Source: Candidatus Electrothrix communis (GTDB lineage Bacteria; Desulfobacterota; Desulfobulbia; Desulfobulbales; Desulfobulbaceae). From it: a DNA stretch of 64,000 nt. The DNA lies in NCBI GenBank assembly GCA_030644725.1, contig CP130629.1, positions 1,047,572 to 1,111,571 on the forward strand, in the 5' to 3' direction. Below are positions 1-64,000 of this stretch, one piece after another. The notes beneath the pieces are model-generated. The model saw nothing but the letters and a program-made list of their open reading frames with translations. It ran no database searches and had not been told where the DNA came from. Every line of letters begins with the position of its first letter. Within the stretch, counting starts at the first letter, position 1. The position numbers were made by a program, and so were the translations under genes.

Positions 1-2
1 AG

Positions 3-368
3 GCCAGGACCAAACATGTTGCGTTTGCCCTTCGCTTTGATGATGAAGCAAACACCTTTCTTGCTTTGCCTGTTACTGCCGGACCGGAGACGAAGGAAGA
101 AGAGTCGGACAAGGCCTATCTGAGGGCAAAGCTTGATGACTCTGTCACCTTGACGGGAATAGAGATCCAAGGCGACGAGACATCGACAGGCACGGATGAT
201 ACCGGGATCCTTTTTACAACAAAGGGGTATGTCAGAAAAGCGGCCATTCATTTTGAAGGCGATAACGGAGATCAGGTCAGTGTCATTCTTTCGCCCTTTC
301 TCGGTGTGGCCAGGATCCTAGAAGGTCATGTCTCGCTTGAGAATGACCGGATAACCGTGAGCAGGTAG
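3..368 (+). CDS. gspH: Type II secretion pseudopilin GspH, C-terminal part
   Basis: The frame is open from the window edge and ends just before gspI, so only the C-terminal part is visible. The end of the protein (VSVILSPFLGVARILEGHV) looks like the beta-sheet tail of a minor pseudopilin. The N-terminal prepilin methylation motif lies outside the window. GspH is a minor subunit of the periplasmic pseudopilus that pushes folded exoproteins through the secretin. The assignment rests mainly on its place at the head of a canonical H-I-J-K-L-M-N-C-D-E order, because the visible sequence itself is weakly conserved. An internal ATG at 66 is not the true start. Confidence 0.7.
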   Translation, partial: ARTKHVAFALRFDDEANTFLALPVTAGPETKEEESDKAYLRAKLDDSVTLTGIEIQGDETSTGTDDTGILFTTKGYVRKAAIHFEGDNGDQVSVILSPFLGVARILEGHVSLENDRITVSR

Positions 369-378
369 CCGCCAGATA

Positions 379-817
379 ATGCATTTTTTTCTCAAAAAAT
401 TCTCGAAAAAAATCGTCACAGACAGGGTTCACTCTACTTGAAGTCATGGTTGCGGTGGCGATTATCGCCATGTCCTTTGTTTCTCTGTTGGGATCCCAGT
501 CGCAGAGTATTTCCATCGCTGGAATATCCCGTTTTGAAACAATAGCTGCCATGCTGGCCCGAGAAAAGCTGACCCAACTTCAGCTTGCAGGATTTTCCGA
601 GCTGGATAACAGCACCGGTCAGTTTGAAGATGAATTTGCAGATTATTCCTGGCAGGCAGAAGTCAGGGAGTTAAGCGAGGATGAAACCGGTATAGTAGAT
701 TCGGACGGCATGCTCAAACTCGTCACCCTAGACGTTCGTCGCGGTGAGGATGAAAATCAAATCTTCACGGTTCGTTCGGTCATCATGACGGATATTGAGC
801 CCGCTGAGGCAGAATGA
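379..817 (+). CDS. gspI: Type II secretion pseudopilin GspI (frame break in leader)
   Basis: The prepilin signature GFTLLEVMVAVAIIAM begins at 425 and is followed by a typical minor-pseudopilin body. No ATG lies in frame upstream of the G/F cleavage site. The only plausible start (ATG 379) is in a different frame, and between them lie T7 (384-390), A6 and A7 (406-412) runs. Removing one A from the A7 run gives a normal leader ending KKSSQTG before FTLLE. Two added bases would also repair it. An in-frame ATT at 383 is an alternative but rare start. The stop overlaps the gspJ start (ATGA). Function: minor pseudopilin, part of the GspI-J-K tip complex. Confidence 0.8.
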
Positions 818-1506
818 GTTTTCCCTGCCCTAAAGAGTCTGGTTTCACCCTGCTGGAGATCATGCTGGCCGTGCTGATCCTCGGTCTGGTGGTGTCTATG
901 GTAACGGTCTCTCTGTCTGGATCCATCAATGCTATTGATATCACCATGAAACAGGGAGGACTCTACTATCGGGCCCAGGTGGCAATGGAAAGAATCAGCG
1001 AGGATCTGACCTCTACCCTGCTCACAAGTGATATGGAATTCATCGGTGAACAAGGGGGCGGGAGCGGCGATCAATCCATCCTGCTCTCCTTTTCCTCTAT
1101 GGCCCATCTTGTCCTTAACCGGGAAAATGACGCGCCAGGTATGGGCAGAATCAGCTATGCCGTGCAAACGGATCATGACGGTCACCTCCTTCTTCTGCGC
1201 AGCGATGTCCTCCAGCGCCCGACCGAAGACGGCAAAGGAACCAGCGAGGTTGAGGCTTTTATTCTCGCGGACAGGCTGCGCTCTGTCACCTTTACCTTTA
1301 TTGATCATCAGGGTGAGGAACAGGAAAGCTGGAACACCACGGTTCAGCCAGGTGATGACAAGGCTGAAGCGGAACGCAGACTGCCTGCGGCAGTGACCTG
1401 TCGTCTAGAATTCTGGATAGATGAGGAAGAGGAACAAACACTCTCCTTTCAGACAACCGTGCTGCTGCCGACCGGGTTGATTCAAGCGAAACCAGAGGGA
1501 AGCTAA
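814..1506 (+). CDS. gspJ: Type II secretion minor pseudopilin GspJ
   Basis: 230 residues, with the type IV prepilin leader MSFPCPKESG followed by FTLLEIMLAVLILGLVV. GspO-type prepilin peptidase would cut after the glycine and methylate the phenylalanine. GspJ sits in the pseudopilus tip with GspI and GspK. The start overlaps the gspI stop by four bases and the stop overlaps the gspK start by one, which shows tight translational coupling. The length is close to the family's usual 200-230 residues. Confidence 0.9.
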   Translation: MSFPCPKESGFTLLEIMLAVLILGLVVSMVTVSLSGSINAIDITMKQGGLYYRAQVAMERISEDLTSTLLTSDMEFIGEQGGGSGDQSILLSFSSMAHLVLNRENDAPGMGRISYAVQTDHDGHLLLLRSDVLQRPTEDGKGTSEVEAFILADRLRSVTFTFIDHQGEEQESWNTTVQPGDDKAEAERRLPAAVTCRLEFWIDEEEEQTLSFQTTVLLPTGLIQAKPEGS

Positions 1507-2566
1507 TGTCTAAGGCTCTCCTCCGTGATCGTTCGGGCATGGCCTTGATACTGACCCTGCTGGCTGTTAGTTTTCTTGTCGCGGTCACGGTACGACTCAG
1601 CGCTTCAGTAAATCAGCAGATGCAGGCGGCGGCCAACCAGAGTACGGCTGTTCGCTTGGACGCCATGCTGCTGTCTGGGCTTAATCTTGCCCGAGCAGCC
1701 CTGCTGGCAGACCAGAAGGACAACGAAAATACTTCCGACAGCCAATTTGACAGCTGGGGGACCATTGATTCCGCTTTACTCAGTGAATTTTTTCCGGTAC
1801 GCTGGATATCATAGTTACAGATCTGTCCGGTCGCTTACAGGCCAATGCCTTGTTTTGGACAGACAAAGAAAAAAAGAATGGAAAAAAAGCAAAAGGGCAA
1901 GAACAAGAAAAAGATATAGAAAAACTCCAGCGAAGCCTCTGGAAACGGTTCCTGCTCCTTGAAAATTTGGGTCTTGAGGATCTTGATGAAGATCAAGTCG
2001 CAATTATGCTGGACAGCCTAGTGGATTGGCTGGACCCAAATGATGAAAAAGAGGAAAACGGCGCAGAAAAAGAATTTTACAGCGACCTAGACCCTTCCTA
2101 TATCCCGACCAACGGTCCCATGTCGCTGATAGAAAACTTGGTGCTTGTCAAAGGGTGGGGGCAAAAAATTCTTTACAGCGGACTAAAAAACAAGGATAAT
2201 ACCGCTTTAAATCTCATTGCCTGTTTGACCAATGGAGAGCAACCGGGTATGGTCAATATCAATACAGCGTCCGTACCGGTTCTGCAAGCCCTCCATGACA
2301 ATATGACTGAAGAGCTCGCTGCCGACCTAGTGGCTTTCAGAGAGGATGAAGATAATAAAGAACTGCTCAAAGAGGCCGGTTGGTACCGAAATGTTCCAGG
2401 TTTTCCTAAAAATATTACCTTTGACCAAAACTTGATAACCACTGAAAGTAATTTGTTCAAAATAACTGTCATCGCTGCTGATAAAGGCCTCCAACGAACC
2501 GGCGAAGGGGTTATCCAGCGTAATGAAAATCAGGAGCAGGTTCTGCTTTACTGGAAGATACAATGA
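1506..2566 (+). CDS. gspK: Type II secretion pseudopilin GspK (frame broken at a T6 run)
   Basis: The first part (1506-1814) has the GspK N-terminus: a short basic leader with RSGMALILTLLAVSFLVAV and no Glu5, as is typical for GspK. It stops after SEFFPVRWIS. The next frame continues without interruption from the same point as SEFFSGTLDIIVTDLSG and runs to 2566. It includes the helix-hairpin-helix-like region around NINTASVPVLQALHD that marks GspK/PulK. Adding one T to the T6 run at 1788-1793 joins the two into one protein of about 353 residues. An acidic, lysine-rich insertion (about residues 115-140) is unusual. GspK caps the pseudopilus tip. Confidence 0.85.
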
Positions 2567-2723
2567 ACAACAGCGTAACAAAAAGCTTAAGATCTCCTTC
2601 TGCACGTCCCTTTTACGCAGCTATGCAGCTCTACCCTATCATTTATTCCCCTTTCCCTTTCCCGCATTATGGACTTCCGTGTTGTGAACGGGGATACTCT
2701 TTCCTGAAAAACCGCATGCTGTA

Positions 2724-4247
2724 ATGGCCCATCTCTCTTTTGGCATAGATATCAGCGATGATCTGCTGAGCGGGGTTGCTGTTGCCGGAAACGGTAAAGA
2801 AGCAAAAGCGGTTTCCTGCGCTTTTTGTCGCCTTGATCAGGACAACGAGCTGGCCCAACAGCTCCCTCTCCTGCTAGAAGAGCTGCAATGGTCACAAAAG
2901 GGACATTGCGACATAGGGCTTGCTCTTTCCGAACTGAGCCTGCGCAATATTTCCCTGCCCTTTGCTGATGACAAAAAAATCGAACAGATCCTCCCCTTTG
3001 AATTAGACGAGCAACTTCTGCTTCCTGTAGACCAACAGGTTCTTGCCACCAGTGCAACAATGGTGAACAAGGAAGAAGGGAAGACCCAACTGATGACAGC
3101 AGCCCTTGAAAAGGAAACCCTGTCACAGTATCTCTCGCTCTTTCATGAACAAGGGCTTGAACCGGACCGCATTAGTCCGACAGATTTCGTGCTGGCAGAG
3201 AGGTTAACTGGAAGTGACCGGGAAGCAGAAAATTTCCTACTCTTTTCCTGTGGCCTCTCCGCGACCACAATAACGGTTATCCATCAGGGGGCTGTTGTTT
3301 TCATGCGTCATATTGCCTCCCCAGCCGAGGTATTTACAGAAGTTCTTTTCTCTTTTGACGGCAATGAAGTGCATACTGGCTATCCCGATGCGGCAGAGCA
3401 GGCCGTGATTCGGATATGTCAAGCTGTTGAGCACAGTATAGATCTCTTCAAGCATCAATTCTCGCTCAATCTGCAACCTGATTATATCCTCCTGACTGGT
3501 CCCATGCTGCTTGGCCAAGGGTTTCAGGAAAAAATTGAGGCTGAAATAGGGCTACCTGTCAAGAGATCTAATCTGATACAAGCAGATACAGCCACTCTGT
3601 CAGCAAATATTGCCGGTCAGTGGAAGCCAGAAATCTTTGATCGGCCCCTTGCCCTTGCCTTGCAGGCTGGGTCCAGAAAAAAAACAGCTGCTTTCAACTT
3701 CCGTAAAAATGAATTTGCTCCACCCCATTATCTCCTGCGTTCGAAAAAACAGCTGGTAGGGGCCGCAGTGACCGCAGGCGTTCTCGTCCTGCTCTCCTTG
3801 GGATATCTTTTTGTCGATGCGCGACAATTGGACAAGAAACATGATAACCTTTCAAACCAAATGGTCGAGGTCTTCAAGACAAGTTTTCCTGGGATAAATC
3901 CAAGTGGAGACCCCCTGCTGCATATGCGCTCCAAGCTGCAAGGGATGGACACAGTCTCTGTTGCCATGCCCCTTTTCGATCAAGAAAAACGAATTCTTGT
4001 TATTCTGGCGGATATTTCTTCACGCATTCCCTCCACTGTTGAGCTGCATGTGACCCGGTTGGTTATTAATCAAAACTCGGTGGAGATCACCGGAACCACA
4101 GATTCCTACAACAGCGTCAATACAATCACAAGCCTACTGAGTAAATCCGAGCAGTATTCGGAGGTTAAGCCGGGCAAATCATCCAAGGCGAATGAGGGAA
4201 TTCGTTTTGGAATTGAATTGCTCCTTGCAAAGGGGGACAACTCTTAA
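2724..4247 (+). CDS. gspL: Type II secretion inner-membrane assembly protein GspL
   Basis: 507 residues. The N-terminal 300 residues have the actin-like fold layout of GspL/PilM (ISDDLLSG near the start, later ILLTGPMLLGQGFQEKI). A single membrane segment follows at about residues 345-365 (VGAAVTAGVLVLLSLGYLFV), then a periplasmic ferredoxin-like domain. GspL anchors the GspE ATPase to the inner-membrane platform and pairs with GspM. There is a 157-base gap after gspK, and the stop overlaps the gspM start. No strong ribosome site is visible before the ATG. Length is a little above the usual 400-470. Confidence 0.85.
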   Translation: MAHLSFGIDISDDLLSGVAVAGNGKEAKAVSCAFCRLDQDNELAQQLPLLLEELQWSQKGHCDIGLALSELSLRNISLPFADDKKIEQILPFELDEQLLLPVDQQVLATSATMVNKEEGKTQLMTAALEKETLSQYLSLFHEQGLEPDRISPTDFVLAERLTGSDREAENFLLFSCGLSATTITVIHQGAVVFMRHIASPAEVFTEVLFSFDGNEVHTGYPDAAEQAVIRICQAVEHSIDLFKHQFSLNLQPDYILLTGPMLLGQGFQEKIEAEIGLPVKRSNLIQADTATLSANIAGQWKPEIFDRPLALALQAGSRKKTAAFNFRKNEFAPPHYLLRSKKQLVGAAVTAGVLVLLSLGYLFVDARQLDKKHDNLSNQMVEVFKTSFPGINPSGDPLLHMRSKLQGMDTVSVAMPLFDQEKRILVILADISSRIPSTVELHVTRLVINQNSVEITGTTDSYNSVNTITSLLSKSEQYSEVKPGKSSKANEGIRFGIELLLAKGDNS

Positions 4248-4567
4248 TGGCCTCTTTGACGCAAAAAGACCGCCGTGCTTTGCTCATCGGTATTAGCGCG
4301 CTGGTTGTATTTATTTTGGTGCAGTTTGTTTTTTTTCCCCTGCTTGACCAGCGAAAACGGCTTGCAAAGGGCATCAGTATCAAAGAAAAAGGGTTGGCAG
4401 AAATGCGGGCCATGCAGACCGGAATCAGCCAACTCAGCCATCGGAGCGACACTCTTGAGCAACGAGTGGCCGAACGCCGGAAGGATTTCGATAAAAAAGA
4501 ACATGGAACGCTTGACGTAACTATGTGGGTGATCAGCCTGATTCAGGCGGAAGAGGACGGTGTCTAA
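4247..4567 (+). CDS. gspM: Type II secretion protein GspM, short form
   Basis: 106 residues: a short cytoplasmic N-terminus, one membrane segment (LIGISALVVFILVQFVFFPLL, about residues 13-33) and a coiled-coil-like stretch (about 40-85). The topology and the position after gspL fit GspM, the bitopic partner of GspL. Usual length is about 150-180, so the C-terminal ferredoxin-like domain is missing or reduced. I could not find a convincing continuation in another frame, so it may be genuinely short. The start overlaps the gspL stop. Confidence 0.7.
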   Translation: MASLTQKDRRALLIGISALVVFILVQFVFFPLLDQRKRLAKGISIKEKGLAEMRAMQTGISQLSHRSDTLEQRVAERRKDFDKKEHGTLDVTMWVISLIQAEEDGV

Positions 4568-4570
4568 ATC

Positions 4571-5440
4571 ATGATAATGAGGCTCATTAAATTTTCAGGA
4601 TACCTGCTCTATACCCTGGCTGTGCTGCTGTTTCTGCTCTGGTATAAATTCCCCGCTGATGCGCTTAAAAGCAGAATTGAAAAAGACCTGAATATGATGA
4701 CTCCCACTCTGCAATGGGTTGTGAAGGAGATAGCCCTACTCCCCCCCTTTAATGTGCAGCTGCGTAATATCAGTCTCACCGGGAAGGAAGAAAAAAAGGT
4801 CATGTTTGTTGTCAAAACGATGAATCTGCGCCCGGACCTTATGATCTGGAAAAAAACAGGGGATATTGCGGCAAAATACACGCTCAATCTCCTCGACGGA
4901 ACAATAGCTGGCCGCTTAGGACTAGCAAAAGATCGAAACGCTCTTGAGTATGATGGGACAATACAGGCGATCAGGATAGACAATAAGGAGTTGGCCTTTA
5001 TCCAGCAGGAATATCAAAGAACTATTCGCGGCACCTTATCCGGCAATTTTTCTGGGGTACGGAAGCTGAAAAAAAGTACACATACCTTGCAGGGGAAATT
5101 TATTTTTGCAAAAGGAGAAATCGGCCTGCAACAGCCAGTTATGGGGATGGAACAGCTGGATTTTGACAGCATTGAGACCGAACTCAATTTTGCCGAAGGA
5201 ACAATATCGTTGAGCCGGGGCAGGATAACATCGCCTGTTTTTGCCGCGAATTTTAAAGGCCGTCTGCACACCACTGTTCCCTGTCGTCTTTCCCGCATTC
5301 AGTTAACAGGCTCTTTTCAGCCCGGGCAGAAATTTACAGATTCTGTTGACAGTCCTTCACTTGTTCGTATGCTCAAAAAGGAGCCCAGAAAGTCGACCTT
5401 CCTTTTACCGTTAACGGGCTCTTACACAAGCCAGGGATAG
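4571..5440 (+). CDS. gspN: Type II secretion protein GspN (delta-proteobacterial type)
   Basis: 289 residues, with an N-terminal membrane anchor (LLYTLAVLLFLLWYKF) and a long beta-rich, AsmA-like periplasmic part, as in the GspN family found in Desulfobacterota Gsp operons between gspM and gspC. The C-terminus ends abruptly. Adding one G to GGG at about 5409 would extend it with LLHKPGIVFTSLPLHLT, which looks more like the family's end, so a frame error near the 3' end is possible. The family's exact role in secretion is unsettled. An alternative start is ATG 4577. Confidence 0.75.
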   Translation: MIMRLIKFSGYLLYTLAVLLFLLWYKFPADALKSRIEKDLNMMTPTLQWVVKEIALLPPFNVQLRNISLTGKEEKKVMFVVKTMNLRPDLMIWKKTGDIAAKYTLNLLDGTIAGRLGLAKDRNALEYDGTIQAIRIDNKELAFIQQEYQRTIRGTLSGNFSGVRKLKKSTHTLQGKFIFAKGEIGLQQPVMGMEQLDFDSIETELNFAEGTISLSRGRITSPVFAANFKGRLHTTVPCRLSRIQLTGSFQPGQKFTDSVDSPSLVRMLKKEPRKSTFLLPLTGSYTSQG

Positions 5441-5526
5441 TTTTTACCAGCCTTCCCCTGCATTTAACAAACAGATGGGCCTGCAAAGAAAACAGCTGCG
5501 GCAATTGCCCAAAAGGAGCCGGTAAA

Positions 5527-6455
5527 ATGGTCCGAGTCCTCGCAATCCTGGCTGGTATTTTTTGGCAGCATACGTGGCTGTCCACTTGGGGTATGCCAGG
5601 CTAGAAAAAGAATTGCTGGGCCGTAGTTGCTGCGTCATAGCAGAGCCAGTGGTTCCTGAGCCCGGTAATCAGGGAGAAGAGAAAGTAAAAACGAGCCAAC
5701 CGTCGCAGGCGAGTTCGACAAATTCCTTGACCGGCAAACCGCAAGCTCAGAGTACCTACAATGGCCAGAATTCGGAAGAACAGAGATCAGCATCGTTACC
5801 AGCTGAGGGACAATCGGTTAATAACAAAAATCCAGATTTTCAGGTGATCATCCGCCGCAATATTTTTCAGCTTGTTCAGGAAGAACAGCCGATAAACACG
5901 GACCCGCAGCCTGTGGCGGCAAAGGAAACAACACCGGAGGAAGTTCCCACAACATTGAACCTGACTCTCCTAGGGACTGTACTTGGTGATGAACATACCT
6001 CTCGAGCAATTATCATTGAGGAAAAACAAAACGAGCAAAAACTCTACCAGATTGGTGATGCTGTGCAAGGAGCCATTATCGAATCTATTGAGCGCGGCAA
6101 GGTCGTCCTTGAGGTGTTCGGGGCCAAGGAAACCCTGATGATGAAAAAACGAGAAGGTGGCGGCCCCGGCCCACCCCGACTACCCAATCGTGTTTCCAAG
6201 CCTCAACCTCGGCCCGCCCCTACGCCGATGGAAGATAACATTGAAGACCTTAACGAAGATGAGCTTGTTGAAGAAAAGCAGGTGCGTACTTCCCGAAAGC
6301 CCCCTTCTATCCGGCCCCATCGCCGAATAAATTTCCGGCGTAATCCGATCCGTAATGTCACGCCTGATATGGGGGCAGAAGAAGAAGAAATGATGAATGA
6401 AGAAGAGGGAGCAGAACTACCGATTCTTGATGAAGAATTACCTCCTTTGGATTGA
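5527..6455 (+). CDS. gspC: Type II secretion protein GspC (frame break in the membrane segment)
   Basis: The ATG at 5527, preceded by AGGAGC, encodes MVRVLAILAGIF. The reading frame then changes at the T6 run (about 5558-5563) to LAAYVAVHLGYARLEKELLG. One extra T makes a normal single-pass anchor. After a Gln/Ser-rich linker comes the HR domain (about residues 100-190; RRNIFQL... LNLTLLGTVLGD... YQIGDAVQGAIIESIERGKVVL), which binds the GspD N0 domain. The C-terminal 90 residues are Pro/Arg-rich and then strongly acidic, with no PDZ domain visible. GspC links the inner-membrane platform to the secretin encoded next. Confidence 0.82.
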
Positions 6456-6509
6456 TGATATCAGGCCGGAACCAGGACGTAACGCTCTGCAGGAGTCCGG
6501 CATAATTAT

Positions 6510-6569
6510 GTAGGGCAGACCTGCGTGTCTGTCCGGTATAAAAGGGCGAACATAGAGGTTCGCCCCTAC
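6510..6569. repeat. Dispersed palindromic repeat, copy A (intergenic gspC-gspD)
   Basis: The element starts GTAGGGCAGAC and ends TTCGCCCCTAC. Inside are two adjacent hairpins, GGGCAGAC/GTCTGTCC and GGGCGAAC/GTTCGCCC, enclosed by matching ends (GTAGGG/CCCTAC). Copies with the same words occur at 13000-13060 and 17038-17099, and a partial copy at 16601-16623. It lies inside the gsp operon without disrupting a gene and could act as an RNA hairpin in the transcript. Confidence 0.75.
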
Positions 6570-6636
6570 GGCATTCGGCATAAGGTTTTTTTTGTTGAAT
6601 CCCTCATGTCAATCGTTTTCTGAATCGCAGGATACT

Positions 6637-8922
6637 ATGAAAATTTCTTTATCGTTATTACCTACAGGCTGCATCACCGTTGGCATCACCGTGCTGCTTT
6701 TTTTGTTCACCGGCCTGCCCAACTCCTTTGCAGAGACTGCTGAACAAAACGAAGATAACGGACAGCAATATGTAACCATTGATTTCACTGATGTTGATAT
6801 TAATATTTTTATAAAATACATCAGTGAGCTGACCGGCAAGAACTTCATTGTTGATCGTACAGTTAAAGGTAAGGTTACGGTCATATCCCCTACCCGAATG
6901 ACAGTGGAAGATGCCTACCAAGTTTTTGACTCTGTGCTAGAAGTCCACGGATTCACCACGATTCCCAGCGGTCCTGTCATAAAAATCGTCCCATCTGTTC
7001 AGGCTCGGTCCAAGAGCATTCCCACTATCAGAGAAGGCGAAAAAACTTCTTCATCAGATAAAGTGGTCACGCGGATTATTCCGATGAAGCACTCTGACCC
7101 TGCTGAACTCAAAAAAATACTTACCCCGCTACTTTCGAAAACCAGCAACGTCATTGCTCACTCCCAATCCGGGATGATGATCTTAACGGACGTTCGATCC
7201 AATATAAAGCGTTTAATTGAAATCATTAAAGAAATTGATATTCCCTCTGTTGGGGAAGATCTGGTCATTATTCCGCTGCAATATGCCTCTGTTGCTGATG
7301 TGGGCAAATCCATCAGTCAACTCTTTGTGCAATCCACCAGAAACCGGAAACGCAGTAGTAGTAGTTCAACGAATATTAAAATTATCCCCTACGAACGCAC
7401 AAACTCTCTTATTGTTTTTGCTCCGAAAGCAGATATAAAAAAACTACGCAGCCTCTTGGAACAACTGGATACCGAGGCGCCCAGGGGCGGTGGCAAGATC
7501 CATGTTTATTATCTCCAGCATGCCAATGCGGAGGAGCTGGTTAAGGTCCTGACCAGTCTGCCGACCAAACAAGCAGGGACGACGGGGTCCAGGAAAAATA
7601 CAAAGGCGGAGGCAGCAAAAGCACCTCCCCTGTCCACAGATCTAAAAGTTACCGCAGACCCGGAGACCAATTCCCTGATTATCACTGCACCGAAGGAAGA
7701 ATACCTGATTCTTGAAGAGATTATCAAAAAACTTGATATCCCCAGGCGAATGGTCTATCTGGAAGCCCTGATCATGGAGGTATCCATTGACAAAGAATTT
7801 CAATTAGGCGTTGAATGGGGCGGTTTAGGTAGCTTCCATGACGAAACCGGCACCTTGGGCACCGGTTTTACCGATAATGGCTTCGGCCTGATGAAAGGGA
7901 TTGATTCAGGAATAGCTGGCATGGGGAACGGCGCCACCTTGGGTATTTTGAAAAAAGGTGTAGAAATAGGCGGTGTTTATTTCCCAGACATTGGAGCCGT
8001 ATTGAACGCCTTTAAAACCGATTCTGACATTAATATTATTGCAACGCCGCAGGTCTTAACCACGGATAATAAAGAGGCAACTATCACGGTTGGGCAGAAT
8101 GTTCCTTATATTACCAGTAGAAACACCTCGGATACCGGGAGTACTCAGGACTACACCAACTACGAATATAAAGACGTTGGAACGACGCTGAAAATCACCC
8201 CGCAGATCAATCAGGCCAACCTGCTCCGCCTTGAGATTGGCGTTGAGGTAACGAGGCTAAAGAGTGAGGCAGGAGTGACCACCCCAACCACCTTTAAACG
8301 ATCCGCTGACACCACGGTTGTGGTCCATAACGAAGAAATCGTGGTTATCGGCGGCATGATCGGTCAGGATATTACTTCCGGCGATTACAAGGTGCCACTA
8401 CTCGGTGATATCCCTCTGCTGGGTTGGCTGTTTAAAACCCATGAAGATCGAAAAAATAAAACCAATATGTTCATTTTCATCATGCCCCGTATTGTGGAAA
8501 GCTCTCCAGAGCTTGCTGATATCTACCAAGGGAAGCTTGATGTTATGGAAAATGTGCTGGAAGGAGCTGGCGATGTGCCTGAACAAATCCTTCAGGTGAC
8601 GCCGAATCAGGAACATGTTTTCGCCTTTATTGACCTGGGTTTTGCCAAACTCCAGCAGAAAAACTATGCAGAGGCAAAGGGATATTTTCGTCAGGCCTTG
8701 AAAATTCAGCCGGAAAACCCCTATGCTCTGATCAATATGGGTATTATCCATGAGCATGAAAAACAATTCAACAAGGCTGCGGAAATATATCAGCAGGTGC
8801 TTGATCTTGCTGACAGTCGTCAGGACTCAGCTGAGGCGGACCACACGCCTGAGGATCAGGCCCTGTTAAACACAGCCCTAGAAAATCTGAGAAAAATCAA
8901 ACAGAAAGAGGAGAAGCAATAA
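6637..8922 (+). CDS. gspD: Type II secretion secretin GspD with C-terminal TPR extension
   Basis: ATG 6637 is chosen over the upstream TTG because it follows GCAGGA and begins a signal peptide (MKISLSLLPTGCITVGI, cleavage near AETA). The order is N0 (about 35-110), N1, N2 and N3 domains (KHVY-like KIHVYYLQHANAEEL), then the C-domain secretin barrel from about residue 380 (VYLEALIMEVSIDKEFQLGVEW) ending with VPLLGDIPLLGWLF and FIFIMPRIV. After the secretin come about 120 residues with tetratricopeptide-like repeats (YAEAKGYFRQALKIQPENPYA). This extension is unusual for GspD, which normally ends in a short S-domain. It forms the outer-membrane channel and is followed 9 bases later by gspE. Confidence 0.93.
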   Translation: MKISLSLLPTGCITVGITVLLFLFTGLPNSFAETAEQNEDNGQQYVTIDFTDVDINIFIKYISELTGKNFIVDRTVKGKVTVISPTRMTVEDAYQVFDSVLEVHGFTTIPSGPVIKIVPSVQARSKSIPTIREGEKTSSSDKVVTRIIPMKHSDPAELKKILTPLLSKTSNVIAHSQSGMMILTDVRSNIKRLIEIIKEIDIPSVGEDLVIIPLQYASVADVGKSISQLFVQSTRNRKRSSSSSTNIKIIPYERTNSLIVFAPKADIKKLRSLLEQLDTEAPRGGGKIHVYYLQHANAEELVKVLTSLPTKQAGTTGSRKNTKAEAAKAPPLSTDLKVTADPETNSLIITAPKEEYLILEEIIKKLDIPRRMVYLEALIMEVSIDKEFQLGVEWGGLGSFHDETGTLGTGFTDNGFGLMKGIDSGIAGMGNGATLGILKKGVEIGGVYFPDIGAVLNAFKTDSDINIIATPQVLTTDNKEATITVGQNVPYITSRNTSDTGSTQDYTNYEYKDVGTTLKITPQINQANLLRLEIGVEVTRLKSEAGVTTPTTFKRSADTTVVVHNEEIVVIGGMIGQDITSGDYKVPLLGDIPLLGWLFKTHEDRKNKTNMFIFIMPRIVESSPELADIYQGKLDVMENVLEGAGDVPEQILQVTPNQEHVFAFIDLGFAKLQQKNYAEAKGYFRQALKIQPENPYALINMGIIHEHEKQFNKAAEIYQQVLDLADSRQDSAEADHTPEDQALLNTALENLRKIKQKEEKQ

Positions 8923-8931
8923 GGATACCCC

Positions 8932-10620
8932 ATGAAACTTCTTGGACACATACTTATTGACTCCTTTGGTCTGCCTGAGGAAGACATCGAAGAAGCCATT
9001 GCGCTTCAGGCAGAACAAGGGAAGCCTCTTGGAGAAATTCTCATCCAACAAAATAAGATCTCCGAAACAGATCTTTTACGGGCTATCGCCCAGCAGGGTG
9101 GCTTAGAAATACGTCCTGAGCTTCCTCCGTTTCCAGATCCTTTTTTCATCGACAAGGTTTCTATTGCCTTTTTGAAAAAATTCAGTATGATGCCAGTGGC
9201 GACTCCTGAAGAAGCCTTTATAGCCCTAGGTGATCCTTCGTATTTCCAGCAATTGGACGACCTGCAGAGAATTCTCCATTGGGAAGGCATCAGCACCTTT
9301 CTTGTACCGGAAGAAGAAATCCTTGCTGCTGTCAATGCGGCCTATGACCGAACCAGCCAAGGCGCGGCGGATCAGGTTCTCCAAGATATTGATGAGGACG
9401 ACCCTGAAGCACTTCTTTCAGAAATTGAAGAAACAGCAGACCTACTGGACGATACCAGTGACGCCCCGGTCATTAAACTGGTCAACCTGATCCTGTCCCA
9501 GGCCGTGCGCGACGGTGCCAGTGATATCCACGTTGAACCGTATAAAGATCGGGTCAAAATCCGCAAACGTGTTGACGGTATCCTCTACGACATGCTGGCC
9601 CCGCAGAAGCATGTTCAGGCCAAATTGATCTCCCGCATCAAGATCATGGCAAAGATGGATATTGCAGAAAAGCGCCTTCCCCAGGACGGGCGCATTGAAA
9701 TCCGCATTGCGGATAAAAATATTGATCTGCGTGTCTCCTCGCTGCCCACGGCCTTTGGTGAGCGAGTGGTTATGCGTCTGCTGGATAAATCCAATGTCCT
9801 GCTTTCCCTGGAGCAGCTTGGTATGTCACCCCGTGACCTGAAGCTTTTGATGAAGCTGATCAAGGCACCGCACGGGATTGTTCTCGTCACCGGCCCCACC
9901 GGAAGTGGAAAAACAACCAGTCTCTATTCCGCGTTATCCGTGCTCAACCAGCCCGATGTTAACATCATTACGGTGGAAGATCCCATTGAGTACCAGATCA
10001 ACGGGATCAGCCAGGTCCAGGTTAATGCAAAAATTGATCTGACCTTTGCCAACGGCCTGCGTACTATTGTCCGCCAGGATCCTGATATCATCCTGGTCGG
10101 TGAAATCAGGGATATTGAAACCGCAGAGATGGCTATTCAAGCAGCCCTGACCGGCCATCTTGTTTTCTCAACCCTGCATACCAATGATGCAGCCAGTGCC
10201 GTCACCCGCCTGATCGATATGGGTGTTGAGCCCTTTCTGGTCTCTTCCTCGGTGAATGCTATTATGGCTCAGCGGCTGGTTCGTAAAATCTGCTCGCATT
10301 GCCGGGAAGCCTATAGACCAGCTCCAGAGTATCTCGAACAGCTGGACCTTCCTCAAGAATTTCATAATGCTGATCTTTATCTTGGCCGAGGCTGTGAAAA
10401 ATGCCTCCACACTGGATATCAAGGCCGGGTCGGCATTTACGAGCTCATGGTGCTCTCTGAACAGATTAAAAGTAGTATCCTCACCACTTCGGATGCTGGC
10501 CAGATCAAACGTGAGGCAATTGCCGATGCTGAAAATCCTATGCAAACTCTGCGTCTGGACGGCCTGCAAAAGGTATTGAACGGTATCACAACCTTGGAAG
10601 AGGTCTTTCGGGTGACCTGA
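8932..10620 (+). CDS. gspE: Type II secretion ATPase GspE
   Basis: 562 residues. An N-terminal GspE-type domain (about 1-150) is followed by the secretion ATPase core: Walker A GPTGSGKTTS, Asp box, Walker B DIILVGEIRD, His box GHLVFSTLHTNDA. A zinc-binding pair of CxxC motifs (CSHC and CEKC) sits about 50 residues before the end. It powers pseudopilus assembly from the cytoplasm with GspL. It closes the operon, and no gspF or gspG lies downstream, so those genes must precede gspH outside the window. Confidence 0.95.
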   Translation: MKLLGHILIDSFGLPEEDIEEAIALQAEQGKPLGEILIQQNKISETDLLRAIAQQGGLEIRPELPPFPDPFFIDKVSIAFLKKFSMMPVATPEEAFIALGDPSYFQQLDDLQRILHWEGISTFLVPEEEILAAVNAAYDRTSQGAADQVLQDIDEDDPEALLSEIEETADLLDDTSDAPVIKLVNLILSQAVRDGASDIHVEPYKDRVKIRKRVDGILYDMLAPQKHVQAKLISRIKIMAKMDIAEKRLPQDGRIEIRIADKNIDLRVSSLPTAFGERVVMRLLDKSNVLLSLEQLGMSPRDLKLLMKLIKAPHGIVLVTGPTGSGKTTSLYSALSVLNQPDVNIITVEDPIEYQINGISQVQVNAKIDLTFANGLRTIVRQDPDIILVGEIRDIETAEMAIQAALTGHLVFSTLHTNDAASAVTRLIDMGVEPFLVSSSVNAIMAQRLVRKICSHCREAYRPAPEYLEQLDLPQEFHNADLYLGRGCEKCLHTGYQGRVGIYELMVLSEQIKSSILTTSDAGQIKREAIADAENPMQTLRLDGLQKVLNGITTLEEVFRVT

Positions 10621-10745
10621 TAACTGGCTCCTCAACGTTTTTTATAGTAATGAAATAGTCAGTATTTCAGCCCCTTTTGAGACTGGGCAACAGATGGTGA
10701 CAGGACAGTTATTTAATTCCTGCTCCTCAAATTTTGAAAAACATC

Positions 10746-11387
10746 ATGACTCGACAAGATATTTGGGATTATTGGGCAAAATATTATGACCGCCTCTGGC
10801 TACAAAGGGTTTCACTTCAGCCCACCCGGGCCTTGGTCTGTGAAAAAATCATCGATATTAAAGGAGAAGCCAAAACTAGCGATGAAACATCCCCATTGGA
10901 AATCCTCGACATGGGCTGCGGCACCGGCCAATTATACGGAGATCTGGTCAAGGCCTTAGGGAATGAGCAATTTCACTACCTTGGTATTGATCCCTCTGGG
11001 GCCATGCTGGAACAGGCTGTGGAAAAATTTCCCCAAGCAGCCTTTTTCCAAAGTGCTGTTCAGGAGGTCATACCTGATCAGGCCTCCTTTGATGTCATTG
11101 TGTGCAGCCATTCTTTCCCGTATTTTTCTGACGGGGAAGCTGCACTACAAAAAATGGCGTGCATGCTCAAACCGGGGGGAGTACTGCTGCTCTCTCAGGC
11201 CTGCACAGACAATATGTACGATGCCATTGTCCTCAAGCTGACCGTGTTGGCTACATCAAAGGCTGTTTATCGTTCCTTGCAACAAATGACAGTGCTAGGT
11301 GATACCCTCTTTCAGGAGCTAAAAACCTTTCGAATTTCAAAAAAGTTTTTTGTTCCTTCGCTGTGGCTTTTTCAGTGGGTGAAGTAA
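10746..11387 (+). CDS. Class I SAM-dependent methyltransferase
   Basis: 213 residues from ATG 10746. The SAM-binding motif I is clear ([15 protein letters not shown]), followed by an acidic motif II ([14 protein letters not shown]) and [17 protein letters not shown], then [12 protein letters not shown]. This is the methyltransferase-11/25 fold of small-molecule methylases. The substrate cannot be told from sequence. It ends one base before the next gene, so the two are probably cotranscribed. Confidence 0.85.
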
Positions 11388-11388
11388 C

Positions 11389-11844
11389 ATGAAAATCTGG
11401 GTAGATGCGGACGCTTGTCCGGTCGTTATTAAGGATATTTTGTATAAGGCAGCAGAACGGACACGGCTGCAATTAATTTTAGTAGCTAATACCCGTTTTC
11501 GAGCACCGAAATCCTCCTTCATTCATTTTATCCATGTTCATCAAGGACCTGATATAGCTGATGATGAAATAGTTAAAAGAGCTGACCCTGAAGATCTTGT
11601 CATTACTGCTGATATCCCTTTAGCCGCTCGAATTGTGGAAAAAGGAGGTCTTGCACTCAATCCAAGGGGCGAAGTGTATACAGAAGAAAATATAAAGGAA
11701 AGGTTAAGCACGAGAGATTTTTTAGAGAGTTTACGATCAAGTGGAGTAGAAACCGGTGGTCCGTCTGCATTAAATGCACGTGACAAACAAACCTTTGCAA
11801 ATAGTTTAGACCAAATATTGACAAAATATAAAAACAAGGCGTAA
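11389..11844 (+). CDS. YaiI/YqxD (DUF188, UPF0178) family protein
   Basis: 151 residues that match the family's conserved features: [12 protein letters not shown] at the start, then a PIN-like arrangement of acidic residues ([27 protein letters not shown]) and [13 protein letters not shown]. The family is widely conserved and probably a PIN-fold nuclease-like protein, but its function is unknown. The start sits one base after the methyltransferase stop, and the gene converges on the minus-strand PP-loop gene 39 bases downstream. Confidence 0.88.
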
Positions 11845-11883
11845 CCGGTCGGTTCACAACCCCTCCACTGTGTTTCGCTGAAC

Positions 11884-12930
11884 TCATACAATCCAGTCCT
11901 GAAAAACCTCATCTGCAAGGACCTCGCCCTGCAGCATTTCTTGTTCTCTACCCTCCTGAAAAAGCACCTCTCCAGGCAAAAATTCACCTTTTACCTTTCT
12001 GCCGTACCGGACAATCAAGCCCGTAACTAAAGCAAGGATTGCCACTCGCTCCTCAGGGCTGGTGATCAGGGTACTGCCCCGGCGGACCAAGGCGGTCGGG
12101 CCGGGCCGCTCCGGCATGTAGAGTAGCCAATCGTCCTGCTCACAAAATTCAGCAAGGCGATCATTCTCCTGCTCATTTCTACCCAGGACCAGCCAATGCC
12201 CGCCAGGCAGGCGAAACTGGCGGCCCAGCAAAAGGAGTTGGATATCAGCCGTGGTAATTTCATCCTTGCCGATCAGATAAAGCCCTTCATAAAAGCGACG
12301 GATTCGGGTGGCAAGATTAGGGTCAGTGAGCACACAGCCTCCAGCAGGGGCAGGGAAATCCGTAATGCCCAGTTCACGGGCCAGAGCAATCTGCGGTTTG
12401 CGTCCGCGTCCTGAGAACCTATAGAGGCGTTCACGATCCACCAACCCTTCCTGCTCTGCTCGGCTGGGGTTCATCAACTGGGCAGATAAGGGGCGAAGCA
12501 GGAGATCCCGACAATCGGCATCCCGTTCAATGAGGTTCAGGGTATCGCGCCGTTGCGACATGGGGCGCTGGCCGATAACCTCACCGGTAAGGAGAAAGGA
12601 GGCCCCGTATTCCGCCATCAATTCTTTGGCCTTTCGGAGCATCATGATCTTACAATCGATACAAGGATTGAAGTTTTTGCCAAACCCGTGCGAGGGGTTG
12701 CGCAAGAGCTCAATATAGCCCGCAGTCAAGTCGACTAGTTCCACCTCCAATCCGTATTTTTCCGCCACCTCCTGCTGATACTCCTTTTCTCTAGCAAGCA
12801 GGTCATGATCAAAAAACGGGGTGACAAATTTTAAGGCCCGGACCCGGATTCCCTGATCGGCAATGACCCGACAGGCAAGGATGGAATCCAAGCCGCCGGA
12901 AAAGAGGCCTATAGCTGTAATTTTTTGCAT
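11884..12930 (-). CDS. PP-loop ATPase, MnmA/ThiI-like, with NFACT-R-like C-terminus
   Basis: 348 residues. The N-terminus has the PP-loop (IGLFSGGLDSILACRV), which in ThiI/MnmA/TilS enzymes adenylates a tRNA base. A CxxC (NPCIDCKIMMLRKA) and GEVIGQRPMSQRRDTLN follow, as in ThiI-related sulfur-transfer proteins. The last 100 residues (LVLGRNEQENDRL ... DDWLLYMPERPGPTALVRRG) resemble the NFACT-R (DUF814) domain. The combination suggests a tRNA-thiolation-type enzyme, but the substrate is inferred only. An alternative would be a sulfur-incorporating enzyme acting on another nucleotide. Monocistronic as far as seen. Confidence 0.75.
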   Translation of the reverse strand: MQKITAIGLFSGGLDSILACRVIADQGIRVRALKFVTPFFDHDLLAREKEYQQEVAEKYGLEVELVDLTAGYIELLRNPSHGFGKNFNPCIDCKIMMLRKAKELMAEYGASFLLTGEVIGQRPMSQRRDTLNLIERDADCRDLLLRPLSAQLMNPSRAEQEGLVDRERLYRFSGRGRKPQIALARELGITDFPAPAGGCVLTDPNLATRIRRFYEGLYLIGKDEITTADIQLLLLGRQFRLPGGHWLVLGRNEQENDRLAEFCEQDDWLLYMPERPGPTALVRRGSTLITSPEERVAILALVTGLIVRYGRKVKGEFLPGEVLFQEGREQEMLQGEVLADEVFQDWIV

Positions 12931-12999
12931 GAATGATATATGGTGTTTCGGTTCAAGGGATTCAGCAAGAAATATTTTCCCCTTATTACGCTGGGTGTC

Positions 13000-13060
13000 G
13001 TAGGGGCGAACCTATGTGTTCGCCCTGTTATGCCGGGCAGACACGCAGGTCTGCCCCTAC
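13000..13060. repeat. Dispersed palindromic repeat, copy B
   Basis: Begins GTAGGGGCGAACC and ends TCTGCCCCTAC. Two hairpins (GGGCGAAC/GTTCGCCC and GGGCAGAC/GTCTGCCC) lie back to back inside matching ends GTAGGGG/CCCCTAC. It sits between the recN 3' end and the upstream region of the PP-loop gene. Same words as copies A and C, but the two hairpins are in the opposite order to copy A, consistent with the reverse orientation. Confidence 0.8.
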
Positions 13061-13122
13061 ATTTTCACACTGAAACGGAGTTTCATTCTCCTGAAATTCC
13101 CTATCATTTTGATTAGTTTTGA

Positions 13123-14832
13123 TTATATTTTCGGGTTGGTTGCTCGCCCTTCCATCAGCTCTCCGGCATAGAGGAGAGTCTGCTCGCTGGGATTATCACC
13201 GCCGAGCATCCGGGCCAGCTCCCCGACTCGTTCGTCATGGGAAAGCGAACGGATCGTGGTAAAAGTTCGGTTGGCATCAACCTGCTTTTCCACCAGGAAA
13301 TGAGCATCTGCATAGGCGGCAATCTGGGGCAGATGGGTGATACAGAAGACCTGATGATGGCTGGCCAGCTCATCAATCTTGCGGGCCACGGCCTCGGCAG
13401 CCTCACCGCCGATGCCTGCATCTATCTCATCAAAAATCACCGTATCTACCCTGTCCCGCCGGGCAAGCAGGCATTTCATGGCCAGCATGAGCCGAGAAAG
13501 CTCACCGCCAGACACAACATCAGACAAGGGTTTGGGCGGTTCACCGGGATTGGCGGAAAAGAGAAAGGTCACTGTGTCACCGCCGGTTGCTGATAAAACG
13601 GAAGCCGTCGAAACAGCAGAGGCATCCCCGAAATCTCCTGCTGTCACCAAAACCTCAAACAGGGCCTGGCGAAAACTCAGCGAAACCAGTTCTGCCTGCA
13701 TGGCTGCGGTGAGTTGCTCCGCCACCTGAAGCCGTTTCTCGGACAAGGCTTCAGCCTTCCGACGCAGTTCCTTTCCGATGTGATCCAGTTCTTTTTCCAG
13801 GGCCGCAATCTGATCATCCAGATGATCCAGAGAATGCAGTTCCTTTTCCACCCGGTCGGCAAAAGCAATCACCTCTTCCAGCGTGGTGCCGTACTTGCGC
13901 TGTAACTGCCGAAGCTGGGCTAATCGGGAGGCGATCTGCTCCATCCGTCCCTGATCCGAGGGGATAGAATCCAGGTAATTACGAAGATTCCCTTCCAGGT
14001 CTTCCACTTCAAAGGAAACAGAGCTGCTCTGTTGGGCCAATTCCTTAAGAGCCGGGTCAAGGGCTGCGGCATGCTCCATGTTTTTGCGGATCTCAATGAG
14101 CAGGGGTGTCACCTTATCCTGAAGCTGAAAATGGCTCTTGCCAATCAGCTCGGCCAAGGTGGTTGAGGATTTAAACAGGTCCCGTTCCTTGATGAGCTGC
14201 TCGTCCTCCTCTGGCAAGGGAGCTACTTCCCGGATCTCTTTGAGCTGAAACCCGAGAAAATCCCGGCGTTGCTCCTTATCCTGTTCCTGCTCCTGTAAGT
14301 CCCGCAGCTGGCGGGCCAGCTTCTGCCAACGGCTGTACACCTGCCGGTACTGCTCCCGCTGCTCCCAGAGTTCGCCGTAGCTGTCCAGAAAATCAATATG
14401 GCTATGACTTTTGAGCAAGAGCTGCTGGTCGTGCTGGCTGGCGATATTAACCAGACTTTCAGCCAAGGCATGGGCCAGCTTGGTCGTGGCCAACCGATCA
14501 TTGATAAAGATCCGGCTTCGGCCCTTGCTGCTGACGATCCGGCGGAGGATGCAGTCTTCCTCGTTGTCCAGCCCATGCTCGTGCAAGAGAGCGAGGATAT
14601 CCTCCCGACCACTGATACCGAATTGGGCCTCAATCACGGCTTGGTCGCAATCATTGCGCACCCAGGAGGCCGAGGCCCGTCCACCGGTGAGCAGATGCAC
14701 GGCTTGCAGGATGATAGACTTGCCTGCCCCGGTTTCACCGGTAAAGGCGATTAGACCGGTGCCGGTTTCGGAAAAATCCAGATCCAGCCTGTTGATCAGG
14801 GCCAGATTATTGACGCGTAGTTCTTGGAGCAT
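13123..14832 (-). CDS. recN: DNA repair protein RecN
   Basis: 569 residues from ATG 14832, which starts with MLQELRVNNLALI as RecN proteins do. The frame is open 40 codons further upstream, but that part has no conserved features. Walker A is FTGETGAGKS. Two long coiled-coil arms (about 150-370) flank the hinge, and the ABC signature SGGELSRLMLA and Walker B VIFDEIDAGIGG follow. This SMC-like ATPase acts at double-strand breaks in recombinational repair. Length is normal for the family. Confidence 0.95.
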   Translation of the reverse strand: MLQELRVNNLALINRLDLDFSETGTGLIAFTGETGAGKSIILQAVHLLTGGRASASWVRNDCDQAVIEAQFGISGREDILALLHEHGLDNEEDCILRRIVSSKGRSRIFINDRLATTKLAHALAESLVNIASQHDQQLLLKSHSHIDFLDSYGELWEQREQYRQVYSRWQKLARQLRDLQEQEQDKEQRRDFLGFQLKEIREVAPLPEEDEQLIKERDLFKSSTTLAELIGKSHFQLQDKVTPLLIEIRKNMEHAAALDPALKELAQQSSSVSFEVEDLEGNLRNYLDSIPSDQGRMEQIASRLAQLRQLQRKYGTTLEEVIAFADRVEKELHSLDHLDDQIAALEKELDHIGKELRRKAEALSEKRLQVAEQLTAAMQAELVSLSFRQALFEVLVTAGDFGDASAVSTASVLSATGGDTVTFLFSANPGEPPKPLSDVVSGGELSRLMLAMKCLLARRDRVDTVIFDEIDAGIGGEAAEAVARKIDELASHHQVFCITHLPQIAAYADAHFLVEKQVDANRTFTTIRSLSHDERVGELARMLGGDNPSEQTLLYAGELMEGRATNPKI

Positions 14833-15302
14833 GGTGTTTCTTTTATCGTAAGAAAGCACAGCCGCCGGGGCGGAGGATGTACGGGGGATGAGGCATGGTG
14901 CGAGCCGCTCCTGAAAAAAAGTTATTTGTTCGGTAGATATCGCAACACACAATACTCATCGAATCATTGCTTCCGCAAGTTTTTTTTCGCGGTAACAGTA
15001 CCCGGTTCCCCTCCACATCGACCAAGCCGCAGGAGCATTACCGATGCTCTGGATAAATACCACATAACTACCCTTCATGCCGACATTCTGCTTGACAAGA
15101 TCCTGCCCTCGTTCTACGCTGTTTTTTGCGTCTTTTTCGCAGCCATTTTATCTTGTTGATTTGTAGAGCAGAGGGGGTACCCACTTAAAGCGGGACAAAT
15201 TGCCACCGATTTTTTATTTTGAGATGAATAAGACAAGCATAAAATCTATCATTCATCCAGAGAAAGATCATTATAAAATTTTGGGACAAAACTTTCCATA
15301 TT
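14833..15302. other. 470-base gap without a recognised gene
   Basis: Open frames here (for example plus strand 14824-15159) have no recognisable domain, and the longest overlaps the recN start on the other strand. No tRNA, clear terminator or repeat family was recognised. Confidence 0.5.
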
Positions 15303-15494
15303 GTGAAGGTTGTCTGTAAAACCGGAAAACAAAGTATTCGGAATATTGCCCGGCAGACCGGATTTTCCAAAAGTAGCGTACACCGACTTAAGCAGGCCAA
15401 GAATCAACGCAATCAACATCCAGATTCATGGATTTGGGAAACCGAGGATGGGCGTAGTTTTCTCATACGTCTGGTAATAGCGACGCTATTTTGT
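15303..15494 (+). pseudogene. 5' remnant of an HTH transposase-like gene
   Basis: The first 64 codons encode a helix-turn-helix (SIRNIARQTGFSKSSVHRL) followed by DGRSFLIRLVIATLF. This resembles the start of a transposase-like family common in Desulfobulbaceae and cyanobacteria, in which a catalytic domain of several hundred residues should follow. Here the similarity ends at about 15494. The frame stays open to 15704, but the later codons are antisense to another transposase fragment. Family assignment is from memory and uncertain. Confidence 0.45.
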
Positions 15495-15682
15495 TCAATA
15501 ATTTGGGATAAAGGCGGAATAGTATTTTTACCAGAAAGTCGGTCTTCAATATACTGCCAAAAAGATATCCCTAATTTTCGACATGTTTTCTTTATGCTTG
15601 CAAATGTGTCTCTGCAACGACGCCCAGCTTCATTCCGAGTGCTACCACTGACTTTGCGCCTTTTTACACAGGCCCCTGACAT
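15495..15682 (-). pseudogene. 3' remnant of a second transposase
   Basis: The minus-strand frame reads KVSGSTRNEAGRRCRDTF ... KKTCRKLGISFWQYIEDRLSG ... IPPLSQIIEQ. This is the typical C-terminus of an IS66-like transposase (VSGGTRSEAGRR..DTFASLKKTCRK style). It lacks its catalytic domain, and its end abuts the 3' limit of the plus-strand HTH fragment at about 15494, so two mobile-element scars meet tail to tail. Confidence 0.5.
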
Positions 15683-15990
15683 GCTTTTCCGGCCAATGGC
15701 TTAATTGTATAATTTTACGAAAGAAAAAAAAGGACATTTAAAATCTTTCCCCGACATTCTGAGCCCTTTTCTTCATTTTAAGCATTTTGTAATAGGTTGA
15801 ATTCTTAACTTTTTTCTCTATTATCCGAAAGGGCTCTATCATAAACCAAGAATATCCGGGGTGCGGATCAACGGCTTATGGAAATAACAACCCTCATCTT
15901 CCTGAACAACCTGAACGATGTCGGGTCATTGTGCCTTATGTCCATTTTACAGAAAGGCTGTCAGGGTCCTGTCTAAAGCAACTTGGACTT

Positions 15991-16423
15991 GTTTCAATCC
16001 ACGCCCCCATGAAGGGGGCGACTGTCTTGTTCACCTTAAATCCTTTAACATTGTCTGTTTCAATCCACGCCCCCGTGAAGGGGGCGACTAATGATTTATT
16101 TGTAAGCGGAGGATTTTTTACAAGTTTCAATCCACGCCCCCGTGAAGGGGGCGACGGATTGTAGGGATAGCGGTCAGGATCGTACCCACCAGTTTCAATC
16201 CACGCCCCCGTGAAGGGGGCGACCAACCAAGTATCAGTTTTTTATTTAAAATTTCCTGTTTCAATCCACGCCCCCGTGAAGGGGGCGACAATGGTCAGAC
16301 TCCGATCCGCCGCCGTGCCCGCATGTTTCAATCCACGCCCCCGTGAAGGGGGCGACGTCAATCGGCGGCCTCCATCGGCAATAATTTTGATGTTTCAATC
16401 CACGCCCCCGTGAAGGGGGCGAC
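15991..16423 (-). CRISPR. Type I-C CRISPR array, 7 repeats, 6 spacers
   Basis: Seven 32-bp repeats lie at 15991, 16057, 16124, 16192, 16258, 16325 and 16392 (each +31). Spacers are 34-36 bp. Read on the minus strand, the repeat begins GTCGCCCCCTTCACGGGGGC and ends GTGGATTGAAAC, the type I-C form with a GC stem and the conserved ATTGAAAC end. The array is transcribed from the cas2 side. The leader-distal repeat (15991-16022) carries one substitution in the loop (CATG for CGTG on the plus strand), as is common at old ends. The array is short, which suggests low activity or recent loss of spacers. Confidence 0.97.
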
Positions 16424-16678
16424 TGTCGAACTGCAACATGCTGTTATAGCTCGACGAAATACTAGCTTTGCGCGAACCGCATTTTTCGGACGCGGTCGCA
16501 AAGAACAAAACATGCTCTTTTTCGTAAAAACCTCCTGATTTCAACATGTGCGAACCTCCCGTGTTTTTCTGTCTGTTAGAGGTTCGCGCAAGCGGTTCTG
16601 GTAGGGGCGACCGGCGGTCGCCCAGCTAACACTGCATCATAATATCTCCATAATGCCACTTCCTTCCTGGACCGTCAA
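16424..16678 (-). promoter_or_regulatory. CRISPR leader
   Basis: This region lies between cas2 and the first repeat of the minus-strand array. On the minus strand it contains GCGCGAACCTC and, further on, GAGGTTCGC, an inverted pair, and another GGTTCGCGCAAAG closer to the array. Repeated GCGAACC words are typical of I-C leaders. It also holds a partial copy (16601-16623) of the dispersed GTAGGGGCGA repeat. It should contain the array promoter and the adaptation signal, but I cannot define the -10 box. Confidence 0.7.
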
Positions 16679-16966
16679 TCAGACAATCAAGGTCCCTTCC
16701 TGATCCAAGGCCTCCTTGGCCCCGATATGCTCCACCCGGTGTTTCCAATTCGAGCCCAGGAAGTAAAAACGGAGGCTGTCCACGTCTTCATCGATTTCTT
16801 TGATCAGCCGATCCCGCATAACCACCCATTTATCTGGCGGCACAATACACTCAAATATGGAATATTGGACTCGTTGGCCGTAATCCTTACAAACCTTGGC
16901 CACCCGGCGCAGGCGTTTCGGTCCGGTTTTATCTGTTTTTACATCATAACTGACCAGGACAAACAT
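16679..16966 (-). CDS. cas2: CRISPR adaptation endonuclease Cas2
   Basis: 95 residues with the ferredoxin-like Cas2 pattern: MFVLVSYDV at the start (Asp in the first beta strand), RRVAKVCKDYGQRVQYSIFEC and LRFYFLGSNW. Type I-C Cas2 forms the Cas1-Cas2 integrase core. It is separated from cas1 by 132 bases that hold dispersed repeat copy C, so it may be translated from a slightly separate segment of the operon transcript. Confidence 0.95.
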   Translation of the reverse strand: MFVLVSYDVKTDKTGPKRLRRVAKVCKDYGQRVQYSIFECIVPPDKWVVMRDRLIKEIDEDVDSLRFYFLGSNWKHRVEHIGAKEALDQEGTLIV

Positions 16967-17037
16967 GATTTTCTCCTTGCGGTGATGATTGTCTTAGAAA
17001 ATGAATAAAAAATATTTTACCCATTATGCCGAGCACT

Positions 17038-17099
17038 GTAGGGGCGAACCCCTGTGTTCGCCCTTGGCCTGTCGGGCAGGCACAGGGACCTGCCCCTAC
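17038..17099. repeat. Dispersed palindromic repeat, copy C (between cas1 and cas2)
   Basis: Starts GTAGGGGCGAACC and ends CCTGCCCCTAC, with hairpins GGGCGAAC/GTTCGCCC and GGGCAGGC/CCTGCCC. It touches the cas1 stop codon and separates cas1 from cas2, which are usually adjacent in I-C operons. In the minus-strand transcript it would form two strong hairpins. Confidence 0.8.
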
Positions 17100-18127
17100 T
17101 AACGCTGAATCATGGGCGGGTATCCGTCCAGATCCCCCCGGAGAAAACGGGCCAACAACAGAGATTGAGTGTGGAAAAACAGACCCAGCGGCATCTTCTC
17201 TTCCAGGAAAGGATGCAGGAGCACATCCTGTTTTCGCTCCTGATAGGCAGTCAGCAGAACCTTGCGTGCCTTATCCTTCATCCGCACCCCGCCGCTGTCA
17301 CTGACCACAAAATCCTTGGCCTGCAACTGGCCTCGATTGATCAGGGAAAGGGCCATGCGATCAGCCATAGGGCGAAATTCCTCCATCATGTCCAGGGCCA
17401 GACTTGCCCGGCCCGGTCGATCCCGATGAAGAAACCCCACAGCCGGATCAAGGCCGGTGCATTCCAGGGCAGAGCGCACATCGTGCATAACCAGGGTGTA
17501 GAGAAAGGAGAGCAGGCAGTTGACCAGATCCAGGGGCGGTCTTCGGCTGCGGCGATGAAAGAAGAAATCCTTTTTATGGCGGATGATCAGATGGTCAAAG
17601 GCTGAAAAATAAACATGAGCCCCATCACCTTCCGTGCCCCGCACCTCATCCAGGGGCAGGTCCCGGCCCAGGGATTTGAGCAGACCAGTAAGATGATTGG
17701 CCGCATTGCTTACCGCATCAGTATCCATTTTTTCCGGGTGATCCCGCATAGCCCGGTTCAGCAGAGCGCGGCAGTTGGCGATCTTGCCGTTGATAAAGGC
17801 CCTGGCCATGAGCGCGGAAAAGGCCGGATCATCGGCCCGGCGATACTGCTCTCGGCGCAGCAGGACATTGCCGGAAACCGGCCCCTGCACCCGTGCGAGA
17901 AAACGTCCGTATTCAGTCAGAAAACTGATCGTCACATCCCGTTCCGCACAGAATCCCAGAAGAAACGGGCTGCATCCCACATTACCGAAACAGACAACCC
18001 CGTCCAGAGTATGCACGGGCAGGCGCAACCGGACCTTCTTTTCCACCCGGACGGTCACGGTTTCTCCTTCCTTAGCCAGATAGGCCCCCTGGGTGGTGAC
18101 AAAGAGGGTATTTAGATGTTTTTTCAT
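17099..18127 (-). CDS. cas1: CRISPR integrase Cas1 (type I-C)
   Basis: 342 residues, full length for Cas1c. The N-terminal beta domain (LNTLFVTTQGAYLAKEGETV) is followed by the helical catalytic domain with the conserved Glu (DEVRGTEGDGAHVYF), His (AVGFLHRDRPGRASLALDM) and acidic residues further on. It integrates new spacers together with Cas2 and, in I-C, Cas4. The start overlaps the cas4 stop by four bases. Confidence 0.97.
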   Translation of the reverse strand: MKKHLNTLFVTTQGAYLAKEGETVTVRVEKKVRLRLPVHTLDGVVCFGNVGCSPFLLGFCAERDVTISFLTEYGRFLARVQGPVSGNVLLRREQYRRADDPAFSALMARAFINGKIANCRALLNRAMRDHPEKMDTDAVSNAANHLTGLLKSLGRDLPLDEVRGTEGDGAHVYFSAFDHLIIRHKKDFFFHRRSRRPPLDLVNCLLSFLYTLVMHDVRSALECTGLDPAVGFLHRDRPGRASLALDMMEEFRPMADRMALSLINRGQLQAKDFVVSDSGGVRMKDKARKVLLTAYQERKQDVLLHPFLEEKMPLGLFFHTQSLLLARFLRGDLDGYPPMIQR

Positions 18128-18753
18128 GATTCCGTCATCCTGGTCATATAGTTCCGCACCTGCCCCTTTTTCCCTACAGTCCTGGGCAGGCAGGTGTCGA
18201 TAAAAGAACAGCTTTCACAACGGCGGCTGTATTGCGGGGGCGGGGTGATGGTAGAGGAAAGGAGGTCGTGCAGGCGGGCCGCAGTTTCCTCGGTGATCCG
18301 GCGGAGGCGATCATCGAACAGCACCGGAGTACGTCGTTTTTTCTGCCCGTAATACAGTGCGCCTTCCGGGACGGTGCAGGCCAGCATTTCTTCCAGACAC
18401 AGGGCCTGAGCGCAGAGCTGAACCCGGTCGGAGTCATCCTTTTTCGGGCGACCTCGTTTGTACTCCACCGGAAAGGGTTGCCAAGCCTTGTTGTCCTGAA
18501 GATGCATCTCCACGATATCAGCCCTGCCGGAAAGACCCAGACGCAGGGAGCGGAGGGGCATATCATACTCCACCCGGATGGTGGTGCGCGAATCCGTGGC
18601 TGCGGTATGCACCCGCTCGTGCATGACCCGGCCCTCGGCAGTGAAGCGATTTTCCGTCCAGGCCTGCTCAATATGAATCAGGGCGCATTGGCGGGGACAG
18701 AAGAGCAGATGCTGGAGCGCGGACAGCATGAGGAGGTCGTCTTCCGTGTACAT
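18124..18753 (-). CDS. cas4: CRISPR adaptation exonuclease Cas4
   Basis: 209 residues from ATG 18753 (MYTEDDLLMLSALQH). The frame is open 43 codons upstream, but that stretch crosses a repeat hairpin and has no homology. RecB-type nuclease motifs (SGRADIVEM, FPVEYKRGRPKK) and the four iron-sulfur cysteines (one in LFCPRQC, three in CESCSFIDTC) are present. Cas4 trims prespacers and ensures TTC-PAM orientation in type I-C. It is coupled to cas1 by a 4-base overlap. Confidence 0.95.
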   Translation of the reverse strand: MYTEDDLLMLSALQHLLFCPRQCALIHIEQAWTENRFTAEGRVMHERVHTAATDSRTTIRVEYDMPLRSLRLGLSGRADIVEMHLQDNKAWQPFPVEYKRGRPKKDDSDRVQLCAQALCLEEMLACTVPEGALYYGQKKRRTPVLFDDRLRRITEETAARLHDLLSSTITPPPQYSRRCESCSFIDTCLPRTVGKKGQVRNYMTRMTES

Positions 18754-18801
18754 GGTGTGTTCTCCGGTTGATTGAAGGGCTGGAACCTGTTGTATTCGGT
18801 A

Positions 18802-18898
18802 CCCACTGTTAAAACAGTGGGCTACTACTTTCGTTCGCCCCTCCGGGGCTACAAAAAATAATGACTTTCCTCTGGTTCCCAAGCTCCAGCTTGGGAAC
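18802..18898. repeat. Two palindromic repeat hairpins between cas7 and cas4
   Basis: CCCACTGTTAAAACAGTGGG (18802-18821) is a perfect 9-bp-arm palindrome. GTTCCCAAGCT and AGCTTGGGAAC (18875-18898) form a second perfect 11-bp-arm hairpin with a two-base loop. Between them is TTCGCCCCTCCGGGGCTA. The words are unlike the GTAGGGGCGA family and look like another kind of dispersed palindrome. They could modulate transcript stability between the Cascade genes and the adaptation genes. Confidence 0.65.
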
Positions 18899-18948
18899 TA
18901 TTTTTCTGAAGCTCTGCTTCTTATGGAGATAGTTGAGCATGGCAGAAA

Positions 18949-19788
18949 TTAGAACCCCTCAATAATATCAGGCTCCAACCCTTCCAGGTTCTCAAGATCA
19001 TAGCTACCGTCAGAATGTACCGTCAAGGTACGATGCACCTTGGCCGATGAATATTGCCCTGATTTACAGTTATGCTGCCACCAGATTACCTTTTCAATGG
19101 CCATACTTCCCTCCGGTCGAGCAGAAGAGGCATCGCCTTCAAAAAGTTTCGGCAGGACTGACTTAATGGTTTCTGCGTCATCGTTGTTAAAACCGGTGCG
19201 TTCTGAGAGCTGAGGATTCATACTGCCGTAGGTGACATAAACCGCCTTGTCCACTCGGTGCTTCATCCCCATCGTGTCCGAACTTTTTTTAGTACCGTCT
19301 CCCTCGCCGCTGACGCTCTTGGTGATCTGGGTGCTGGTCACGCTGACCGGCTCAACACTGAAGGCCGACTGAATAGAAACCGGCCCGCGAATAGGAACAG
19401 AAACCCCGTCGCTTCCGCTGCCTTTAAAAGCAAAGAGCTGGCCGAAAGTGCGGACATCCAGCCATTTTGCACAAGCGAGTTTCGCCGTTTCATCAGGAGT
19501 GTTTTTTTTGCGGTTAAAGGCATCCTTGCCGAGCCCGAATTCATCAGACTCGGCTCTGGCTTTCAAGCTGGGCATGCCGTCAATTTTCTTTTCATCCGAC
19601 TGCACAAAGATCGGCTGTTTTTTATCCTGTAACCGGTCCCGGATTTTTCGCTTCAAACAGACATCGCTGATCTCTCCGTAGCCTTCATAGTCTACTCTGG
19701 GGCGATTGCCGTTCAGCGGGTCGCCGTTGGGATTGGCATGTTTCACGCTCAAAATCACGGCAAAATCAATTTTATTTTTCAGGCTCAT
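18949..19788 (-). CDS. cas7: Cascade backbone subunit Cas7 (Csd2)
   Basis: 279 residues. The RRM-like Cas7 opening (IDFAVILSVKHANPNGDPLNGNRP) and the conserved VSVTSTQITKSVSGEG segment identify the type I-C Csd2 subfamily. Six or seven copies coat the crRNA spacer in the I-C surveillance complex. The start ATG follows GGAGAGAGATA. It lies 17 bases after cas8c and is separated from cas4 by about 195 bases with two palindromic repeats. Confidence 0.96.
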   Translation of the reverse strand: MSLKNKIDFAVILSVKHANPNGDPLNGNRPRVDYEGYGEISDVCLKRKIRDRLQDKKQPIFVQSDEKKIDGMPSLKARAESDEFGLGKDAFNRKKNTPDETAKLACAKWLDVRTFGQLFAFKGSGSDGVSVPIRGPVSIQSAFSVEPVSVTSTQITKSVSGEGDGTKKSSDTMGMKHRVDKAVYVTYGSMNPQLSERTGFNNDDAETIKSVLPKLFEGDASSARPEGSMAIEKVIWWQHNCKSGQYSSAKVHRTLTVHSDGSYDLENLEGLEPDIIEGF

Positions 19789-19805
19789 TATCTCTCTCCG
19801 TGCTG

Positions 19806-21422
19806 TTATTCTTCGTTATTGGCTGTTGTCTCTTCGTCCTGTTTTCTTTTCCGCCATTCCTGCTTCTGGCAATGGTAGCCCAGGAGAAATTCTCCGCTGA
19901 GTGGTTTATCCTCCCTGAATTCTTCCGGAGAAAAGGCATCCATAACCGCATCAAGTTCTTTCCTGCTGTTGGTTAGGAAACCGGCCCTTGATCCTTGCAG
20001 TCTCAGCATATACGGTTGTAGGCTCAGTTCAATATTCCGCCAAGTGGAAAAAGGACGATCCGCAAAACGCTGCATGAGTCTGGCGGCATTGGTCGGTCTG
20101 TTTTCTCCGCCGACATTCAGGGCAACCTCCTCGATTCTTTCAGCTATCGCCAACAGACGACCATATAAATAATCTCGTGTTGTTCTGTCTTCTTCCAATG
20201 CCATTTTGTATTCTCTCCTTTTGTTTCTCTTTGGATGACGCTCATAAAATCCCCTGAACAAAGCGCAGGCCACACCAAGATTTCTTTGCCACTCCCAAGG
20301 TTCGCAATTATTACGGTTACTGGCCCTTCGCACTGCCGACAGCATAATATCTTTTGGAAAAGGACGACCGTCAACAATGCAGGGCAGTATCCGCTCCAGT
20401 ACGCTCTTCTTCAAGGTGTCATTGCTCTTGAGGATATCGCCGTAAGCGGCCTCAGCAATAACTCGGGGTACAGGGCAGCTCACCGGCCAGATTGTCCTTC
20501 TTAAGGGTTTCTTTTTTCCTTTCGGATCTGGGAACTCTTGGGTATGCCGCTGGGGCCAGGCGAATTGAGCATGCCAGTCATGGAGACGATCCAAGAATTC
20601 GCTGGCAAGCAGCTCCCGGTAATAGATAATGCCCATTCTTCCGGGAGTTGCTGAATCTAAGCCCATCACCACAATTTGTTCATTATCATCAAGATTCTGC
20701 CGGTATCCGGCAATATACTTATTGAGCTTATGGGCAAAAGACTCGCCCGCATCTATAGTATGATCAACTTTATCATGAGGTTCCTGCGTCTCTTCCGGCT
20801 GCTTGGTGATTTCAGCTGAAAGCATCATGCTCCAGCTATCTGCTAACGGCTCAGGGATTTCCTTTCCAGAGACTGCCCAGGAGACATAAACCTGATCACC
20901 GTTGCGAAAGCCTTGGCGCGAGATAAGCCAACGCAGGGCATTGTGTGCCTTCTGAGTTACCTCCAGACTGATGCCGACAGCCTGACTTCCCCGGCTTCGA
21001 TACTCTTTTTAGTATCCGTAAACCGTCCCCGAAAGGTAAAGCCAGCCATGTCATTGGCTGAAATAAGCTTTGCCTTGTCACCGGTATGGCGTACCTTAGC
21101 CGGATGACTGGCAGTTAATTTTTCTTTTTTCCTGTAATAAAACAAAGTCCTTCCGCCCCTTCTGTCAGAGCATCATAAGCAGCCCAGCTTTGATGGAGGC
21201 TTTGGTCTTCCCATGTTTTGCTGTCGGCATTTCCTTCTTTTTCAACGGACCAGCACACTAGGGCATTTCCCTGTTCAGTTTCTCCTTTCGTTTTAGGAAT
21301 TTGATATGGGCATTTTGCAGAGTATGGCTTACGGGCATCAACCTTTTTTCAAACGGCGCAGCAGACTGGTCAATCGTCAATCCTTGTTCATAAGTCTTAT
21401 GTAATTGGGCCAGCCAACTCAT
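19806..21422 (-). CDS. cas8c: Cascade large subunit Cas8c (Csd1), frame broken three times
   Basis: The ATG at 21422 overlaps the cas5c stop (ATGA) and begins MSWLAQLHKTYEQGL, as Csd1 does. The frame is lost near 21312 (HIK to IPKTKGET, repaired by one A), near 21134 (ITGKK to EKLTASH, one A in an A6 run) and near 20990 (IEAG to SQAVGISLEVTQKAHNALRW, one G in a G4 run). The rest, 19806-20828, is open. With the three added bases the protein is about 540 residues, normal for Cas8c, and includes the family's TQKAHNALRWL motif. Cas8c recognises the PAM and recruits Cas3. If the breaks were real, interference and Cascade repression would both be lost. Confidence 0.88.
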
Positions 21423-22129
21423 AACGCGGCCTCCTCTTGTTCCACCGGGCGTATATTTTCATCCAAGGCAAATTTCTTTGCAGCCATCTTGCGGACAGAC
21501 CGCCGGACCGTACACCCTTCCGGTCGGGGAAACTCCAGGATACCCTTGCGCATGACAGGCTGCCAGAAACGACTGCCTAGCTCATCAGTTCCGGTCTCAT
21601 CAGGATAATCAAAGCCGTGGAACATCATGCCGAAAGCGAGTTCTGGGACATCACTATAGAAACCCTTCTTCTCTTGGTCTTTGAATTCACACGGCTCGAC
21701 ATAGGCTTGGCAGTCACGAACACCAAGAAAGATGTCCTGCCGCCCTCCTTTTTCCAGCATCCGTTGAGCAATGCTGTAATGCTTGCCGTCAATGCGGTCC
21801 GGCGCCAATTCCGGGCGGTGTTCGTTCCACTCGAAATGGGCCTTGACCTGATATTCCACCTCATGAAGAAAGGTATAAATCGCCAAGGAGTTTCCTCCAC
21901 CCCAAACCAGCGGTTTAGTTCCTTTGGTCTGGGTTTTTATCTGCTTCATCACCCGGATTTTATCCACATGCCAGATAATGGTGGGCTTCCAGTAGATGGA
22001 CTTCAGAACGCCCTTAATGGCCTCATAAGTCGGCACATGATAGGAACATTTTTCTCCGCCGGTCTTGGTCACCGGGTCGGTAAACAGGGCATAACGTCCC
22101 CAAAGTCGAAAACTGATGCTGTTTCTCAT
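21419..22129 (-). CDS. cas5: Cas5c (Cas5d), crRNA-processing Cascade subunit
   Basis: 236 residues beginning ISFRLWGRYALFTDPVTKTGGEKCSYHVPTY, split here as ISFRLWGRYALFTDP then VTKTGGEKCSYHVPTYEA, the Cas5 glycine-rich start. YEAIKGVLKSIYWKP is the conserved region carrying candidate catalytic Tyr/Lys residues. In type I-C no Cas6 exists, and Cas5c cuts the repeat below its stem, leaving an 11-nt 5' handle. ATG 22129 follows AAGGTGAC. The degenerate mini-array lies about 200 bases upstream on the same strand. Confidence 0.95.
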   Translation of the reverse strand: MRNSISFRLWGRYALFTDPVTKTGGEKCSYHVPTYEAIKGVLKSIYWKPTIIWHVDKIRVMKQIKTQTKGTKPLVWGGGNSLAIYTFLHEVEYQVKAHFEWNEHRPELAPDRIDGKHYSIAQRMLEKGGRQDIFLGVRDCQAYVEPCEFKDQEKKGFYSDVPELAFGMMFHGFDYPDETGTDELGSRFWQPVMRKGILEFPRPEGCTVRRSVRKMAAKKFALDENIRPVEQEEAAL

Positions 22130-22329
22130 ATTGTCACCTTATAGCCGATGCAAAGAAAAGTATGCGGATGTATTAAAGAATAAAACGGGAGAGAGGTACT
22201 CCCTGCCTGTCGTTGAATAACCAAGTAAAAAAGTCAGTTTGTGTGCTTTGGATAACAACAGGGAAAGATGTGCTGGGTATACAGGTACAACTATTGAAAA
22301 ATATTTCAATATAAATCGTTACGTGGGGT

Positions 22330-22414
22330 GGGAGAGTGTGCCCCCGTAAAAGGGGGCGTTCATTAATATAATACAAATCCTGTCAATATTTCAATCCACA
22401 CCCCGCAGGGTGAC
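22330..22414 (-). ncRNA. Degenerate one-spacer mini-array (CreA-like crRNA)
   Basis: On the minus strand, a 27-nt degenerate repeat (22414-22388) starts GTCACCC, has a CACCC/GGGTG stem and keeps the Cas5c handle TGGATTGAAA with only the last base changed (T for C). A 26-27-nt pseudo-spacer (22387 to 22361/22362) follows, beginning ATTGACAGGATTTG. Then comes a second degenerate repeat (from 22361) that keeps the stem CGCCCCC/GGGGGC but has lost the handle sequence. Array spacers are 34-36 nt, so this one is shortened. The layout equals that of creA antitoxin genes: first repeat with handle, second repeat only with stem. Its seed matches the Abi_2 promoter region (see 23437-23466). No clear own promoter was found. 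Confidence 0.75.
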
Positions 22415-22457
22415 TTGCTGTCAGCCAAAAAGCGACTGAGACAACCTTTTAAAAATA

Positions 22458-23327
22458 CTACCGATTAATTCCCCAGAATGGGTCTGAACTCCATCCAGAA
22501 TGGAACCCCATATTCTGAAGCGGTATTTCTTTATTTTGATCAATTAAATCAGATAAACGCTGCTGCCAGCCGGAGCCGTCGGCAATGACATCAAGAAACA
22601 CATTGAGCACCGCTGCCTGAGAATAAAACTTTGAATTGTTGATAAAATGTTTCCGATATTTTTTAAGAACCTTTGGTTTAACGGTAAATGTTCGATTCCA
22701 TAACCTTTCATGATGAGCGCAGAGATTACGAAGATAGGTGAAAGAGCGCAACCAAGATGTCATTATGGTATAATCAATACTGTACGGCTTACAAATTTCT
22801 TTCTGTAATTCTCTTGATTTCAAATTACTAAAAATCTTGGACCAAACTCCAAAGGACAGCTCCTCTGCAACTTTCCATGACGGAGGGAATGTGTTTGTCT
22901 TCTCCCGGACAATCTTTAGTAGTTGATGATGGTTATACCCATGAATAAACAGGGCACTGTTTTGATACCAATATTCATCATGCTGTACGCACAGAGTGTT
23001 GGAAATAGTTGTCCGTACAGCGACTTCTATACGTTCAACAGCATCCATAACCAGCAAGCGGAGTTTGCGATCAAAGATGTAATAATTTAAAACTTGATCA
23101 AACGATGTGTTTTTTTGAAATTTCCCGGATGAGTCAAGGAACGGCGGGAAGTAACCAGACAGGCGATAATATCCGATAAACTTAAGATAATGGAGAGTTC
23201 TCTCTGGATTCGGCAGGACCAATCCTCTTTTTCGAAGCAGGCTGATCTGTTCATGTGGGTTCAGGGCAGAAGGCCCATGAAATGATACTGCTTGTGAAGA
23301 CATAAAAAAACCCGCCGGGGTGCGCAT
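22458..23327 (-). CDS. Abi_2 (AbiD/AbiF-like) HEPN protein, candidate guarded toxin
   Basis: 289 residues, or 281 from the second ATG (23303), which better fits the family. Features: NPHEQISLLRKRGLVLPNPE, LKFIGYYRLSGYF, a FDRKLRLLVMDAVERIEVAVR helix and the HEPN RNase motif R-x4-H in YLRNLCAHHERLWNRTF. These define the Abi_2 family of abortive-infection proteins, putative RNases that harm the host cell when active. It is inserted between cas3 and cas5c in the same orientation, which is not a standard I-C gene. Upstream are two promoter-like boxes, a protospacer-like site for the adjacent mini-array, and a palindrome. A GC hairpin followed by T7 (23320-23304) directly precedes ATG 23303 and could attenuate expression. 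Confidence 0.88.
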   Translation of the reverse strand: MRTPAGFFMSSQAVSFHGPSALNPHEQISLLRKRGLVLPNPERTLHYLKFIGYYRLSGYFPPFLDSSGKFQKNTSFDQVLNYYIFDRKLRLLVMDAVERIEVAVRTTISNTLCVQHDEYWYQNSALFIHGYNHHQLLKIVREKTNTFPPSWKVAEELSFGVWSKIFSNLKSRELQKEICKPYSIDYTIMTSWLRSFTYLRNLCAHHERLWNRTFTVKPKVLKKYRKHFINNSKFYSQAAVLNVFLDVIADGSGWQQRLSDLIDQNKEIPLQNMGFHSGWSSDPFWGINR

Positions 23328-23381
23328 TAGAAAGAGGCGTGGCAGGTATTGTTATCTTTTTATTATCATCCCTGCTCACAC

Positions 23382-23402
23382 ATGTCAATATAGAATTGAC
23401 AT
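23382..23402. promoter_or_regulatory. Palindromic operator upstream of the Abi_2 gene
   Basis: Perfect inverted repeat with 8-bp arms ATGTCAAT and ATTGACAT around a 5-base centre. It lies directly downstream of a minus-strand promoter-like pair (TTGACA at 23432-23427, 17 bases, TTTACT at 23409-23404) and so would cover its start site. It looks like the site of a dimeric repressor, but no regulator gene is adjacent. Confidence 0.55.
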
Positions 23403-23403
23403 A

Positions 23404-23466
23404 AGTAAACCACTTGTGAAAAAAGATGTCAACAGGTAATATATTATACATTATCCTTTCAATGAA
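23404..23466 (-). promoter_or_regulatory. Abi_2 promoter region with TTC-PAM protospacer for the mini-array
   Basis: Minus strand: TTC (23466-23464) then ATTGAAAGGAT (23463-23453). The mini-array pseudo-spacer starts ATTGACAGGAT, so 10 of 11 seed bases match, with the mismatch at position 6. The bases after the seed include TATAAT (23448-23443), a perfect -10 with only a weak -35 (TTCGAT). A second promoter-like pair, TTGACA-17-TTTACT, follows at 23432-23404. A Cascade bound here would cover the first box and abut the second. TTC is the known type I-C PAM. Repression of Abi_2 by Cascade is inferred. Confidence 0.7.
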
Positions 23467-23488
23467 TCGAATTTTTCTATCCCCCCCT

Positions 23489-25918
23489 TTATGCATTGAG
23501 TAGGTCCATTAAGCCAACCACCTCTGTGGATAGCCCGAAGTCCTTATTATAATGCTGCTCATACAGACAGTAAATTTCTTCACCCTCCCGTGCAGGATAA
23601 ACCGCCTGCGCTTCTTTCAACTTTCTCCAAACATTGGGAAAGACATTGACGCTGTACTGCTGAGCCTGCTTCAGCAGGTCATACGCCTTGGACGGTTCAT
23701 ACTCCGCGCAAAGGTCAGCTATAATTTCCTTCCCCTTGCCATAAGGGACAATAACCGCCTGCGTCGGTGCGTCAATGGCCTTGAAGGCCCGGCCCGCTGT
23801 CTTGAAAGATTGTTGAAGCATAATTGAGTTAGCTGTCCGCCCGATATTCAGTTGATTATCACTGAGCAGACTCAGAAGGGTGTCCTGTCTCCCCGCCTGT
23901 TTTTCATTCAGGGGATAGGGCATAAGGTCTGCCCGTTCATAAAAGTAATAACGGAAATATCGGCTCATCACTTCCGGATCAAGCAGGTTGGCATATTTCT
24001 CTTCCGAAAAGATACGTAACGCTGTATCTCGTCCGATTTTGATATCCTCCAGCATGTCAATCTGTTCATCCTGCGGATTCACCACAAAGACCTCAGCGGT
24101 CGGCAGATTACCGTTACGATTGCAGCGTCCTGCCGCCTGGGCAATGGAATCAAGCCCGGCTAGAAAACGAATGACGGAGTTGAAATCCACATCTACTCCA
24201 GCTTCAATAAGCTGGGTGCTGATGCAGAGCACGGGTAAATCCTCATCAAGACGCTCTCGGACCTCGGCGAGAATTTCTTTTCGATGGGCCGGGCAAAGAC
24301 TTGTGCTGAGGTGAAAAATTGTCCCTTCATCAACCTCATCCGCACAGCGTTCATAGAGTTTTTGCGCCCATTTTTTGGTATTCACCACAACCAGACAATT
24401 GCCTTTTTCCTCCAGTTCCTCTAAGGCAAGCTCGGCGATTTCTTCTTCAGACCAGCCTTTGGGCCGTACCTGATTTTTTATCTCCACCCGTTTGAGTTGC
24501 TCAAAAACGGCGGTCATGTTGTCAACCAGCTCATGTCCTGCCGGGATGTTAAGCTGACCCTTGTCAGAATTTTTAAGATCATTCAATAAAGGCTGGGTGG
24601 CTGTACAGAGCACTGCTGTTGTTCCGGCATGATTCACAAGAAATTGCAGGGCATTGCAAAAGAGATGCACACATTTGACTGGCAGGCTCTGGATTTCATC
24701 AAAAATTAACACCGAGTTTGCAAGGGTGTGCATCCGTCGGGCACCACGGGTGCCGCCGCCGAACAGTACTTCCAGGAACTGAACCATGGTCGTAAAAATA
24801 ACCGGAGCATCCCAGTTTTCCGTAATCAGTTTTGTCCGCCAGTCCAATTCTTCCGGCTCAAGGCTGGAATGATGCTCCAGCACCCACGGGAATTCATCGC
24901 CTTCCTGCTCAAGAATCTTTCGGATTTCTTCGGCATTCTGTTCAATGATAGAGGTGAAAGGAATGATATAAACGATATGTTCGAGATTATGTTTCTTCGC
25001 ATGGTGCAGGGCGTAGCGCATACTGGCAAAGGTCTTGCCACCGCCGGTAGGCACGGTGAGCGTATAGATTCCCTGCTCGTCTTCAGCTCGTTTTCGACAC
25101 TGCTCAGAAATTTCCCGTCGGACTGTGTCAATTTCATTGCGGATAGAAAAACTTGCGTTTTTTGCCTCCATCCGCTCAATAGCGACCTGCCAATCCACCG
25201 CACCGCCTGAGCGAGCCTTTGCTTTGGCCGGGTCTTCAAAATCGGCACTGTTGATTCGATCAGCATCAATCAGGCAGCTGAAGAGAAATCTGGTGAATAA
25301 ACCAAGCCGGGCTTGTTGAACAGTTTGAGAATCTTTCTTTTCAGGCGCGACAATTTTCAGAAGCAGGCTGAAAAAATCATCAAGAAAATTTTTGGTTGCA
25401 GTATCATCAAACTTGTGCAGCTCGTTGAGTGATTCCTTGTCAGCAACCTGAAGACATTCCTGGAGATTGGTTTTTGTATCCTCTTTGCCGATTCGTTTTT
25501 GAAAACCGTTCTTCCCGTCTACCTTCAAACAATCCAACAGCCCACCGTGATGGGAAGCAAGACAAACCGCAAGCATCTGGCCGACCAACTTCCCTTGCGG
25601 GCCGTACTCCCTGAAATGCTGCCAGATCCATTGAGCACCGGCAGTGGAGTGATCAATCTTACCTCTCAAGGCCTTGGCATCAACATACTCACCATCAATA
25701 TCCGGATTGAGCATACCGGTTGCGGACTGGATATAGATCTGAAAATCATTGCTGTATTTGCCGAAATCATGCAGCAGACCAAGCAGACGGCCTGCTTCCT
25801 CCGCACCTGCTTTCCGAGCAAGCCTACCGCAGATTGCAGAAACCTCTTGCAGGTGCTCAAGAACAGATTGTTCCGTTTGGTCAGCATCACGACGGTGAGC
25901 TATCTGTGTATTCTTCAT
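23489..25918 (-). CDS. cas3: CRISPR nuclease-helicase Cas3 (type I-C)
   Basis: 809 residues from ATG 25918. An in-frame GTG three codons upstream (25927) is possible. The N-terminal HD nuclease domain has LLGLLHDFGKYS and the downstream CLASHHGG. The superfamily 2 helicase follows: VPTGGGKTFASM (Walker A), IFDEIQSLP (DExx box), and motif VI near FLAGLDSIAQAAGRCNRNG. Cas3 is recruited by Cascade to shred target DNA. It is the first gene of the locus, and 162 bases separate its stop from the Abi_2 frame. The 295 bases upstream of it hold no recognised gene. Confidence 0.96.
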   Translation of the reverse strand: MKNTQIAHRRDADQTEQSVLEHLQEVSAICGRLARKAGAEEAGRLLGLLHDFGKYSNDFQIYIQSATGMLNPDIDGEYVDAKALRGKIDHSTAGAQWIWQHFREYGPQGKLVGQMLAVCLASHHGGLLDCLKVDGKNGFQKRIGKEDTKTNLQECLQVADKESLNELHKFDDTATKNFLDDFFSLLLKIVAPEKKDSQTVQQARLGLFTRFLFSCLIDADRINSADFEDPAKAKARSGGAVDWQVAIERMEAKNASFSIRNEIDTVRREISEQCRKRAEDEQGIYTLTVPTGGGKTFASMRYALHHAKKHNLEHIVYIIPFTSIIEQNAEEIRKILEQEGDEFPWVLEHHSSLEPEELDWRTKLITENWDAPVIFTTMVQFLEVLFGGGTRGARRMHTLANSVLIFDEIQSLPVKCVHLFCNALQFLVNHAGTTAVLCTATQPLLNDLKNSDKGQLNIPAGHELVDNMTAVFEQLKRVEIKNQVRPKGWSEEEIAELALEELEEKGNCLVVVNTKKWAQKLYERCADEVDEGTIFHLSTSLCPAHRKEILAEVRERLDEDLPVLCISTQLIEAGVDVDFNSVIRFLAGLDSIAQAAGRCNRNGNLPTAEVFVVNPQDEQIDMLEDIKIGRDTALRIFSEEKYANLLDPEVMSRYFRYYFYERADLMPYPLNEKQAGRQDTLLSLLSDNQLNIGRTANSIMLQQSFKTAGRAFKAIDAPTQAVIVPYGKGKEIIADLCAEYEPSKAYDLLKQAQQYSVNVFPNVWRKLKEAQAVYPAREGEEIYCLYEQHYNKDFGLSTEVVGLMDLLNA

Positions 25919-26222
25919 ATGAAACACTTTTGCTTATAAAGGGGGAGAAAAGGGAAGGATAACTATCATAAACAAATACAACTTTTAGAAAATAATGCAA
26001 GGGGTATCTTTTCGGTATCATCAGGATGATCAGTTCGATACGCACAAGAAGGGCTGCGGGTGAGAAAGGGGGGAGAATAATGCTCCCTATGGAATTATAG
26101 AATACTACTAAATACAGAAAAAAAGACGAACAGGGAGAGAGGGGAAAGAGCTGGCCAAATCAAGTCGGGTGCCGGGTACACGCAATGACTGCCGGAGAGC
26201 AGAGAATCAAAAACCAAGCAGA

Positions 26223-27722
26223 TCAGTTCTCTTCTTTCTGCTGATCAGAAAAGAAGTTCACCCAAGATGAGGTCTTTTCCCGTTGCCAATCTTTTGGTGA
26301 CAGATGAGGAGTGTCAGCAAGTGACGCCAGCGAGGTCTGATTGTCCAAACGGTTATACACCCTAACCCAAAAGCAGAGACGCTCAGGATGAACCTCACAT
26401 CGCCCCTGATTACTGCCGCCACAGGGCCCGTTGATCAGCCGTTTTGGGCAATGCCATTGGGGGCAGAGAAAGGCAGAATGAGACAGGGTGCATTCCCCAC
26501 ACATCTGGCAATTATACACCTGGCGTTTGATGGTTTTTTCAAGCCAGAGCAGAATATTGAGCCTACGCCGTCCCCTGGCGCAGAACAGACAAAAACGGGC
26601 AAAGAGCTTGCCCGTGACATATTGATTTGTAAAAAGAAGGGTATGACCTAGCTTATGCATCCAGGTCGTACCGAGAACAGTACCCAGGGCAAGAGGCTCA
26701 GTCGTCATATTCCCCTTGTCGCCCGGCAAGGGATGCTGGAAATAATACCAGGTTCCAGGTACTGGAAAATCATAGCCTGCATTATCTGGAATTCCTTCCC
26801 TGTCCAGCTGCTCAACCCTGTCCAGCACATAGGCGATATCCTTAAACTGGAGATTGGCCCCGCCGAGATGGACCCCCTGATAACCGCATTTTTTTAAACG
26901 ACTCACCATGAATGCAGCCCTGTCCAAGCGGGCGTGATCCGCACCGGCTACGGCCTCAGCCTCCATCCGCCCTACCAGCTCTTTAGCCAAGAGAATACCG
27001 GGGAGCTTTCCGGCAGAAAGGGAACGAGCCAAAGGTAAGGTGGGAATAAAAACATTGGCAAGCAAAGGGATTTTTATTCCCTGCTCATCAAGAAATTCCG
27101 TCAGTTCCTCAAATTTACGAATATCAAAGCCAACCTGAGTGATGACGAAATCCGCCCCTGCTCGTATCTTATGGAGCAGTTTGACATACTGCCAGACCTG
27201 TTCAGCTTCAGTGGCTTTAAAAGGCGAAACCACACAGCCCTTTAGAATACTGGGTGTGGGATACTGGCTCCTTCCGCTCTGATGATCCGGATAATGCCCG
27301 TTCTCCATATCCTGAAGAAGCTGGAGGACTTGGATGGTATCCAGATCGTAAACCGGCTTACCCCGCCCATAATAGCCAGGATGAGGAAAATCACCGCCCA
27401 TAACAAGCAGAGAACGGAGACGCAAGCGTTGATAAAGGTAGATATGGCTGCCGATCTGGTTACGATTTTTATCCTTAAGGGAAAAATGAATGAGGGGTTC
27501 TATACCTATCCTGACAAGCTCCGTACCGATGGCCACTGGTGCCAGAGCTGGATTCCCTCCAGGGTTATCTGTGATAGAGAGAGCCTTAATCCTGCCGTCC
27601 GCCTTTGCCTGTTCTGCAAAATCCAGCAGCGGATCAACTTGCTTGCCGTCAAACCCCTGACGGGGCACAAGTTCAAAGGTGACAGTGAATTCATCAGAGG
27701 TATTCAGGGCGGTTCGGAACAT
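26223..27722 (-). CDS. metF: Methylenetetrahydrofolate reductase fused to a Cys-rich C-terminal domain
   Basis: 499 residues. The N-terminal 300 residues are the MTHFR TIM barrel (FTVTFELVPRQGFDG, ALSITDNPGGNP, LLVMGGDFPHPGYYG, ADFVITQVGFDIRKF). The C-terminal part carries CQMCGECTLSHSAFLCPQ and CPKRLINGPCGGSNQGRCEV, the MTHFR-C zinc/iron-sulfur motif often encoded as a separate MetV subunit. A fusion of both halves is typical for anaerobes of the Wood-Ljungdahl type. The gene is monocistronic here, 71 bases downstream of the H-NOX gene on the same strand. Confidence 0.9.
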   Translation of the reverse strand: MFRTALNTSDEFTVTFELVPRQGFDGKQVDPLLDFAEQAKADGRIKALSITDNPGGNPALAPVAIGTELVRIGIEPLIHFSLKDKNRNQIGSHIYLYQRLRLRSLLVMGGDFPHPGYYGRGKPVYDLDTIQVLQLLQDMENGHYPDHQSGRSQYPTPSILKGCVVSPFKATEAEQVWQYVKLLHKIRAGADFVITQVGFDIRKFEELTEFLDEQGIKIPLLANVFIPTLPLARSLSAGKLPGILLAKELVGRMEAEAVAGADHARLDRAAFMVSRLKKCGYQGVHLGGANLQFKDIAYVLDRVEQLDREGIPDNAGYDFPVPGTWYYFQHPLPGDKGNMTTEPLALGTVLGTTWMHKLGHTLLFTNQYVTGKLFARFCLFCARGRRRLNILLWLEKTIKRQVYNCQMCGECTLSHSAFLCPQWHCPKRLINGPCGGSNQGRCEVHPERLCFWVRVYNRLDNQTSLASLADTPHLSPKDWQREKTSSWVNFFSDQQKEEN

Positions 27723-27792
27723 TTTGATTGCCGAGGTACGTTAACTACAAAAAAGTTTCAGGCAGGTCTGGTACCCTGCCCTCTGGTAGGCG

Positions 27793-28320
27793 TTACCCGT
27801 TCAAGAAAACAACTTCAACATCGGTATTATTCATTTTTTTAACCCTGAGCCCTTCCTTGAAGTATTTCCCCACGCCCTTTATCAGGCCTACAAGAAAATC
27901 AATGAGACCTCTGGGGGATTTATAGGTCATGATCAAGGTTCTGCTGTTTCTCCATTCATAGTCGAATCTCGGGGGTTGGGCGTTAGGAATGGTGGAGGTC
28001 ACCGTCTCATGGATTTTATCCATCCCGAGAAGCAGCTCTTTGGCGGAGTCGGCTTCCTGAAAATAGGCTCCGTATATTCTGGGAGCATACACATTCACCC
28101 AGTAATCACCAAAGGCATCAGCTGCTTGGAGCGGTGTGATATTCAGTACCTTACAGACGGAAGCAACCACCTTCATCACGGCAGCATCATCAATTTTATT
28201 GGTCGCGGAAAAGATGGCATGTCGATCCATTCCGGCATCTTCCAGTGCATCTTCCCATTTATCCCTTCCAAAATTATCCTTGACCAGCCCTGCCAAGCAA
28301 GTTGCGATCACGCCTTTCAT
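27793..28320 (-). CDS. H-NOX (haem-NO-binding, HNOB) sensor protein
   Basis: 175 residues from ATG 28320, which follows AAAGGAGGAAGCA, a strong ribosome site. The open frame extends 18 codons upstream without homology. The start MKGVIATCLAGLVKDNFG, the proximal-His segment MDKIHETVTSTIP and the haem-carboxylate YxSxR motif (YKSPRGLIDFLVGLIKG) identify H-NOX. Stand-alone H-NOX proteins bind NO or O2 through haem and signal to a kinase or cyclase. No kinase is adjacent, but a sigma-54 response regulator gene lies upstream on the same strand. Confidence 0.9.
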   Translation of the reverse strand: MKGVIATCLAGLVKDNFGRDKWEDALEDAGMDRHAIFSATNKIDDAAVMKVVASVCKVLNITPLQAADAFGDYWVNVYAPRIYGAYFQEADSAKELLLGMDKIHETVTSTIPNAQPPRFDYEWRNSRTLIMTYKSPRGLIDFLVGLIKGVGKYFKEGLRVKKMNNTDVEVVFLNG

Positions 28321-28395
28321 TGCTTCCTCCTTTTGTTGTTCATGGATACAGCGTATCAGGGTCAGGAAAAACATAAACGCCCCCCCCGTCCTTAA

Positions 28396-28415
28396 CCCCT
28401 TAAGACCTTAAGGGG
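28396..28415. terminator. Hairpin between the NtrC-type gene and H-NOX
   Basis: CCCCTTAA and TTAAGGGG arms with a GACC loop form a perfect 8-bp stem in the intergenic region. No long T run follows on either side, so it may act in pausing or RNA stability rather than as a full intrinsic terminator. Confidence 0.45.
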
Positions 28416-28483
28416 TGGTGGTCTTAACCTGAAATGATTTTTCAAAGATCCGACAAACAATGGGTATCAAACAAGGACCCTCT

Positions 28484-29878
28484 CTATGATTTCTTTTTTC
28501 GCTGCAAATTATATTTCTTCATTTTGTATTGCAGCAGGCTCTTGGTAATACCAAGCTTTTCAGCTGCTCTGGCCTGGATATTATTTGCCTCTTCTAAGGC
28601 CTGACGGACCAATTTTTCCTCAATACCGCTCAATACCTCGGAGAGACTGAGGCCCTCAGGAATAAACTGGCCCAGTTCAAGTCCGGAACTCCATTCCTGT
28701 ATACCAGGCATCTGACTGGTGTCCGGCTGGACATCTTCTGCATCAATGCGACCTTCATTACAAAGAATAGCAGCCCGCTCAATAGTGTTTTCCAGCTCCC
28801 GGATATTCCCCTCCCAGGGCAGGCTGACGAGCAAACGCATGGCCTCTGGAGAAATCTCGTTCTTTTCCCTTCCGAGCCGTACTCCGTTTTTTTGAAGAAA
28901 ATAATGAACCAGGGCCGGAATATCGTCCAGTCGTTCCCGCAAGGGCGGCATATGGATATGAATCACATTAAGACGATAAAAGAGGTCGTTTCGAAATTTC
29001 CCCTGCTCTACCTCGTCTTTCAGGTCTTTATTGGTTGCTGCAAGAATACGAACATCTATGGAAATAGTGGTATTCCCCCCTACCCGCTCAAAGGATCGTT
29101 CCTGGAGCACCCGCAGCAACTTGGCCTGTAAGGCCGGGGTCATTTCCCCGATCTCATCAAGAAAGAGCGTGCCAGAGTCGGCCAACTCAAAACGCCCCTT
29201 GCGCATGGCAGATGCATCGGTAAAGGCTCCTTTTTCATGACCGAATAACTCGCTCTCCAGCAGATGCTCGGAAAGGGCTGCACAGTTGACTGAGATAAAC
29301 GGTGCATCCCTGCGCTCGCTCAGGTTATGAACAGCCCGGGCCACCAGCTCCTTGCCCGTCCCGGATTCACCGGTGACAAGTACAGAGGAGGGCGTGGGCG
29401 CAACCTTTTCAATCAATCGATAGACGACCAGCATATTCGGGTTTTTGCCGATCATGCCGCCGAAACCCGACGTGAAAGTGGCTTCACTGCGCAGACGTTT
29501 AATCTCACGCACCATGCCGTAATGCTCTACCGCTTTACAGGCCGATGCCAGCAATTCCTCATTGGAAAAGGGCTTGGCCAGGTAGGTGAAGGCACCAAGA
29601 TGCATAGCTTCAACCGCTTTGCCGACCTCGGCATAGGCGGTGATCAGGATGACCGGTAGCCGCTTGTTGAATTCTTTTAATTTACTCAGCAGAGCGATAC
29701 CGTCCATGCCCGGCATTTTCATATCGCTTATAACCAGATCCAGGTCGTTTTCCCTGGCCATTTTCAATCCTGTCTGGCCGCTGTCTGCGGTAAAGACTTC
29801 GTATCCTTCATCACGTAACAGTTCAGAAAGGACAATCAGGTAATTCGGTTCGTCATCAACTACTAGAATAGTGTGCAT
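28484..29878 (-). CDS. Sigma-54-dependent response regulator (NtrC family)
   Basis: 464 residues. Receiver domain (1-120): acidic pocket VVDDEP, phospho-acceptor Asp in LVISDMKMPGMDG, and Lys in TYLAKPFSNE. AAA+ domain: Walker A VTGESGTGKELVARA, sigma-54 contact GAFTDA (GEKGAFTDASAMR region), Walker B GTLFLDEIGEM. A Fis-type HTH lies at the C-terminus (RAAEKLGITKSLLQYKMKKY). It activates sigma-54 promoters after phosphorylation. The partner kinase is not in the window, and the 29989 PHP gene upstream is unrelated. Confidence 0.95.
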   Translation of the reverse strand: MHTILVVDDEPNYLIVLSELLRDEGYEVFTADSGQTGLKMARENDLDLVISDMKMPGMDGIALLSKLKEFNKRLPVILITAYAEVGKAVEAMHLGAFTYLAKPFSNEELLASACKAVEHYGMVREIKRLRSEATFTSGFGGMIGKNPNMLVVYRLIEKVAPTPSSVLVTGESGTGKELVARAVHNLSERRDAPFISVNCAALSEHLLESELFGHEKGAFTDASAMRKGRFELADSGTLFLDEIGEMTPALQAKLLRVLQERSFERVGGNTTISIDVRILAATNKDLKDEVEQGKFRNDLFYRLNVIHIHMPPLRERLDDIPALVHYFLQKNGVRLGREKNEISPEAMRLLVSLPWEGNIRELENTIERAAILCNEGRIDAEDVQPDTSQMPGIQEWSSGLELGQFIPEGLSLSEVLSGIEEKLVRQALEEANNIQARAAEKLGITKSLLQYKMKKYNLQRKKKS

Positions 29879-29988
29879 GATAGCTCTGAAGTGTGGGTTA
29901 GGGAAGGAGAACAGGTTCCCCTTCTCTTCTTAATCTCGTCTTAATTTCTTCTTATTTTTGGTGCAGGCTGTTCTTCTTCGGCGTTCGC

Positions 29989-30837
29989 TCATTGCTGAAC
30001 ATATTGCAATCGTTCAAGGAGTTCAACCATTATTGAATCCGGCGGACAGATAGCACCAGCTTCTCCGGCAAACCGCCTACCGTGAAGGTCTCCGTGGTAA
30101 TCACTGCCTCCGGTACAGAGCAAATTATATCTCCCCGCGAGAATCTGTAAGCGTTTTTTTACCTTCCTGCTGTGGGTGGGATAGAATACCTCTACTCCAT
30201 CAAGTCCTCTTTCCACCAGTTCCTGAAAAAGCATGGGCAACTCTTTCATGCCCTTATCAATTATTCCGGGATGGGCAAGCACGGCTATCCCGCCAGCCTG
30301 ATGAAGAATCGCAATAGCTTCCGAGGCTCGGGAGGCATAACGGCTGCACCAGGCAGGTTTATTCCGCCCCAGATAAGTGGAAAAGGCCTGTTGGGTATTA
30401 GTTACATAGCCCTTTTCTTGCAGCAATCTGGCAATATGGGGACGACCAGCCTGGCCGCATCCTGAAACCTGTTCCAGCTCTTGGTCAGTAATAGAAATGC
30501 CCATTTTTGCTAACTTCTCAAGGATATTTCTATTACGTTCAATTCGTCCCTGTTGCAGACGGACTAACCAGTCGAGAAGCTCCTGATTATTTGGATCAAT
30601 ACCGTATCCTAAAATATGTAATGAATACTGACGATGCGTGGCGCTGATCTCAATACCACTGACAACCGGTATACCGAGCTCTTGGCCGTGGTGAATTGCC
30701 TCCTGCACACCCTCAACAGTATCATGATCTGTCAAAGAAAATCCTTGGAGCTTGCGGTCCGCAGCCATTTGAACCAGTTCGGCAGGGGTAGCAGTACCGT
30801 CGGAATAAACAGAGTGAGTATGGAGTTCAACACACAT
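29989..30837 (-). CDS. PHP-domain phosphoesterase (YciV/TrpH-like, RNase AM type)
   Basis: 282 residues with the PHP metal-binding motifs HTHSVYSDGT (first), FSLTDHDTVEG (second), SGIEISA (third), VLAHPG and GSDYHG. This family hydrolyses 3',5'-nucleoside bisphosphates or trims 5' RNA ends. It stands alone between the response regulator and a SpoU methylase on the same strand, with a gap of about 110 bases downstream. Confidence 0.9.
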   Translation of the reverse strand: MCVELHTHSVYSDGTATPAELVQMAADRKLQGFSLTDHDTVEGVQEAIHHGQELGIPVVSGIEISATHRQYSLHILGYGIDPNNQELLDWLVRLQQGRIERNRNILEKLAKMGISITDQELEQVSGCGQAGRPHIARLLQEKGYVTNTQQAFSTYLGRNKPAWCSRYASRASEAIAILHQAGGIAVLAHPGIIDKGMKELPMLFQELVERGLDGVEVFYPTHSRKVKKRLQILAGRYNLLCTGGSDYHGDLHGRRFAGEAGAICPPDSIMVELLERLQYVQQ

Positions 30838-31146
30838 AGAAAATAATTAACAATTCAGCTAAGCAGCTAAGAGCATTTCAAGAATATATATTAGGTTGGC
30901 TTTGCAGGCGATAACGTTTCAACACCAGCAATCCTACTGGAACTGTACATTCCTCTTCATAACCTTATCTATAGCAAATTACTTAATGATTGTACAGGGG
31001 AGAAAATACGAGCCAGGACTCATTTTTTCGCGATTTCTCTCAAAATCCCGGTCATGACAGCTTCGACTTTTGCCATCTTGGCCGAATTTTCAAAAAAGAG
31101 CTCTTTGACGACTCAAAACAGGCCGAATACCCCTCCCCTCCTCCTC
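30838..31146. other. 309-base gap without a recognised gene
   Basis: Between the PHP gene and the 3' end of the SpoU methylase. No coding, RNA or repeat signal was recognised. Confidence 0.5.
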
Positions 31147-31740
31147 TTACTTCTCCACTGATCTACTACTCGCTCTGGCCTTTTTTTGCGGCAACCCCTC
31201 AGAAATCGGCTTACCATGCTGCCGAATATACTCATACATGACAATGGACGCAGCAACGCTGACGTTCAAGCTCTGCACATGACCCCATTGAGGAATAGAA
31301 ATCGCTTCAATATCTGGGTATTCCGATCTATCAAAGCTGATGCCAAACTCCTCATGCCCCATCACAAAGGCGGATTTCTTCGCCAGTGAGCAGCTCCCTA
31401 GCAGCTCGGAACAACCTGGTTCAAGCACCGTAAAAGTATACCCTTTCTCGGTCAGGGCTTGGTAGCAGGAAGGAAAATCATCATGATGATGAAATTTAAC
31501 CCAACGCACAGACCCTTTAGCCGAATCCGGATTAAAGGCAGTGACGCCCACCAAATGTATCTCACGGGCTCCGAAGGCATCTGCTGCCCTGAAAATCTTG
31601 CCGATATTAAAATCCGGCTTCAATCCGTCCAACACCAGGATGTACTCATGCAATCCAGGTTTTGCGCTCACAAGATTTCTTCGTCGCGCCTGTTCATAAC
31701 GGGCTTCAATGTCCAATCGTTTATTATAACGTCTTGCCAT
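31147..31740 (-). CDS. SpoU/TrmH-family tRNA/rRNA 2'-O-methyltransferase
   Basis: 197 residues with the knotted SPOUT motifs: LVLDGLKPDFNIGKIFRAADAFG (motif 1, Asn and Arg conserved), FVMGHEEFGIS (motif 2) and ISIPQWGHVQSLNVSVAASIVMY (motif 3). The C-terminus is basic and disordered. The enzyme would methylate a ribose 2'-OH in tRNA or rRNA using SAM. The exact target is not predictable from the sequence; the size is like that of TrmH. Confidence 0.9.
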   Translation of the reverse strand: MARRYNKRLDIEARYEQARRRNLVSAKPGLHEYILVLDGLKPDFNIGKIFRAADAFGAREIHLVGVTAFNPDSAKGSVRWVKFHHHDDFPSCYQALTEKGYTFTVLEPGCSELLGSCSLAKKSAFVMGHEEFGISFDRSEYPDIEAISIPQWGHVQSLNVSVAASIVMYEYIRQHGKPISEGLPQKKARASSRSVEK

Positions 31741-31976
31741 ACTTCTTTCTCCTCCGGTTGCCTTATGTAGTCACCGGGTAATCCATAAAAAATAACCACG
31801 CCAAAAATTTTAGCTCGTTTTTACTATCCGGGCAAGTTGCCCTTTCTTCATACTTCCCCGATATATCTTTTTCCGTATTGCCTAATATTTTATAGAACTA
31901 CAGTTGTTCTTTTTGCCAACACGTTGTACTCTGTTAGAGAAAGTATAATTAACAGAGCCAGTTCAAAGGAGACAAT

Positions 31977-32519
31977 GTGGATGTAGAAAAAATATCGTCC
32001 CCGTTTTGTCAGTTATGCGGGGCCGAAGAACAAACAGTCCGTGAGGCCGGATTTCAGGCATGCTCCTCCTGCTGCACTCTCGTGGAAACGCTGAAAAAAA
32101 ACCCTTCCATTATAGATAAAGTCTTGCCGTACATCCAAGACGGAAGAGTTAGCCAGAGCAACAGAACCGCCATAAAAAGGCAAACAGATCCAGAATTCCC
32201 GGAAGTGTTGGATGGCAAACGTTATCGAGCCATTGATCGAGATCAAAACAAATGGTACCTCTCGGTCAGTGAGGTTGACGGACACCCCGTGGAAGTCTTT
32301 GCGTCAACCGCCTTTGATCGCGACCACGAATTGCAATCACGCATATCCAACCTAACCACGATCACCCGATTAATATCCCTGATTCTCCGGCACATTTTCC
32401 TCAATGAGGAATTAACTTTGAAAAAATGCCTGAAGCAGATCCAACGCAGTTCGCGCAATAAAAACGATCTGCCGGACATGCTGTACCGCGTTTTGAGTCG
32501 TTATGTTGAAGCAACATAA
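31977..32519 (+). CDS. TSCPD-like domain protein with N-terminal zinc ribbon
   Basis: 180 residues from a GTG that follows AAAGGAGACAAT. An overlapping ATG at 31975 is in another frame and stops at once. The first 40 residues have two CxxC pairs (FCQLCGAEEQ and ACSSCC). The rest (GKRYRAIDRDQNKWYLSVSEVDGHPVEVF, then a helical part ending DMLYRVLSRYVE) resembles the TSCPD domain found at the C-terminus of B12-dependent ribonucleotide reductase and in NrdJ-associated proteins. No reductase gene is nearby, so this may be a free-standing regulator. Function not known. Confidence 0.6.
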   Translation: MDVEKISSPFCQLCGAEEQTVREAGFQACSSCCTLVETLKKNPSIIDKVLPYIQDGRVSQSNRTAIKRQTDPEFPEVLDGKRYRAIDRDQNKWYLSVSEVDGHPVEVFASTAFDRDHELQSRISNLTTITRLISLILRHIFLNEELTLKKCLKQIQRSSRNKNDLPDMLYRVLSRYVEAT

Positions 32520-32535
32520 GTTGAAGCAACATAAC
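32506..32535 (+). repeat. 15-bp tandem direct repeat over the TSCPD-like stop codon
   Basis: TTGAAGCAACATAAG is followed at once by TTGAAGCAACATAAC. The first copy encodes the last residues and stop of the upstream gene. Recent tandem duplication is the simplest explanation. Confidence 0.7.
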
Positions 32536-32629
32536 ACTGACAGCTCCTGTTGACCCCGAAAACTGACCACATCATTAAGAATGGCACAACAGATTTTTGA
32601 CATAAAAAAATAAGTAATGTACGATCCCC

Positions 32630-35083
32630 ATGATTCTCTTTTGTGAAGAATGCGGTCAGAGAAACAGTATAACCCTGACCCCCTCTCTGATTGAAAACAA
32701 CAGCTTCACCTGTCAATTCTGCCACTTCAACAGTCCGTTCCCCTTTCTTGATCAGGAACGACAAAGCACTGGCAGCAATCCCGGTATTACATGGGAACCC
32801 AAGGTGTTACACCTCGGGCCGGAAGCTAAAAAGGAAGGGCAGCGCTTTCAGCTTATTTTCAAGGTCACCGATATTCAGGCTCCTGAACTCACGGTTGAAC
32901 CATTCCAGAAGTTCGCCCATCTGATCACCGTAAAAAAAATAGCGAGCGACAGCTTTACAGTTATTGTACACCCCGTAGGAGACGACGATATCCTGCCGCC
33001 GGGATCCGAAAACACTGGGTTGATCTACTGCGAAGAACACCTCATGAGCTGGGGGACAATAAATATTGTCTATGAACACCAGGTCGATGCTTCTGCTGAG
33101 GAAGACCAAACAAAGCAAAGGAAGGGGGAAAGGAAGGAAGGTGTACCCCATCCATCAGAAGAAAAGACATCTGGAAAAAGGCAAGGTGAGCAAAATGAAA
33201 ATCATGAAATCTTGCATCAGCAATTGGCTGATTATAAAACACAACTTCATCAGGCCAAAACTACCTCATTCAGGCTGCAAAAAGAATTGTCTATTCGGCG
33301 TCAGGTCATGGACAATCAGGATTGCGGCATCCTTTTTATTAATCTGGAACAGCGCATTGTTTATGCTAACCCTGTTTTTCTCAAGCGAACCGGCTACAGC
33401 TTAAAGGCTATCCAGTCCAAACGGCTTGATCAGGTCGTCCGTCTCACAGACTCCGAGTACACCCTGAAAGAGGCAATGAAAAAAGCCATTCATCAGGAGA
33501 AATGGGAAGGGAGAGCCTTTCTGAAAGATGCGATTCGGCAGGGGAATTGGCAGGGCGGAGCAGACCAGAAACAATCAGAGGAAAAACCATCCATTATCTC
33601 CTTTAAATATTCGGATGGTCAAGAGGAGGGGCAAGAAAAAGGCTTTATCTGCCTCCTGCATCTGGAAGAATCCCTGACTTCTGCCTCTCCTCTCAAATGG
33701 GGTGCTCAAAACAATCCCGGCAATCACCTGTCAGCAGAACGCACCTATGATGCATTAACCGGACTTGTGGACAGACCTTCCTTTCAGCAATATCTCGAGG
33801 ATTCAATACAGGCAGCGCAGGAGGATAATAGCAAGATAAGCCTACTCTACGTTGATCTGGATCATTTCAAACGCATTAATCAGATATTCGGCCCTGGTTT
33901 TGGTGATAAAATACTATGCAGTGTTTCAACCATTCTCCAGCAATGCGGTCAGGAGGTGGGTGCAGATCTGGTGGCCCGGCTCAGCGGTGATGAATTTGCC
34001 ATTATCCTCCCCCCGCCTTCGAATAAAAAAAATGCGGAGAAACTTGCAAAAAAAATCATGCAGCGGTTTCGAACTCCGGTCAACAATGAATCCCGGGCCA
34101 TTCTGATCAGACCGAGTATCGGCTTCAGTATGTTCCCAGACGATGGAGAGACTCCACTGGATGTACTGCGTAACGCAGATACAGCCATGGAAGCCGCCAA
34201 GAGTGAGGGCGGTAACAAAATCTGTTCCTGGAACAGCGGCATGAAAATACAAGCCGCGCAGAGCCTGTACCTGGAAAATGATCTTCGTCAGGCTGTGGCG
34301 GATGACGTCCTGATCAACTTTTATCAGCCGCAAATCAATTTACTTGATGGCTCTATCTGCGGAATGGAGGCCCTGGCCCGCTGGATCCATCCGGTAAAAG
34401 GTCTTATATCACCGGCCGCCTTTATCCCTATTGCCGAAAGCACTGGGCTTATTGAAAAATTAGGCATCGACCTTGTGCGCCAGGCCTGTCTCCAGGGGAA
34501 AAAATGGCGGGACATGGGCTTTAGAAAATTCATCATGGCAGTGAATATTTCAGGGCGCCTGCTCCGCCGTCGCGACCTTTTTTATCAGATCATGAGTTGT
34601 ATAGAAAGCACCGGTTTTCCACCTGAGGCATTAGAGGTTGAGTTTACTGAGGGTGTACTTATTGAGAACATGGATTTCACGGTTGATCTGATTAATAAGC
34701 TACGGGCAGAAGGGGTAAAGCTGGCCATTGATGATTTCGGGACCGGGTATTCATCGCTGAGTTATTTGCAACATCTTCAGGTAGATAAAATTAAGATTGA
34801 TCGTTCTTTTATTACCAATGTGACCACCAATAATACCGACGCTGCCATCACCCTCGGTATTATCGCCATTGCTCAGAATCTACGCTTCAAGGTAATCGCC
34901 GAGGGAATAGAAACCGAGGAGCACCTTTTCTTCTTGCAAAAAAATCAATGCCACGAAGGGCAAGGATTCCTCTTCAGCCCACCCATTCCGGAAAAAGAAA
35001 TGACCGGATTACTGTTGCGTGATTGCAGTGTCGCGCTTAATCATAAACGAATGATTGATAAGTTTTACTCTATCAAGGCGTGA
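32630..35083 (+). CDS. Zinc-ribbon-PAS-GGDEF-EAL cyclic di-GMP signalling protein
   Basis: 817 residues. N-terminal CEECGQRNSI ... CQFCHFNSPF zinc ribbon (1-45), a domain of unknown type (50-170), a coiled linker, a PAS domain (about 220-330; CGILFINLEQRIVYANPVFLKRTGYS), a GGDEF domain with SGDEF (degenerate first Gly; about 385-540) and an EAL domain (about 560-800) that keeps GMEALARW, NISGRLL, EVEFTEGVL and IDDFGTGYSSL. Synthase activity is possible because SGDEF motifs can be active. EAL looks catalytically complete. Likely a dual or phosphodiesterase enzyme that could feed the GEMM riboswitch at 40143-40236. The ATG lacks a strong ribosome site. Confidence 0.92.
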   Translation: MILFCEECGQRNSITLTPSLIENNSFTCQFCHFNSPFPFLDQERQSTGSNPGITWEPKVLHLGPEAKKEGQRFQLIFKVTDIQAPELTVEPFQKFAHLITVKKIASDSFTVIVHPVGDDDILPPGSENTGLIYCEEHLMSWGTINIVYEHQVDASAEEDQTKQRKGERKEGVPHPSEEKTSGKRQGEQNENHEILHQQLADYKTQLHQAKTTSFRLQKELSIRRQVMDNQDCGILFINLEQRIVYANPVFLKRTGYSLKAIQSKRLDQVVRLTDSEYTLKEAMKKAIHQEKWEGRAFLKDAIRQGNWQGGADQKQSEEKPSIISFKYSDGQEEGQEKGFICLLHLEESLTSASPLKWGAQNNPGNHLSAERTYDALTGLVDRPSFQQYLEDSIQAAQEDNSKISLLYVDLDHFKRINQIFGPGFGDKILCSVSTILQQCGQEVGADLVARLSGDEFAIILPPPSNKKNAEKLAKKIMQRFRTPVNNESRAILIRPSIGFSMFPDDGETPLDVLRNADTAMEAAKSEGGNKICSWNSGMKIQAAQSLYLENDLRQAVADDVLINFYQPQINLLDGSICGMEALARWIHPVKGLISPAAFIPIAESTGLIEKLGIDLVRQACLQGKKWRDMGFRKFIMAVNISGRLLRRRDLFYQIMSCIESTGFPPEALEVEFTEGVLIENMDFTVDLINKLRAEGVKLAIDDFGTGYSSLSYLQHLQVDKIKIDRSFITNVTTNNTDAAITLGIIAIAQNLRFKVIAEGIETEEHLFFLQKNQCHEGQGFLFSPPIPEKEMTGLLLRDCSVALNHKRMIDKFYSIKA

Positions 35084-35274
35084 GTTTTAATACCCAAGGT
35101 ACCAACAACCTGAAAAACAATACCCTGCTCTCTTGAGTTTCCTTTCTCTCTGTAAATGAACTTTTTCGTCCCCTTCTATGCACATCGGTCTTTTTTTATT
35201 GTTCTTACCGAGAATTTAGGGTATCCCTCATCACTGAGATTTTTAAATAACTCATTTTTAAAACGGGAGGAAGT

Positions 35275-35922
35275 ATGAAGTCAATTTTTACGATCACTTT
35301 TCTTGTCACGTTGTTGTTAACAGCAGGTACGGCTCTTTCTTATGACTGCTACGAAAGAACCCCACCTCAAATCCACCCTTCTACCTGTTCCCATTGCCAA
35401 AAACCACAGTGCAGGCAGCGCCATCAACCCTGCTCTACTCGCTGCGGCAAATGCGAAAAATGTAACAACTTCCGCATGCACAACCAACATTGCCAAAAGA
35501 AAGTAGTACATCAGCAGAGTTACCAATGCAAGACAACATGTACCCAAAAAACAGAGCAGATTACCACGATTCAGTGCAGACTCTGTGGTAACAGCTACCC
35601 AAAAGGTGGAGAGCATTACTGCAACAGGGTACAATGCAGAGGATGCGGCCAAATACACCCAAGAAATATTGAGCACCGTTGCGGTACAGTTCAATGCAGA
35701 AGATGCGGCGTTCATCATCCGCAAGGTATGAGGCATCACTGTGGTGAAGCTCACAGACCGCACCAAGACTGTTCTCAAGGAGACTGTTATCAAGGGAACG
35801 CCTGCCAATATCAGGGCAAACAAAAACAGTGTGCAACACGAGGCTGTAGCCTAACCCGCAAGGAGAGTCAGGAAACAATGGAAAACCGATGGCATACCTG
35901 GTTTAAAAATCAAGCCCAGTAA
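35275..35922 (+). CDS. Secreted Cys/His-rich repeat protein
   Basis: 215 residues: a signal peptide (MKSIFTITFLVTLLLTAGTALS) and then a Cys/His/Gln-rich mature part. It has a CxxC series (CSHCQKPQC, CGKCEKC) and three consecutive repeats of about 25 residues, patterned xQCRxCGxxHPxGxxHxCG (around residues 100-165). Each has two Cys pairs and two or three His, suitable for zinc or another metal. GGGAGGAAGT precedes the ATG. I do not recognise the family. It might be a periplasmic metal-binding or cell-surface protein. Neighbours give no hint. Confidence 0.75.
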   Translation: MKSIFTITFLVTLLLTAGTALSYDCYERTPPQIHPSTCSHCQKPQCRQRHQPCSTRCGKCEKCNNFRMHNQHCQKKVVHQQSYQCKTTCTQKTEQITTIQCRLCGNSYPKGGEHYCNRVQCRGCGQIHPRNIEHRCGTVQCRRCGVHHPQGMRHHCGEAHRPHQDCSQGDCYQGNACQYQGKQKQCATRGCSLTRKESQETMENRWHTWFKNQAQ

Positions 35923-36007
35923 GAGACTTGTTGTACCCTAACGGTTCTCCCAGCACTCTTGCAACAGAGGACATAAGAGATCGTTCTTTCTGCTCACTTT
36001 CTCATTT

Positions 36008-36049
36008 CTTCGTAGAAAACCACCCCCCCCTTGCGGGGGTGGATTGTTT
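36008..36049. repeat. Dispersed hairpin repeat, copy 1 (upstream of glycosyltransferase)
   Basis: CTTCGTAGAAAACCACCCCC ... GGGGGTGGATTGTTT. The reverse complement of the region 52391-52428 reads CTTCGTAGAAACCCACCCCC ... GGAGGTGGATTGTTT, so the two are one repeat in opposite orientations. Copy 1 ends directly at the glycosyltransferase start codon, so its hairpin may occlude or supply the ribosome site. Confidence 0.7.
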
Positions 36050-37177
36050 ATGAACAACAAAAATTCCGTTTCCGTCGCAGCTCCACTGCTCTCCATCGTG
36101 GTTCCTTGCTATAATGAAGTTGAGAACGTGGAGGAGCTGACCCACCGCCTGGCCAAGACGCTTCAGGGAATTTCTTGGGAGGTCATCTTTGTCGATGATG
36201 ACTCTCCAGATGAAACGAGCCGCAAGGTCATTGATATGGCCTTTCAAAATCCGAGGGTTCGCCTCATTCACCGTATCGGGCGGCGGGGCCTCTCATCAGC
36301 CTGCGTAGAGGGTATGCTTTCCTCCTCTGCTCCGTATCTTGCTGTGATGGATGCTGATCTCCAGCATGATGAAACCCTGCTTCCTGACATGCTGACTGCT
36401 TTGCGCAGTCAACAGCTTGATATTGTGGTGGGTAGCCGCTACACAGACGGTGGTGGCATTGGTGGCTGGGATGCAAAAAGAGCAGCCTATAGTCGTTTTG
36501 CTACCCGCATCAGCCGTTATTTTACCCAAACAGAGCTAAGCGATCCCATGAGCGGATTTTTTATGCTCCGGCGGGAGGCTCTGATGCACCGAGTGCGTAG
36601 ACTGTCCGGTGTAGGTTTTAAAATCCTGCTGGATCTCTCTGCCTCGTCCTCAACACCCATGCGTTTCCTGGAACTCCCCTACACCTTTAAGGAACGGCAT
36701 GCCGGGGAAAGCAAGCTGGACAATCGGGCTCTGCTTGAGTTCGGCATGCTGCTCTTGGATAAATGGATCGGCCATCTGGTTCCGGTCCGTTTTGTCGCCT
36801 TTACTCTCGTAGGAGGAATCGGCGTATTGGTTCATTTTCTGGTCCTCCTGCTGGTGTTTCGCATAACCGGTTCCTCCTTTATGCTTGGACAGACCGTTGC
36901 CACCTTAGTGGCCATGACCACCAATTATCTCCTGAATAATTTCTTCACCTATAACGATGTCCAGCTCAAGGGCTGGAAGCTGCTCACTGGCTGGTTTTCC
37001 TTTATCCTGGTTTGCGGGATTGGAGCGGCAGCCAATGTGGGGATCGCTTCACTGCTCTTTCAACGACATACCAACTGGATGCTCTCGGCTCTGGCTGGGA
37101 TAGGCGTGAGTTCGGTCTGGAATTATGCGGTTACAGCAGTGTACACCTGGCGAGCTCCGTCCATCGGGACAAAATAA
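36050..37177 (+). CDS. Dolichol-phosphate-mannose-synthase-like glycosyltransferase with GtrA domain
   Basis: 375 residues from ATG 36050. GT2 domain (1-230): LSIVVPCYNEVENVEEL, VIFVDDDSPDET, MDADLQHDE (DxD-like), and FVGSRYTDGGG region. The C-terminal 130 residues form four membrane helices of the GtrA/DPMS family (FVAFTLVGGIGVLVHFLVLLL onwards). Such fusions transfer a sugar from a nucleotide donor to polyprenyl phosphate and flip or place it for envelope glycans. It is monocistronic, converging on nadD. Confidence 0.9.
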   Translation: MNNKNSVSVAAPLLSIVVPCYNEVENVEELTHRLAKTLQGISWEVIFVDDDSPDETSRKVIDMAFQNPRVRLIHRIGRRGLSSACVEGMLSSSAPYLAVMDADLQHDETLLPDMLTALRSQQLDIVVGSRYTDGGGIGGWDAKRAAYSRFATRISRYFTQTELSDPMSGFFMLRREALMHRVRRLSGVGFKILLDLSASSSTPMRFLELPYTFKERHAGESKLDNRALLEFGMLLLDKWIGHLVPVRFVAFTLVGGIGVLVHFLVLLLVFRITGSSFMLGQTVATLVAMTTNYLLNNFFTYNDVQLKGWKLLTGWFSFILVCGIGAAANVGIASLLFQRHTNWMLSALAGIGVSSVWNYAVTAVYTWRAPSIGTK

Positions 37178-37183
37178 CAGAGG

Positions 37184-37906
37184 CTACGCCAGTCGCTCCC
37201 CGTACAACCCTTCCCGCATAATATACTCAAGCACTCGATTATCTATTTCATCAGGCTCTTCTCTGCCCTGCCCCAGCTCTGCCCGAATCATGGTGGAGGA
37301 AATATCATCCTTGAGCCGGTTGACCAGCAAAAGAATCTCAGCCCCGTCAGAACGAAGCCAGCGTTTTTGTTGCCCAGATAACCTATCAGGAAGAAAGGAA
37401 CCGGGCAAACGCTCAACAGCTCCCTGCATGCCAGTTAGCGAGATACCAGGGCGGGAAACAACAATGAAATGGGTCAGACTGAGCAATTCCTGATATCGAT
37501 ACCATCGATGCAAATCCAGCAGAGAATCCGCACCGATGATGAAATAAAATATCGGTCCTGCAAACCGTTTCTTCAGCTCGAACAGGGTATCAACGGTATA
37601 GGAGGGAAACGGAAGTTCTGCTTCCAGCAAAGAAATGGCAAAACGAATCTGCTGGCTGGCGGGTGCTTCGCCGAGGGCAGTTTCCAGCATAATTTCCAAC
37701 ATAGCGATCCGATGCCAATATGAGGCACCGGGCCTTGCCTTATGGGGCGGATCAGCCGCCGGGATAAAGAGCACCTGATCCAACCGGGCCTCTTCAGCGG
37801 CTTGACGGGCAATGGCCAGATGGCCGTTATGCACCGGATCAAAGGTGCCCCCGAACAGACCGATCCTCGTTGTACCGCCCGTTGCCTTCACCTCCTCACC
37901 TCTCAC
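37184..37906 (-). CDS. nadD: Nicotinate-nucleotide adenylyltransferase NadD
   Basis: 240 residues with the nucleotidyltransferase motif GLFGGTFDPVHNGHLAIA, FIPAADPPHK and the C-terminal ISSTMIRAEL (ISxTxxR). It adenylates nicotinate mononucleotide in NAD synthesis. It lies four bases downstream of proA, and the pair is likely one operon. Alternative starts inside the first 15 codons are possible because the conserved part begins at residue 15. Confidence 0.94.
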   Translation of the reverse strand: MRGEEVKATGGTTRIGLFGGTFDPVHNGHLAIARQAAEEARLDQVLFIPAADPPHKARPGASYWHRIAMLEIMLETALGEAPASQQIRFAISLLEAELPFPSYTVDTLFELKKRFAGPIFYFIIGADSLLDLHRWYRYQELLSLTHFIVVSRPGISLTGMQGAVERLPGSFLPDRLSGQQKRWLRSDGAEILLLVNRLKDDISSTMIRAELGQGREEPDEIDNRVLEYIMREGLYGERLA

Positions 37907-37910
37907 TGGA

Positions 37911-39176
37911 CTATTGCCGAACCTCTCCTTCGCCGTAGACTACAAACTTCTTAGTGGTCAGCTCTTCCAGGCCCATAGGGCCGTAGGCGTGCAACTTGGT
38001 GGTGGAGATGCCGATCTCCGCACCCAGGCCGAACTGGCCGCCATCGTTGAAGCGGGTGGAGGCATTGATCATCACTGCCGAGGCATCCACCTCCCTAAGA
38101 AAACGTTGACTATTGGCGTAGGACTCCGTCACGATAACCTCGGTATGCTGAGACCCATGCTGCGCAATATAGGACATGGCTCCATCTATATCGTCCACCA
38201 CCTTAACCACCATTTTCAGCTCCAGGAACTCTGTGCCCCAATCTGCATCATCAGCAGGTGTGATTTCCGGGACCAAGGCGCAACTCTGTTCACAACCCAG
38301 CAATTCAACCCCGGCAGCAATCAGCTCCTTGGCTGCCGCAGGCAGGAAGCGTTCCGCAATGTCCTTATGGACCAACATTCCCTCCAGGGCATTGCAGACA
38401 CCGGGCCGCTGGGTTTTGCTGTTTATGGCGATGCGAACACCCTTGTCAATGTCTCCGCTCTCATCAATAAAGAGATGACAAACGCCCTTATAATGTTTGA
38501 GCACCGGAATACTGGAGTTCTCCGTGACAAAACGGATCAGCCCCTCCCCGCCCCTGGGGATGATTACATCCACAAACGCCTCCTGGGCCAGCATGGCATT
38601 AACCCCGTAACGATCCGTCACCGGGATAACTTGCACAGCCTCCTTGGGAACGGCATGGTCCGCCAACACCTTTTGCAGCAACCCAGCCAGGGCTAAGTTG
38701 GAATGAATAGCCTCGGAGCCGCCCCGGAGCAGGACACCGTTACCCGCTTTCAGGCAGAGGGCCGCAGCATCAATGGTCACATTGGGCCGAGATTCATAGA
38801 TCATGCCCACAACGCCCAGCGGCACCCGCATCCGTCCGACTGTGATTCCGCTGGGACGACGCTTCATATCATCGACCTCGCCCACCGGATCAGGCAGGGC
38901 TGCGATCTCTTCCAGGCCCTGAATCATGGAGGCAATGACCTTATCACTGAGTTCCAGACGATCCAGCATGGCCGGAGACAAGCCCTTTTCCCGACCTGCA
39001 ACCAGGTCTTTCTCATTTTCCGCACGGATGAAATCCCGCCCCGTCTTCAACTGCTCAGCCGTGGCCAGCAGGATATCGTTTTTTATTGAGGTGGACAGGG
39101 CTGCCAGTTTACGGGATGCTTCGCGCCCTTTTTTAGCCATGTCGGTGATGAGTTTGTCTATTTCGTTGTTATCCAT
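37911..39176 (-). CDS. proA: Gamma-glutamyl phosphate reductase ProA
   Basis: 421 residues of the aldehyde dehydrogenase fold. Features: VPLGVVGMIYESRPNVT, GNGVLLRGGSEA, catalytic Cys in KTQRPGVCNALEGMLVHK, and a C-terminal SSTRFNDGGQFGLGAEIGIS-like part (residues NASTRFNDGGQFGLGAE). It makes glutamate semialdehyde in proline synthesis. No proB is adjacent. Cotranscribed with nadD. Confidence 0.96.
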   Translation of the reverse strand: MDNNEIDKLITDMAKKGREASRKLAALSTSIKNDILLATAEQLKTGRDFIRAENEKDLVAGREKGLSPAMLDRLELSDKVIASMIQGLEEIAALPDPVGEVDDMKRRPSGITVGRMRVPLGVVGMIYESRPNVTIDAAALCLKAGNGVLLRGGSEAIHSNLALAGLLQKVLADHAVPKEAVQVIPVTDRYGVNAMLAQEAFVDVIIPRGGEGLIRFVTENSSIPVLKHYKGVCHLFIDESGDIDKGVRIAINSKTQRPGVCNALEGMLVHKDIAERFLPAAAKELIAAGVELLGCEQSCALVPEITPADDADWGTEFLELKMVVKVVDDIDGAMSYIAQHGSQHTEVIVTESYANSQRFLREVDASAVMINASTRFNDGGQFGLGAEIGISTTKLHAYGPMGLEELTTKKFVVYGEGEVRQ

Positions 39177-39570
39177 AATCTACCTTTTTCGCTCAATTGA
39201 TTTTCTATTTTATTCCGTACACTGCACATTGTACGCAGTAAACAACAAAGGAAACATTGTACCGTATTTCGAAAATGAGGACAACAGAACTGACAGGAAC
39301 CAAAAGTACGAAAAATCTTCCTTGGCATCCATCATCTCGTCTCAGCATACTGCATCAGGTTCTGCCTGAAGATATTTTGTCACCCTGGATTTTGGAGAGA
39401 AGACATTTTACTGTTGCCCCAAAACTGAAATTGCCTTTCAGAAATATTTTCGTTATTTTTATCAAAAAAAGTTGTAGTGTTTGTTTGTCGTTTTTTCATG
39501 TTGGATATTTTTCTCCGGTTCCCTGCCAAACAGGACGACCCGAGAAAATACGGTCAAAAAGGAGATTAAT
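39177..39570. other. 394-base gap without a recognised gene
   Basis: Upstream of the 97-residue membrane protein and divergent from proA. Open frames such as 39257-39583 have no recognised feature. The AAAAAGGAGATTAAT ribosome site of the next gene lies at its end. Confidence 0.5.
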
Positions 39571-39864
39571 ATGGAACTGTTAGTAGAGTATCATCTGTGG
39601 ATCATGATTGCTATCTTGATTGGTCTTGTGCTACTGCCCAAAAAGCATAGAAAAAAGAAATCTGTTCTCACCCTGATTGTTGTTCTCGCGTTTTCAATAG
39701 GATACGAGCTGACAATGAGTGAACCGGTGACAGAAATGCCGGGACGAATCAGCCGTTACTTCGGTCAAGACGGGGCGAATCATACAGAAAATAAGCATTA
39801 TTACAATAAACCGGAAGACAGGCTAGAGAAACGTTATGGGACTCCGGCGAATCTTGATAACTAA
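39571..39864 (+). CDS. Small two-helix membrane protein, unknown
   Basis: 97 residues from ATG 39571, which follows AAGGAGATTAAT. Two membrane segments (LWIMIAILIGLVLLP and SVLTLIVVLAFSIGYEL) are separated by a KKHRKKK loop, followed by a polar tail of about 45 residues (GRISRYFGQDG). No family recognised. Its own strong terminator starts seven bases after the stop, so it is an independent unit. Confidence 0.65.
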   Translation: MELLVEYHLWIMIAILIGLVLLPKKHRKKKSVLTLIVVLAFSIGYELTMSEPVTEMPGRISRYFGQDGANHTENKHYYNKPEDRLEKRYGTPANLDN

Positions 39865-39870
39865 CAAAAA

Positions 39871-39905
39871 AAGGACAGGCCCGAAGCAGGGCCTGTCCTT
39901 TTTTA
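39871..39905 (+). terminator. Intrinsic terminator
   Basis: AAGGACAGGCCC and GGGCCTGTCCTT form a perfect 12-bp stem with loop GAAGCA, followed by TTTT. It is one of the strongest hairpins in the window and ends the small membrane-protein transcript. Confidence 0.9.
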
Positions 39906-40142
39906 TAGCTAAAGCTTCTTCAATCAGCGTGCCTCTCGATTATTGGCAAGTTCCATTAGAGTCAGTAAAATGCATAAACCATGCCATCAAAAAAAAAAGG
40001 GGGGGGGAATCTTTGGGGAGGGAATGATAAAAAAACAAGAAAAAACATAAAAAAACTTGACTCATCCCCTAAGCCCTTTTATATATTAATTATAGTAGAA
40101 ATTTGTACATTTTATGGCAGGTTTCTAGATCTTTCTGGTTTC

Positions 40143-40236
40143 AAGCAGAGCCGGAAAGTTGATAAAGCCACAACCGTCGTGAGGCGGTGTCGGAAAGCCA
40201 CGGATCTCCTGAAGGAGAAAGTCGGGCTGCCTGCTT
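40143..40236 (+). promoter_or_regulatory. GEMM-I class riboswitch (cyclic dinucleotide)
   Basis: Core words in order: AAAGCCACAACC, the hairpin CCGTCGTGAGGCGG, then CGGAAAGCCACGGATCTCC, TGAA, GGAGAAAGTCGGGCTGCC. This follows the GEMM-I consensus (AAaGCcA, GTGAGGC hairpin, CGCAAAGCCACGG.CT, GAtAGcCGGGtTGCC). Outer ends AAGCAG/CTGCTT can pair. It lies about 36 bases before ATG 40272. The class binds cyclic di-GMP, or 3',3'-cGAMP in a variant known from Geobacter. I cannot decide the ligand. Regulation of the secreted protein by it is inferred. Confidence 0.8.
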
Positions 40237-40271
40237 CCATTAATGCTCTATTTAAAATCAGGAGGATTGTT

Positions 40272-41384
40272 ATGAAAACCACATCAAGAAAAATCCGCAC
40301 AAGTTTCATTTCCGCAGCAGCACTTCTTTTTGCAGCCCCTTTTGCCGCCCAGGCGGTCACAGTTGACGGTCAGTACATCCATGACTGGAATTTGGAAAAT
40401 GATTTCACTATGCCCATGTACAGGGCGGGAGATTCTAATCCCGATTTTTCTGGATATGAGGAACTGTCTAAAGCATATCTCCGTTATGACAGCAGCACCG
40501 AGACGGCCTATGTGCTGGTGCTCGACACTGAGAAACGTGCGGATATTTCGGAAAGTCCTAGCGACGCTTGGGTAAAAATATATGAGCTCGGAAAAAGTAC
40601 ACTTGTTGACGGAAGTAGCGTCAACGACGGTGACGCACCTGATTTTGCTTGGGTGACGGACGATAAGGGTGGTGTAATCGGTTGGGAAGGCTCCTTCCTG
40701 CTTCCTGCTGGCGTGTACGAGGGAGTTGAAATTCACGTCAATCATGGTGCCGATACTTCATCAACAGGGAAAAGTAATGCCAAAGGAGTTGATCAGACGA
40801 AAACTATTAACACTGATGATCTACTAACTGTTGATGACAAGCCTACACTTCAGGTTGAGTTCACTGAACCCTTACAGCCCATTGATACGCTCACACCGCA
40901 AGCCTGTACTAACGAGCTGAAACGTCAGACTCTCGTAGCAGGACAGAATACCGATGTCGGCTTTGTCTGCGCCAGAGTGGAAGATCAGGATGAAGACGGT
41001 AATGCTGACACCTTGGTTATCACCTATGAAACCGACAACGGCTGGAATCTTGACCAAACCCATCTCTGGGTAAAGAACAACGAAGATCCTACGCTTCCCG
41101 CGAACAAGAAGGGTAATCCCAAGATCGGAAATTTTCCTTATGTCTCTGAGAATGTTGCTAATAACGTGAAGAACGTAGAGATTCCTCTGGAGAACTTCGG
41201 CAAGCTGCATGATATGCTGTGCAGCGGCAGCGGAATGGCTCTGGAGCTCAATGCGGACTTGGCCGCTCATGCGTCCGTACTTCATGATACCCTCGGACAG
41301 GAAACCGCCTGGGCCGCTGGCGAGCAGATCACCGCAAAAGGTAGCTGGGCCATGAAAACAGCAATCAAGTTCACATGTAAGTAA
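40272..41384 (+). CDS. Secreted protein under GEMM control, unknown
   Basis: 370 residues from ATG 40272, preceded by TCAGGAGGATTGTT. Upstream frame extension covers the riboswitch and is not coding. Signal peptide (SFISAAALLFAAPFAAQA), then a beta-rich mature domain of about 340 residues with DUF-type repeats of acidic residues (EDQDEDGNADTLVITYETDNGW is calcium-loop-like) and four Cys. No family recognised. The leader and the type II secretion operon make it a plausible extracellular cargo. A strong terminator follows at 41418-41450. Confidence 0.7.
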   Translation: MKTTSRKIRTSFISAAALLFAAPFAAQAVTVDGQYIHDWNLENDFTMPMYRAGDSNPDFSGYEELSKAYLRYDSSTETAYVLVLDTEKRADISESPSDAWVKIYELGKSTLVDGSSVNDGDAPDFAWVTDDKGGVIGWEGSFLLPAGVYEGVEIHVNHGADTSSTGKSNAKGVDQTKTINTDDLLTVDDKPTLQVEFTEPLQPIDTLTPQACTNELKRQTLVAGQNTDVGFVCARVEDQDEDGNADTLVITYETDNGWNLDQTHLWVKNNEDPTLPANKKGNPKIGNFPYVSENVANNVKNVEIPLENFGKLHDMLCSGSGMALELNADLAAHASVLHDTLGQETAWAAGEQITAKGSWAMKTAIKFTCK

Positions 41385-41417
41385 TCCAACAACGATCTGA
41401 TTGTAGAGTTATTTACG

Positions 41418-41450
41418 AAAGAGCGGTTCGTTATGAACCGCTCTTTTTTT
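41418..41450 (+). terminator. Intrinsic terminator
   Basis: AAAGAGCGGTTC and GAACCGCTCTTT form a 12-bp stem with loop GTTAT followed by a T run. It separates the GEMM-controlled gene from the protease gene. Confidence 0.9.
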
Positions 41451-41505
41451 GTTACCAAGTCATCAAAATTGATGATATAACAGGAAAAATAAAAAAGGAA
41501 AGGAG

Positions 41506-43071
41506 ATGAAGAAGCTGAATCGAAGAACAACGATATTCGCTCTTGCCTTGGCTTTCTGCTTTACCTGCTTAGCCGGTCAAGGTATTGCCAAATCGCAGAA
41601 ACAAACAACCTACCCGCTTGGTGACATTCCACTTCCTGAAGAGATCTACAAAAAGAATCTCAAGGTCACAGCCATGGATATGGCTTCAGCCTTAGATCCT
41701 TCCTACGATGCCCGTGATGAAAGCATTGTGACCTCGCCCAAAAATCAAGGATCATGTGGCTCATGCTGGGCCTTTGCCAGTGTCGGGGCTCTAGAGTCGC
41801 ATTTGCTCAAGGCCTATGGTGTTGGCCCGGAAGACCTGTCTGAGCAGCAACAAATTTCTTGCAATACAGCCATGTGGGGTTGCTCCGGCGGCAGTTCCAA
41901 TGCCATCCGTTTCTGGGAAGATAACGCTTCGGAAGGAAGCGGTCCTGTTGATGAAACGTATTTTCCTTATACGACGTCAGATACGACAACTTGCCAAAAC
42001 GCAGAAGGGGAGCAGCTGAATTATCGGGTAACCGGCTGGCATACTGTGGCTGCAACAGATTTTAAAAATTCTCTGTCAACCTATGGCCCCAGCTATTGGC
42101 GTTATGATGTATATGGGGATTTTTACACCTATTGGAATAACGGGCAGCCCGGTGAAGTCTATGTGAACAGCACCTCTGATTATCAAGGCGGACATGCTGT
42201 TTTACTGATAGGTTGGGATGACAGCAAGGGCGCTTACCTCTGCAAGAACAGTTGGGGGAACGGCGGACCTAACGGAGACGGCACCTTCTGGATTGCATAT
42301 ACCGGTCATGTTAACGATTTAGGATTCGGCATGGCCAACTTTAGCCTAACCGCCTTGGCTTGCTCTTCCGATGCTGAGTGTAATGACGGTGTGTATTGCA
42401 ACGGAGAGGAAACCTGTAATAGCAATACAGGTGCCTGTCTGGCAGGAACACCGGTGACCTGTGCTGAAGACGGCATATTCTGCAACGGAGAGGAAGTATG
42501 CAACGAGGCAAATCAAAGTTGCGGCAGCAGTGGCGACCCTTGCGGAATCGAAACAATCTGTAATGAAGACGCAGGAATCTGCGAATCTCTCTGTGGCAAC
42601 GGTGTTTGTGATGCTGGCGAAAACTGCTCCTCCTGTCCGAGCGACTGCATCGGCGGAACAAGCGGTGGCACCTGCGGTGGCTGCTTTAAAGGTGCGTGCG
42701 ATGGCGTATGTCATCCCAATAAAGAAGATTCTTCCTGTTCTGATTGTTGGTCATCCTATTGTTGTGGCGATGGCGTTTGTGAGGGAGAAGAAAACAATAC
42801 TAACTGTGCAATAGACTGCCCTGCACCGGTCTGCGGTGATGGGGTTTGTAATGCCGAGGAAGATCAGTACACTTGCCCCGGAGATTGCCCTGTTGTCACT
42901 CCAGAGATCTGCGACAACGGCCTGGATGATGATCAAGACGGTGCAACAGACTGTGCAGACAGTGACTGTGCAACCTCAGCTTCCTGCCAGTGCGGCGTCA
43001 AAAACTCCTCATGTCAGACTGACAGTGAATGTTGCTCCAATGTTTGTAAAAATGGCCGGTGTGCTCCTTGA
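41506..43071 (+). CDS. Secreted papain-like (C1) cysteine protease with Cys-rich C-terminus
   Basis: 521 residues: a signal peptide (TIFALALAFCFTCLAGQGIA), a short propeptide, and a C1A peptidase domain (about 60-285). Catalytic Cys is in NQGSCGSCWAF, His in GGHAVLLIGWD, Asn in CKNSWGNGGPNGDGTFWI. The C-terminal 230 residues are a string of disulfide modules (CNDGVYCNGEETCN, CGNGVCDAGENCSSCPSDC, CGDGVCEGEENNTNC), typical of myxococcal and cyanobacterial adhesive/EGF-like modules. Likely exported by the Gsp system. It stands alone, ended by a hairpin at 43143-43160. Confidence 0.9.
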   Translation: MKKLNRRTTIFALALAFCFTCLAGQGIAKSQKQTTYPLGDIPLPEEIYKKNLKVTAMDMASALDPSYDARDESIVTSPKNQGSCGSCWAFASVGALESHLLKAYGVGPEDLSEQQQISCNTAMWGCSGGSSNAIRFWEDNASEGSGPVDETYFPYTTSDTTTCQNAEGEQLNYRVTGWHTVAATDFKNSLSTYGPSYWRYDVYGDFYTYWNNGQPGEVYVNSTSDYQGGHAVLLIGWDDSKGAYLCKNSWGNGGPNGDGTFWIAYTGHVNDLGFGMANFSLTALACSSDAECNDGVYCNGEETCNSNTGACLAGTPVTCAEDGIFCNGEEVCNEANQSCGSSGDPCGIETICNEDAGICESLCGNGVCDAGENCSSCPSDCIGGTSGGTCGGCFKGACDGVCHPNKEDSSCSDCWSSYCCGDGVCEGEENNTNCAIDCPAPVCGDGVCNAEEDQYTCPGDCPVVTPEICDNGLDDDQDGATDCADSDCATSASCQCGVKNSSCQTDSECCSNVCKNGRCAP

Positions 43072-43142
43072 TTAAGGTATATGAAGATTCAATGCTATAA
43101 CAGAAAATCATTCTTGGCTTGTTGTTAATGAGGGTGGCTCGC

Positions 43143-43160
43143 AAGGGCTGCCCTTTTTTT
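43143..43160 (+). terminator. Intrinsic terminator after the C1 protease
   Basis: AAGGG CTG CCCTT with a following T run. The stem is short (5 bp) but GC-rich and the T run is good. Confidence 0.6.
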
Positions 43161-43199
43161 GTTTGGAAGTGGAAAAATACTTTTTCTCATAGATTTATA

Positions 43200-43244
43200 T
43201 TGACAGCAAAGCGTGCAGTAGTTAATTATATAACTAATTAGTTA
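43200..43244 (+). promoter_or_regulatory. Promoter-like region with palindromic operator before the ArsR-type gene
   Basis: A TTGACA box (43200-43205) lies upstream of the perfect 14-bp palindrome TAACTAATTAGTTA (43231-43244), which ends about 28 bases before the regulator start. The position and AT-rich palindrome fit an ArsR/SmtB operator and autorepression. The -10 element is not clear. Confidence 0.55.
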
Positions 43245-43272
43245 AATACTAAATCTCTAGGCCGAAGAAAAA

Positions 43273-43557
43273 ATGGATAACCAAGTCGATGACCTGGCGC
43301 TGTTGCTCAAATCAATTTCCCATCCCATCCGCTTGAAGATTCTTTGTCTCCTTCAGGACAAGGAACTCACTGTCAGCGAGATTCGGGAAGAAGTGGCAAC
43401 CAGCGGAGCGAATATCAGTCAGCATTTGAATATAATGAGAAACCGAGGTATTATTGGTTCTCGTAAGGAGGCTAATTTTATTTATAACAGCATTGCGGAT
43501 GAACGGATTATCGAGTTAATGAAAACGATGAAACAGTTATTCTGCACTCTCGCCTAA
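43273..43557 (+). CDS. ArsR/SmtB-family transcriptional regulator
   Basis: 94 residues with the winged helix-turn-helix ISHPIRLKILCLLQDKELTVSE ... SGANISQHLNIMRNRGIIGSRK (split here). The classic metal-binding ELCVCDL motif is absent (position is ELTVSEI), so the inducer is unlikely to be a thiol-bound metal at helix 3. Its gene lies 76 bases before the RND exporter gene on the same strand, so it probably controls that exporter. Confidence 0.88.
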   Translation: MDNQVDDLALLLKSISHPIRLKILCLLQDKELTVSEIREEVATSGANISQHLNIMRNRGIIGSRKEANFIYNSIADERIIELMKTMKQLFCTLA

Positions 43558-43633
43558 ACCGATTGTGCCGATCCTGAACAGATAAGCAAGCCTACCATAT
43601 CAGGCAAAAAAGAGATAAAAACAGGAGGCAGTC

Positions 43634-46267
43634 ATGGAGTTATCTACCAGAGTGATTCAACTTTCTCTGCGCAAGCCCAAGATCGTTACCGCGATCATGC
43701 TTGTGTTCACCCTCATCGTCGGGGCCTTTATTGTTAAGGTTCATGTGGACACGGACCCGGAAAATATGCTTTCCGAGCATGAGGCAGTGCGTGTATTTCA
43801 CGATAAAACCAAGGAGGAGTTTGGCCTGTACGATGTGGTGGTTCTGGGTGTGGTTAATGAGCATCACCCGGACGGGGTCTTTACCCCGGAAACCCTGCAA
43901 CGGGTCTACACCCTGAGTAAATTCGCTGCCACCTTGGAAGATCCAGAAGATCCAGAACGCAGGGTGGTCAGTCGGGACATCATTGCCCCAGATAATGTGG
44001 ATAATATCCTCCAGGCCGGGCTCGGGCAGGTGCGTTTTGAGTGGCTGATGAAGGAGCCGCCCAAGACCCGCGAGGAAGCGTTGAAGATCCGCGATTACGC
44101 CTTGTCCAATCCCCTGCTCAAGGGCACCATGGTTTCGGAAGACGGCAAGGCCCTGGGGATCTACTTGCCCATTACCAAAAAAGATTTTGCCCATTCCGTG
44201 GCTGAGCAGCTACGAAAAAAGATTGATGAAATCGGTGCCGGTGATGATGAGTTTCATATCACCGGCCTGCCCGTGGCAGAGGATACCTTTGGTAAGGAGA
44301 TGTTTATCCAGATGGCAGTTTCCGCCCCTCTGGCCATGCTGATGATCTTCCTGCTCATGCTCTTTTTCTTCCGTAATCTCCAGCTGATCATCGCCCCGAT
44401 GATCATAGCCGTCTGCACAGTGGCTGTGACCATGGGGATGCTTATCGGCACCGGCCATACCCTCCATATCATGAGTTCCATGATCCCGATCTTTATCATG
44501 CCTATTGCGGTGGTGGATTCGGTCCATATTTTATCTGAGTTTTTTGATGCCTATCAGCAGCGCAAGGACAGAAAGGAAACCTTGATTTATGTCATGGCTC
44601 ATCTGTTCAAGCCCATGTTTTTCACCTCCCTGACCTCTGCGGCAGGCTTTGCCTCTTTAGCCTTTACCCCGATCCCGCCGGTCCAGGCCTTTGGTATCTT
44701 TGTTGCCTTGGGCATCCTGCTGGCGTGGTTTCTGACCATCATTTTCATTCCGGCCTATATAATGATGATGAAGGAGGAAAGCTTAGAGAATTTCGGTACG
44801 GATACCACCGATGCATCCCATAATGACTCCTTCCTTAACCGCCATCTGCGCTGGATCGGCAAGACTTCCTCCGGCAAACCTTGGTTGGTTATCGGAGTCA
44901 ATATCGGCATCATGGTCGTGGGCGTGGTTGGTATTCTGATGATTCAGGTCAATGATAATCCGGTTAAATGGTTTAAAAAGAGCCATGAAATCCGAGTGGC
45001 GGATAAAGTACTGAACAGCCATTTCGGCGGCACCTATGAGGCCTATCTTGTTTTGACCGGAAATGTGCAGGAGATGACTGTTACTCAGGCAGCAGGGCAG
45101 CTCAAAGAAAAACTCCGATCCATCCTGTCGGGCTCACCGGCACTCCTCGCCTCTGCAATGGGAGATATTGATCAGGAAATTGCGGACAGCAAGAGTGTTC
45201 AAGTGCTCAAAGATGCTCTGGCTCAGCTCTGGAATGTCGAGCTTGACAATGCCCCAGAAGACGATGATACTGTGTATGATTCCTGGGGAAAAGCCTTGGA
45301 CAGCCTGGGAGGAATAGGAGCTCAGAAGGAGGTCTTTAAGCGACCTGATGTGCTGCGCTACATCTCGAATTTCCAAGAGCATCTGGTCAAGCAAGGTGAT
45401 GTGGGCAAATCCAACACTGTGGCTGATGTGGTCAAGAAGGTGCATATGGAGCTGTTCGAGGGGGACCCGGAACGCTTTGCCATCCCGGACACAGTTAATG
45501 CTGTGGCCCAAACCCTTATTTCCTTTCAGAATAGTCATAAACCGGATGATCTCTGGCATCTGGTGACTCCAGATTACACCAAGGCCAACCTCTGGCTCCA
45601 GCTGCGCAGCGGCGATAATGTGGACATGGAGCGGGTCATTGAGGATGTTGAGCAGTATTTTGCCGCCAATCCTCCGCCTGTTGAGCTTCGCCATGACTGG
45701 GCCGGCCTGACCTACATCAACGTGGTCTGGCAGGAGAAGATGGTCACCGGGATGCGGGACTCCTTTATCGGAAGCTTTGTGGTGGTCTTTCTTATGATGG
45801 CCTTCCTGTTCCGCTCACCGACCTGGGGCCTGCTGGCAATGGTGCCGCTGACCTTCACCATCGGTTTTATCTACGGCTTTATCGGCCTGATCGGCAAGGA
45901 CTACGACATGCCGGTGGCAGTGCTCTCCTCTTTGGCTCTGGGACTGGCCGTGGACTTTGCCATCCATTTCCTCCAGCGCACTAGGATGACTATGGCCAAG
46001 ACCGGGGATTGGGGCGAAGCGATCCGGGATATGTTTGATGATCCGGCCCGGGCGATCCTGCGCAACATCATTGTTATCGCCATCGGTTTTACTCCGCTGC
46101 TGCTCGCACCGCTGGTTCCCTACCAGACCGTGGGTGTCTTCCTGGCTACTATTATGCTCTATTCGGGTATGGCTACCCTTTGGATTCTTCCGGCTTTGTT
46201 GACTGTGATGAAGGGTTGGGTGTTTAAGAAGGAGTTGAAGGCTTTTGCGGAGAAGGCTGAGGGGTGA
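43634..46267 (+). CDS. RND-superfamily (MMPL/HpnN-like) exporter
   Basis: 877 residues with two copies of a six-helix block: helix 1 (VTAIMLVFTLIVGAFIV), a large periplasmic loop, helices 2-6 (MAVSAPLAMLMIFLLMLFF ... FMPIAVVDSVHILSEFF), then a second half with LPVAVL-like LGLAVDFAIHFLQR. This is the MmpL/sterol-sensing type, similar to the hopanoid exporter HpnN, not the tripartite drug-efflux type. It is preceded by AGGAGGCAGTC. In related genomes such exporters neighbour LolA-like and DUF1302-like genes, and here those are 4 kb downstream. The substrate is a lipid or hydrophobic molecule by inference. Confidence 0.88.
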   Translation: MELSTRVIQLSLRKPKIVTAIMLVFTLIVGAFIVKVHVDTDPENMLSEHEAVRVFHDKTKEEFGLYDVVVLGVVNEHHPDGVFTPETLQRVYTLSKFAATLEDPEDPERRVVSRDIIAPDNVDNILQAGLGQVRFEWLMKEPPKTREEALKIRDYALSNPLLKGTMVSEDGKALGIYLPITKKDFAHSVAEQLRKKIDEIGAGDDEFHITGLPVAEDTFGKEMFIQMAVSAPLAMLMIFLLMLFFFRNLQLIIAPMIIAVCTVAVTMGMLIGTGHTLHIMSSMIPIFIMPIAVVDSVHILSEFFDAYQQRKDRKETLIYVMAHLFKPMFFTSLTSAAGFASLAFTPIPPVQAFGIFVALGILLAWFLTIIFIPAYIMMMKEESLENFGTDTTDASHNDSFLNRHLRWIGKTSSGKPWLVIGVNIGIMVVGVVGILMIQVNDNPVKWFKKSHEIRVADKVLNSHFGGTYEAYLVLTGNVQEMTVTQAAGQLKEKLRSILSGSPALLASAMGDIDQEIADSKSVQVLKDALAQLWNVELDNAPEDDDTVYDSWGKALDSLGGIGAQKEVFKRPDVLRYISNFQEHLVKQGDVGKSNTVADVVKKVHMELFEGDPERFAIPDTVNAVAQTLISFQNSHKPDDLWHLVTPDYTKANLWLQLRSGDNVDMERVIEDVEQYFAANPPPVELRHDWAGLTYINVVWQEKMVTGMRDSFIGSFVVVFLMMAFLFRSPTWGLLAMVPLTFTIGFIYGFIGLIGKDYDMPVAVLSSLALGLAVDFAIHFLQRTRMTMAKTGDWGEAIRDMFDDPARAILRNIIVIAIGFTPLLLAPLVPYQTVGVFLATIMLYSGMATLWILPALLTVMKGWVFKKELKAFAEKAEG

Positions 46268-46360
46268 TGATTGTGGCTTCCTCGGCAACATCCCGGTTTG
46301 GGGTGTTGTCGGGAAGCTCCTTTAGCAAATAATCAACAATAGTTCTCATGAGGTAACATT

Positions 46361-46849
46361 ATGACGACTTGGCTTCACTGGTTTTCGATAATAGCAGGAG
46401 CTGCAAGCGTCTTGAGTTTTGCAGCATTTCTATATGAAAAATTAGCAAGAAGACAAGCAAAATTAGAAGAAACTAGGCGTATATGGTCAGAAATTTCAAA
46501 AGTAAAAGGCATTATGGGGGATGTGGAAAAAGACATTCACTCGACCGGCTCCAGCAAGCGGGCTTTACAGGCACATGGGGCTTTGGCGATACTGTTGCGT
46601 GATCTCCTTAAGGAAGCAGCACAACGAGAGAAAAGATTTAGCCTGTCTACTATTCGTCAGTGGCGTGGTACAGGGAAACTCTCATCAGATTGGCAAGAAA
46701 AACTTGCTTTGACATTACTCCTCACAGAAGAGATAGACGATGAAGAGTTAAAGAATGAGGACTTCTCCAAGCATCGTGATGCAGATGCAGTACCAACTGA
46801 TAGCCCTGTTTACCATATTCTTGATGAGCATAACAAAGAACAGTGCTGA
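46361..46849 (+). CDS. Membrane-anchored hypothetical protein
   Basis: 162 residues with an N-terminal membrane segment (HWFSIIAGAASVLSFAAFLYE) and a cytoplasmic helical, charged domain (about 30-160) with a coiled-coil bias. No family recognised. It is the first gene of the toxin-antitoxin-rich region and has a different codon feel (more AT-rich) from the RND gene before it. Confidence 0.6.
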   Translation: MTTWLHWFSIIAGAASVLSFAAFLYEKLARRQAKLEETRRIWSEISKVKGIMGDVEKDIHSTGSSKRALQAHGALAILLRDLLKEAAQREKRFSLSTIRQWRGTGKLSSDWQEKLALTLLLTEEIDDEELKNEDFSKHRDADAVPTDSPVYHILDEHNKEQC

Positions 46850-46938
46850 AGAATAGCTAGAAGCTATCAAATTCATTTGATATGAATAACTAAGAATATT
46901 TCATCACTGGATACGATAGCCAACCGAAGGAGAAAATA

Positions 46939-47028
46939 ATGGACAACATGCGCACCTTCGCCGCTGACTACCCGGTAACCATCCCGGCAGTTATCAATGT
47001 TTCACCGGAAGCCTTTGAAGAGGAATAA
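46939..47028 (+). pseudogene. Truncated UPF0175-like antitoxin fragment
   Basis: 29 codons (MDNMRTFAADYPVTIPAVINVSP...). The start looks like the N-terminus of UPF0175 antitoxins (VTIPA.INVSPEAFEEE), but it stops after EEE, before the family's GRVSSGQAA region. Fragment of a lost toxin-antitoxin gene. Confidence 0.4.
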
Positions 47029-47044
47029 ATCATGCCAGAAATAG

Positions 47045-47230
47045 CACGCAGGTTTTACAACCGTGCTGCTGGAGAAAGATGAAACGACTCTGGTCTTCAA
47101 TCGCGTCCCTTCAGAAATTTGTGAAAATTGCGGAGAAGAGTATATCTCGTCCGAAATCAACAGAGCATTGCTTGGACAGGCGAAAAAAGGTCTGAAAAAT
47201 TTAAAAGGAGCACAACATGCCGCAAGTTAG
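47045..47230 (+). pseudogene. YgiT-type zinc-finger remnant (MqsA N-terminus-like)
   Basis: The frame reads GFTTVLLEKDETTLVFNRVP then SEICENCGEEYISSEINRALL, the second half of the YgiT zinc-finger with one CxxC. The first CxxC and the start codon are missing (a stop codon is in frame at 47042). No partner toxin remains. A leftover antitoxin fragment that overlaps the next gene's start by 14 bases. Confidence 0.6.
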
Positions 47231-47477
47231 AAATGAAGCAAAGAAGAGTCGCGCTGTTGAGCACAGCTCCCTGAGCAATATACAGATGGAGCTTATAAAG
47301 CTCTATTCTACAGATTTGGATCACGATGAGTTGATGAAGTTAAAAGAACTGCTGGTTGAGCATTTCAGCCAAAAGGCCATTGATGAAGCTGACAATATCT
47401 GGACGGAGAAGAAACTGTCGGAAAAGACTATGGATGACTGGCTGAATAATAAAATGAGTAATTATGCTGGAGGTTAA
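47217..47477 (+). CDS. Antitoxin-like helical protein
   Basis: 86 residues, mostly helical and charged, with SNIQMELIKLYSTDLDHDEL and AIDEADNIWTEKKLSEKTMDDWLN. Such short proteins occur beside PIN or DUF2442 genes in toxin-antitoxin clusters; I recognise it only as that type. Start ATG 47217 follows AAAAGGAGCACA. Its end overlaps the DUF2442 start. Confidence 0.6.
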   Translation: MPQVRNEAKKSRAVEHSSLSNIQMELIKLYSTDLDHDELMKLKELLVEHFSQKAIDEADNIWTEKKLSEKTMDDWLNNKMSNYAGG

Positions 47478-47751
47478 GCAGGAAACATATACAGGTGAGT
47501 ACACTCTTCGGCTTGTTTTTAATAACGGAATGGAAGGCACCGCAGATCTTAAAGAAACAATTTTTGATGATAAAAGAGCTGTTTTTTCCGTCTTGAAAGA
47601 AGAAACAATTTTTAAAAATTTCAAAGTCGAACACAGTACGGTTGTTTGGTCTGATCAACTTGATTTAGCTTCAGAATATCTGTTCTTTCTTGCGTTCAGA
47701 GATAAACCTGAATGGCAGAAACAATTTCAATCCTGGGGTTATATCAACTGA
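47464..47751 (+). CDS. DUF2442-domain protein
   Basis: 95 residues with GEYTLRLVFNNGMEGTADLKE ... WSDQLDLASEYLF, split here: GEYTLRLVFNNGMEGTADL; FKVEHSTVVWSDQLDLASE. This is the DUF2442 pattern (NADF-like fold), common as the second gene of DUF4160-DUF2442 modules with antitoxin-like roles. The usual DUF4160 partner is missing and replaced by the overlapping helical ORF. Confidence 0.8.
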   Translation: MLEVKQETYTGEYTLRLVFNNGMEGTADLKETIFDDKRAVFSVLKEETIFKNFKVEHSTVVWSDQLDLASEYLFFLAFRDKPEWQKQFQSWGYIN

Positions 47752-47776
47752 TCCTCTCAAATAATCAGGCGGTAAT

Positions 47777-47854
47777 ATGAAAGCAGAAGTAATCAGACAG
47801 GAAGCAATTCGATTGGGACTTACCGAGAAACTGCTACTGGCATACTGTTCATGA
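47777..47854 (+). pseudogene. 25-codon remnant of an antitoxin-type gene
   Basis: MKAEVIRQEAIRLGLTEKLL and five more codons. It resembles the start of helical antitoxins but stops early. Too short to call with confidence. Confidence 0.3.
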
Positions 47855-47900
47855 CTGTTTGAAAAAAACAGCGTTAAATTTAGGTTCGGGAGTTTGAGCA

Positions 47901-48152
47901 ATGGAATTAACAGACGTAATAGAAGAAGTCAGGCTCGTACCGAAAAACAGATTGCGGGATATTTACAATTTCATCCATTTCTTCAGGCTTGGGCTTGAGA
48001 CGGTACGGGATGACGCAGACGATATCATGCAGTTTGCAGGCTGCTGGCAGGACATGACAGACGAAGATTTTGAACATTTTTCACAGGAAATGACAGAGCG
48101 TCGTCGACAGGCATTCTCCGGGAGGGCAGCTCGTGAGAGCATCATTGATTGA
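47901..48152 (+). CDS. VapB-like antitoxin
   Basis: 83 residues with a helical start (MELTDVIEEVRLVPKNRLRDIYNFIHFF) typed here as LTDVIEEVRLVPKNRL, and a DITDEDFEHFSQEM-type acidic tail. This is the arrangement of DUF2281/VapB antitoxins that pair with PIN toxins. Its stop overlaps the PIN gene start by 20 bases, so the two are translationally coupled. Confidence 0.75.
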   Translation: MELTDVIEEVRLVPKNRLRDIYNFIHFFRLGLETVRDDADDIMQFAGCWQDMTDEDFEHFSQEMTERRRQAFSGRAARESIID

Positions 48153-48543
48153 TACGGATATTCTGTCGATGTTTTTCAGGAATGATCCTGAAGTCATTGC
48201 CTACCTTGCATCTTATCTTACCCGGCATAAAAAGATAAACATCAGTATCATAACATATTACGAAATCATAAGCGGTCTGATGCACCGTGATGCCCGTAAG
48301 CAGACAGCCTTGTTTCTCGATTTTGTCTCCAAAAATAATGTGCTACCGCTCTCCGAGCAATCTGTAAAAATCTCCGCTGAGATATATGCCGAACTACGAA
48401 AGGAGGGAAAGCCGTTGGATGATATTGACCTCCTGATCGCGGGTATCGCAGTTGCTGAAGATTTGGTTCTTGCCACACATAACCGGAAACACTTTGCGAG
48501 AATCAGAAGATTGGAGATTGAGGAGCTGAGGACATGCAAATAA
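48133..48543 (+). CDS. vapC: VapC-like PIN-domain toxin
   Basis: 136 residues from GTG 48133. The PIN-fold acidic residues are in place: SLIDTDILSMFF (first Asp), ITYYEIISGLMHR (Glu), DDIDLLIAGIAV (Asp pair). VapC toxins are ribonucleases cutting initiator tRNA or rRNA. Directly coupled to the VapB-like antitoxin. Confidence 0.88.
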   Translation: MRASLIDTDILSMFFRNDPEVIAYLASYLTRHKKINISIITYYEIISGLMHRDARKQTALFLDFVSKNNVLPLSEQSVKISAEIYAELRKEGKPLDDIDLLIAGIAVAEDLVLATHNRKHFARIRRLEIEELRTCK

Positions 48544-48619
48544 CGTTATCTGAAATAAAACATTTGTAAGCATCAGAGGTATCTCTCCAGAAAAATTAAC
48601 AGAGCAAGAAAACAACATA

Positions 48620-48838
48620 ATGATCAGCGAAGCTGAAGTGAAGAGAATGCCTCTTAATCAAAAACTCAGAATTATGGAAATGATCTGGGAAGATCTGAGT
48701 AGGGACGAAGATACGGTTGAATCACCTTCCTGGCACGAAGGTATCATAAAAGAAAGAGAAAAAAGCCTGGAGAGCGGTGAAATGATTGTTTCCGACTGGG
48801 AAAAGGCAAAGGCCGGAATACAAGGAAATGTTGCATGA
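48620..48838 (+). CDS. RelB/ParD-like addiction-module antitoxin
   Basis: 72 residues: AEVKRMPLNQKLRIMEMIWE matches the addiction-module component family (unstable antitoxin). The second half, SPSWHEGIIKEREKSLESGE, carries the conserved W-H...R pattern of this family. Coupled by a 4-base overlap to the downstream toxin gene. Confidence 0.85.
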   Translation: MISEAEVKRMPLNQKLRIMEMIWEDLSRDEDTVESPSWHEGIIKEREKSLESGEMIVSDWEKAKAGIQGNVA

Positions 48839-49131
48839 AGGTAACCATCCTTGATACCGCAGAAAAAGACCTTGAATCCGGCTACCGATTTTATGAAAAA
48901 CAAGCTCAAGGGCTTGGAACGTATTTCCTTGATTCACTGTTTTCTGATATAGATTCTCTGATATTTTTCGGAGAGACGTACCGAAAAGTTTTCGGTTGCC
49001 ACCGTCTTTTCTCGAAAAGATTTCCCTTTGCTATATATTATCGTCTCGCAGATGATGATATCCTAGTGACAGCCGTGCTCGATTACCGGAAGAGTCCAAA
49101 CTGGACAAGAGAGAAACGGACAGGGAGTTGA
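48835..49131 (+). CDS. RelE/ParE-family toxin
   Basis: 98 residues: TAEKDLESGYRFYEKQAQGLG ... (20-residue max shown as AEKDLESGYRFYEKQAQGL) and FPFAIYYRLADDDILVTAVL. This is the ParE/RelE fold. Members either cut mRNA at the ribosome or poison gyrase. Translation is coupled to the antitoxin through ATGA. Confidence 0.85.
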   Translation: MKVTILDTAEKDLESGYRFYEKQAQGLGTYFLDSLFSDIDSLIFFGETYRKVFGCHRLFSKRFPFAIYYRLADDDILVTAVLDYRKSPNWTREKRTGS

Positions 49132-49175
49132 TTTTCTTTCCGAGTGAAACGCAATAAAAATCAGGGAGAAGATTC

Positions 49176-49541
49176 ATGCCAGAGGTCGTCGCAATTATCG
49201 GCGCGAGTGAAAAACCGGACCGATACGCCAACAAGGCAATGCATGCGCTGCAAAAGCACGGGCATGAAGTGGTTCTGGTTAATCCGTTAAAAAAAGAAGT
49301 TGAGGGGCAGGAATGTCTTCGCTCTGTTGCTGACTATAATGAAAAAATTGATACGGTCACCTTGTATGTTAACCCGAACAGATTTCAGGATCATATCCAA
49401 GATGTTATCAAGACTGAGCCGAAACGGGTGATCATGAATCCGGGCACAGAAGATGATGAGCATCAACAGGTACTGGAAAATGCCGGAATAACGGTTTTGC
49501 GCGCCTGTACCTTGGTTTTACTGTCCACAAATCAATTTTAA
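49176..49541 (+). CDS. CoA-binding domain protein
   Basis: 121 residues with the Rossmann-like CoA_binding domain: VVAIIGASEKPDRYANKAM, VVLVNPLKKEVEG, and C-terminal VIMNPGTEDDEHQQVLENAG plus RACTLVLL. These are small cytosolic CoA-binding proteins of unknown role (YccU-like). It is not a toxin-antitoxin gene, so the island seems to end near here. Confidence 0.88.
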   Translation: MPEVVAIIGASEKPDRYANKAMHALQKHGHEVVLVNPLKKEVEGQECLRSVADYNEKIDTVTLYVNPNRFQDHIQDVIKTEPKRVIMNPGTEDDEHQQVLENAGITVLRACTLVLLSTNQF

Positions 49542-49588
49542 GAATTCTGGATTCGTCCTCACTATGCAACAAAAATCGGGAGCAGGAT

Positions 49589-50194
49589 ATGCCATACGGT
49601 AAATTTGAGTCAATTGCAGAAGTTGCCCGGAAATTTGACATTACAGTGAGCGGCAGTGCATCTTTTGCGAAGCGATTAGACATTACAATCCCTGACTATG
49701 ATTTCAGCAGGATTGAAAAAAAACTTATTGATGAGCTCAATTTTATTAATGAAGTCACAATTTGCGAAAGGATCATCAGTCCGATCTTAGAGCTGGTATC
49801 AGACCAGTATGAATTATTGAAAATTTGGTCCCATGTGCCCTATAACGTGGACCAAGAAAAAGGGCTGGTCGGTGAGCCAGACTATCTGGTTGCACCGAAG
49901 ACAAAATACGGCGATATGGGGGTTCCGCCGCTCTGCATTGTAGAGGCAAAGAAAGATAATTTTGAAGAAGGCTGGACACAGGCCTTGGCGGAAATGGTTG
50001 CTGCTTCCTTACAGGGAAGAGAAGAATGCTATGGCGTTGTGACAACAGGTAATACCTGGGCATTCGGCAAGCTGGAAAAAAAAGTGTTCACCAGAGATCC
50101 GAAGAAACTCTCAGCTACGGCTAATTTGCAGGAAATATTTGATGTGCTGAATTGGGTGTTTTATCGTGCTGAAGCTCTTCTTGGAGAAGAATGA
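49589..50194 (+). CDS. PD-(D/E)xK nuclease-fold protein, type I endonuclease-like
   Basis: 201 residues. GEPDYLVAPKTKYGDMG ... PPLCIVEAKKDNFEEGW gives Asp and Glu-x-Lys in the right spacing for the PD-(D/E)xK core (GEPDYLVAP, IVEAKKD). A family of stand-alone nuclease-like proteins frequent in cyanobacteria and Desulfobulbaceae; function unknown. The segment before it (about 1-70) is helical. No methylase is adjacent. Confidence 0.7.
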   Translation: MPYGKFESIAEVARKFDITVSGSASFAKRLDITIPDYDFSRIEKKLIDELNFINEVTICERIISPILELVSDQYELLKIWSHVPYNVDQEKGLVGEPDYLVAPKTKYGDMGVPPLCIVEAKKDNFEEGWTQALAEMVAASLQGREECYGVVTTGNTWAFGKLEKKVFTRDPKKLSATANLQEIFDVLNWVFYRAEALLGEE

Positions 50195-50231
50195 TTTTTT
50201 TATATTTAACAAGACAACAGGAGGATATGTC

Positions 50232-51050
50232 ATGAAGAAAACAATAGTAACTGCGTGCAGTCTCTTTGCCCTGCTGGTCTCAGCACCGTTAGCGGCAACA
50301 GCAGCGGAGGAGGTTGATGTTGAGGAGGTTGTGAACAAGGCCAATCTGGCTGCTTACTATGCCGGTGATGACGGCAAGGCAGAGATCAACATGACCATCA
50401 CGGACAGCCAGGGCCGGGAAAGAACTCGCGAGTTTATCATCCTGCGCAAGGATAAAGAGGACGGCGGTCAGCAATTCTTTTATGTCTACTTTAAGAAGCC
50501 CAGCGATGTCAGCAAGATGGTCTTTATGGTTCATAAGAATGTGGACAAGGATGATAACCGCTGGATGTATCTGCCTGCCCTGGATTTGGTCAAGCGAATT
50601 GCCGCCTCAGACAAGCGAACTTCCTTTGTGGGCAGTAACTTCATGTACGAGGATGTCTCCGGCCGGAATCTGTCAGAAGATACCCGTGAACTGGTGGAGA
50701 GCAACGACACCCATTACGTGATCAAAAACACGCCCAAGAAACCGGAAGACGTGGAGTTCTCTTCCTACACCGTGCAGATCGACAAAAAGAATTTTCTGCC
50801 AGTAAAAGCAGTCTACCTAGATAAAAATGGCAAGGAGTACCGAACTGTTGAGGCCACCAAGGTAGAGGATATTGATGGCATTCCCACAGTGGTTGAGTCC
50901 AAGGTCACGGATCTGGAAGCAAAAAGCTCCACAGTGTCCAAGTTCAGCAATGTTGAATACAACATTGGTTTGAAGGAAAACGTATTCACTGAAAGGTACA
51001 TGACTAATGACAGGAAGGCACGCGACCTCGCAAATAAAACAAAAAAATAG
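50232..51050 (+). CDS. LolA-like outer-membrane lipoprotein-sorting protein
   Basis: 272 residues from ATG 50232 (AGGAGGATATGTC before it). Signal peptide TACSLFALLVSAPLAATA, then a beta-rich domain with NMTITDSQGRERTREF, MYLPALDLVKRI and FVGSNFMYEDVSGRN, the PF17131-type LolA family. These proteins often accompany RND exporters and beta-barrel genes. Nine bases separate it from the beta-barrel gene. It probably moves lipids or lipoproteins between membranes. Confidence 0.88.
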   Translation: MKKTIVTACSLFALLVSAPLAATAAEEVDVEEVVNKANLAAYYAGDDGKAEINMTITDSQGRERTREFIILRKDKEDGGQQFFYVYFKKPSDVSKMVFMVHKNVDKDDNRWMYLPALDLVKRIAASDKRTSFVGSNFMYEDVSGRNLSEDTRELVESNDTHYVIKNTPKKPEDVEFSSYTVQIDKKNFLPVKAVYLDKNGKEYRTVEATKVEDIDGIPTVVESKVTDLEAKSSTVSKFSNVEYNIGLKENVFTERYMTNDRKARDLANKTKK

Positions 51051-51058
51051 GAGTTGGT

Positions 51059-52351
51059 ATGAGAAAAACAGCATATATCGCAGTAGCTCTAATTTTCGTT
51101 TTACCAATCAGTTTAAGTGTAGTTAGGGCAGAGGATGACAATATTTCCTTGTCTGAAAGGTTGCATGACGACTACGGCGTTGAAGCTCTCGGTTTTGCCG
51201 AGACCCGCTGGGGCACGCGCATGGTTGACGATGAAAACGAAGACACCCTGAGCCTCGGTGAGGCCCGTTTTCAGGTCCAGCTGGATCGTGATTTTGACAG
51301 CTTCCAGATCCAGTTCAAGGGCGACCTGTTAGCTGATGCGGTCACTGAAGAACTAGAGGCGGATATTCGCAATCTGAGCCTTTCTTTTTCCCCCTCAGAT
51401 ATGGTTGATATCAAACTAGGACGCATGGTCTCCACCTGGGGAACCGGTGATTTGGTTTTTATCAATGATATGTTTCCCAAGGACTGGCAGTCCTTTTTTA
51501 TCGGCAGAGATGATGAGTATCTGAAACAGGCCTCTAATTCCATCCGGACCGGGCTCTTCCTGGGCGACTACACCATTAATCTGGTCTACACCCCGCGTTT
51601 TCAGGGCTCCGAGTTTGTCAGCGGCGAACGATTGTCTTATTTCAACCCCGGTGCGGGCCAGATTGTCGGGCAGAATATGATCATGGCCGATGATGCCCCG
51701 GATGCGTATTTCGAGGATGACGAGACCTCAGTCCGCCTGTCCAAACGCTTCGGCGGAGTTGAGACGGCCCTGTACGGCTATATGGGCTTTTGGCAGGAGC
51801 CGGAGGGCATGGACGCAACCACAGGCAAGGCCATCTATCCCCGACTTAATGTCTGGGGTGCTTCAGCCCGTTCTCCTATGCTGGGCGGTATCGGCAATAT
51901 CGAAGTGGGATATTACGACTCCTTTGATGACGAGGATGGCCTGAATCCCTACATCCGACCTTCGGAATATCGTTTCCTGGTCGGCTTTGAACGGGAGTTG
52001 GCCCATGAACTCACCGGTGGCTTTCAGTATTATCTTGAAATGATTGACGAGTATGAGAACTATGAGCAGACCGTTGCTCCGGGTATGGAGGCACGAGATG
52101 AGTACCGACAAATGCTGACCATGCGCCTGACCAAGCTGATGATGCAGCAAACCCTGACCCTATCCCTCTTTGCCTATTACTCACCCACGGATAATGACGG
52201 CTATGTTCGACCGAAATTCCAGTATAAGTTAAGCGATAATTTATTGGTAGATGGCGGGTTCAACCTGTTCTTCGGCGAGAATGAACATACCTTCTGGGGC
52301 AGATTCCAGGATAACACCAACGCCTTTGTCGGTGTGCGCTATAGTTTTTAA
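51059..52351 (+). CDS. Outer-membrane beta-barrel protein (DUF1302-like)
   Basis: 430 residues: signal peptide (YIAVALIFVLPISLSVVRA) and a series of amphipathic beta strands ending in phenylalanine (NTNAFVGVRYSF), the C-terminal sorting signature of outer-membrane barrels. The motif FSPSDMVDIKLGRMVSTWGTGD is typical of DUF1302-like barrels that partner LolA-like proteins and RND exporters. Likely the outer-membrane component of the exporter encoded at 43634, from which it is separated by the TA island. Confidence 0.85.
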   Translation: MRKTAYIAVALIFVLPISLSVVRAEDDNISLSERLHDDYGVEALGFAETRWGTRMVDDENEDTLSLGEARFQVQLDRDFDSFQIQFKGDLLADAVTEELEADIRNLSLSFSPSDMVDIKLGRMVSTWGTGDLVFINDMFPKDWQSFFIGRDDEYLKQASNSIRTGLFLGDYTINLVYTPRFQGSEFVSGERLSYFNPGAGQIVGQNMIMADDAPDAYFEDDETSVRLSKRFGGVETALYGYMGFWQEPEGMDATTGKAIYPRLNVWGASARSPMLGGIGNIEVGYYDSFDDEDGLNPYIRPSEYRFLVGFERELAHELTGGFQYYLEMIDEYENYEQTVAPGMEARDEYRQMLTMRLTKLMMQQTLTLSLFAYYSPTDNDGYVRPKFQYKLSDNLLVDGGFNLFFGENEHTFWGRFQDNTNAFVGVRYSF

Positions 52352-52390
52352 TATTGTTTTGAACGATATTTTTAACGAAGTTGAAAAAAA

Positions 52391-52428
52391 AAACAATCCA
52401 CCTCCAGAGGGGGTGGGTTTCTACGAAG
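52391..52428. repeat. Dispersed hairpin repeat, copy 2
   Basis: The reverse complement reads CTTCGTAGAAACCCACCCCC ... GGAGGTGGATTGTTT, matching 36008-36049 in the opposite orientation. It sits between the barrel gene and the DUF2892 gene and may act as a terminator-like hairpin. Confidence 0.7.
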
Positions 52429-52453
52429 CAATAAAATAACGCGGAGGTTTATT

Positions 52454-52696
52454 ATGATAGTCACTGATTGGATTCACAGCATTGCGGGTTTTTTTATTAT
52501 TGTCGGCCTTGCTTTGGGCTTTGACTGCGGCGGCAACTCGATCTTTGTTCACCAATACTTTCTCTTCCTGCCCCTTTTTGTCGGCCTGAACCTGTTTCAG
52601 TTCGGCTTCAGCAAATTCTGCCCGCTGGGCATTATCCTCAAGAAGCTGGGTGTGCCGGAAACCAGAAAAGGCGGCGGAAGTTGTTGCGGGAAATAA
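52454..52696 (+). CDS. DUF2892 (YgaP-like) membrane protein
   Basis: 80 residues with two membrane segments (WIHSIAGFFIIVGLALGF and FLFLPLFVGLNLFQFGFS), the conserved CPLGIILKKLG of DUF2892 and a Cys-rich end (GGGSCCGK). The DUF2892 family is often fused to rhodanese domains; here it stands alone. Function unknown. A ribosome site GCGGAGG precedes it. Confidence 0.8.
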   Translation: MIVTDWIHSIAGFFIIVGLALGFDCGGNSIFVHQYFLFLPLFVGLNLFQFGFSKFCPLGIILKKLGVPETRKGGGSCCGK

Positions 52697-52712
52697 GCGT
52701 GTAAGCTATCAG

Positions 52713-52740
52713 CAGCAGGGGGGATATTTTCACCCTGCTG
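52713..52740 (+). terminator. Hairpin after the DUF2892 gene
   Basis: CAGCAGGG and CCCTGCTG form an 8-bp stem around a 12-base loop soon after the stop codon. The T run is poor, so a moderate terminator at best. Confidence 0.5.
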
Positions 52741-53045
52741 CCTGCTCTTTCCATATTGTATTGGTTTCTCGATATTGCCGTAGCGCAGCAAACCCGGCAT
52801 TCTGTCCCTTTTGTTAACAGTATATATCTTCCGTACTACTTAACCGCACCGATCAGACCTACCAAATCTTGCCTTATTTCTAACTCGGTTCCCTCAGATC
52901 GAATTAACCCAAAAGAGTAATGAAAAAATCACATTACCTTCTTACTGTAGAATTGCGGAGATATCTGCAACATGCTATGATAGTTATTTTCTTCGTCTTA
53001 TCCTAGCCCATCCATTAATACACCTCATCTCTTTCACATGAGTTT
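52741..53045. other. 305-base gap without a recognised gene
   Basis: Between the DUF2892 hairpin and the M24 peptidase start. No gene, RNA or repeat recognised. Confidence 0.5.
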
Positions 53046-54143
53046 ATGATCAAACAACGCGTAAAAAAAATCCAGAAGGCCCTCCAGCGACGGAACCTGG
53101 ATGCCGTCCTCATTACTGAGCCACATAATCGGCGCTATTTAAGTGGCTACACAGCTACGGACCACGGTATCCAGGAAACTACAGGGGTGTTGCTTATCCC
53201 CAAAAAAGGCAAACCCTGGCTGCTAACAGATTCCCGTTTTGTCTTACAGGCAGAAGAGGAGGCCCAGGGCTTTACAGTTGAGCTCTACAAAAAAGGATTA
53301 TATGCCCTGCTCAAAAAACTATTACCAGCCTTGAACGTTCGACGCTTGGGTTTTGAAAGCCATTATTTTCTCCACTCATCTGCTGGCAAATTGGAGGAGA
53401 TGGCGGAGAAAATCAAGGTCGAGCTGGTCCCGCTGCTTGATTTGGTTGAACGGATGCGGATGATCAAGACCGAAGAAGAGATCCAGCAAATAAAAAAATC
53501 CGTCCTGTTGAACGAGCAGGTATTCCAATCCGTCCACAAGACGCTTGCTCCGGGCATGACCGAGCTTGAGATCGCCCTAGCCCTGGAACAGACCATGCGA
53601 AAAATGGGGGCTGAGGGTCCGAGTTTTGAGACTATTGTCGCCTTTGGCAGCAATGCGGCAAAACCCCATGCCGTGCCCACCAATCGGGTCTTGCAAGACG
53701 GTGAAATCGTCTTGGTTGATATGGGGTTGGTCCTGCAAGGATATTGTTCGGATATGACCCGCACCTTTGTTGTCGGTAAACCGAAGAAAAAATTTATCCA
53801 ACGTCTGCGGGTGGTGCGCAAGGCCCAACTGGCCGGGATAAAGGCCATCCGGGCCGGTGCTCTTTGTCGCCAAGTTGATCAGGCGGCCCGCAAGGTTATT
53901 GCTGATGCTGGCTATGGCGATTTTTTCGGGCATAGCCTGGGGCACGGGGTTGGACTGGCTGTCCATGAATCTCCGGGGCTGGGACCGAGAAACAGGAAAA
54001 AGCTTCAGGCCGGGATGATTGTCACCATTGAGCCGGGAATCTATCTCCCCAACTGGGGTGGAATCCGCTTGGAGAACATGGCAGTTGTCCGGGAGGAGGA
54101 TTGCGAAGTGCTCAACCAGGACACCACCGGGCTTGATCTCTAG
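53046..54143 (+). CDS. M24-family Xaa-Pro aminopeptidase
   Basis: 365 residues: an N-terminal creatinase-type domain (1-130; VLITEPHNRRYLSGYTATDHG) and a pita-bread catalytic domain. Metal ligands are visible in VLVDMGLVLQGYCSDMTR (two Asp), GHSLGHGVGLAVHE (His), IEPGIYL and IRLENMAVV (Glu). It removes N-terminal residues before proline. It is a separate unit, with its own hairpin at 54166-54183. Confidence 0.93.
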   Translation: MIKQRVKKIQKALQRRNLDAVLITEPHNRRYLSGYTATDHGIQETTGVLLIPKKGKPWLLTDSRFVLQAEEEAQGFTVELYKKGLYALLKKLLPALNVRRLGFESHYFLHSSAGKLEEMAEKIKVELVPLLDLVERMRMIKTEEEIQQIKKSVLLNEQVFQSVHKTLAPGMTELEIALALEQTMRKMGAEGPSFETIVAFGSNAAKPHAVPTNRVLQDGEIVLVDMGLVLQGYCSDMTRTFVVGKPKKKFIQRLRVVRKAQLAGIKAIRAGALCRQVDQAARKVIADAGYGDFFGHSLGHGVGLAVHESPGLGPRNRKKLQAGMIVTIEPGIYLPNWGGIRLENMAVVREEDCEVLNQDTTGLDL

Positions 54144-54165
54144 AATTTCAATAAAATAACGTTTA

Positions 54166-54183
54166 CCGTTTCATGTGAAACGG
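54166..54183 (+). terminator. Hairpin after the M24 peptidase
   Basis: CCGTTTCA, TG loop, TGAAACGG, followed by ATTTTG. An 8-bp perfect stem shortly after the stop codon; weak T run. Confidence 0.55.
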
Positions 54184-54236
54184 ATTTTGCGGTTTTAAAG
54201 AAAATATATAAAAATTAACACAAGGAGAATCTGATC

Positions 54237-55403
54237 ATGAAGCATCTATCCCTGTTACTCCTCTGCTGCTCAGCACTCTGCTGGACCGCTGCCGGATACA
54301 GCCATGAGCTCCCAGAGGGAGCTGTTCCTTTGGTAAAATCTAAAGAATGCGCTCCCTGCCATCCCACCATCTACAGGGAATGGCAAGAATCATTTCACGC
54401 CAAGTCCTCAACCCTCAAGGACCCAGCCCACGGGGCGGTTCATCAGGCCTTTCTCAAGGCTATGGAGAAAAAAGGCAAAAAAGGTAATTACCATTGCGCC
54501 AACTGCCATGCCCCAATGGCTAATAATATTAAAGACTTGATGACCGGTGCAGCTGAGCTCGATAGCGAAAACTGGACCCATACAGAGGGCACAGGCTGCA
54601 CCTTTTGCCATCGCATTGAATCCATTGTCGAGAAAGAAAATTTCAATCAGTATCGACTGAATAAGGACGGTGCCTTTCATACCAGTAGACCTGCCAAAGA
54701 AAATCTTCCGCATAAGACAGGGCCTTCAGCCTTATTTGCTGAGGGTAAGGTCTGTATGGGCTGCCATAGCCATAAGCTGAACGGGAAAAAAGTGCCTATC
54801 TGCATGATGAAGGACGAGGCCCAAGGCAATTGCCTTGAATGCCATATGCCTGCGGTCGAGGGCAGAGCCGCCGTAGGAACAGATGGCAAAACCCATCGTT
54901 CGCACAAGATGCCTGGCGGCCATGATATAGAGATGCTGAAAAAGGCGGCAACCCTTGATGCGAAAATTACCTCTGAAGGCGAAGAACGCAGCCTTGTGGT
55001 GACGGTACAAAACATGATCAAGCATACCTTTCCCTCAACCAATCCCATGCGCATCGCCTTTGTTAAGGTGGTTGCCAAGGATAAGGACGGGAAAAAGGTT
55101 TGGGAGAATTTTAAAGAAAGCCCGATGGAAGATAAGCAGGCCCTGTTCTTTAAGGCGTTTAAGGCTGGAGAAAAGGTCGGGGTACCGTCCTGGGCTGCTG
55201 AGGCTGTTGCCTTTGATACACGGCTCAAGGCCGGAGAGACACGCGAGATCACCTATCCGCTTGCAGACCCGGCAATCAGCCAGGTGGATGTGATGCTGAT
55301 CTACCGCCTCTTCCCGCCCAAGGCAATTAAGGGCTTTGGAATTCCTGAAGACGGGGTGAATGAAAAAGCCTACCCGGTGGCCAAGAAGAGCCTGACCCTG
55401 TAA
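54237..55403 (+). CDS. Pentahaem c-type cytochrome (c554/NapC-like)
   Basis: 388 residues. Signal peptide MKHLSLLLLCCSALCWTAAG. Five CxxCH haem sites in order: CAPCH, CANCH, CTFCH, CMGCH and CLECH, all within the first 210 residues. A C-terminal beta-rich domain (VVTVQNMIKHTFPSTNPM onwards) may be a Cu-like or redox-partner fold. Preceded by AAGGAGAATCTGATC. The layout resembles the cytochrome c554 family of periplasmic electron carriers in sulfate reducers. Confidence 0.92.
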   Translation: MKHLSLLLLCCSALCWTAAGYSHELPEGAVPLVKSKECAPCHPTIYREWQESFHAKSSTLKDPAHGAVHQAFLKAMEKKGKKGNYHCANCHAPMANNIKDLMTGAAELDSENWTHTEGTGCTFCHRIESIVEKENFNQYRLNKDGAFHTSRPAKENLPHKTGPSALFAEGKVCMGCHSHKLNGKKVPICMMKDEAQGNCLECHMPAVEGRAAVGTDGKTHRSHKMPGGHDIEMLKKAATLDAKITSEGEERSLVVTVQNMIKHTFPSTNPMRIAFVKVVAKDKDGKKVWENFKESPMEDKQALFFKAFKAGEKVGVPSWAAEAVAFDTRLKAGETREITYPLADPAISQVDVMLIYRLFPPKAIKGFGIPEDGVNEKAYPVAKKSLTL

Positions 55404-55440
55404 GAGATTTCTCAATAAAAAAATCTCTGGTGTACAAAAC

Positions 55441-55470
55441 CGTAGGGGTAATTCATGAATTACCCCTACG
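55441..55470. repeat. 30-bp perfect palindrome between convergent genes
   Basis: CGTAGGGGTAATTCA and TGAATTACCCCTACG are exact reverse complements. The ends GTAGGGG/CCCCTAC are shared with the dispersed GTAGGGGCGA repeats, but the centre is different. It lies between the converging pentahaem cytochrome and rlpA genes and may terminate transcription in both directions. Confidence 0.8.
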
Positions 55471-55509
55471 GTGGTGACAGAGCAGATTGATGGTCATATC
55501 CCTTCGCTC

Positions 55510-56679
55510 TTACTTGACCGCTATCTTGTCGGCCAACTCTTTCCTTCCCTTCAGGGCTATCTTTTTACTTTTTTTCGGTGGGTCATCCCTCGCAATAACA
55601 AAGGCGTGTTCATAGCCCTGCTTGCTCAGCTCCTCTTTATGTTTTTTTGCTTCCTTTAAGGAAGTACTGCTGAACACCAGAACCCGAAAAAGACTGGCTC
55701 CGGCTGCGGCAAATTCCTGGATGATCACATTCCGTCCTTTGCCAGCAAAGGTACGTGCCAGCTTGCGGGCCTTCTTTTTCTTTTCAAAGCTGGCGACCTG
55801 AATGTAAAAATTGCCCTTATCAAAGTCTTGGCGGACTCGCTGTTTCTTGCCGTTGGGAAGGATAACCGCGCACATGGCTCCGGTATCGCGGACCAAGGCT
55901 TGAGATTTTGCTTGAGACCTTGCCTTGGATATTTTCATTTTTCCCTGCGCAACAAGGACAGGGATACCTCCTTCCTCTTCTTTCTCTTTTTTCCGTCCTC
56001 CCTGATTTTCCTCCGCTGCATCAGCAACGAGTTCCTGGTCTGTATCCTGCTCATTTGTTGCGCAAAGGGCGATCAGCTGCACTTTCTCTGTCCCGTGTTG
56101 GACAACCCCCAGCTTCTTGGCCGTGGTATAACTCAGATCAATAATTCGGCCATCAACAAAGGGACCTCGGTCATTGATACGAACAGTGGTTGTCTTGCCA
56201 TTGGTCAGATTCTTCACCAAGAGCATGGTGTTCATAGGCAGGGTCTTATGGGCCGCTGTCACCCCGTACATATCATAGGTCTCGCCGTTGGCAGTTTTGC
56301 GACCGTGAAAAGGATCACCGTACCAGGAGGCCAGCCCTGTTTCCTCGTAGCCCTCAGCAGAAGAAATGGGACAATAGGTCTGCCCCTCAATGACATAAGG
56401 ACGTTGGGTTGCGGGCAGTTTTTTCCGCTTCTTTTTTTTCTGTTGTTTGCCCTGCTGTTCCGACTCCTCTTGTTGTCCAGACTCTGCTTCTTTTTTTTCT
56501 TGTTCTTTCTTTCTTTTCTCTTCTTCTTTTTTCTCAAGCGCTTCAATCTCAGAAGCAGGGTTTCTGGACTCTGAAGAAAGCTTTTTACGCATACAGCCGT
56601 TCATAAGTAGCAGCAGGCAGAGCAACAGGAGGGGGGCAAGGACAAGATTCTTCCAGCGAGATGATTTTGTTGTGCTCAT
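55510..56679 (-). CDS. rlpA: RlpA-like septal lytic transglycosylase with SPOR domain
   Basis: 389 residues: lipoprotein signal with lipobox LMNGC, a Lys/Glu/Gln-rich low-complexity linker (45-85), the double-psi barrel RlpA domain (GLASWYGDPFHGRKTANGE, VRINDRGPFVDGRIIDLS) and a C-terminal SPOR domain (FYIQVASFEKKKKARKLAR) that binds denuded glycan at division sites. It cleaves glycan strands without stem peptides. Normal length for the family. Confidence 0.93.
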   Translation of the reverse strand: MSTTKSSRWKNLVLAPLLLLCLLLLMNGCMRKKLSSESRNPASEIEALEKKEEEKRKKEQEKKEAESGQQEESEQQGKQQKKKKRKKLPATQRPYVIEGQTYCPISSAEGYEETGLASWYGDPFHGRKTANGETYDMYGVTAAHKTLPMNTMLLVKNLTNGKTTTVRINDRGPFVDGRIIDLSYTTAKKLGVVQHGTEKVQLIALCATNEQDTDQELVADAAEENQGGRKKEKEEEGGIPVLVAQGKMKISKARSQAKSQALVRDTGAMCAVILPNGKKQRVRQDFDKGNFYIQVASFEKKKKARKLARTFAGKGRNVIIQEFAAAGASLFRVLVFSSTSLKEAKKHKEELSKQGYEHAFVIARDDPPKKSKKIALKGRKELADKIAVK

Positions 56680-56692
56680 CGTTTTTCTCTGA

Positions 56693-58246
56693 TTACTGTT
56701 TATCGACTCTTTCTACATCTTGCGGAGAGAGCAGATGCAGAAAACGTTGTTCATAAAAAAGGCCTGCCGGACCAGTAGTGTGCGGGGTGTAGGGCAGCAG
56801 CCCCTCGTCTTTTCCGGTCAGGTTATCAAAATCAGCAAGGATTTCTCCGTCCTCATCAACAGCGGAAAGTCGCAGGTCAAGGATGGGGCGAAATACCTTG
56901 ATGAGACCATCCGTATCTTTACGTATCAGGATATCCTCCCAGCGACGTTTGGTAAAACCGGTATACCAGATGCCTGCTTTTCGCTGGCCAGTGACCTGAT
57001 CAGGCAGAGAAGGGGTCAGCGAGTCTTCCTCGCTGTACATATTATGCTCAACAAAGCGTTCCACTTCAGAGCTGGATTGGGCAGCAAGGCGCTCCCAGGG
57101 ATCGGCATCATCAGAGTAGCTGAGCAGTAAATGGGTTGCCTGATCATTATAGGTCCATTGGGCATGGCAAACCTGGCAGGTAACGCTGTCTTTATACTTG
57201 GCATGGGCCGGATGCTCCAGGCGCGGAACCAATCGCTCCTGCTCGTCGCCCTGAATTTTCAGGAGGAGTTTTTTCCCGTCTGCACGAAGATTGGCAAGGG
57301 AGGGTGAGACATCATCAGAGGCATCTCCAGAGACACCAAGGGCATGGCAGTCCACACATTGTACAGAAGGCTTTTTGCCGGATAGCTCAGCGCCGCTATG
57401 ACAATCCAGGCAGGTCATGCCGCGCTGTTGATGGATATCCGGGACGAGATTATGCAATTCCATCCCGTAGGGCCGGAGAACAGGGGCCCTGGTGGCAAAG
57501 GGCGTGCTGTACGACCAATCATGGTCCTGCTCATAGCTGCCATCAAAATCACTGCCCACATGGTTGCCGTAATGGCAGCTCAGGCATTGGCGTTTGCCCG
57601 GTCGGATAAAGGCATGGTTGGGTTTCCCCTCCCCGCTGCTCGTCAGCTTGCCATCCGTATACTGGAGATGACAGGCTGCGCATCCGCTGCCGTGTCGAAC
57701 ATAGAGGTAATTATCCCCCTTGCTGTACACATGGCAACGCAGGCATTGGCGGCGGAGCAGATCGTTCACCAGCTCCTCTTTGGTCTGCGGGGGCCCCTCA
57801 CCCTCTGGAATCTCTGTCAGGTTATTCAGCGGAGAAAGATCAAAATGTCCCCGAACCAGGTTGACGGCATTGCTCATGGTGAAATGGCTTGACTGCCCAC
57901 AGCGCTTCAGCTGTTCAGCATGGCATTTACCGCAGGTCGCCTCCATGTGTTCCGGGCTTGCTGCCTGGGCTATCATGCCCTCATGAGCCGATTCCTTGTC
58001 GTTTGTCTCGTTATTGCCCTGATGGCAGTCAGTGCAGGCAAGATCATGGGCGCTATCTGTTTGTATTTTGCTATGGCAGGCTTGGCAGCCAGGAGCAGGG
58101 GGTGATGATGGCGAAGTTTTTTGAACCGCTGCCGCTGTCGGCTTTACTTCAGGTGGTGGAACAGGAGCAGCCTTTTTTTCTTCCTCACTGCATCCGAGGA
58201 GCTGGAGTAGAAAAAAAAGGGCAAATAATGTGAAATGGTGTCTCAT
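56693..58246 (-). CDS. Nonahaem c-type cytochrome lipoprotein
   Basis: 517 residues from ATG 58246 (RHHFTLFALFFLLQLLGCSEEE: lipobox LLGC, so membrane-anchored). Nine CxxCH sites in order: CQACH, CTDCH, CGKCH, CLRCH, CAACH, CLSCH, CLDCH, CVDCH and CQVCH. A 15-codon upstream extension lacks homology. The Pro-rich linker after the lipobox and the spread of haems fit outer-membrane or periplasmic wire-type cytochromes of sulfate reducers. Which electron donors and acceptors it joins is not shown by the sequence. Confidence 0.92.
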   Translation of the reverse strand: MRHHFTLFALFFLLQLLGCSEEEKKAAPVPPPEVKPTAAAVQKTSPSSPPAPGCQACHSKIQTDSAHDLACTDCHQGNNETNDKESAHEGMIAQAASPEHMEATCGKCHAEQLKRCGQSSHFTMSNAVNLVRGHFDLSPLNNLTEIPEGEGPPQTKEELVNDLLRRQCLRCHVYSKGDNYLYVRHGSGCAACHLQYTDGKLTSSGEGKPNHAFIRPGKRQCLSCHYGNHVGSDFDGSYEQDHDWSYSTPFATRAPVLRPYGMELHNLVPDIHQQRGMTCLDCHSGAELSGKKPSVQCVDCHALGVSGDASDDVSPSLANLRADGKKLLLKIQGDEQERLVPRLEHPAHAKYKDSVTCQVCHAQWTYNDQATHLLLSYSDDADPWERLAAQSSSEVERFVEHNMYSEEDSLTPSLPDQVTGQRKAGIWYTGFTKRRWEDILIRKDTDGLIKVFRPILDLRLSAVDEDGEILADFDNLTGKDEGLLPYTPHTTGPAGLFYEQRFLHLLSPQDVERVDKQ

Positions 58247-58335
58247 AATCTTGACAGTGTAGCCTAACCATGCTACATGGATAAAGCTCAAATAAAGAGC
58301 GGGGTGATTGACTCGCTTTTGCGCACAGAAAAAAT

Positions 58336-58412
58336 GCCGATATAGCTCAGCTTGGTAGAGCGGCTGATTCGTAATCAGTAGGTCTCCGGTTCAAGTCCGG
58401 ATATCGGCTCCA
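58336..58412 (+). tRNA. tRNA-Thr (anticodon CGT), CCA encoded
   Basis: 77 bases from GCCGATA to CGGCTCCA: acceptor arms GCCGATA/TATCGGC, D loop CTCAGCTTGGTAGAG, anticodon stem-loop with loop TTCGTAA, so the anticodon is CGT (codon ACG), TPsiC arm CCGGTTCAAGTCCGG, and encoded CCA. It stands just before a type I restriction-modification island, as tRNA genes often do. Confidence 0.96.
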
Positions 58413-58871
58413 GTAATATCAAGCGGTTGTGCCTTTTAGGTGCAGTCGCTTTTTTTGTTTCTAGCTTATCGTCCCACACTCCCCCCACTTTTCGGGTCAT
58501 GGGGTGACAACCTGCCAAAAAGCATCCTAAAAAAATATCTGATCTGGTGCAATCACAAAATAAAGAATCAGGCAACGGTATGTGCAAATTTAATGGTGTA
58601 ATTTTTTTCCACCTGCCGATTTACGTCCTCTGTAAACGCATTGTACAACGCCGTCCCATTCTATAGCCCCTCGGCCTCTCCTGTACACCTTATCCACGCT
58701 CTGCCCTGTTCAAAGTTACCATGTCACAACTCATAGGGGGATGTGTCATCTTGCCTAATTCCTTGCACCTACTCACCCGCTATGCTAAGACCTTGTAATA
58801 CTTTTCCAACAGCACAACATTCATATAAATACCGCTCCCGGAGAACGGAAAATCAGGAAAACATACACAAC
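58413..58871. other. 459-base gap without a recognised gene
   Basis: Between tRNA-Thr and hsdM. Open frames (minus 58375-58587, plus from 58743) have no recognised domains; the plus-strand frame just continues upstream of the true hsdM start. No attachment-site repeat of the tRNA 3' end was found within the window. Confidence 0.5.
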
Positions 58872-60413
58872 ATGGCCAAGAAAAACAAGACCGAAGAACC
58901 CATAGAAAAGCAGCTGTTCAAGGCCGCAGATAAGCTCCGCAAAAATATTGATGCAGCAGAGTATAAGCACGTTGTGTTAGGGCTGATCTTCTTGAAATAT
59001 ATTTCTGATTCCTTTGAAGACCTGCATACAAAGCTTGTTGCCGGTGCAGGGGAATATGAAGATGCTGATCCGGAAGACAAGGACGAATATACAGCAGAAA
59101 ACGTTTTCTTTGTTCCGCAAAATGCCCGCTGGTCTCATCTGCTTTCACGGGCCAAGTTGCCCGAGATCGGCAAAGACATTGACACGGCAATGGATGCCAT
59201 TGAAAAAGAAAACCCTTCTCTCAAAGGCGTGCTGCCCAAGGTCTACGCCCGCCAACAGCTTGACCCTGCCTCGCTGGGCGGTCTTATCGACCTAATAGGA
59301 AATATAGCCTTCGGTGATGCCAAGGCCCGCAGTGCTGATGTGCTTGGTCATGTGTTTGAATACTTCCTGGGTGAATTTGCTTTAGCTGAAGGCAAAAAGG
59401 GGGGCCAGTTCTACACCCCTCGGTCAGTGGTGCAGCTACTGGTTGCAATGCTGGAGCCCTACAAAGGCCGGGTGCTTGATCCTTGTTGCGGATCTGGGGG
59501 AATGTTTATTCAATCAGAAAAGTTTGTGGTCGAGCATCAGGGCCGAATCAATGATATTTCCATCTATGGGCAGGAAAGCAACCGGACAACGTGGCGGCTG
59601 GCCAAAATGAATCTGGCAATCCGCCAAATAGAAAGCTCTCAGGTGCAATGGAACAATGAGGGCTCGTTTCTCAATAATGCCCATAAGGATTTAAAGGCTG
59701 ATTATGTCATAGCCAACCCGCCTTTTAATGATAGCGATTGGAGCGGGGATCAGCTGCGCAACGACGGACGGTGGAAATACGGAACACCGCCTGCCGGGAA
59801 TGCAAATTATGCCTGGATTCAACATTTCCTCTATCATCTGAATCCTCAAGGGCAGGCCGGGTTTGTGCTGGCAAAGGGTGCGCTGACCTCAAATACCTCC
59901 GGTGAAGGGGAAATCAGAAAATCCTTGGTTGAAGCGCGGTTGGTTGACTGCATTGTCAATCTTCCGGCAAAGCTCTTTCTTAATACGCAGATTCCGGCCT
60001 CGTTATGGTTTCTCAGTCGGAACAGAGCAAGCGGTGATTTTCGCAATCGGGTTGATGAAATCCTGTTCATTGATGCCCGCAACATGGGCCACCTGATCAA
60101 CCGGCGCACCCGTGAGTTTTCCGATGAGGATCTCAGCACCATTACTGAAACCTATCATGCATGGCGCAATCCGGATGGTGATTATGAAGATGTGAAAGGG
60201 TTTTGTAAATCCGCTGCGGTCAAGGAGGTGGCAGAACTGGGCTATGTGCTCACACCGGGGCGCTATGTGGGCTTGGCTGTTGAAGAGGATGATTTTGACT
60301 TTAAGGAACGCTTCACGACCTTGCAGGCGGAGTTTGCAGAGCAGTTGCAGGAGGAAGAGCGGTTGAATGGGGTGATTGCTGAGAAGTTGGCAAAGGTGGT
60401 TGTTGATGGATGA
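58872..60413 (+). CDS. hsdM: Type I restriction-modification methyltransferase subunit HsdM
   Basis: 513 residues from ATG 58872 (KNKTEEPIEKQLFKAADKLR). Upstream frame extension of 43 codons has no homology. N-terminal HsdM helical domain (LGLIFLKYISDSFEDL), SAM motif I VLDPCCGSGGMFIQSE, and the N6-adenine motif IV NPPF in YVIANPPFNDSDW. It methylates adenine in the HsdS-specified target. The stop overlaps the hsdS start by a few bases. Confidence 0.95.
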   Translation: MAKKNKTEEPIEKQLFKAADKLRKNIDAAEYKHVVLGLIFLKYISDSFEDLHTKLVAGAGEYEDADPEDKDEYTAENVFFVPQNARWSHLLSRAKLPEIGKDIDTAMDAIEKENPSLKGVLPKVYARQQLDPASLGGLIDLIGNIAFGDAKARSADVLGHVFEYFLGEFALAEGKKGGQFYTPRSVVQLLVAMLEPYKGRVLDPCCGSGGMFIQSEKFVVEHQGRINDISIYGQESNRTTWRLAKMNLAIRQIESSQVQWNNEGSFLNNAHKDLKADYVIANPPFNDSDWSGDQLRNDGRWKYGTPPAGNANYAWIQHFLYHLNPQGQAGFVLAKGALTSNTSGEGEIRKSLVEARLVDCIVNLPAKLFLNTQIPASLWFLSRNRASGDFRNRVDEILFIDARNMGHLINRRTREFSDEDLSTITETYHAWRNPDGDYEDVKGFCKSAAVKEVAELGYVLTPGRYVGLAVEEDDFDFKERFTTLQAEFAEQLQEEERLNGVIAEKLAKVVVDG

Positions 60414-60702
60414 GTGGAAGGAAACAACCTTAAGTGAAGTTACATCTATTCTTGGAGATGGTCTTCACGGTACGCCAATATATGATGAAACTGGCGAATA
60501 TTTTTTTATAAATGGAAATAACTTAAACAATGGAAAGATTCTTATTAAAGAGAATACTAAAAAAGCAAATGCGGATGAGTATGAAAAGTATAAAAAAGAT
60601 TTAAATGACAGGACAATTTTTGTGTCCATTAATGGCACATTGGGGAATATAGCGCTGTATAATGGCGAAAAATGTATTTTGGGTAAAAGCGCTTGTTGGA
60701 CG
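60406..60702 (+). pseudogene. hsdS: HsdS specificity subunit, 5' fragment split by insertion
   Basis: MDEWKETTLSEVTSILGDGL starts the first target-recognition domain, overlapping the hsdM stop. It continues through NDRTIFVSINGTLGNIALYN to about ILGKSAC, where homology ends. The reading then passes into the inserted element (WTKPLRGRQTP). The missing remainder starts again at about 63157. So both halves are of one gene interrupted by about 2.45 kb. Confidence 0.8.
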
Positions 60703-60842
60703 AAGCCGCTACGCGGCAGACAAACCCCGTACATCCACCTCTGCGGTGAATATCTTGTAGCAGCCTATATCTTTTGCAATAATAGTATAACGGCAATGCA
60801 AGTGCACTGCCATTATCCTATTATTACACAGAGGAGGTTACA

Positions 60843-61752
60843 ATGAACTGCACGATGCCAAGCGATCCACACTTCAATCTGCTTTATCAAAAACATATCA
60901 AACATCTGAAACTTAACGGCTTACAACCAAAGACCATTGATGCCTATTCACGGTCGATCAGGCGAATCGGCAATTATTTCGAGTGTCAAATCGACAATCT
61001 CACATCCGACCAGCTCCTTGATTACTTTAACGAACTTTTGGATTGTCGCTCATGGAGCGCAGTCAAGCTCGACCTGTATGGGCTGAAGTTCTTTTATTCC
61101 AGGGTGCTGAACAGAACCTGGGAGGATATCCCCTGATCAAACCGCCCAAGGTTTCAAGGATTCCAGATATTCTCACGGTCGAGCAGCTCCATCAACTGGT
61201 TGCCGCCACCGGCAAACTGAGCTACAAGGTCTTTTTTCACTAGCCTACTCACTGGGGCTGCGCCTCGGCGAGGGCATTGCCCTGAAAACAAGCGACATTG
61301 ACGCCAGCAATAGGCGGGTCCACATTCGCGACGCCAAAGGCAACAAGGACAGGCTGGTTCCTTTGCCTGAAAAAACCCTTCAGATTCTAAGAAATTTCTG
61401 GTCCGTTCACCAGCACCCCAAATTCCTCTTTCCAAACAGGAAACGGGGACTGAAAAACGTCCACTTGGTTGAAACGCCTTTAAATCGAGGAGGTATTCAA
61501 GCTGCCATGAAGGCTGTGGTTGGACAGCTCAACATAAAAAAAATCTCATGCCATTCCCTGCGCCACAGTTATGCCACCCATATGTTGGAAGCCGGGGTTG
61601 ACCTTGTTGAACTCCAACAGATACTCGGTCATGTCAGCATCCTGACCACATCCCGATATACCCATCTTACCGCTGTCACCAACAGCAACGCCCGTCAGGC
61701 CGTCAACTCCCTGACCGATACCTTTGATATCACTTGGGAGGGCGTCAAATGA
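60843..61752 (+). CDS. Tyrosine recombinase of the IS91-like element (frame broken twice)
   Basis: N-terminal SAM-like domain (1-95; KHIKHLKLNGLQPKTIDAYSRS, typed as HLKLNGLQPKTIDAYS) and a catalytic domain with R (SLGLRLGEGIALK), HxxR (CHSLRHSYATHM) and YTHL tyrosine (TTSRYTHLTAVT). Frames break after NRTWEDIP (one C missing in CCCC, about 61135) and after SYKVFFH (one T missing, about 61235). With those added the protein is about 304 residues. It is coupled to the transposase by an ATGA overlap. Confidence 0.85.
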
Positions 61753-62836
61753 TTTTGCTCTCCACGATTATTAATCGATTCAAGGAACAGTTTTTAGCGC
61801 AATATCAGGCTTTCGTTCTGCCCAGCCACAAAAAAGCGCTGTGGGCCATGGCCAAGTGCAGGACGGAACACAGCCTGCAGATGCTTGCGCGGTGTGCGAA
61901 CCATGAATGCGGAACAGAAATCTATATTCCTCATTCCTGCGGCCATAGAAACTGTCCGCACTGTCAGAACCATGAAAGCAGCAACTGGATCGAAAAGCAA
62001 CTGAACAAGCGGCTGCCGGCTCCCTATTTTCTGGTTACCTTTACCCTGCCTGCTCAACTCAGGGATCTTGCCTGGAGAAATCAGAAAATCGTTTATTCAC
62101 AGATGTTCGCTTCGGTCAAAGAGACTCTGAAAACCTTTACTGCAAATGACAAAAAACTCGGCGGAGAAGCGGGATTTACCGCTATCCTCCATACCCATGC
62201 AAGAAATCTTGATCATCACCCCCACATCCATGTGGTCATGCCCGGAGCAAGCATCAACAAAAAAACAGGGTTGTGGCATAAAAGGGGGCTGAATACCTCT
62301 TTAACCACAAGGCCTTGGCAAAGGTTTTTCGGGCAAAGATGCTTACGGCCATAGTTGAGCAAGGCCTGAAACTGCCAAAGGATTGCCCGGAAAAGTGGGT
62401 TGTCGACTGCAAGAGCGTCGGCAACGGAGACAAGGCGATCATCTATCTCGGCAAATATCTCTACCGGGGCGTAATTCAGGAAAAGGATATCCTGAAGTGC
62501 GAAAACGGCATGGTTACCTTCAGGTATCTTCACGCCAAAACCGGCAAATACAGGTCCAGGGAGGTGACCGGAGAAGAATTCCTCTCTCTGCTCATGCTGC
62601 ACGTCTTGCCCAAAGGGTTTCGCAGGGCACGCTGTTACGGTTTTCTGCATCCGTGCAGCAAAAAGCTCATCCGATTTCTCCAACTGGTGCTTAGGGTCAA
62701 CCCGTTTACATTATTCAGTGCTGAGCAACCCAAAAAAGCTGCTATCATCTGCCCGAACTGCGGGGCGGAAATGAAAATCATTCGGACTAGGGTGAGGAAG
62801 CCGCCTCCTCTCCGGCCAGCTGTTTGCATCGCATAA
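61749..62836 (+). CDS. IS91-family HUH transposase (frame broken once)
   Basis: The zinc finger CANHECGTEIYIPHSCGH ... CPHC, the HUH motif HPHIHVVMPG and the catalytic region YLGKYLYRGVI mark the IS91/IS801 rolling-circle transposases. The frame breaks after GLWHKRGL, near 62285; one A added in the AAAA run joins it to AEYLFNHKALAKVFRAKML. A second zinc finger-like CPNCGAEMKI is at the end. Total about 362 residues with the repair. Confidence 0.88.
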
Positions 62837-62839
62837 AAA

Positions 62840-63156
62840 TGGAGGTGTGCATGGTTATGTAACCCTGAAGCGACATCGCCAGCTTTCGAAAAAACCGGTT
62901 CAACCGGCGCTGGATACCTGTACTTAAAAAATACTATTTTTCACCGACTACAGCTTTATGCATAGGGAAAATCAATTTCAAAGATCAAATTCTCGGTTCC
63001 AAAACAGCCTTCCGGTCCATCTGTCTGACTAGGCAGCCTTCAGCCAAAAAAGATGTTTTCTATATAATGCCGGGCTTGTCCAACAAACGGTTCAGATTGT
63101 GGCTCGCTGCGCTCGCACAATCTAACCTTATTCGTTATTTTAACGTAAATAATTAG
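62840..63156. other. Noncoding right end of the IS91-like element
   Basis: About 317 bases after the transposase with hairpin-like CCGGTTCAACCGG at about 62898-62910 and no coding signal. Rolling-circle IS elements carry their ori or ter signals in such stretches. Confidence 0.5.
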
Positions 63157-64000
63157 ATAGATAAATATTTTATTAAATATTTAGTTACAAATAGAGACTT
63201 TCAAAAATATATAGAAAACTTTGCAACAGGAACAACTATTCCGAATGTCTCATTAAAAACTATGAGGGAATATAGTTTCTTGCTTCCTCCTCTCCCCGAA
63301 CAAAAGGCCATAGCCTCGGTTCTCTCCGGCCTTGACGACAAAATAGACCTGCTCCACTGCCAGAATAAAACCCTTGAGGCAATGGCGGAAACGCTGTTCA
63401 GGCAGTGGTTTGTTGAAGAGGCGGGGGATGATTGGGAAGAAAAATCATTATACGACTGCATCAAGCTGATAGGCGGCGGAACTCCGAAAACATCAATTGA
63501 TAAATACTGGAATGGTGATATTGGCTGGCTTTCAGCAAAAGACATAACGCCTAATCATAAAGGTGTTGTTTTGTCTACAGAAAAAGCAATAACAACTGAA
63601 GGATTAAACAACAGTTCAACAAAAATTCTGCCCCGATTCAGCACGATCATTTCCGCAAGAGGCACTGTTGGAAAATATGCTCTTTTAGCTGAAGGCATGG
63701 CATTCAGCCAATCAAATTATGGTATTATGCCAAAATACGAAGAGTGCTATTTTTTTACATATCTTCTTGTAGCTAACGTTGTCGATGAGCTTTTAAGCGC
63801 GGCGTATGGCAGCGTTTTTGATACAATCACGACAAAAACTTTTAAAGAACAGTGTGTAACTGTCCCATTTGGAAAAGAAATTGTACGTTTTGAAAATGAG
63901 GTTTCTCCACTTTTCCATAAAATTATAAACAACTCAAAACAAATCAACACCCTCGAAAACCTCCGCGACACTCTACTTCCCAAACTCATGAGCGGAGAGG
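63157..64000 (+). pseudogene. hsdS: HsdS specificity subunit, 3' fragment (runs off window)
   Basis: The frame starts after a stop at 63154 with DKYFIKYLVTNRDFQKYIENF, split here, then FATGTTIPNVSLK, LPPLPEQKAIASVLSGLDDKI and the second target-recognition domain GTPKTSIDKYWNGDIGWLSA. It ends at the window edge at LPKLMSGE, close to the usual HsdS C-terminus. The end of the first recognition domain, the central conserved helix and the second domain are all present. The missing middle is the site of insertion. Confidence 0.8.

Follow-up and report, generated by a model that had tools for sequence, protein, structure and literature searches.

What does the small Cys-rich protein encoded at this locus of Candidatus Electrothrix communis do with its tandem Cys- and His-containing repeats? 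The gene lies on a genome that forms a single contig of 4,845,585 bases, in the window, by which we mean the whole stretch of 64,000 nucleotides analysed here. The initial annotation, made from the letters of the DNA, read the product as a secreted repeat protein and suggested metal binding at the cell surface or in the periplasm. Our analysis partly confirms this observation, which is right in essence, and corrects the repeat length and the arrangement of the Cys residues. The locus comprises the following features.

32630–35083, plus strand: gene for a PAS-GGDEF-EAL protein (Pfam), the upstream neighbour.
35265–35273, plus strand: Shine-Dalgarno sequence GGGAGGAAG, 1 base 5' of the ATG and strong as read from the sequence.
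35275–35922, plus strand: gene for the Cys-rich, probably exported protein (215 residues), an open reading frame with orthologues in six other genomes of the genus; ATG at 35275, stop codon at 35920–35922.
35275–35340, plus strand: putative signal peptide by eye, residues 1–22, with an AxS/AxA cleavage site before Y23.
35386–35463, plus strand: Cys-rich N-terminal stretch, residues 38–63, with three CxxC, variable between homologues.
35572–35631, plus strand: repeat 1, residues 100–119 (C101, C104, H114, C116), the sole copy intact in all seven proteins.
35632–35691, plus strand: repeat 2, residues 120–139 (C121, C124, H134, C136).
35692–35751, plus strand: repeat 3, residues 140–159 (C141, C144, H154, C156).
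35878–35916, plus strand: C-terminal segment, residues 202–214 (RWxxW...Q), a predicted helix in a low-confidence model.
36020–36042, plus strand: GC-rich hairpin just 5' of the GT2/GtrA start.
36050–37177, plus strand: gene for a GT2 glycosyltransferase with a GtrA membrane domain (Pfam), start placed by eye (the ORF is listed from TTG 36044).

The GGAGGAAGTATGAA of the Shine-Dalgarno sequence is conserved in all seven aligned loci. A signal peptide had been claimed initially, and the N-terminus indeed reads as one by eye (Sec-type, AxS site after residue 22); 98 of 132 residue comparisons in this region are identical between homologues. It is this signal peptide that points to export and to a location at the surface or in the periplasm. 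The mature chain of 193 residues contains 25 Cys and 16 His with six CxxC, and is basic and hydrophilic (pI 9.1, GRAVY –1.33). Among the 142 ATG-started ORFs of at least 80 residues in the window, the protein ranks first in Cys fraction, and no other contains the repeat motif. The further CxxC pairs noted initially near its start are present (C38, C57 and C60), and at the opposite end W206, W209 and Q213 of the C-terminal segment are invariant in the seven aligned sequences. Three other readings of the gene were dropped: a shadow ORF on the minus strand (35317–35823), because omega is below 1 for the plus frame; a lipoprotein, because no lipobox is seen by eye; and a haem protein or c-type cytochrome, because the mature protein contains 0 CXXCH.

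The repeats follow an exact period of 20 residues, against the roughly 25 first estimated, and the three copies that had been recognized start their motifs at C101, C121 and C141. Each copy carries C-x2-C-G-x8-H-x-C, that is, one CxxC and one HxC (three Cys and one conserved His) in place of the two Cys pairs initially described. The proposed consensus QCRxCGxxHP fits copies 2 and 3, whereas copy 1 reads QCRLCGNSYP, and any two copies have 9–10 of 20 residues in common. When the mature sequence was shuffled 20,000 times, C-x2-C-x9-H-x-C, a motif defined only after the sequence had been seen, occurred at least once in 564 shuffles, at least twice in 5 and three times in 0. A lag of 20 is the best self-identity lag, with 28 matches, but the maximum over 2,000 shuffles was 30 at some lag, so that periodicity alone is not decisive. 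The independent evidence for the repeats is their conservation in the six homologues.

Identity of the homologues to the window protein is 46–75%; in the comparison that included the neighbouring genes it is 46–74%, whereas the proteins of those genes keep 81–93%. Omega is 0.12–0.40 for the Cys-rich gene (six pairs with the window), 0.06–0.10 for the GGDEF/EAL gene (three computable pairs of six) and 0.04–0.10 for the GT2/GtrA gene, with distant pairs near saturation at synonymous sites; these values indicate that the Cys-rich gene evolves fast yet under purifying selection. Within the protein, 52 of 54 motif Cys and 16 of 18 motif His are identical in the six homologues, as compared with 82 of 96 other Cys, 23 of 78 other His and 495 of 912 other mature residues, where gaps count as changes and the near identity of G005 and G007 leaves about five independent rows. 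The several His reported initially are mostly unconserved. The motif occurs three times in G000, G004 and G003, four times in G005, G007 and G001, where the fourth copy follows repeat 3, and once in G002. In the G002 homologue (L007, minus strand, 1489–2190), decay has affected repeats 2 and 3 and spared repeat 1, whose motif His is the single His of this protein, yet 22 Cys remain. Cys totals are 25 in the window protein and 24, 26, 28, 28, 26 and 22 in the six homologues, an even number in six of the seven. No other observation points as strongly to a joint action of C, C, H and C, in the manner of a metal site, as the retention of the motif amid drift. Against this, the loss of two motifs from G002 with 22 Cys kept hints at a role for Cys number outside the CCHC sites.

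The gene is present in one copy in seven of the eight genomes of the window's genus, Candidatus Electrothrix (marine cable bacteria), and in all seven Electrothrix genomes of at least 89% completeness examined. G006, the one genome without a match, is 69% complete, and neither neighbouring gene was matched in it at E ≤ 1e-100. When the proteins of 96 relatives were searched, counting the window genome, the best match outside the genus had only E 0.0046. Profile A1, built from the seven homologous proteins and run over 73 family genomes, recovered the seven genus proteins at E 1.6e-83 or better and no credible homologue in the 65 genomes outside the genus, with four weak matches at E 0.016–0.061 in the 73-genome search. 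A profile of the repeats, run over 395 genomes of the phylum (window's included), matched the window at 8.7e-34 and gave ten weak matches at 2.9e-4 to 0.009. The best of these ten, L081 (2.9e-4), was rejected as a 351-residue open frame of a different kind with no such repeat by eye, and on this reading the phylum sample holds no credible homologue; the other nine had E 0.003–0.009, and four of the nine contained internal stop codons. A tblastn search against plasmids and phages gave no match. Scanning named genomes with exact peptide patterns from one protein, which detects close relatives only, yielded 59 stretches that fit a pattern, of which one is a relative (MTKO01000087.1, Candidatus Electrothrix aarhusensis MCF). 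The search for the same repeat in other Desulfobulbales, recommended at the outset, found none outside the genus in the family genomes and the phylum sample, and the protein is so far restricted to Electrothrix. Among the open-licence papers listed in our literature searches, no title or abstract opening concerned it.

The sister cable genus, Electronema, is most likely the genus g10 of our family set, because g10 is closest to the window both by ProA (82–84% identity; g14 is next at 78–82%) and by the GGDEF/EAL protein (63–68%), and because four of its five genomes encode an RcnA with a His-rich loop (24–39 His per 100 residues, as compared with 40–43 in three Electrothrix genomes). An RcnA with an enlarged His-rich loop has been described in cable bacteria in the part of PMC11247825 available to us. 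Both the 16S identities and the His-rich RcnA loops of g3, g5 and g7 speak against this assignment. Identity to the window over a 1-kb stretch of 16S is 94% for G018 (g12), 93% for G012 (g6) and G058 (g8) and 92% for the two full g10 copies, with 95% for a copy in G048 (g2) that is partial. The loops in L067, L068 and L072 (g5), L069 (g3) and L077 (g7) contain 30–43 His per 100 residues and are about as dense as those of Electrothrix and g10, though a large loop is called specific to cable bacteria in the same available part of PMC11247825. RcnA resembles the Cys-rich protein in being a metal-ligand-rich feature enlarged in cable bacteria, but it is a protein of another kind, an exporter in the membrane that carries a His loop. 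No match to the Cys-rich protein was found in the five g10 genomes, whose assignment to Electronema is indirect and unsupported by 16S; should g10 be Electronema, the two cable genera do not have the gene in common. Beside the GGDEF/EAL orthologue in the four g10 loci examined, no ORF with at least 10 Cys and no window match was listed for L052 and L053. One such ORF each in L054 and L055 was rejected as a counterpart, since by eye they have neither a signal peptide start nor the motif.

Gene order is the same in all seven loci, with genes for a TSCPD-domain protein, the PAS-GGDEF-EAL protein, the Cys-rich protein and the GT2/GtrA protein (domains by Pfam), so that both the PAS-GGDEF-EAL and the GT2/GtrA genes adjoin the Cys-rich gene in 7/7 loci. 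More distant genes vary; proA lies more than 1 megabase away in G005 and G007. Relatives of the GGDEF/EAL protein at E ≤ 1e-100 occur in 19 of 73 genomes, 7 of the 19 in the genus. By comparison, the GT2/GtrA protein has at the same threshold one homologue among the 65 genomes outside the genus (G019, 56% identical) and none in g10. From this distribution, the Cys-rich and GT2/GtrA genes seem to have been acquired or retained as a pair, mainly in the genus. A hairpin similar to the GC-rich one just 5' of the GT2/GtrA start is found there in five of seven genomes, with changes in sequence, and may control translation or terminate the upstream transcript; since it sits at the GT2 start, co-transcription of the two genes is no more than possible.

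The rest of the window contains several other features. A c-di-GMP-I riboswitch (RF01051, 54.7 bits; 40157–40234, plus strand) lies directly 5' of an ORF (40272–41384) for a secreted-looking protein with no Pfam family above the cut-off; none of the papers listed on cable bacteria and c-di-GMP concerned it by title or abstract opening. On its 3' side follows a papain-family (C1) peptidase gene (41506–43071, plus strand), whose product starts, by eye, with a signal peptide, ends in a long Cys-rich tail of CGDGVC-type repeats and, at 9.6% Cys, ranks second in the window. An Abi_2 family gene (22458–23346, minus strand), in which an abiF RNA (RF03085, 23310–23346) overlaps the start of the longest ORF, adjoins a gene for a Cas3-like helicase (23489–25927). 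Two multihaem cytochromes with 5 and 9 CXXCH, respectively, are encoded near each other at 54237–55403 (plus strand) and 56693–58291 (minus strand).

Searches with the single protein against Pfam, NCBIfam, PHROGs and PDB sequences gave no credible match, nor did searches with all seven members against Pfam and NCBIfam. The initial statement that no known family comes to mind held in these databases and in a fold search, one weak RING match being judged unrelated. This match, the RING of TRIM5 in PDB (profile A1; E 7.7e-4 and 0.0016), was rejected as a relative because the order of ligands differs; with the repeats-only profile TRIM5 is not among the PDB matches listed, the best RING being RAG1 at E 0.039, and no RING family in Pfam reached E ≤ 1 for any of the seven members. 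RING fingers follow the cross-brace order C-x2-C-x(9-39)-C-x(1-3)-H-x(2-3)-C-x2-C-x(4-48)-C-x2-C. TRIM5 and RAG1 are the best PDB profile matches and follow the Cys spacing only, with CxH where the Cys-rich protein has HxC. The Cys-rich protein, which is bacterial and has a putative signal peptide, instead shows C-x2-C-x9-H-x-C every 20 residues, with odd copy numbers among its homologues and a single copy in one of them, and a RING finger was dropped.

AlphaFold2 modelled the full protein poorly with two sequences (pLDDT 40.8), whereas the repeat array modelled alone reached a mean pLDDT of 75.7, copies 1 and 2 scoring best, and a short hairpin is predicted in each repeat. Foldseek against PDB returned 160 matches at E ≤ 10 and 0 at E ≤ 0.001; the top matches, none significant, are RING-like, UBZ and further folds that bind zinc, and the many zinc-site proteins among the weak matches also include LysW and a rubredoxin. 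In VIA-align, none of 318 chains reached Z ≥ 2. A module resembling a zinc knuckle is plausible, with no relative found for it. In common with zinc-knuckle and rubredoxin-like CxxCG sites, the repeats would combine a CxxCG knuckle hairpin and a second pair of ligands and, by inference, hold one metal per short module, and four conserved Cys/His residues are found in each module, with G002 lacking copies 2 and 3. They differ in the spacing C-x2-C-x9-H-x-C, the strict 20-residue period and the signal peptide, and such sites give no significant fold match and no convincing sequence match to the protein.

We tentatively prefer the reading that this is an exported envelope protein in which each repeat would hold one Zn2+-like ion. 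Following Sec export, each 20-residue repeat would fold into a small knuckle, with the CxxCG hairpin and the HxC around the ion, and one to four such metal-stabilised modules in a row would form a rigid string displaying variable surface residues. The occurrence of one, three and four copies favours one ion per repeat over a RING-like cross-brace. The modules would sit between the variable Cys-rich N-terminal stretch and the conserved Trp-containing C-terminal helix, and the Trp-bearing segment may be a contact point; modules and tail would then bind a partner, the most likely role being that of a small, metal-stabilised accessory component of the envelope. Zn2+ is a guess as to the metal, and nickel or copper would also be possible. 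The initial suggestion of metal binding is partly supported: the selectively conserved C-C-H-C set, the sole His of G002 and the predicted hairpin in each repeat speak for it indirectly, but VKOR in every genome of the genus and the even Cys numbers speak against it. The good retention of the other Cys, the poor full-length model and the lack of a fitting match among solved structures also count against the preferred reading.

VKOR and the even Cys numbers would fit a disulfide-bonded structural protein of the envelope or extracellular space, which we consider unlikely but worth serious attention. Its Cys would be paired by a VKOR/DsbA-type system into a cross-linked layer and the conservation of His would be incidental. 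All eight genomes of the genus encode VKOR, and one of the eight, the window's own, encodes DsbB; Cys numbers stay at 22–28 as the CCHC copies drop to one, and fast sequence drift and length variation would fit such a layer. The preferential conservation of motif His over other His argues against it, and an HxC would be needless in a disulfide protein.

A metallothionein-like periplasmic metal buffer or chaperone for Ni, Cu or Zn, which would bind metal in clusters and might supply or store the nickel of the fibre cofactor, is likewise doubtful. Like bacterial metallothioneins, the protein is small and rich in Cys and His, and the density of Cys in its basic, hydrophilic mature chain fits this reading, as does the unusual nickel handling of cable bacteria described in the available part of PMC11247825. 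However, the signal peptide and the regular knuckle repeats with HxC set it apart, and no metallothionein in Pfam or NCBIfam reached E ≤ 1 for any of the seven members. Further points against a metal buffer are that no nickel or copper family is found by Pfam among the 23 other window proteins scanned, that no Rfam element lies at the gene at gathering score in a search of the window, and that G002 does without two knuckle copies. The probable sister genus has no homologue either, although nickel fibres occur there too if it is Electronema (PMC11976967, available part).

How might the protein relate to the conductive fibres? According to the parts of the sources available, the fibres of the two cable genera coincide in position with S, Ni and Fe (PMC11976967), and a Ni-S protein core with a protein shell is described with no protein named there (PMC8238962). 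One published search for fibre metalloproteins looked for annotated nickel domains and for CXXCH motifs and required conservation across both genera, as far as the available part of PMC11976967 goes, and the Cys-rich protein would be missed by such a search because it is restricted to Electrothrix and carries a new motif. An accessory fibre role in Electrothrix would be possible, whereas a core role is unlikely. It seems improbable that the protein is a genus-specific metal-thiolate envelope protein that helps to build or coat the fibre network (in the fibre shell, the junction cartwheel or nickel hand-over), modified with the glycosyl donor that its constant GT2/GtrA neighbour makes and tuned between species by a knuckle number of one to four. 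That it forms the core of the conductive fibres in the periplasm we regard as very improbable: it is Cys-rich, has a putative signal peptide and occurs in every Electrothrix genome of at least 89% completeness, and PilA and cytochromes are proposed for conduction with the fibre protein not established in the available parts of PMC10580974 and PMC11976967, yet the two cable genera alike have fibres (PMC11976967) while none of the 65 other family genomes, g10 among them, has a credible homologue, absence from the probable sister genus makes a core conductor unlikely, and divergence this fast is unlike a conserved conductor.

The gene encodes a real orphan, conserved within its genus and bearing a clear ligand motif, and metal-stabilised modules are its preferred reading. 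The protein neatly illustrates how a lineage-specific repeat can keep its putative ligands under selection while the remainder drifts. As the proteins of cable-bacterium fibres are not yet established in the available parts of the literature, the Cys-rich gene provides a concrete, short and testable candidate.
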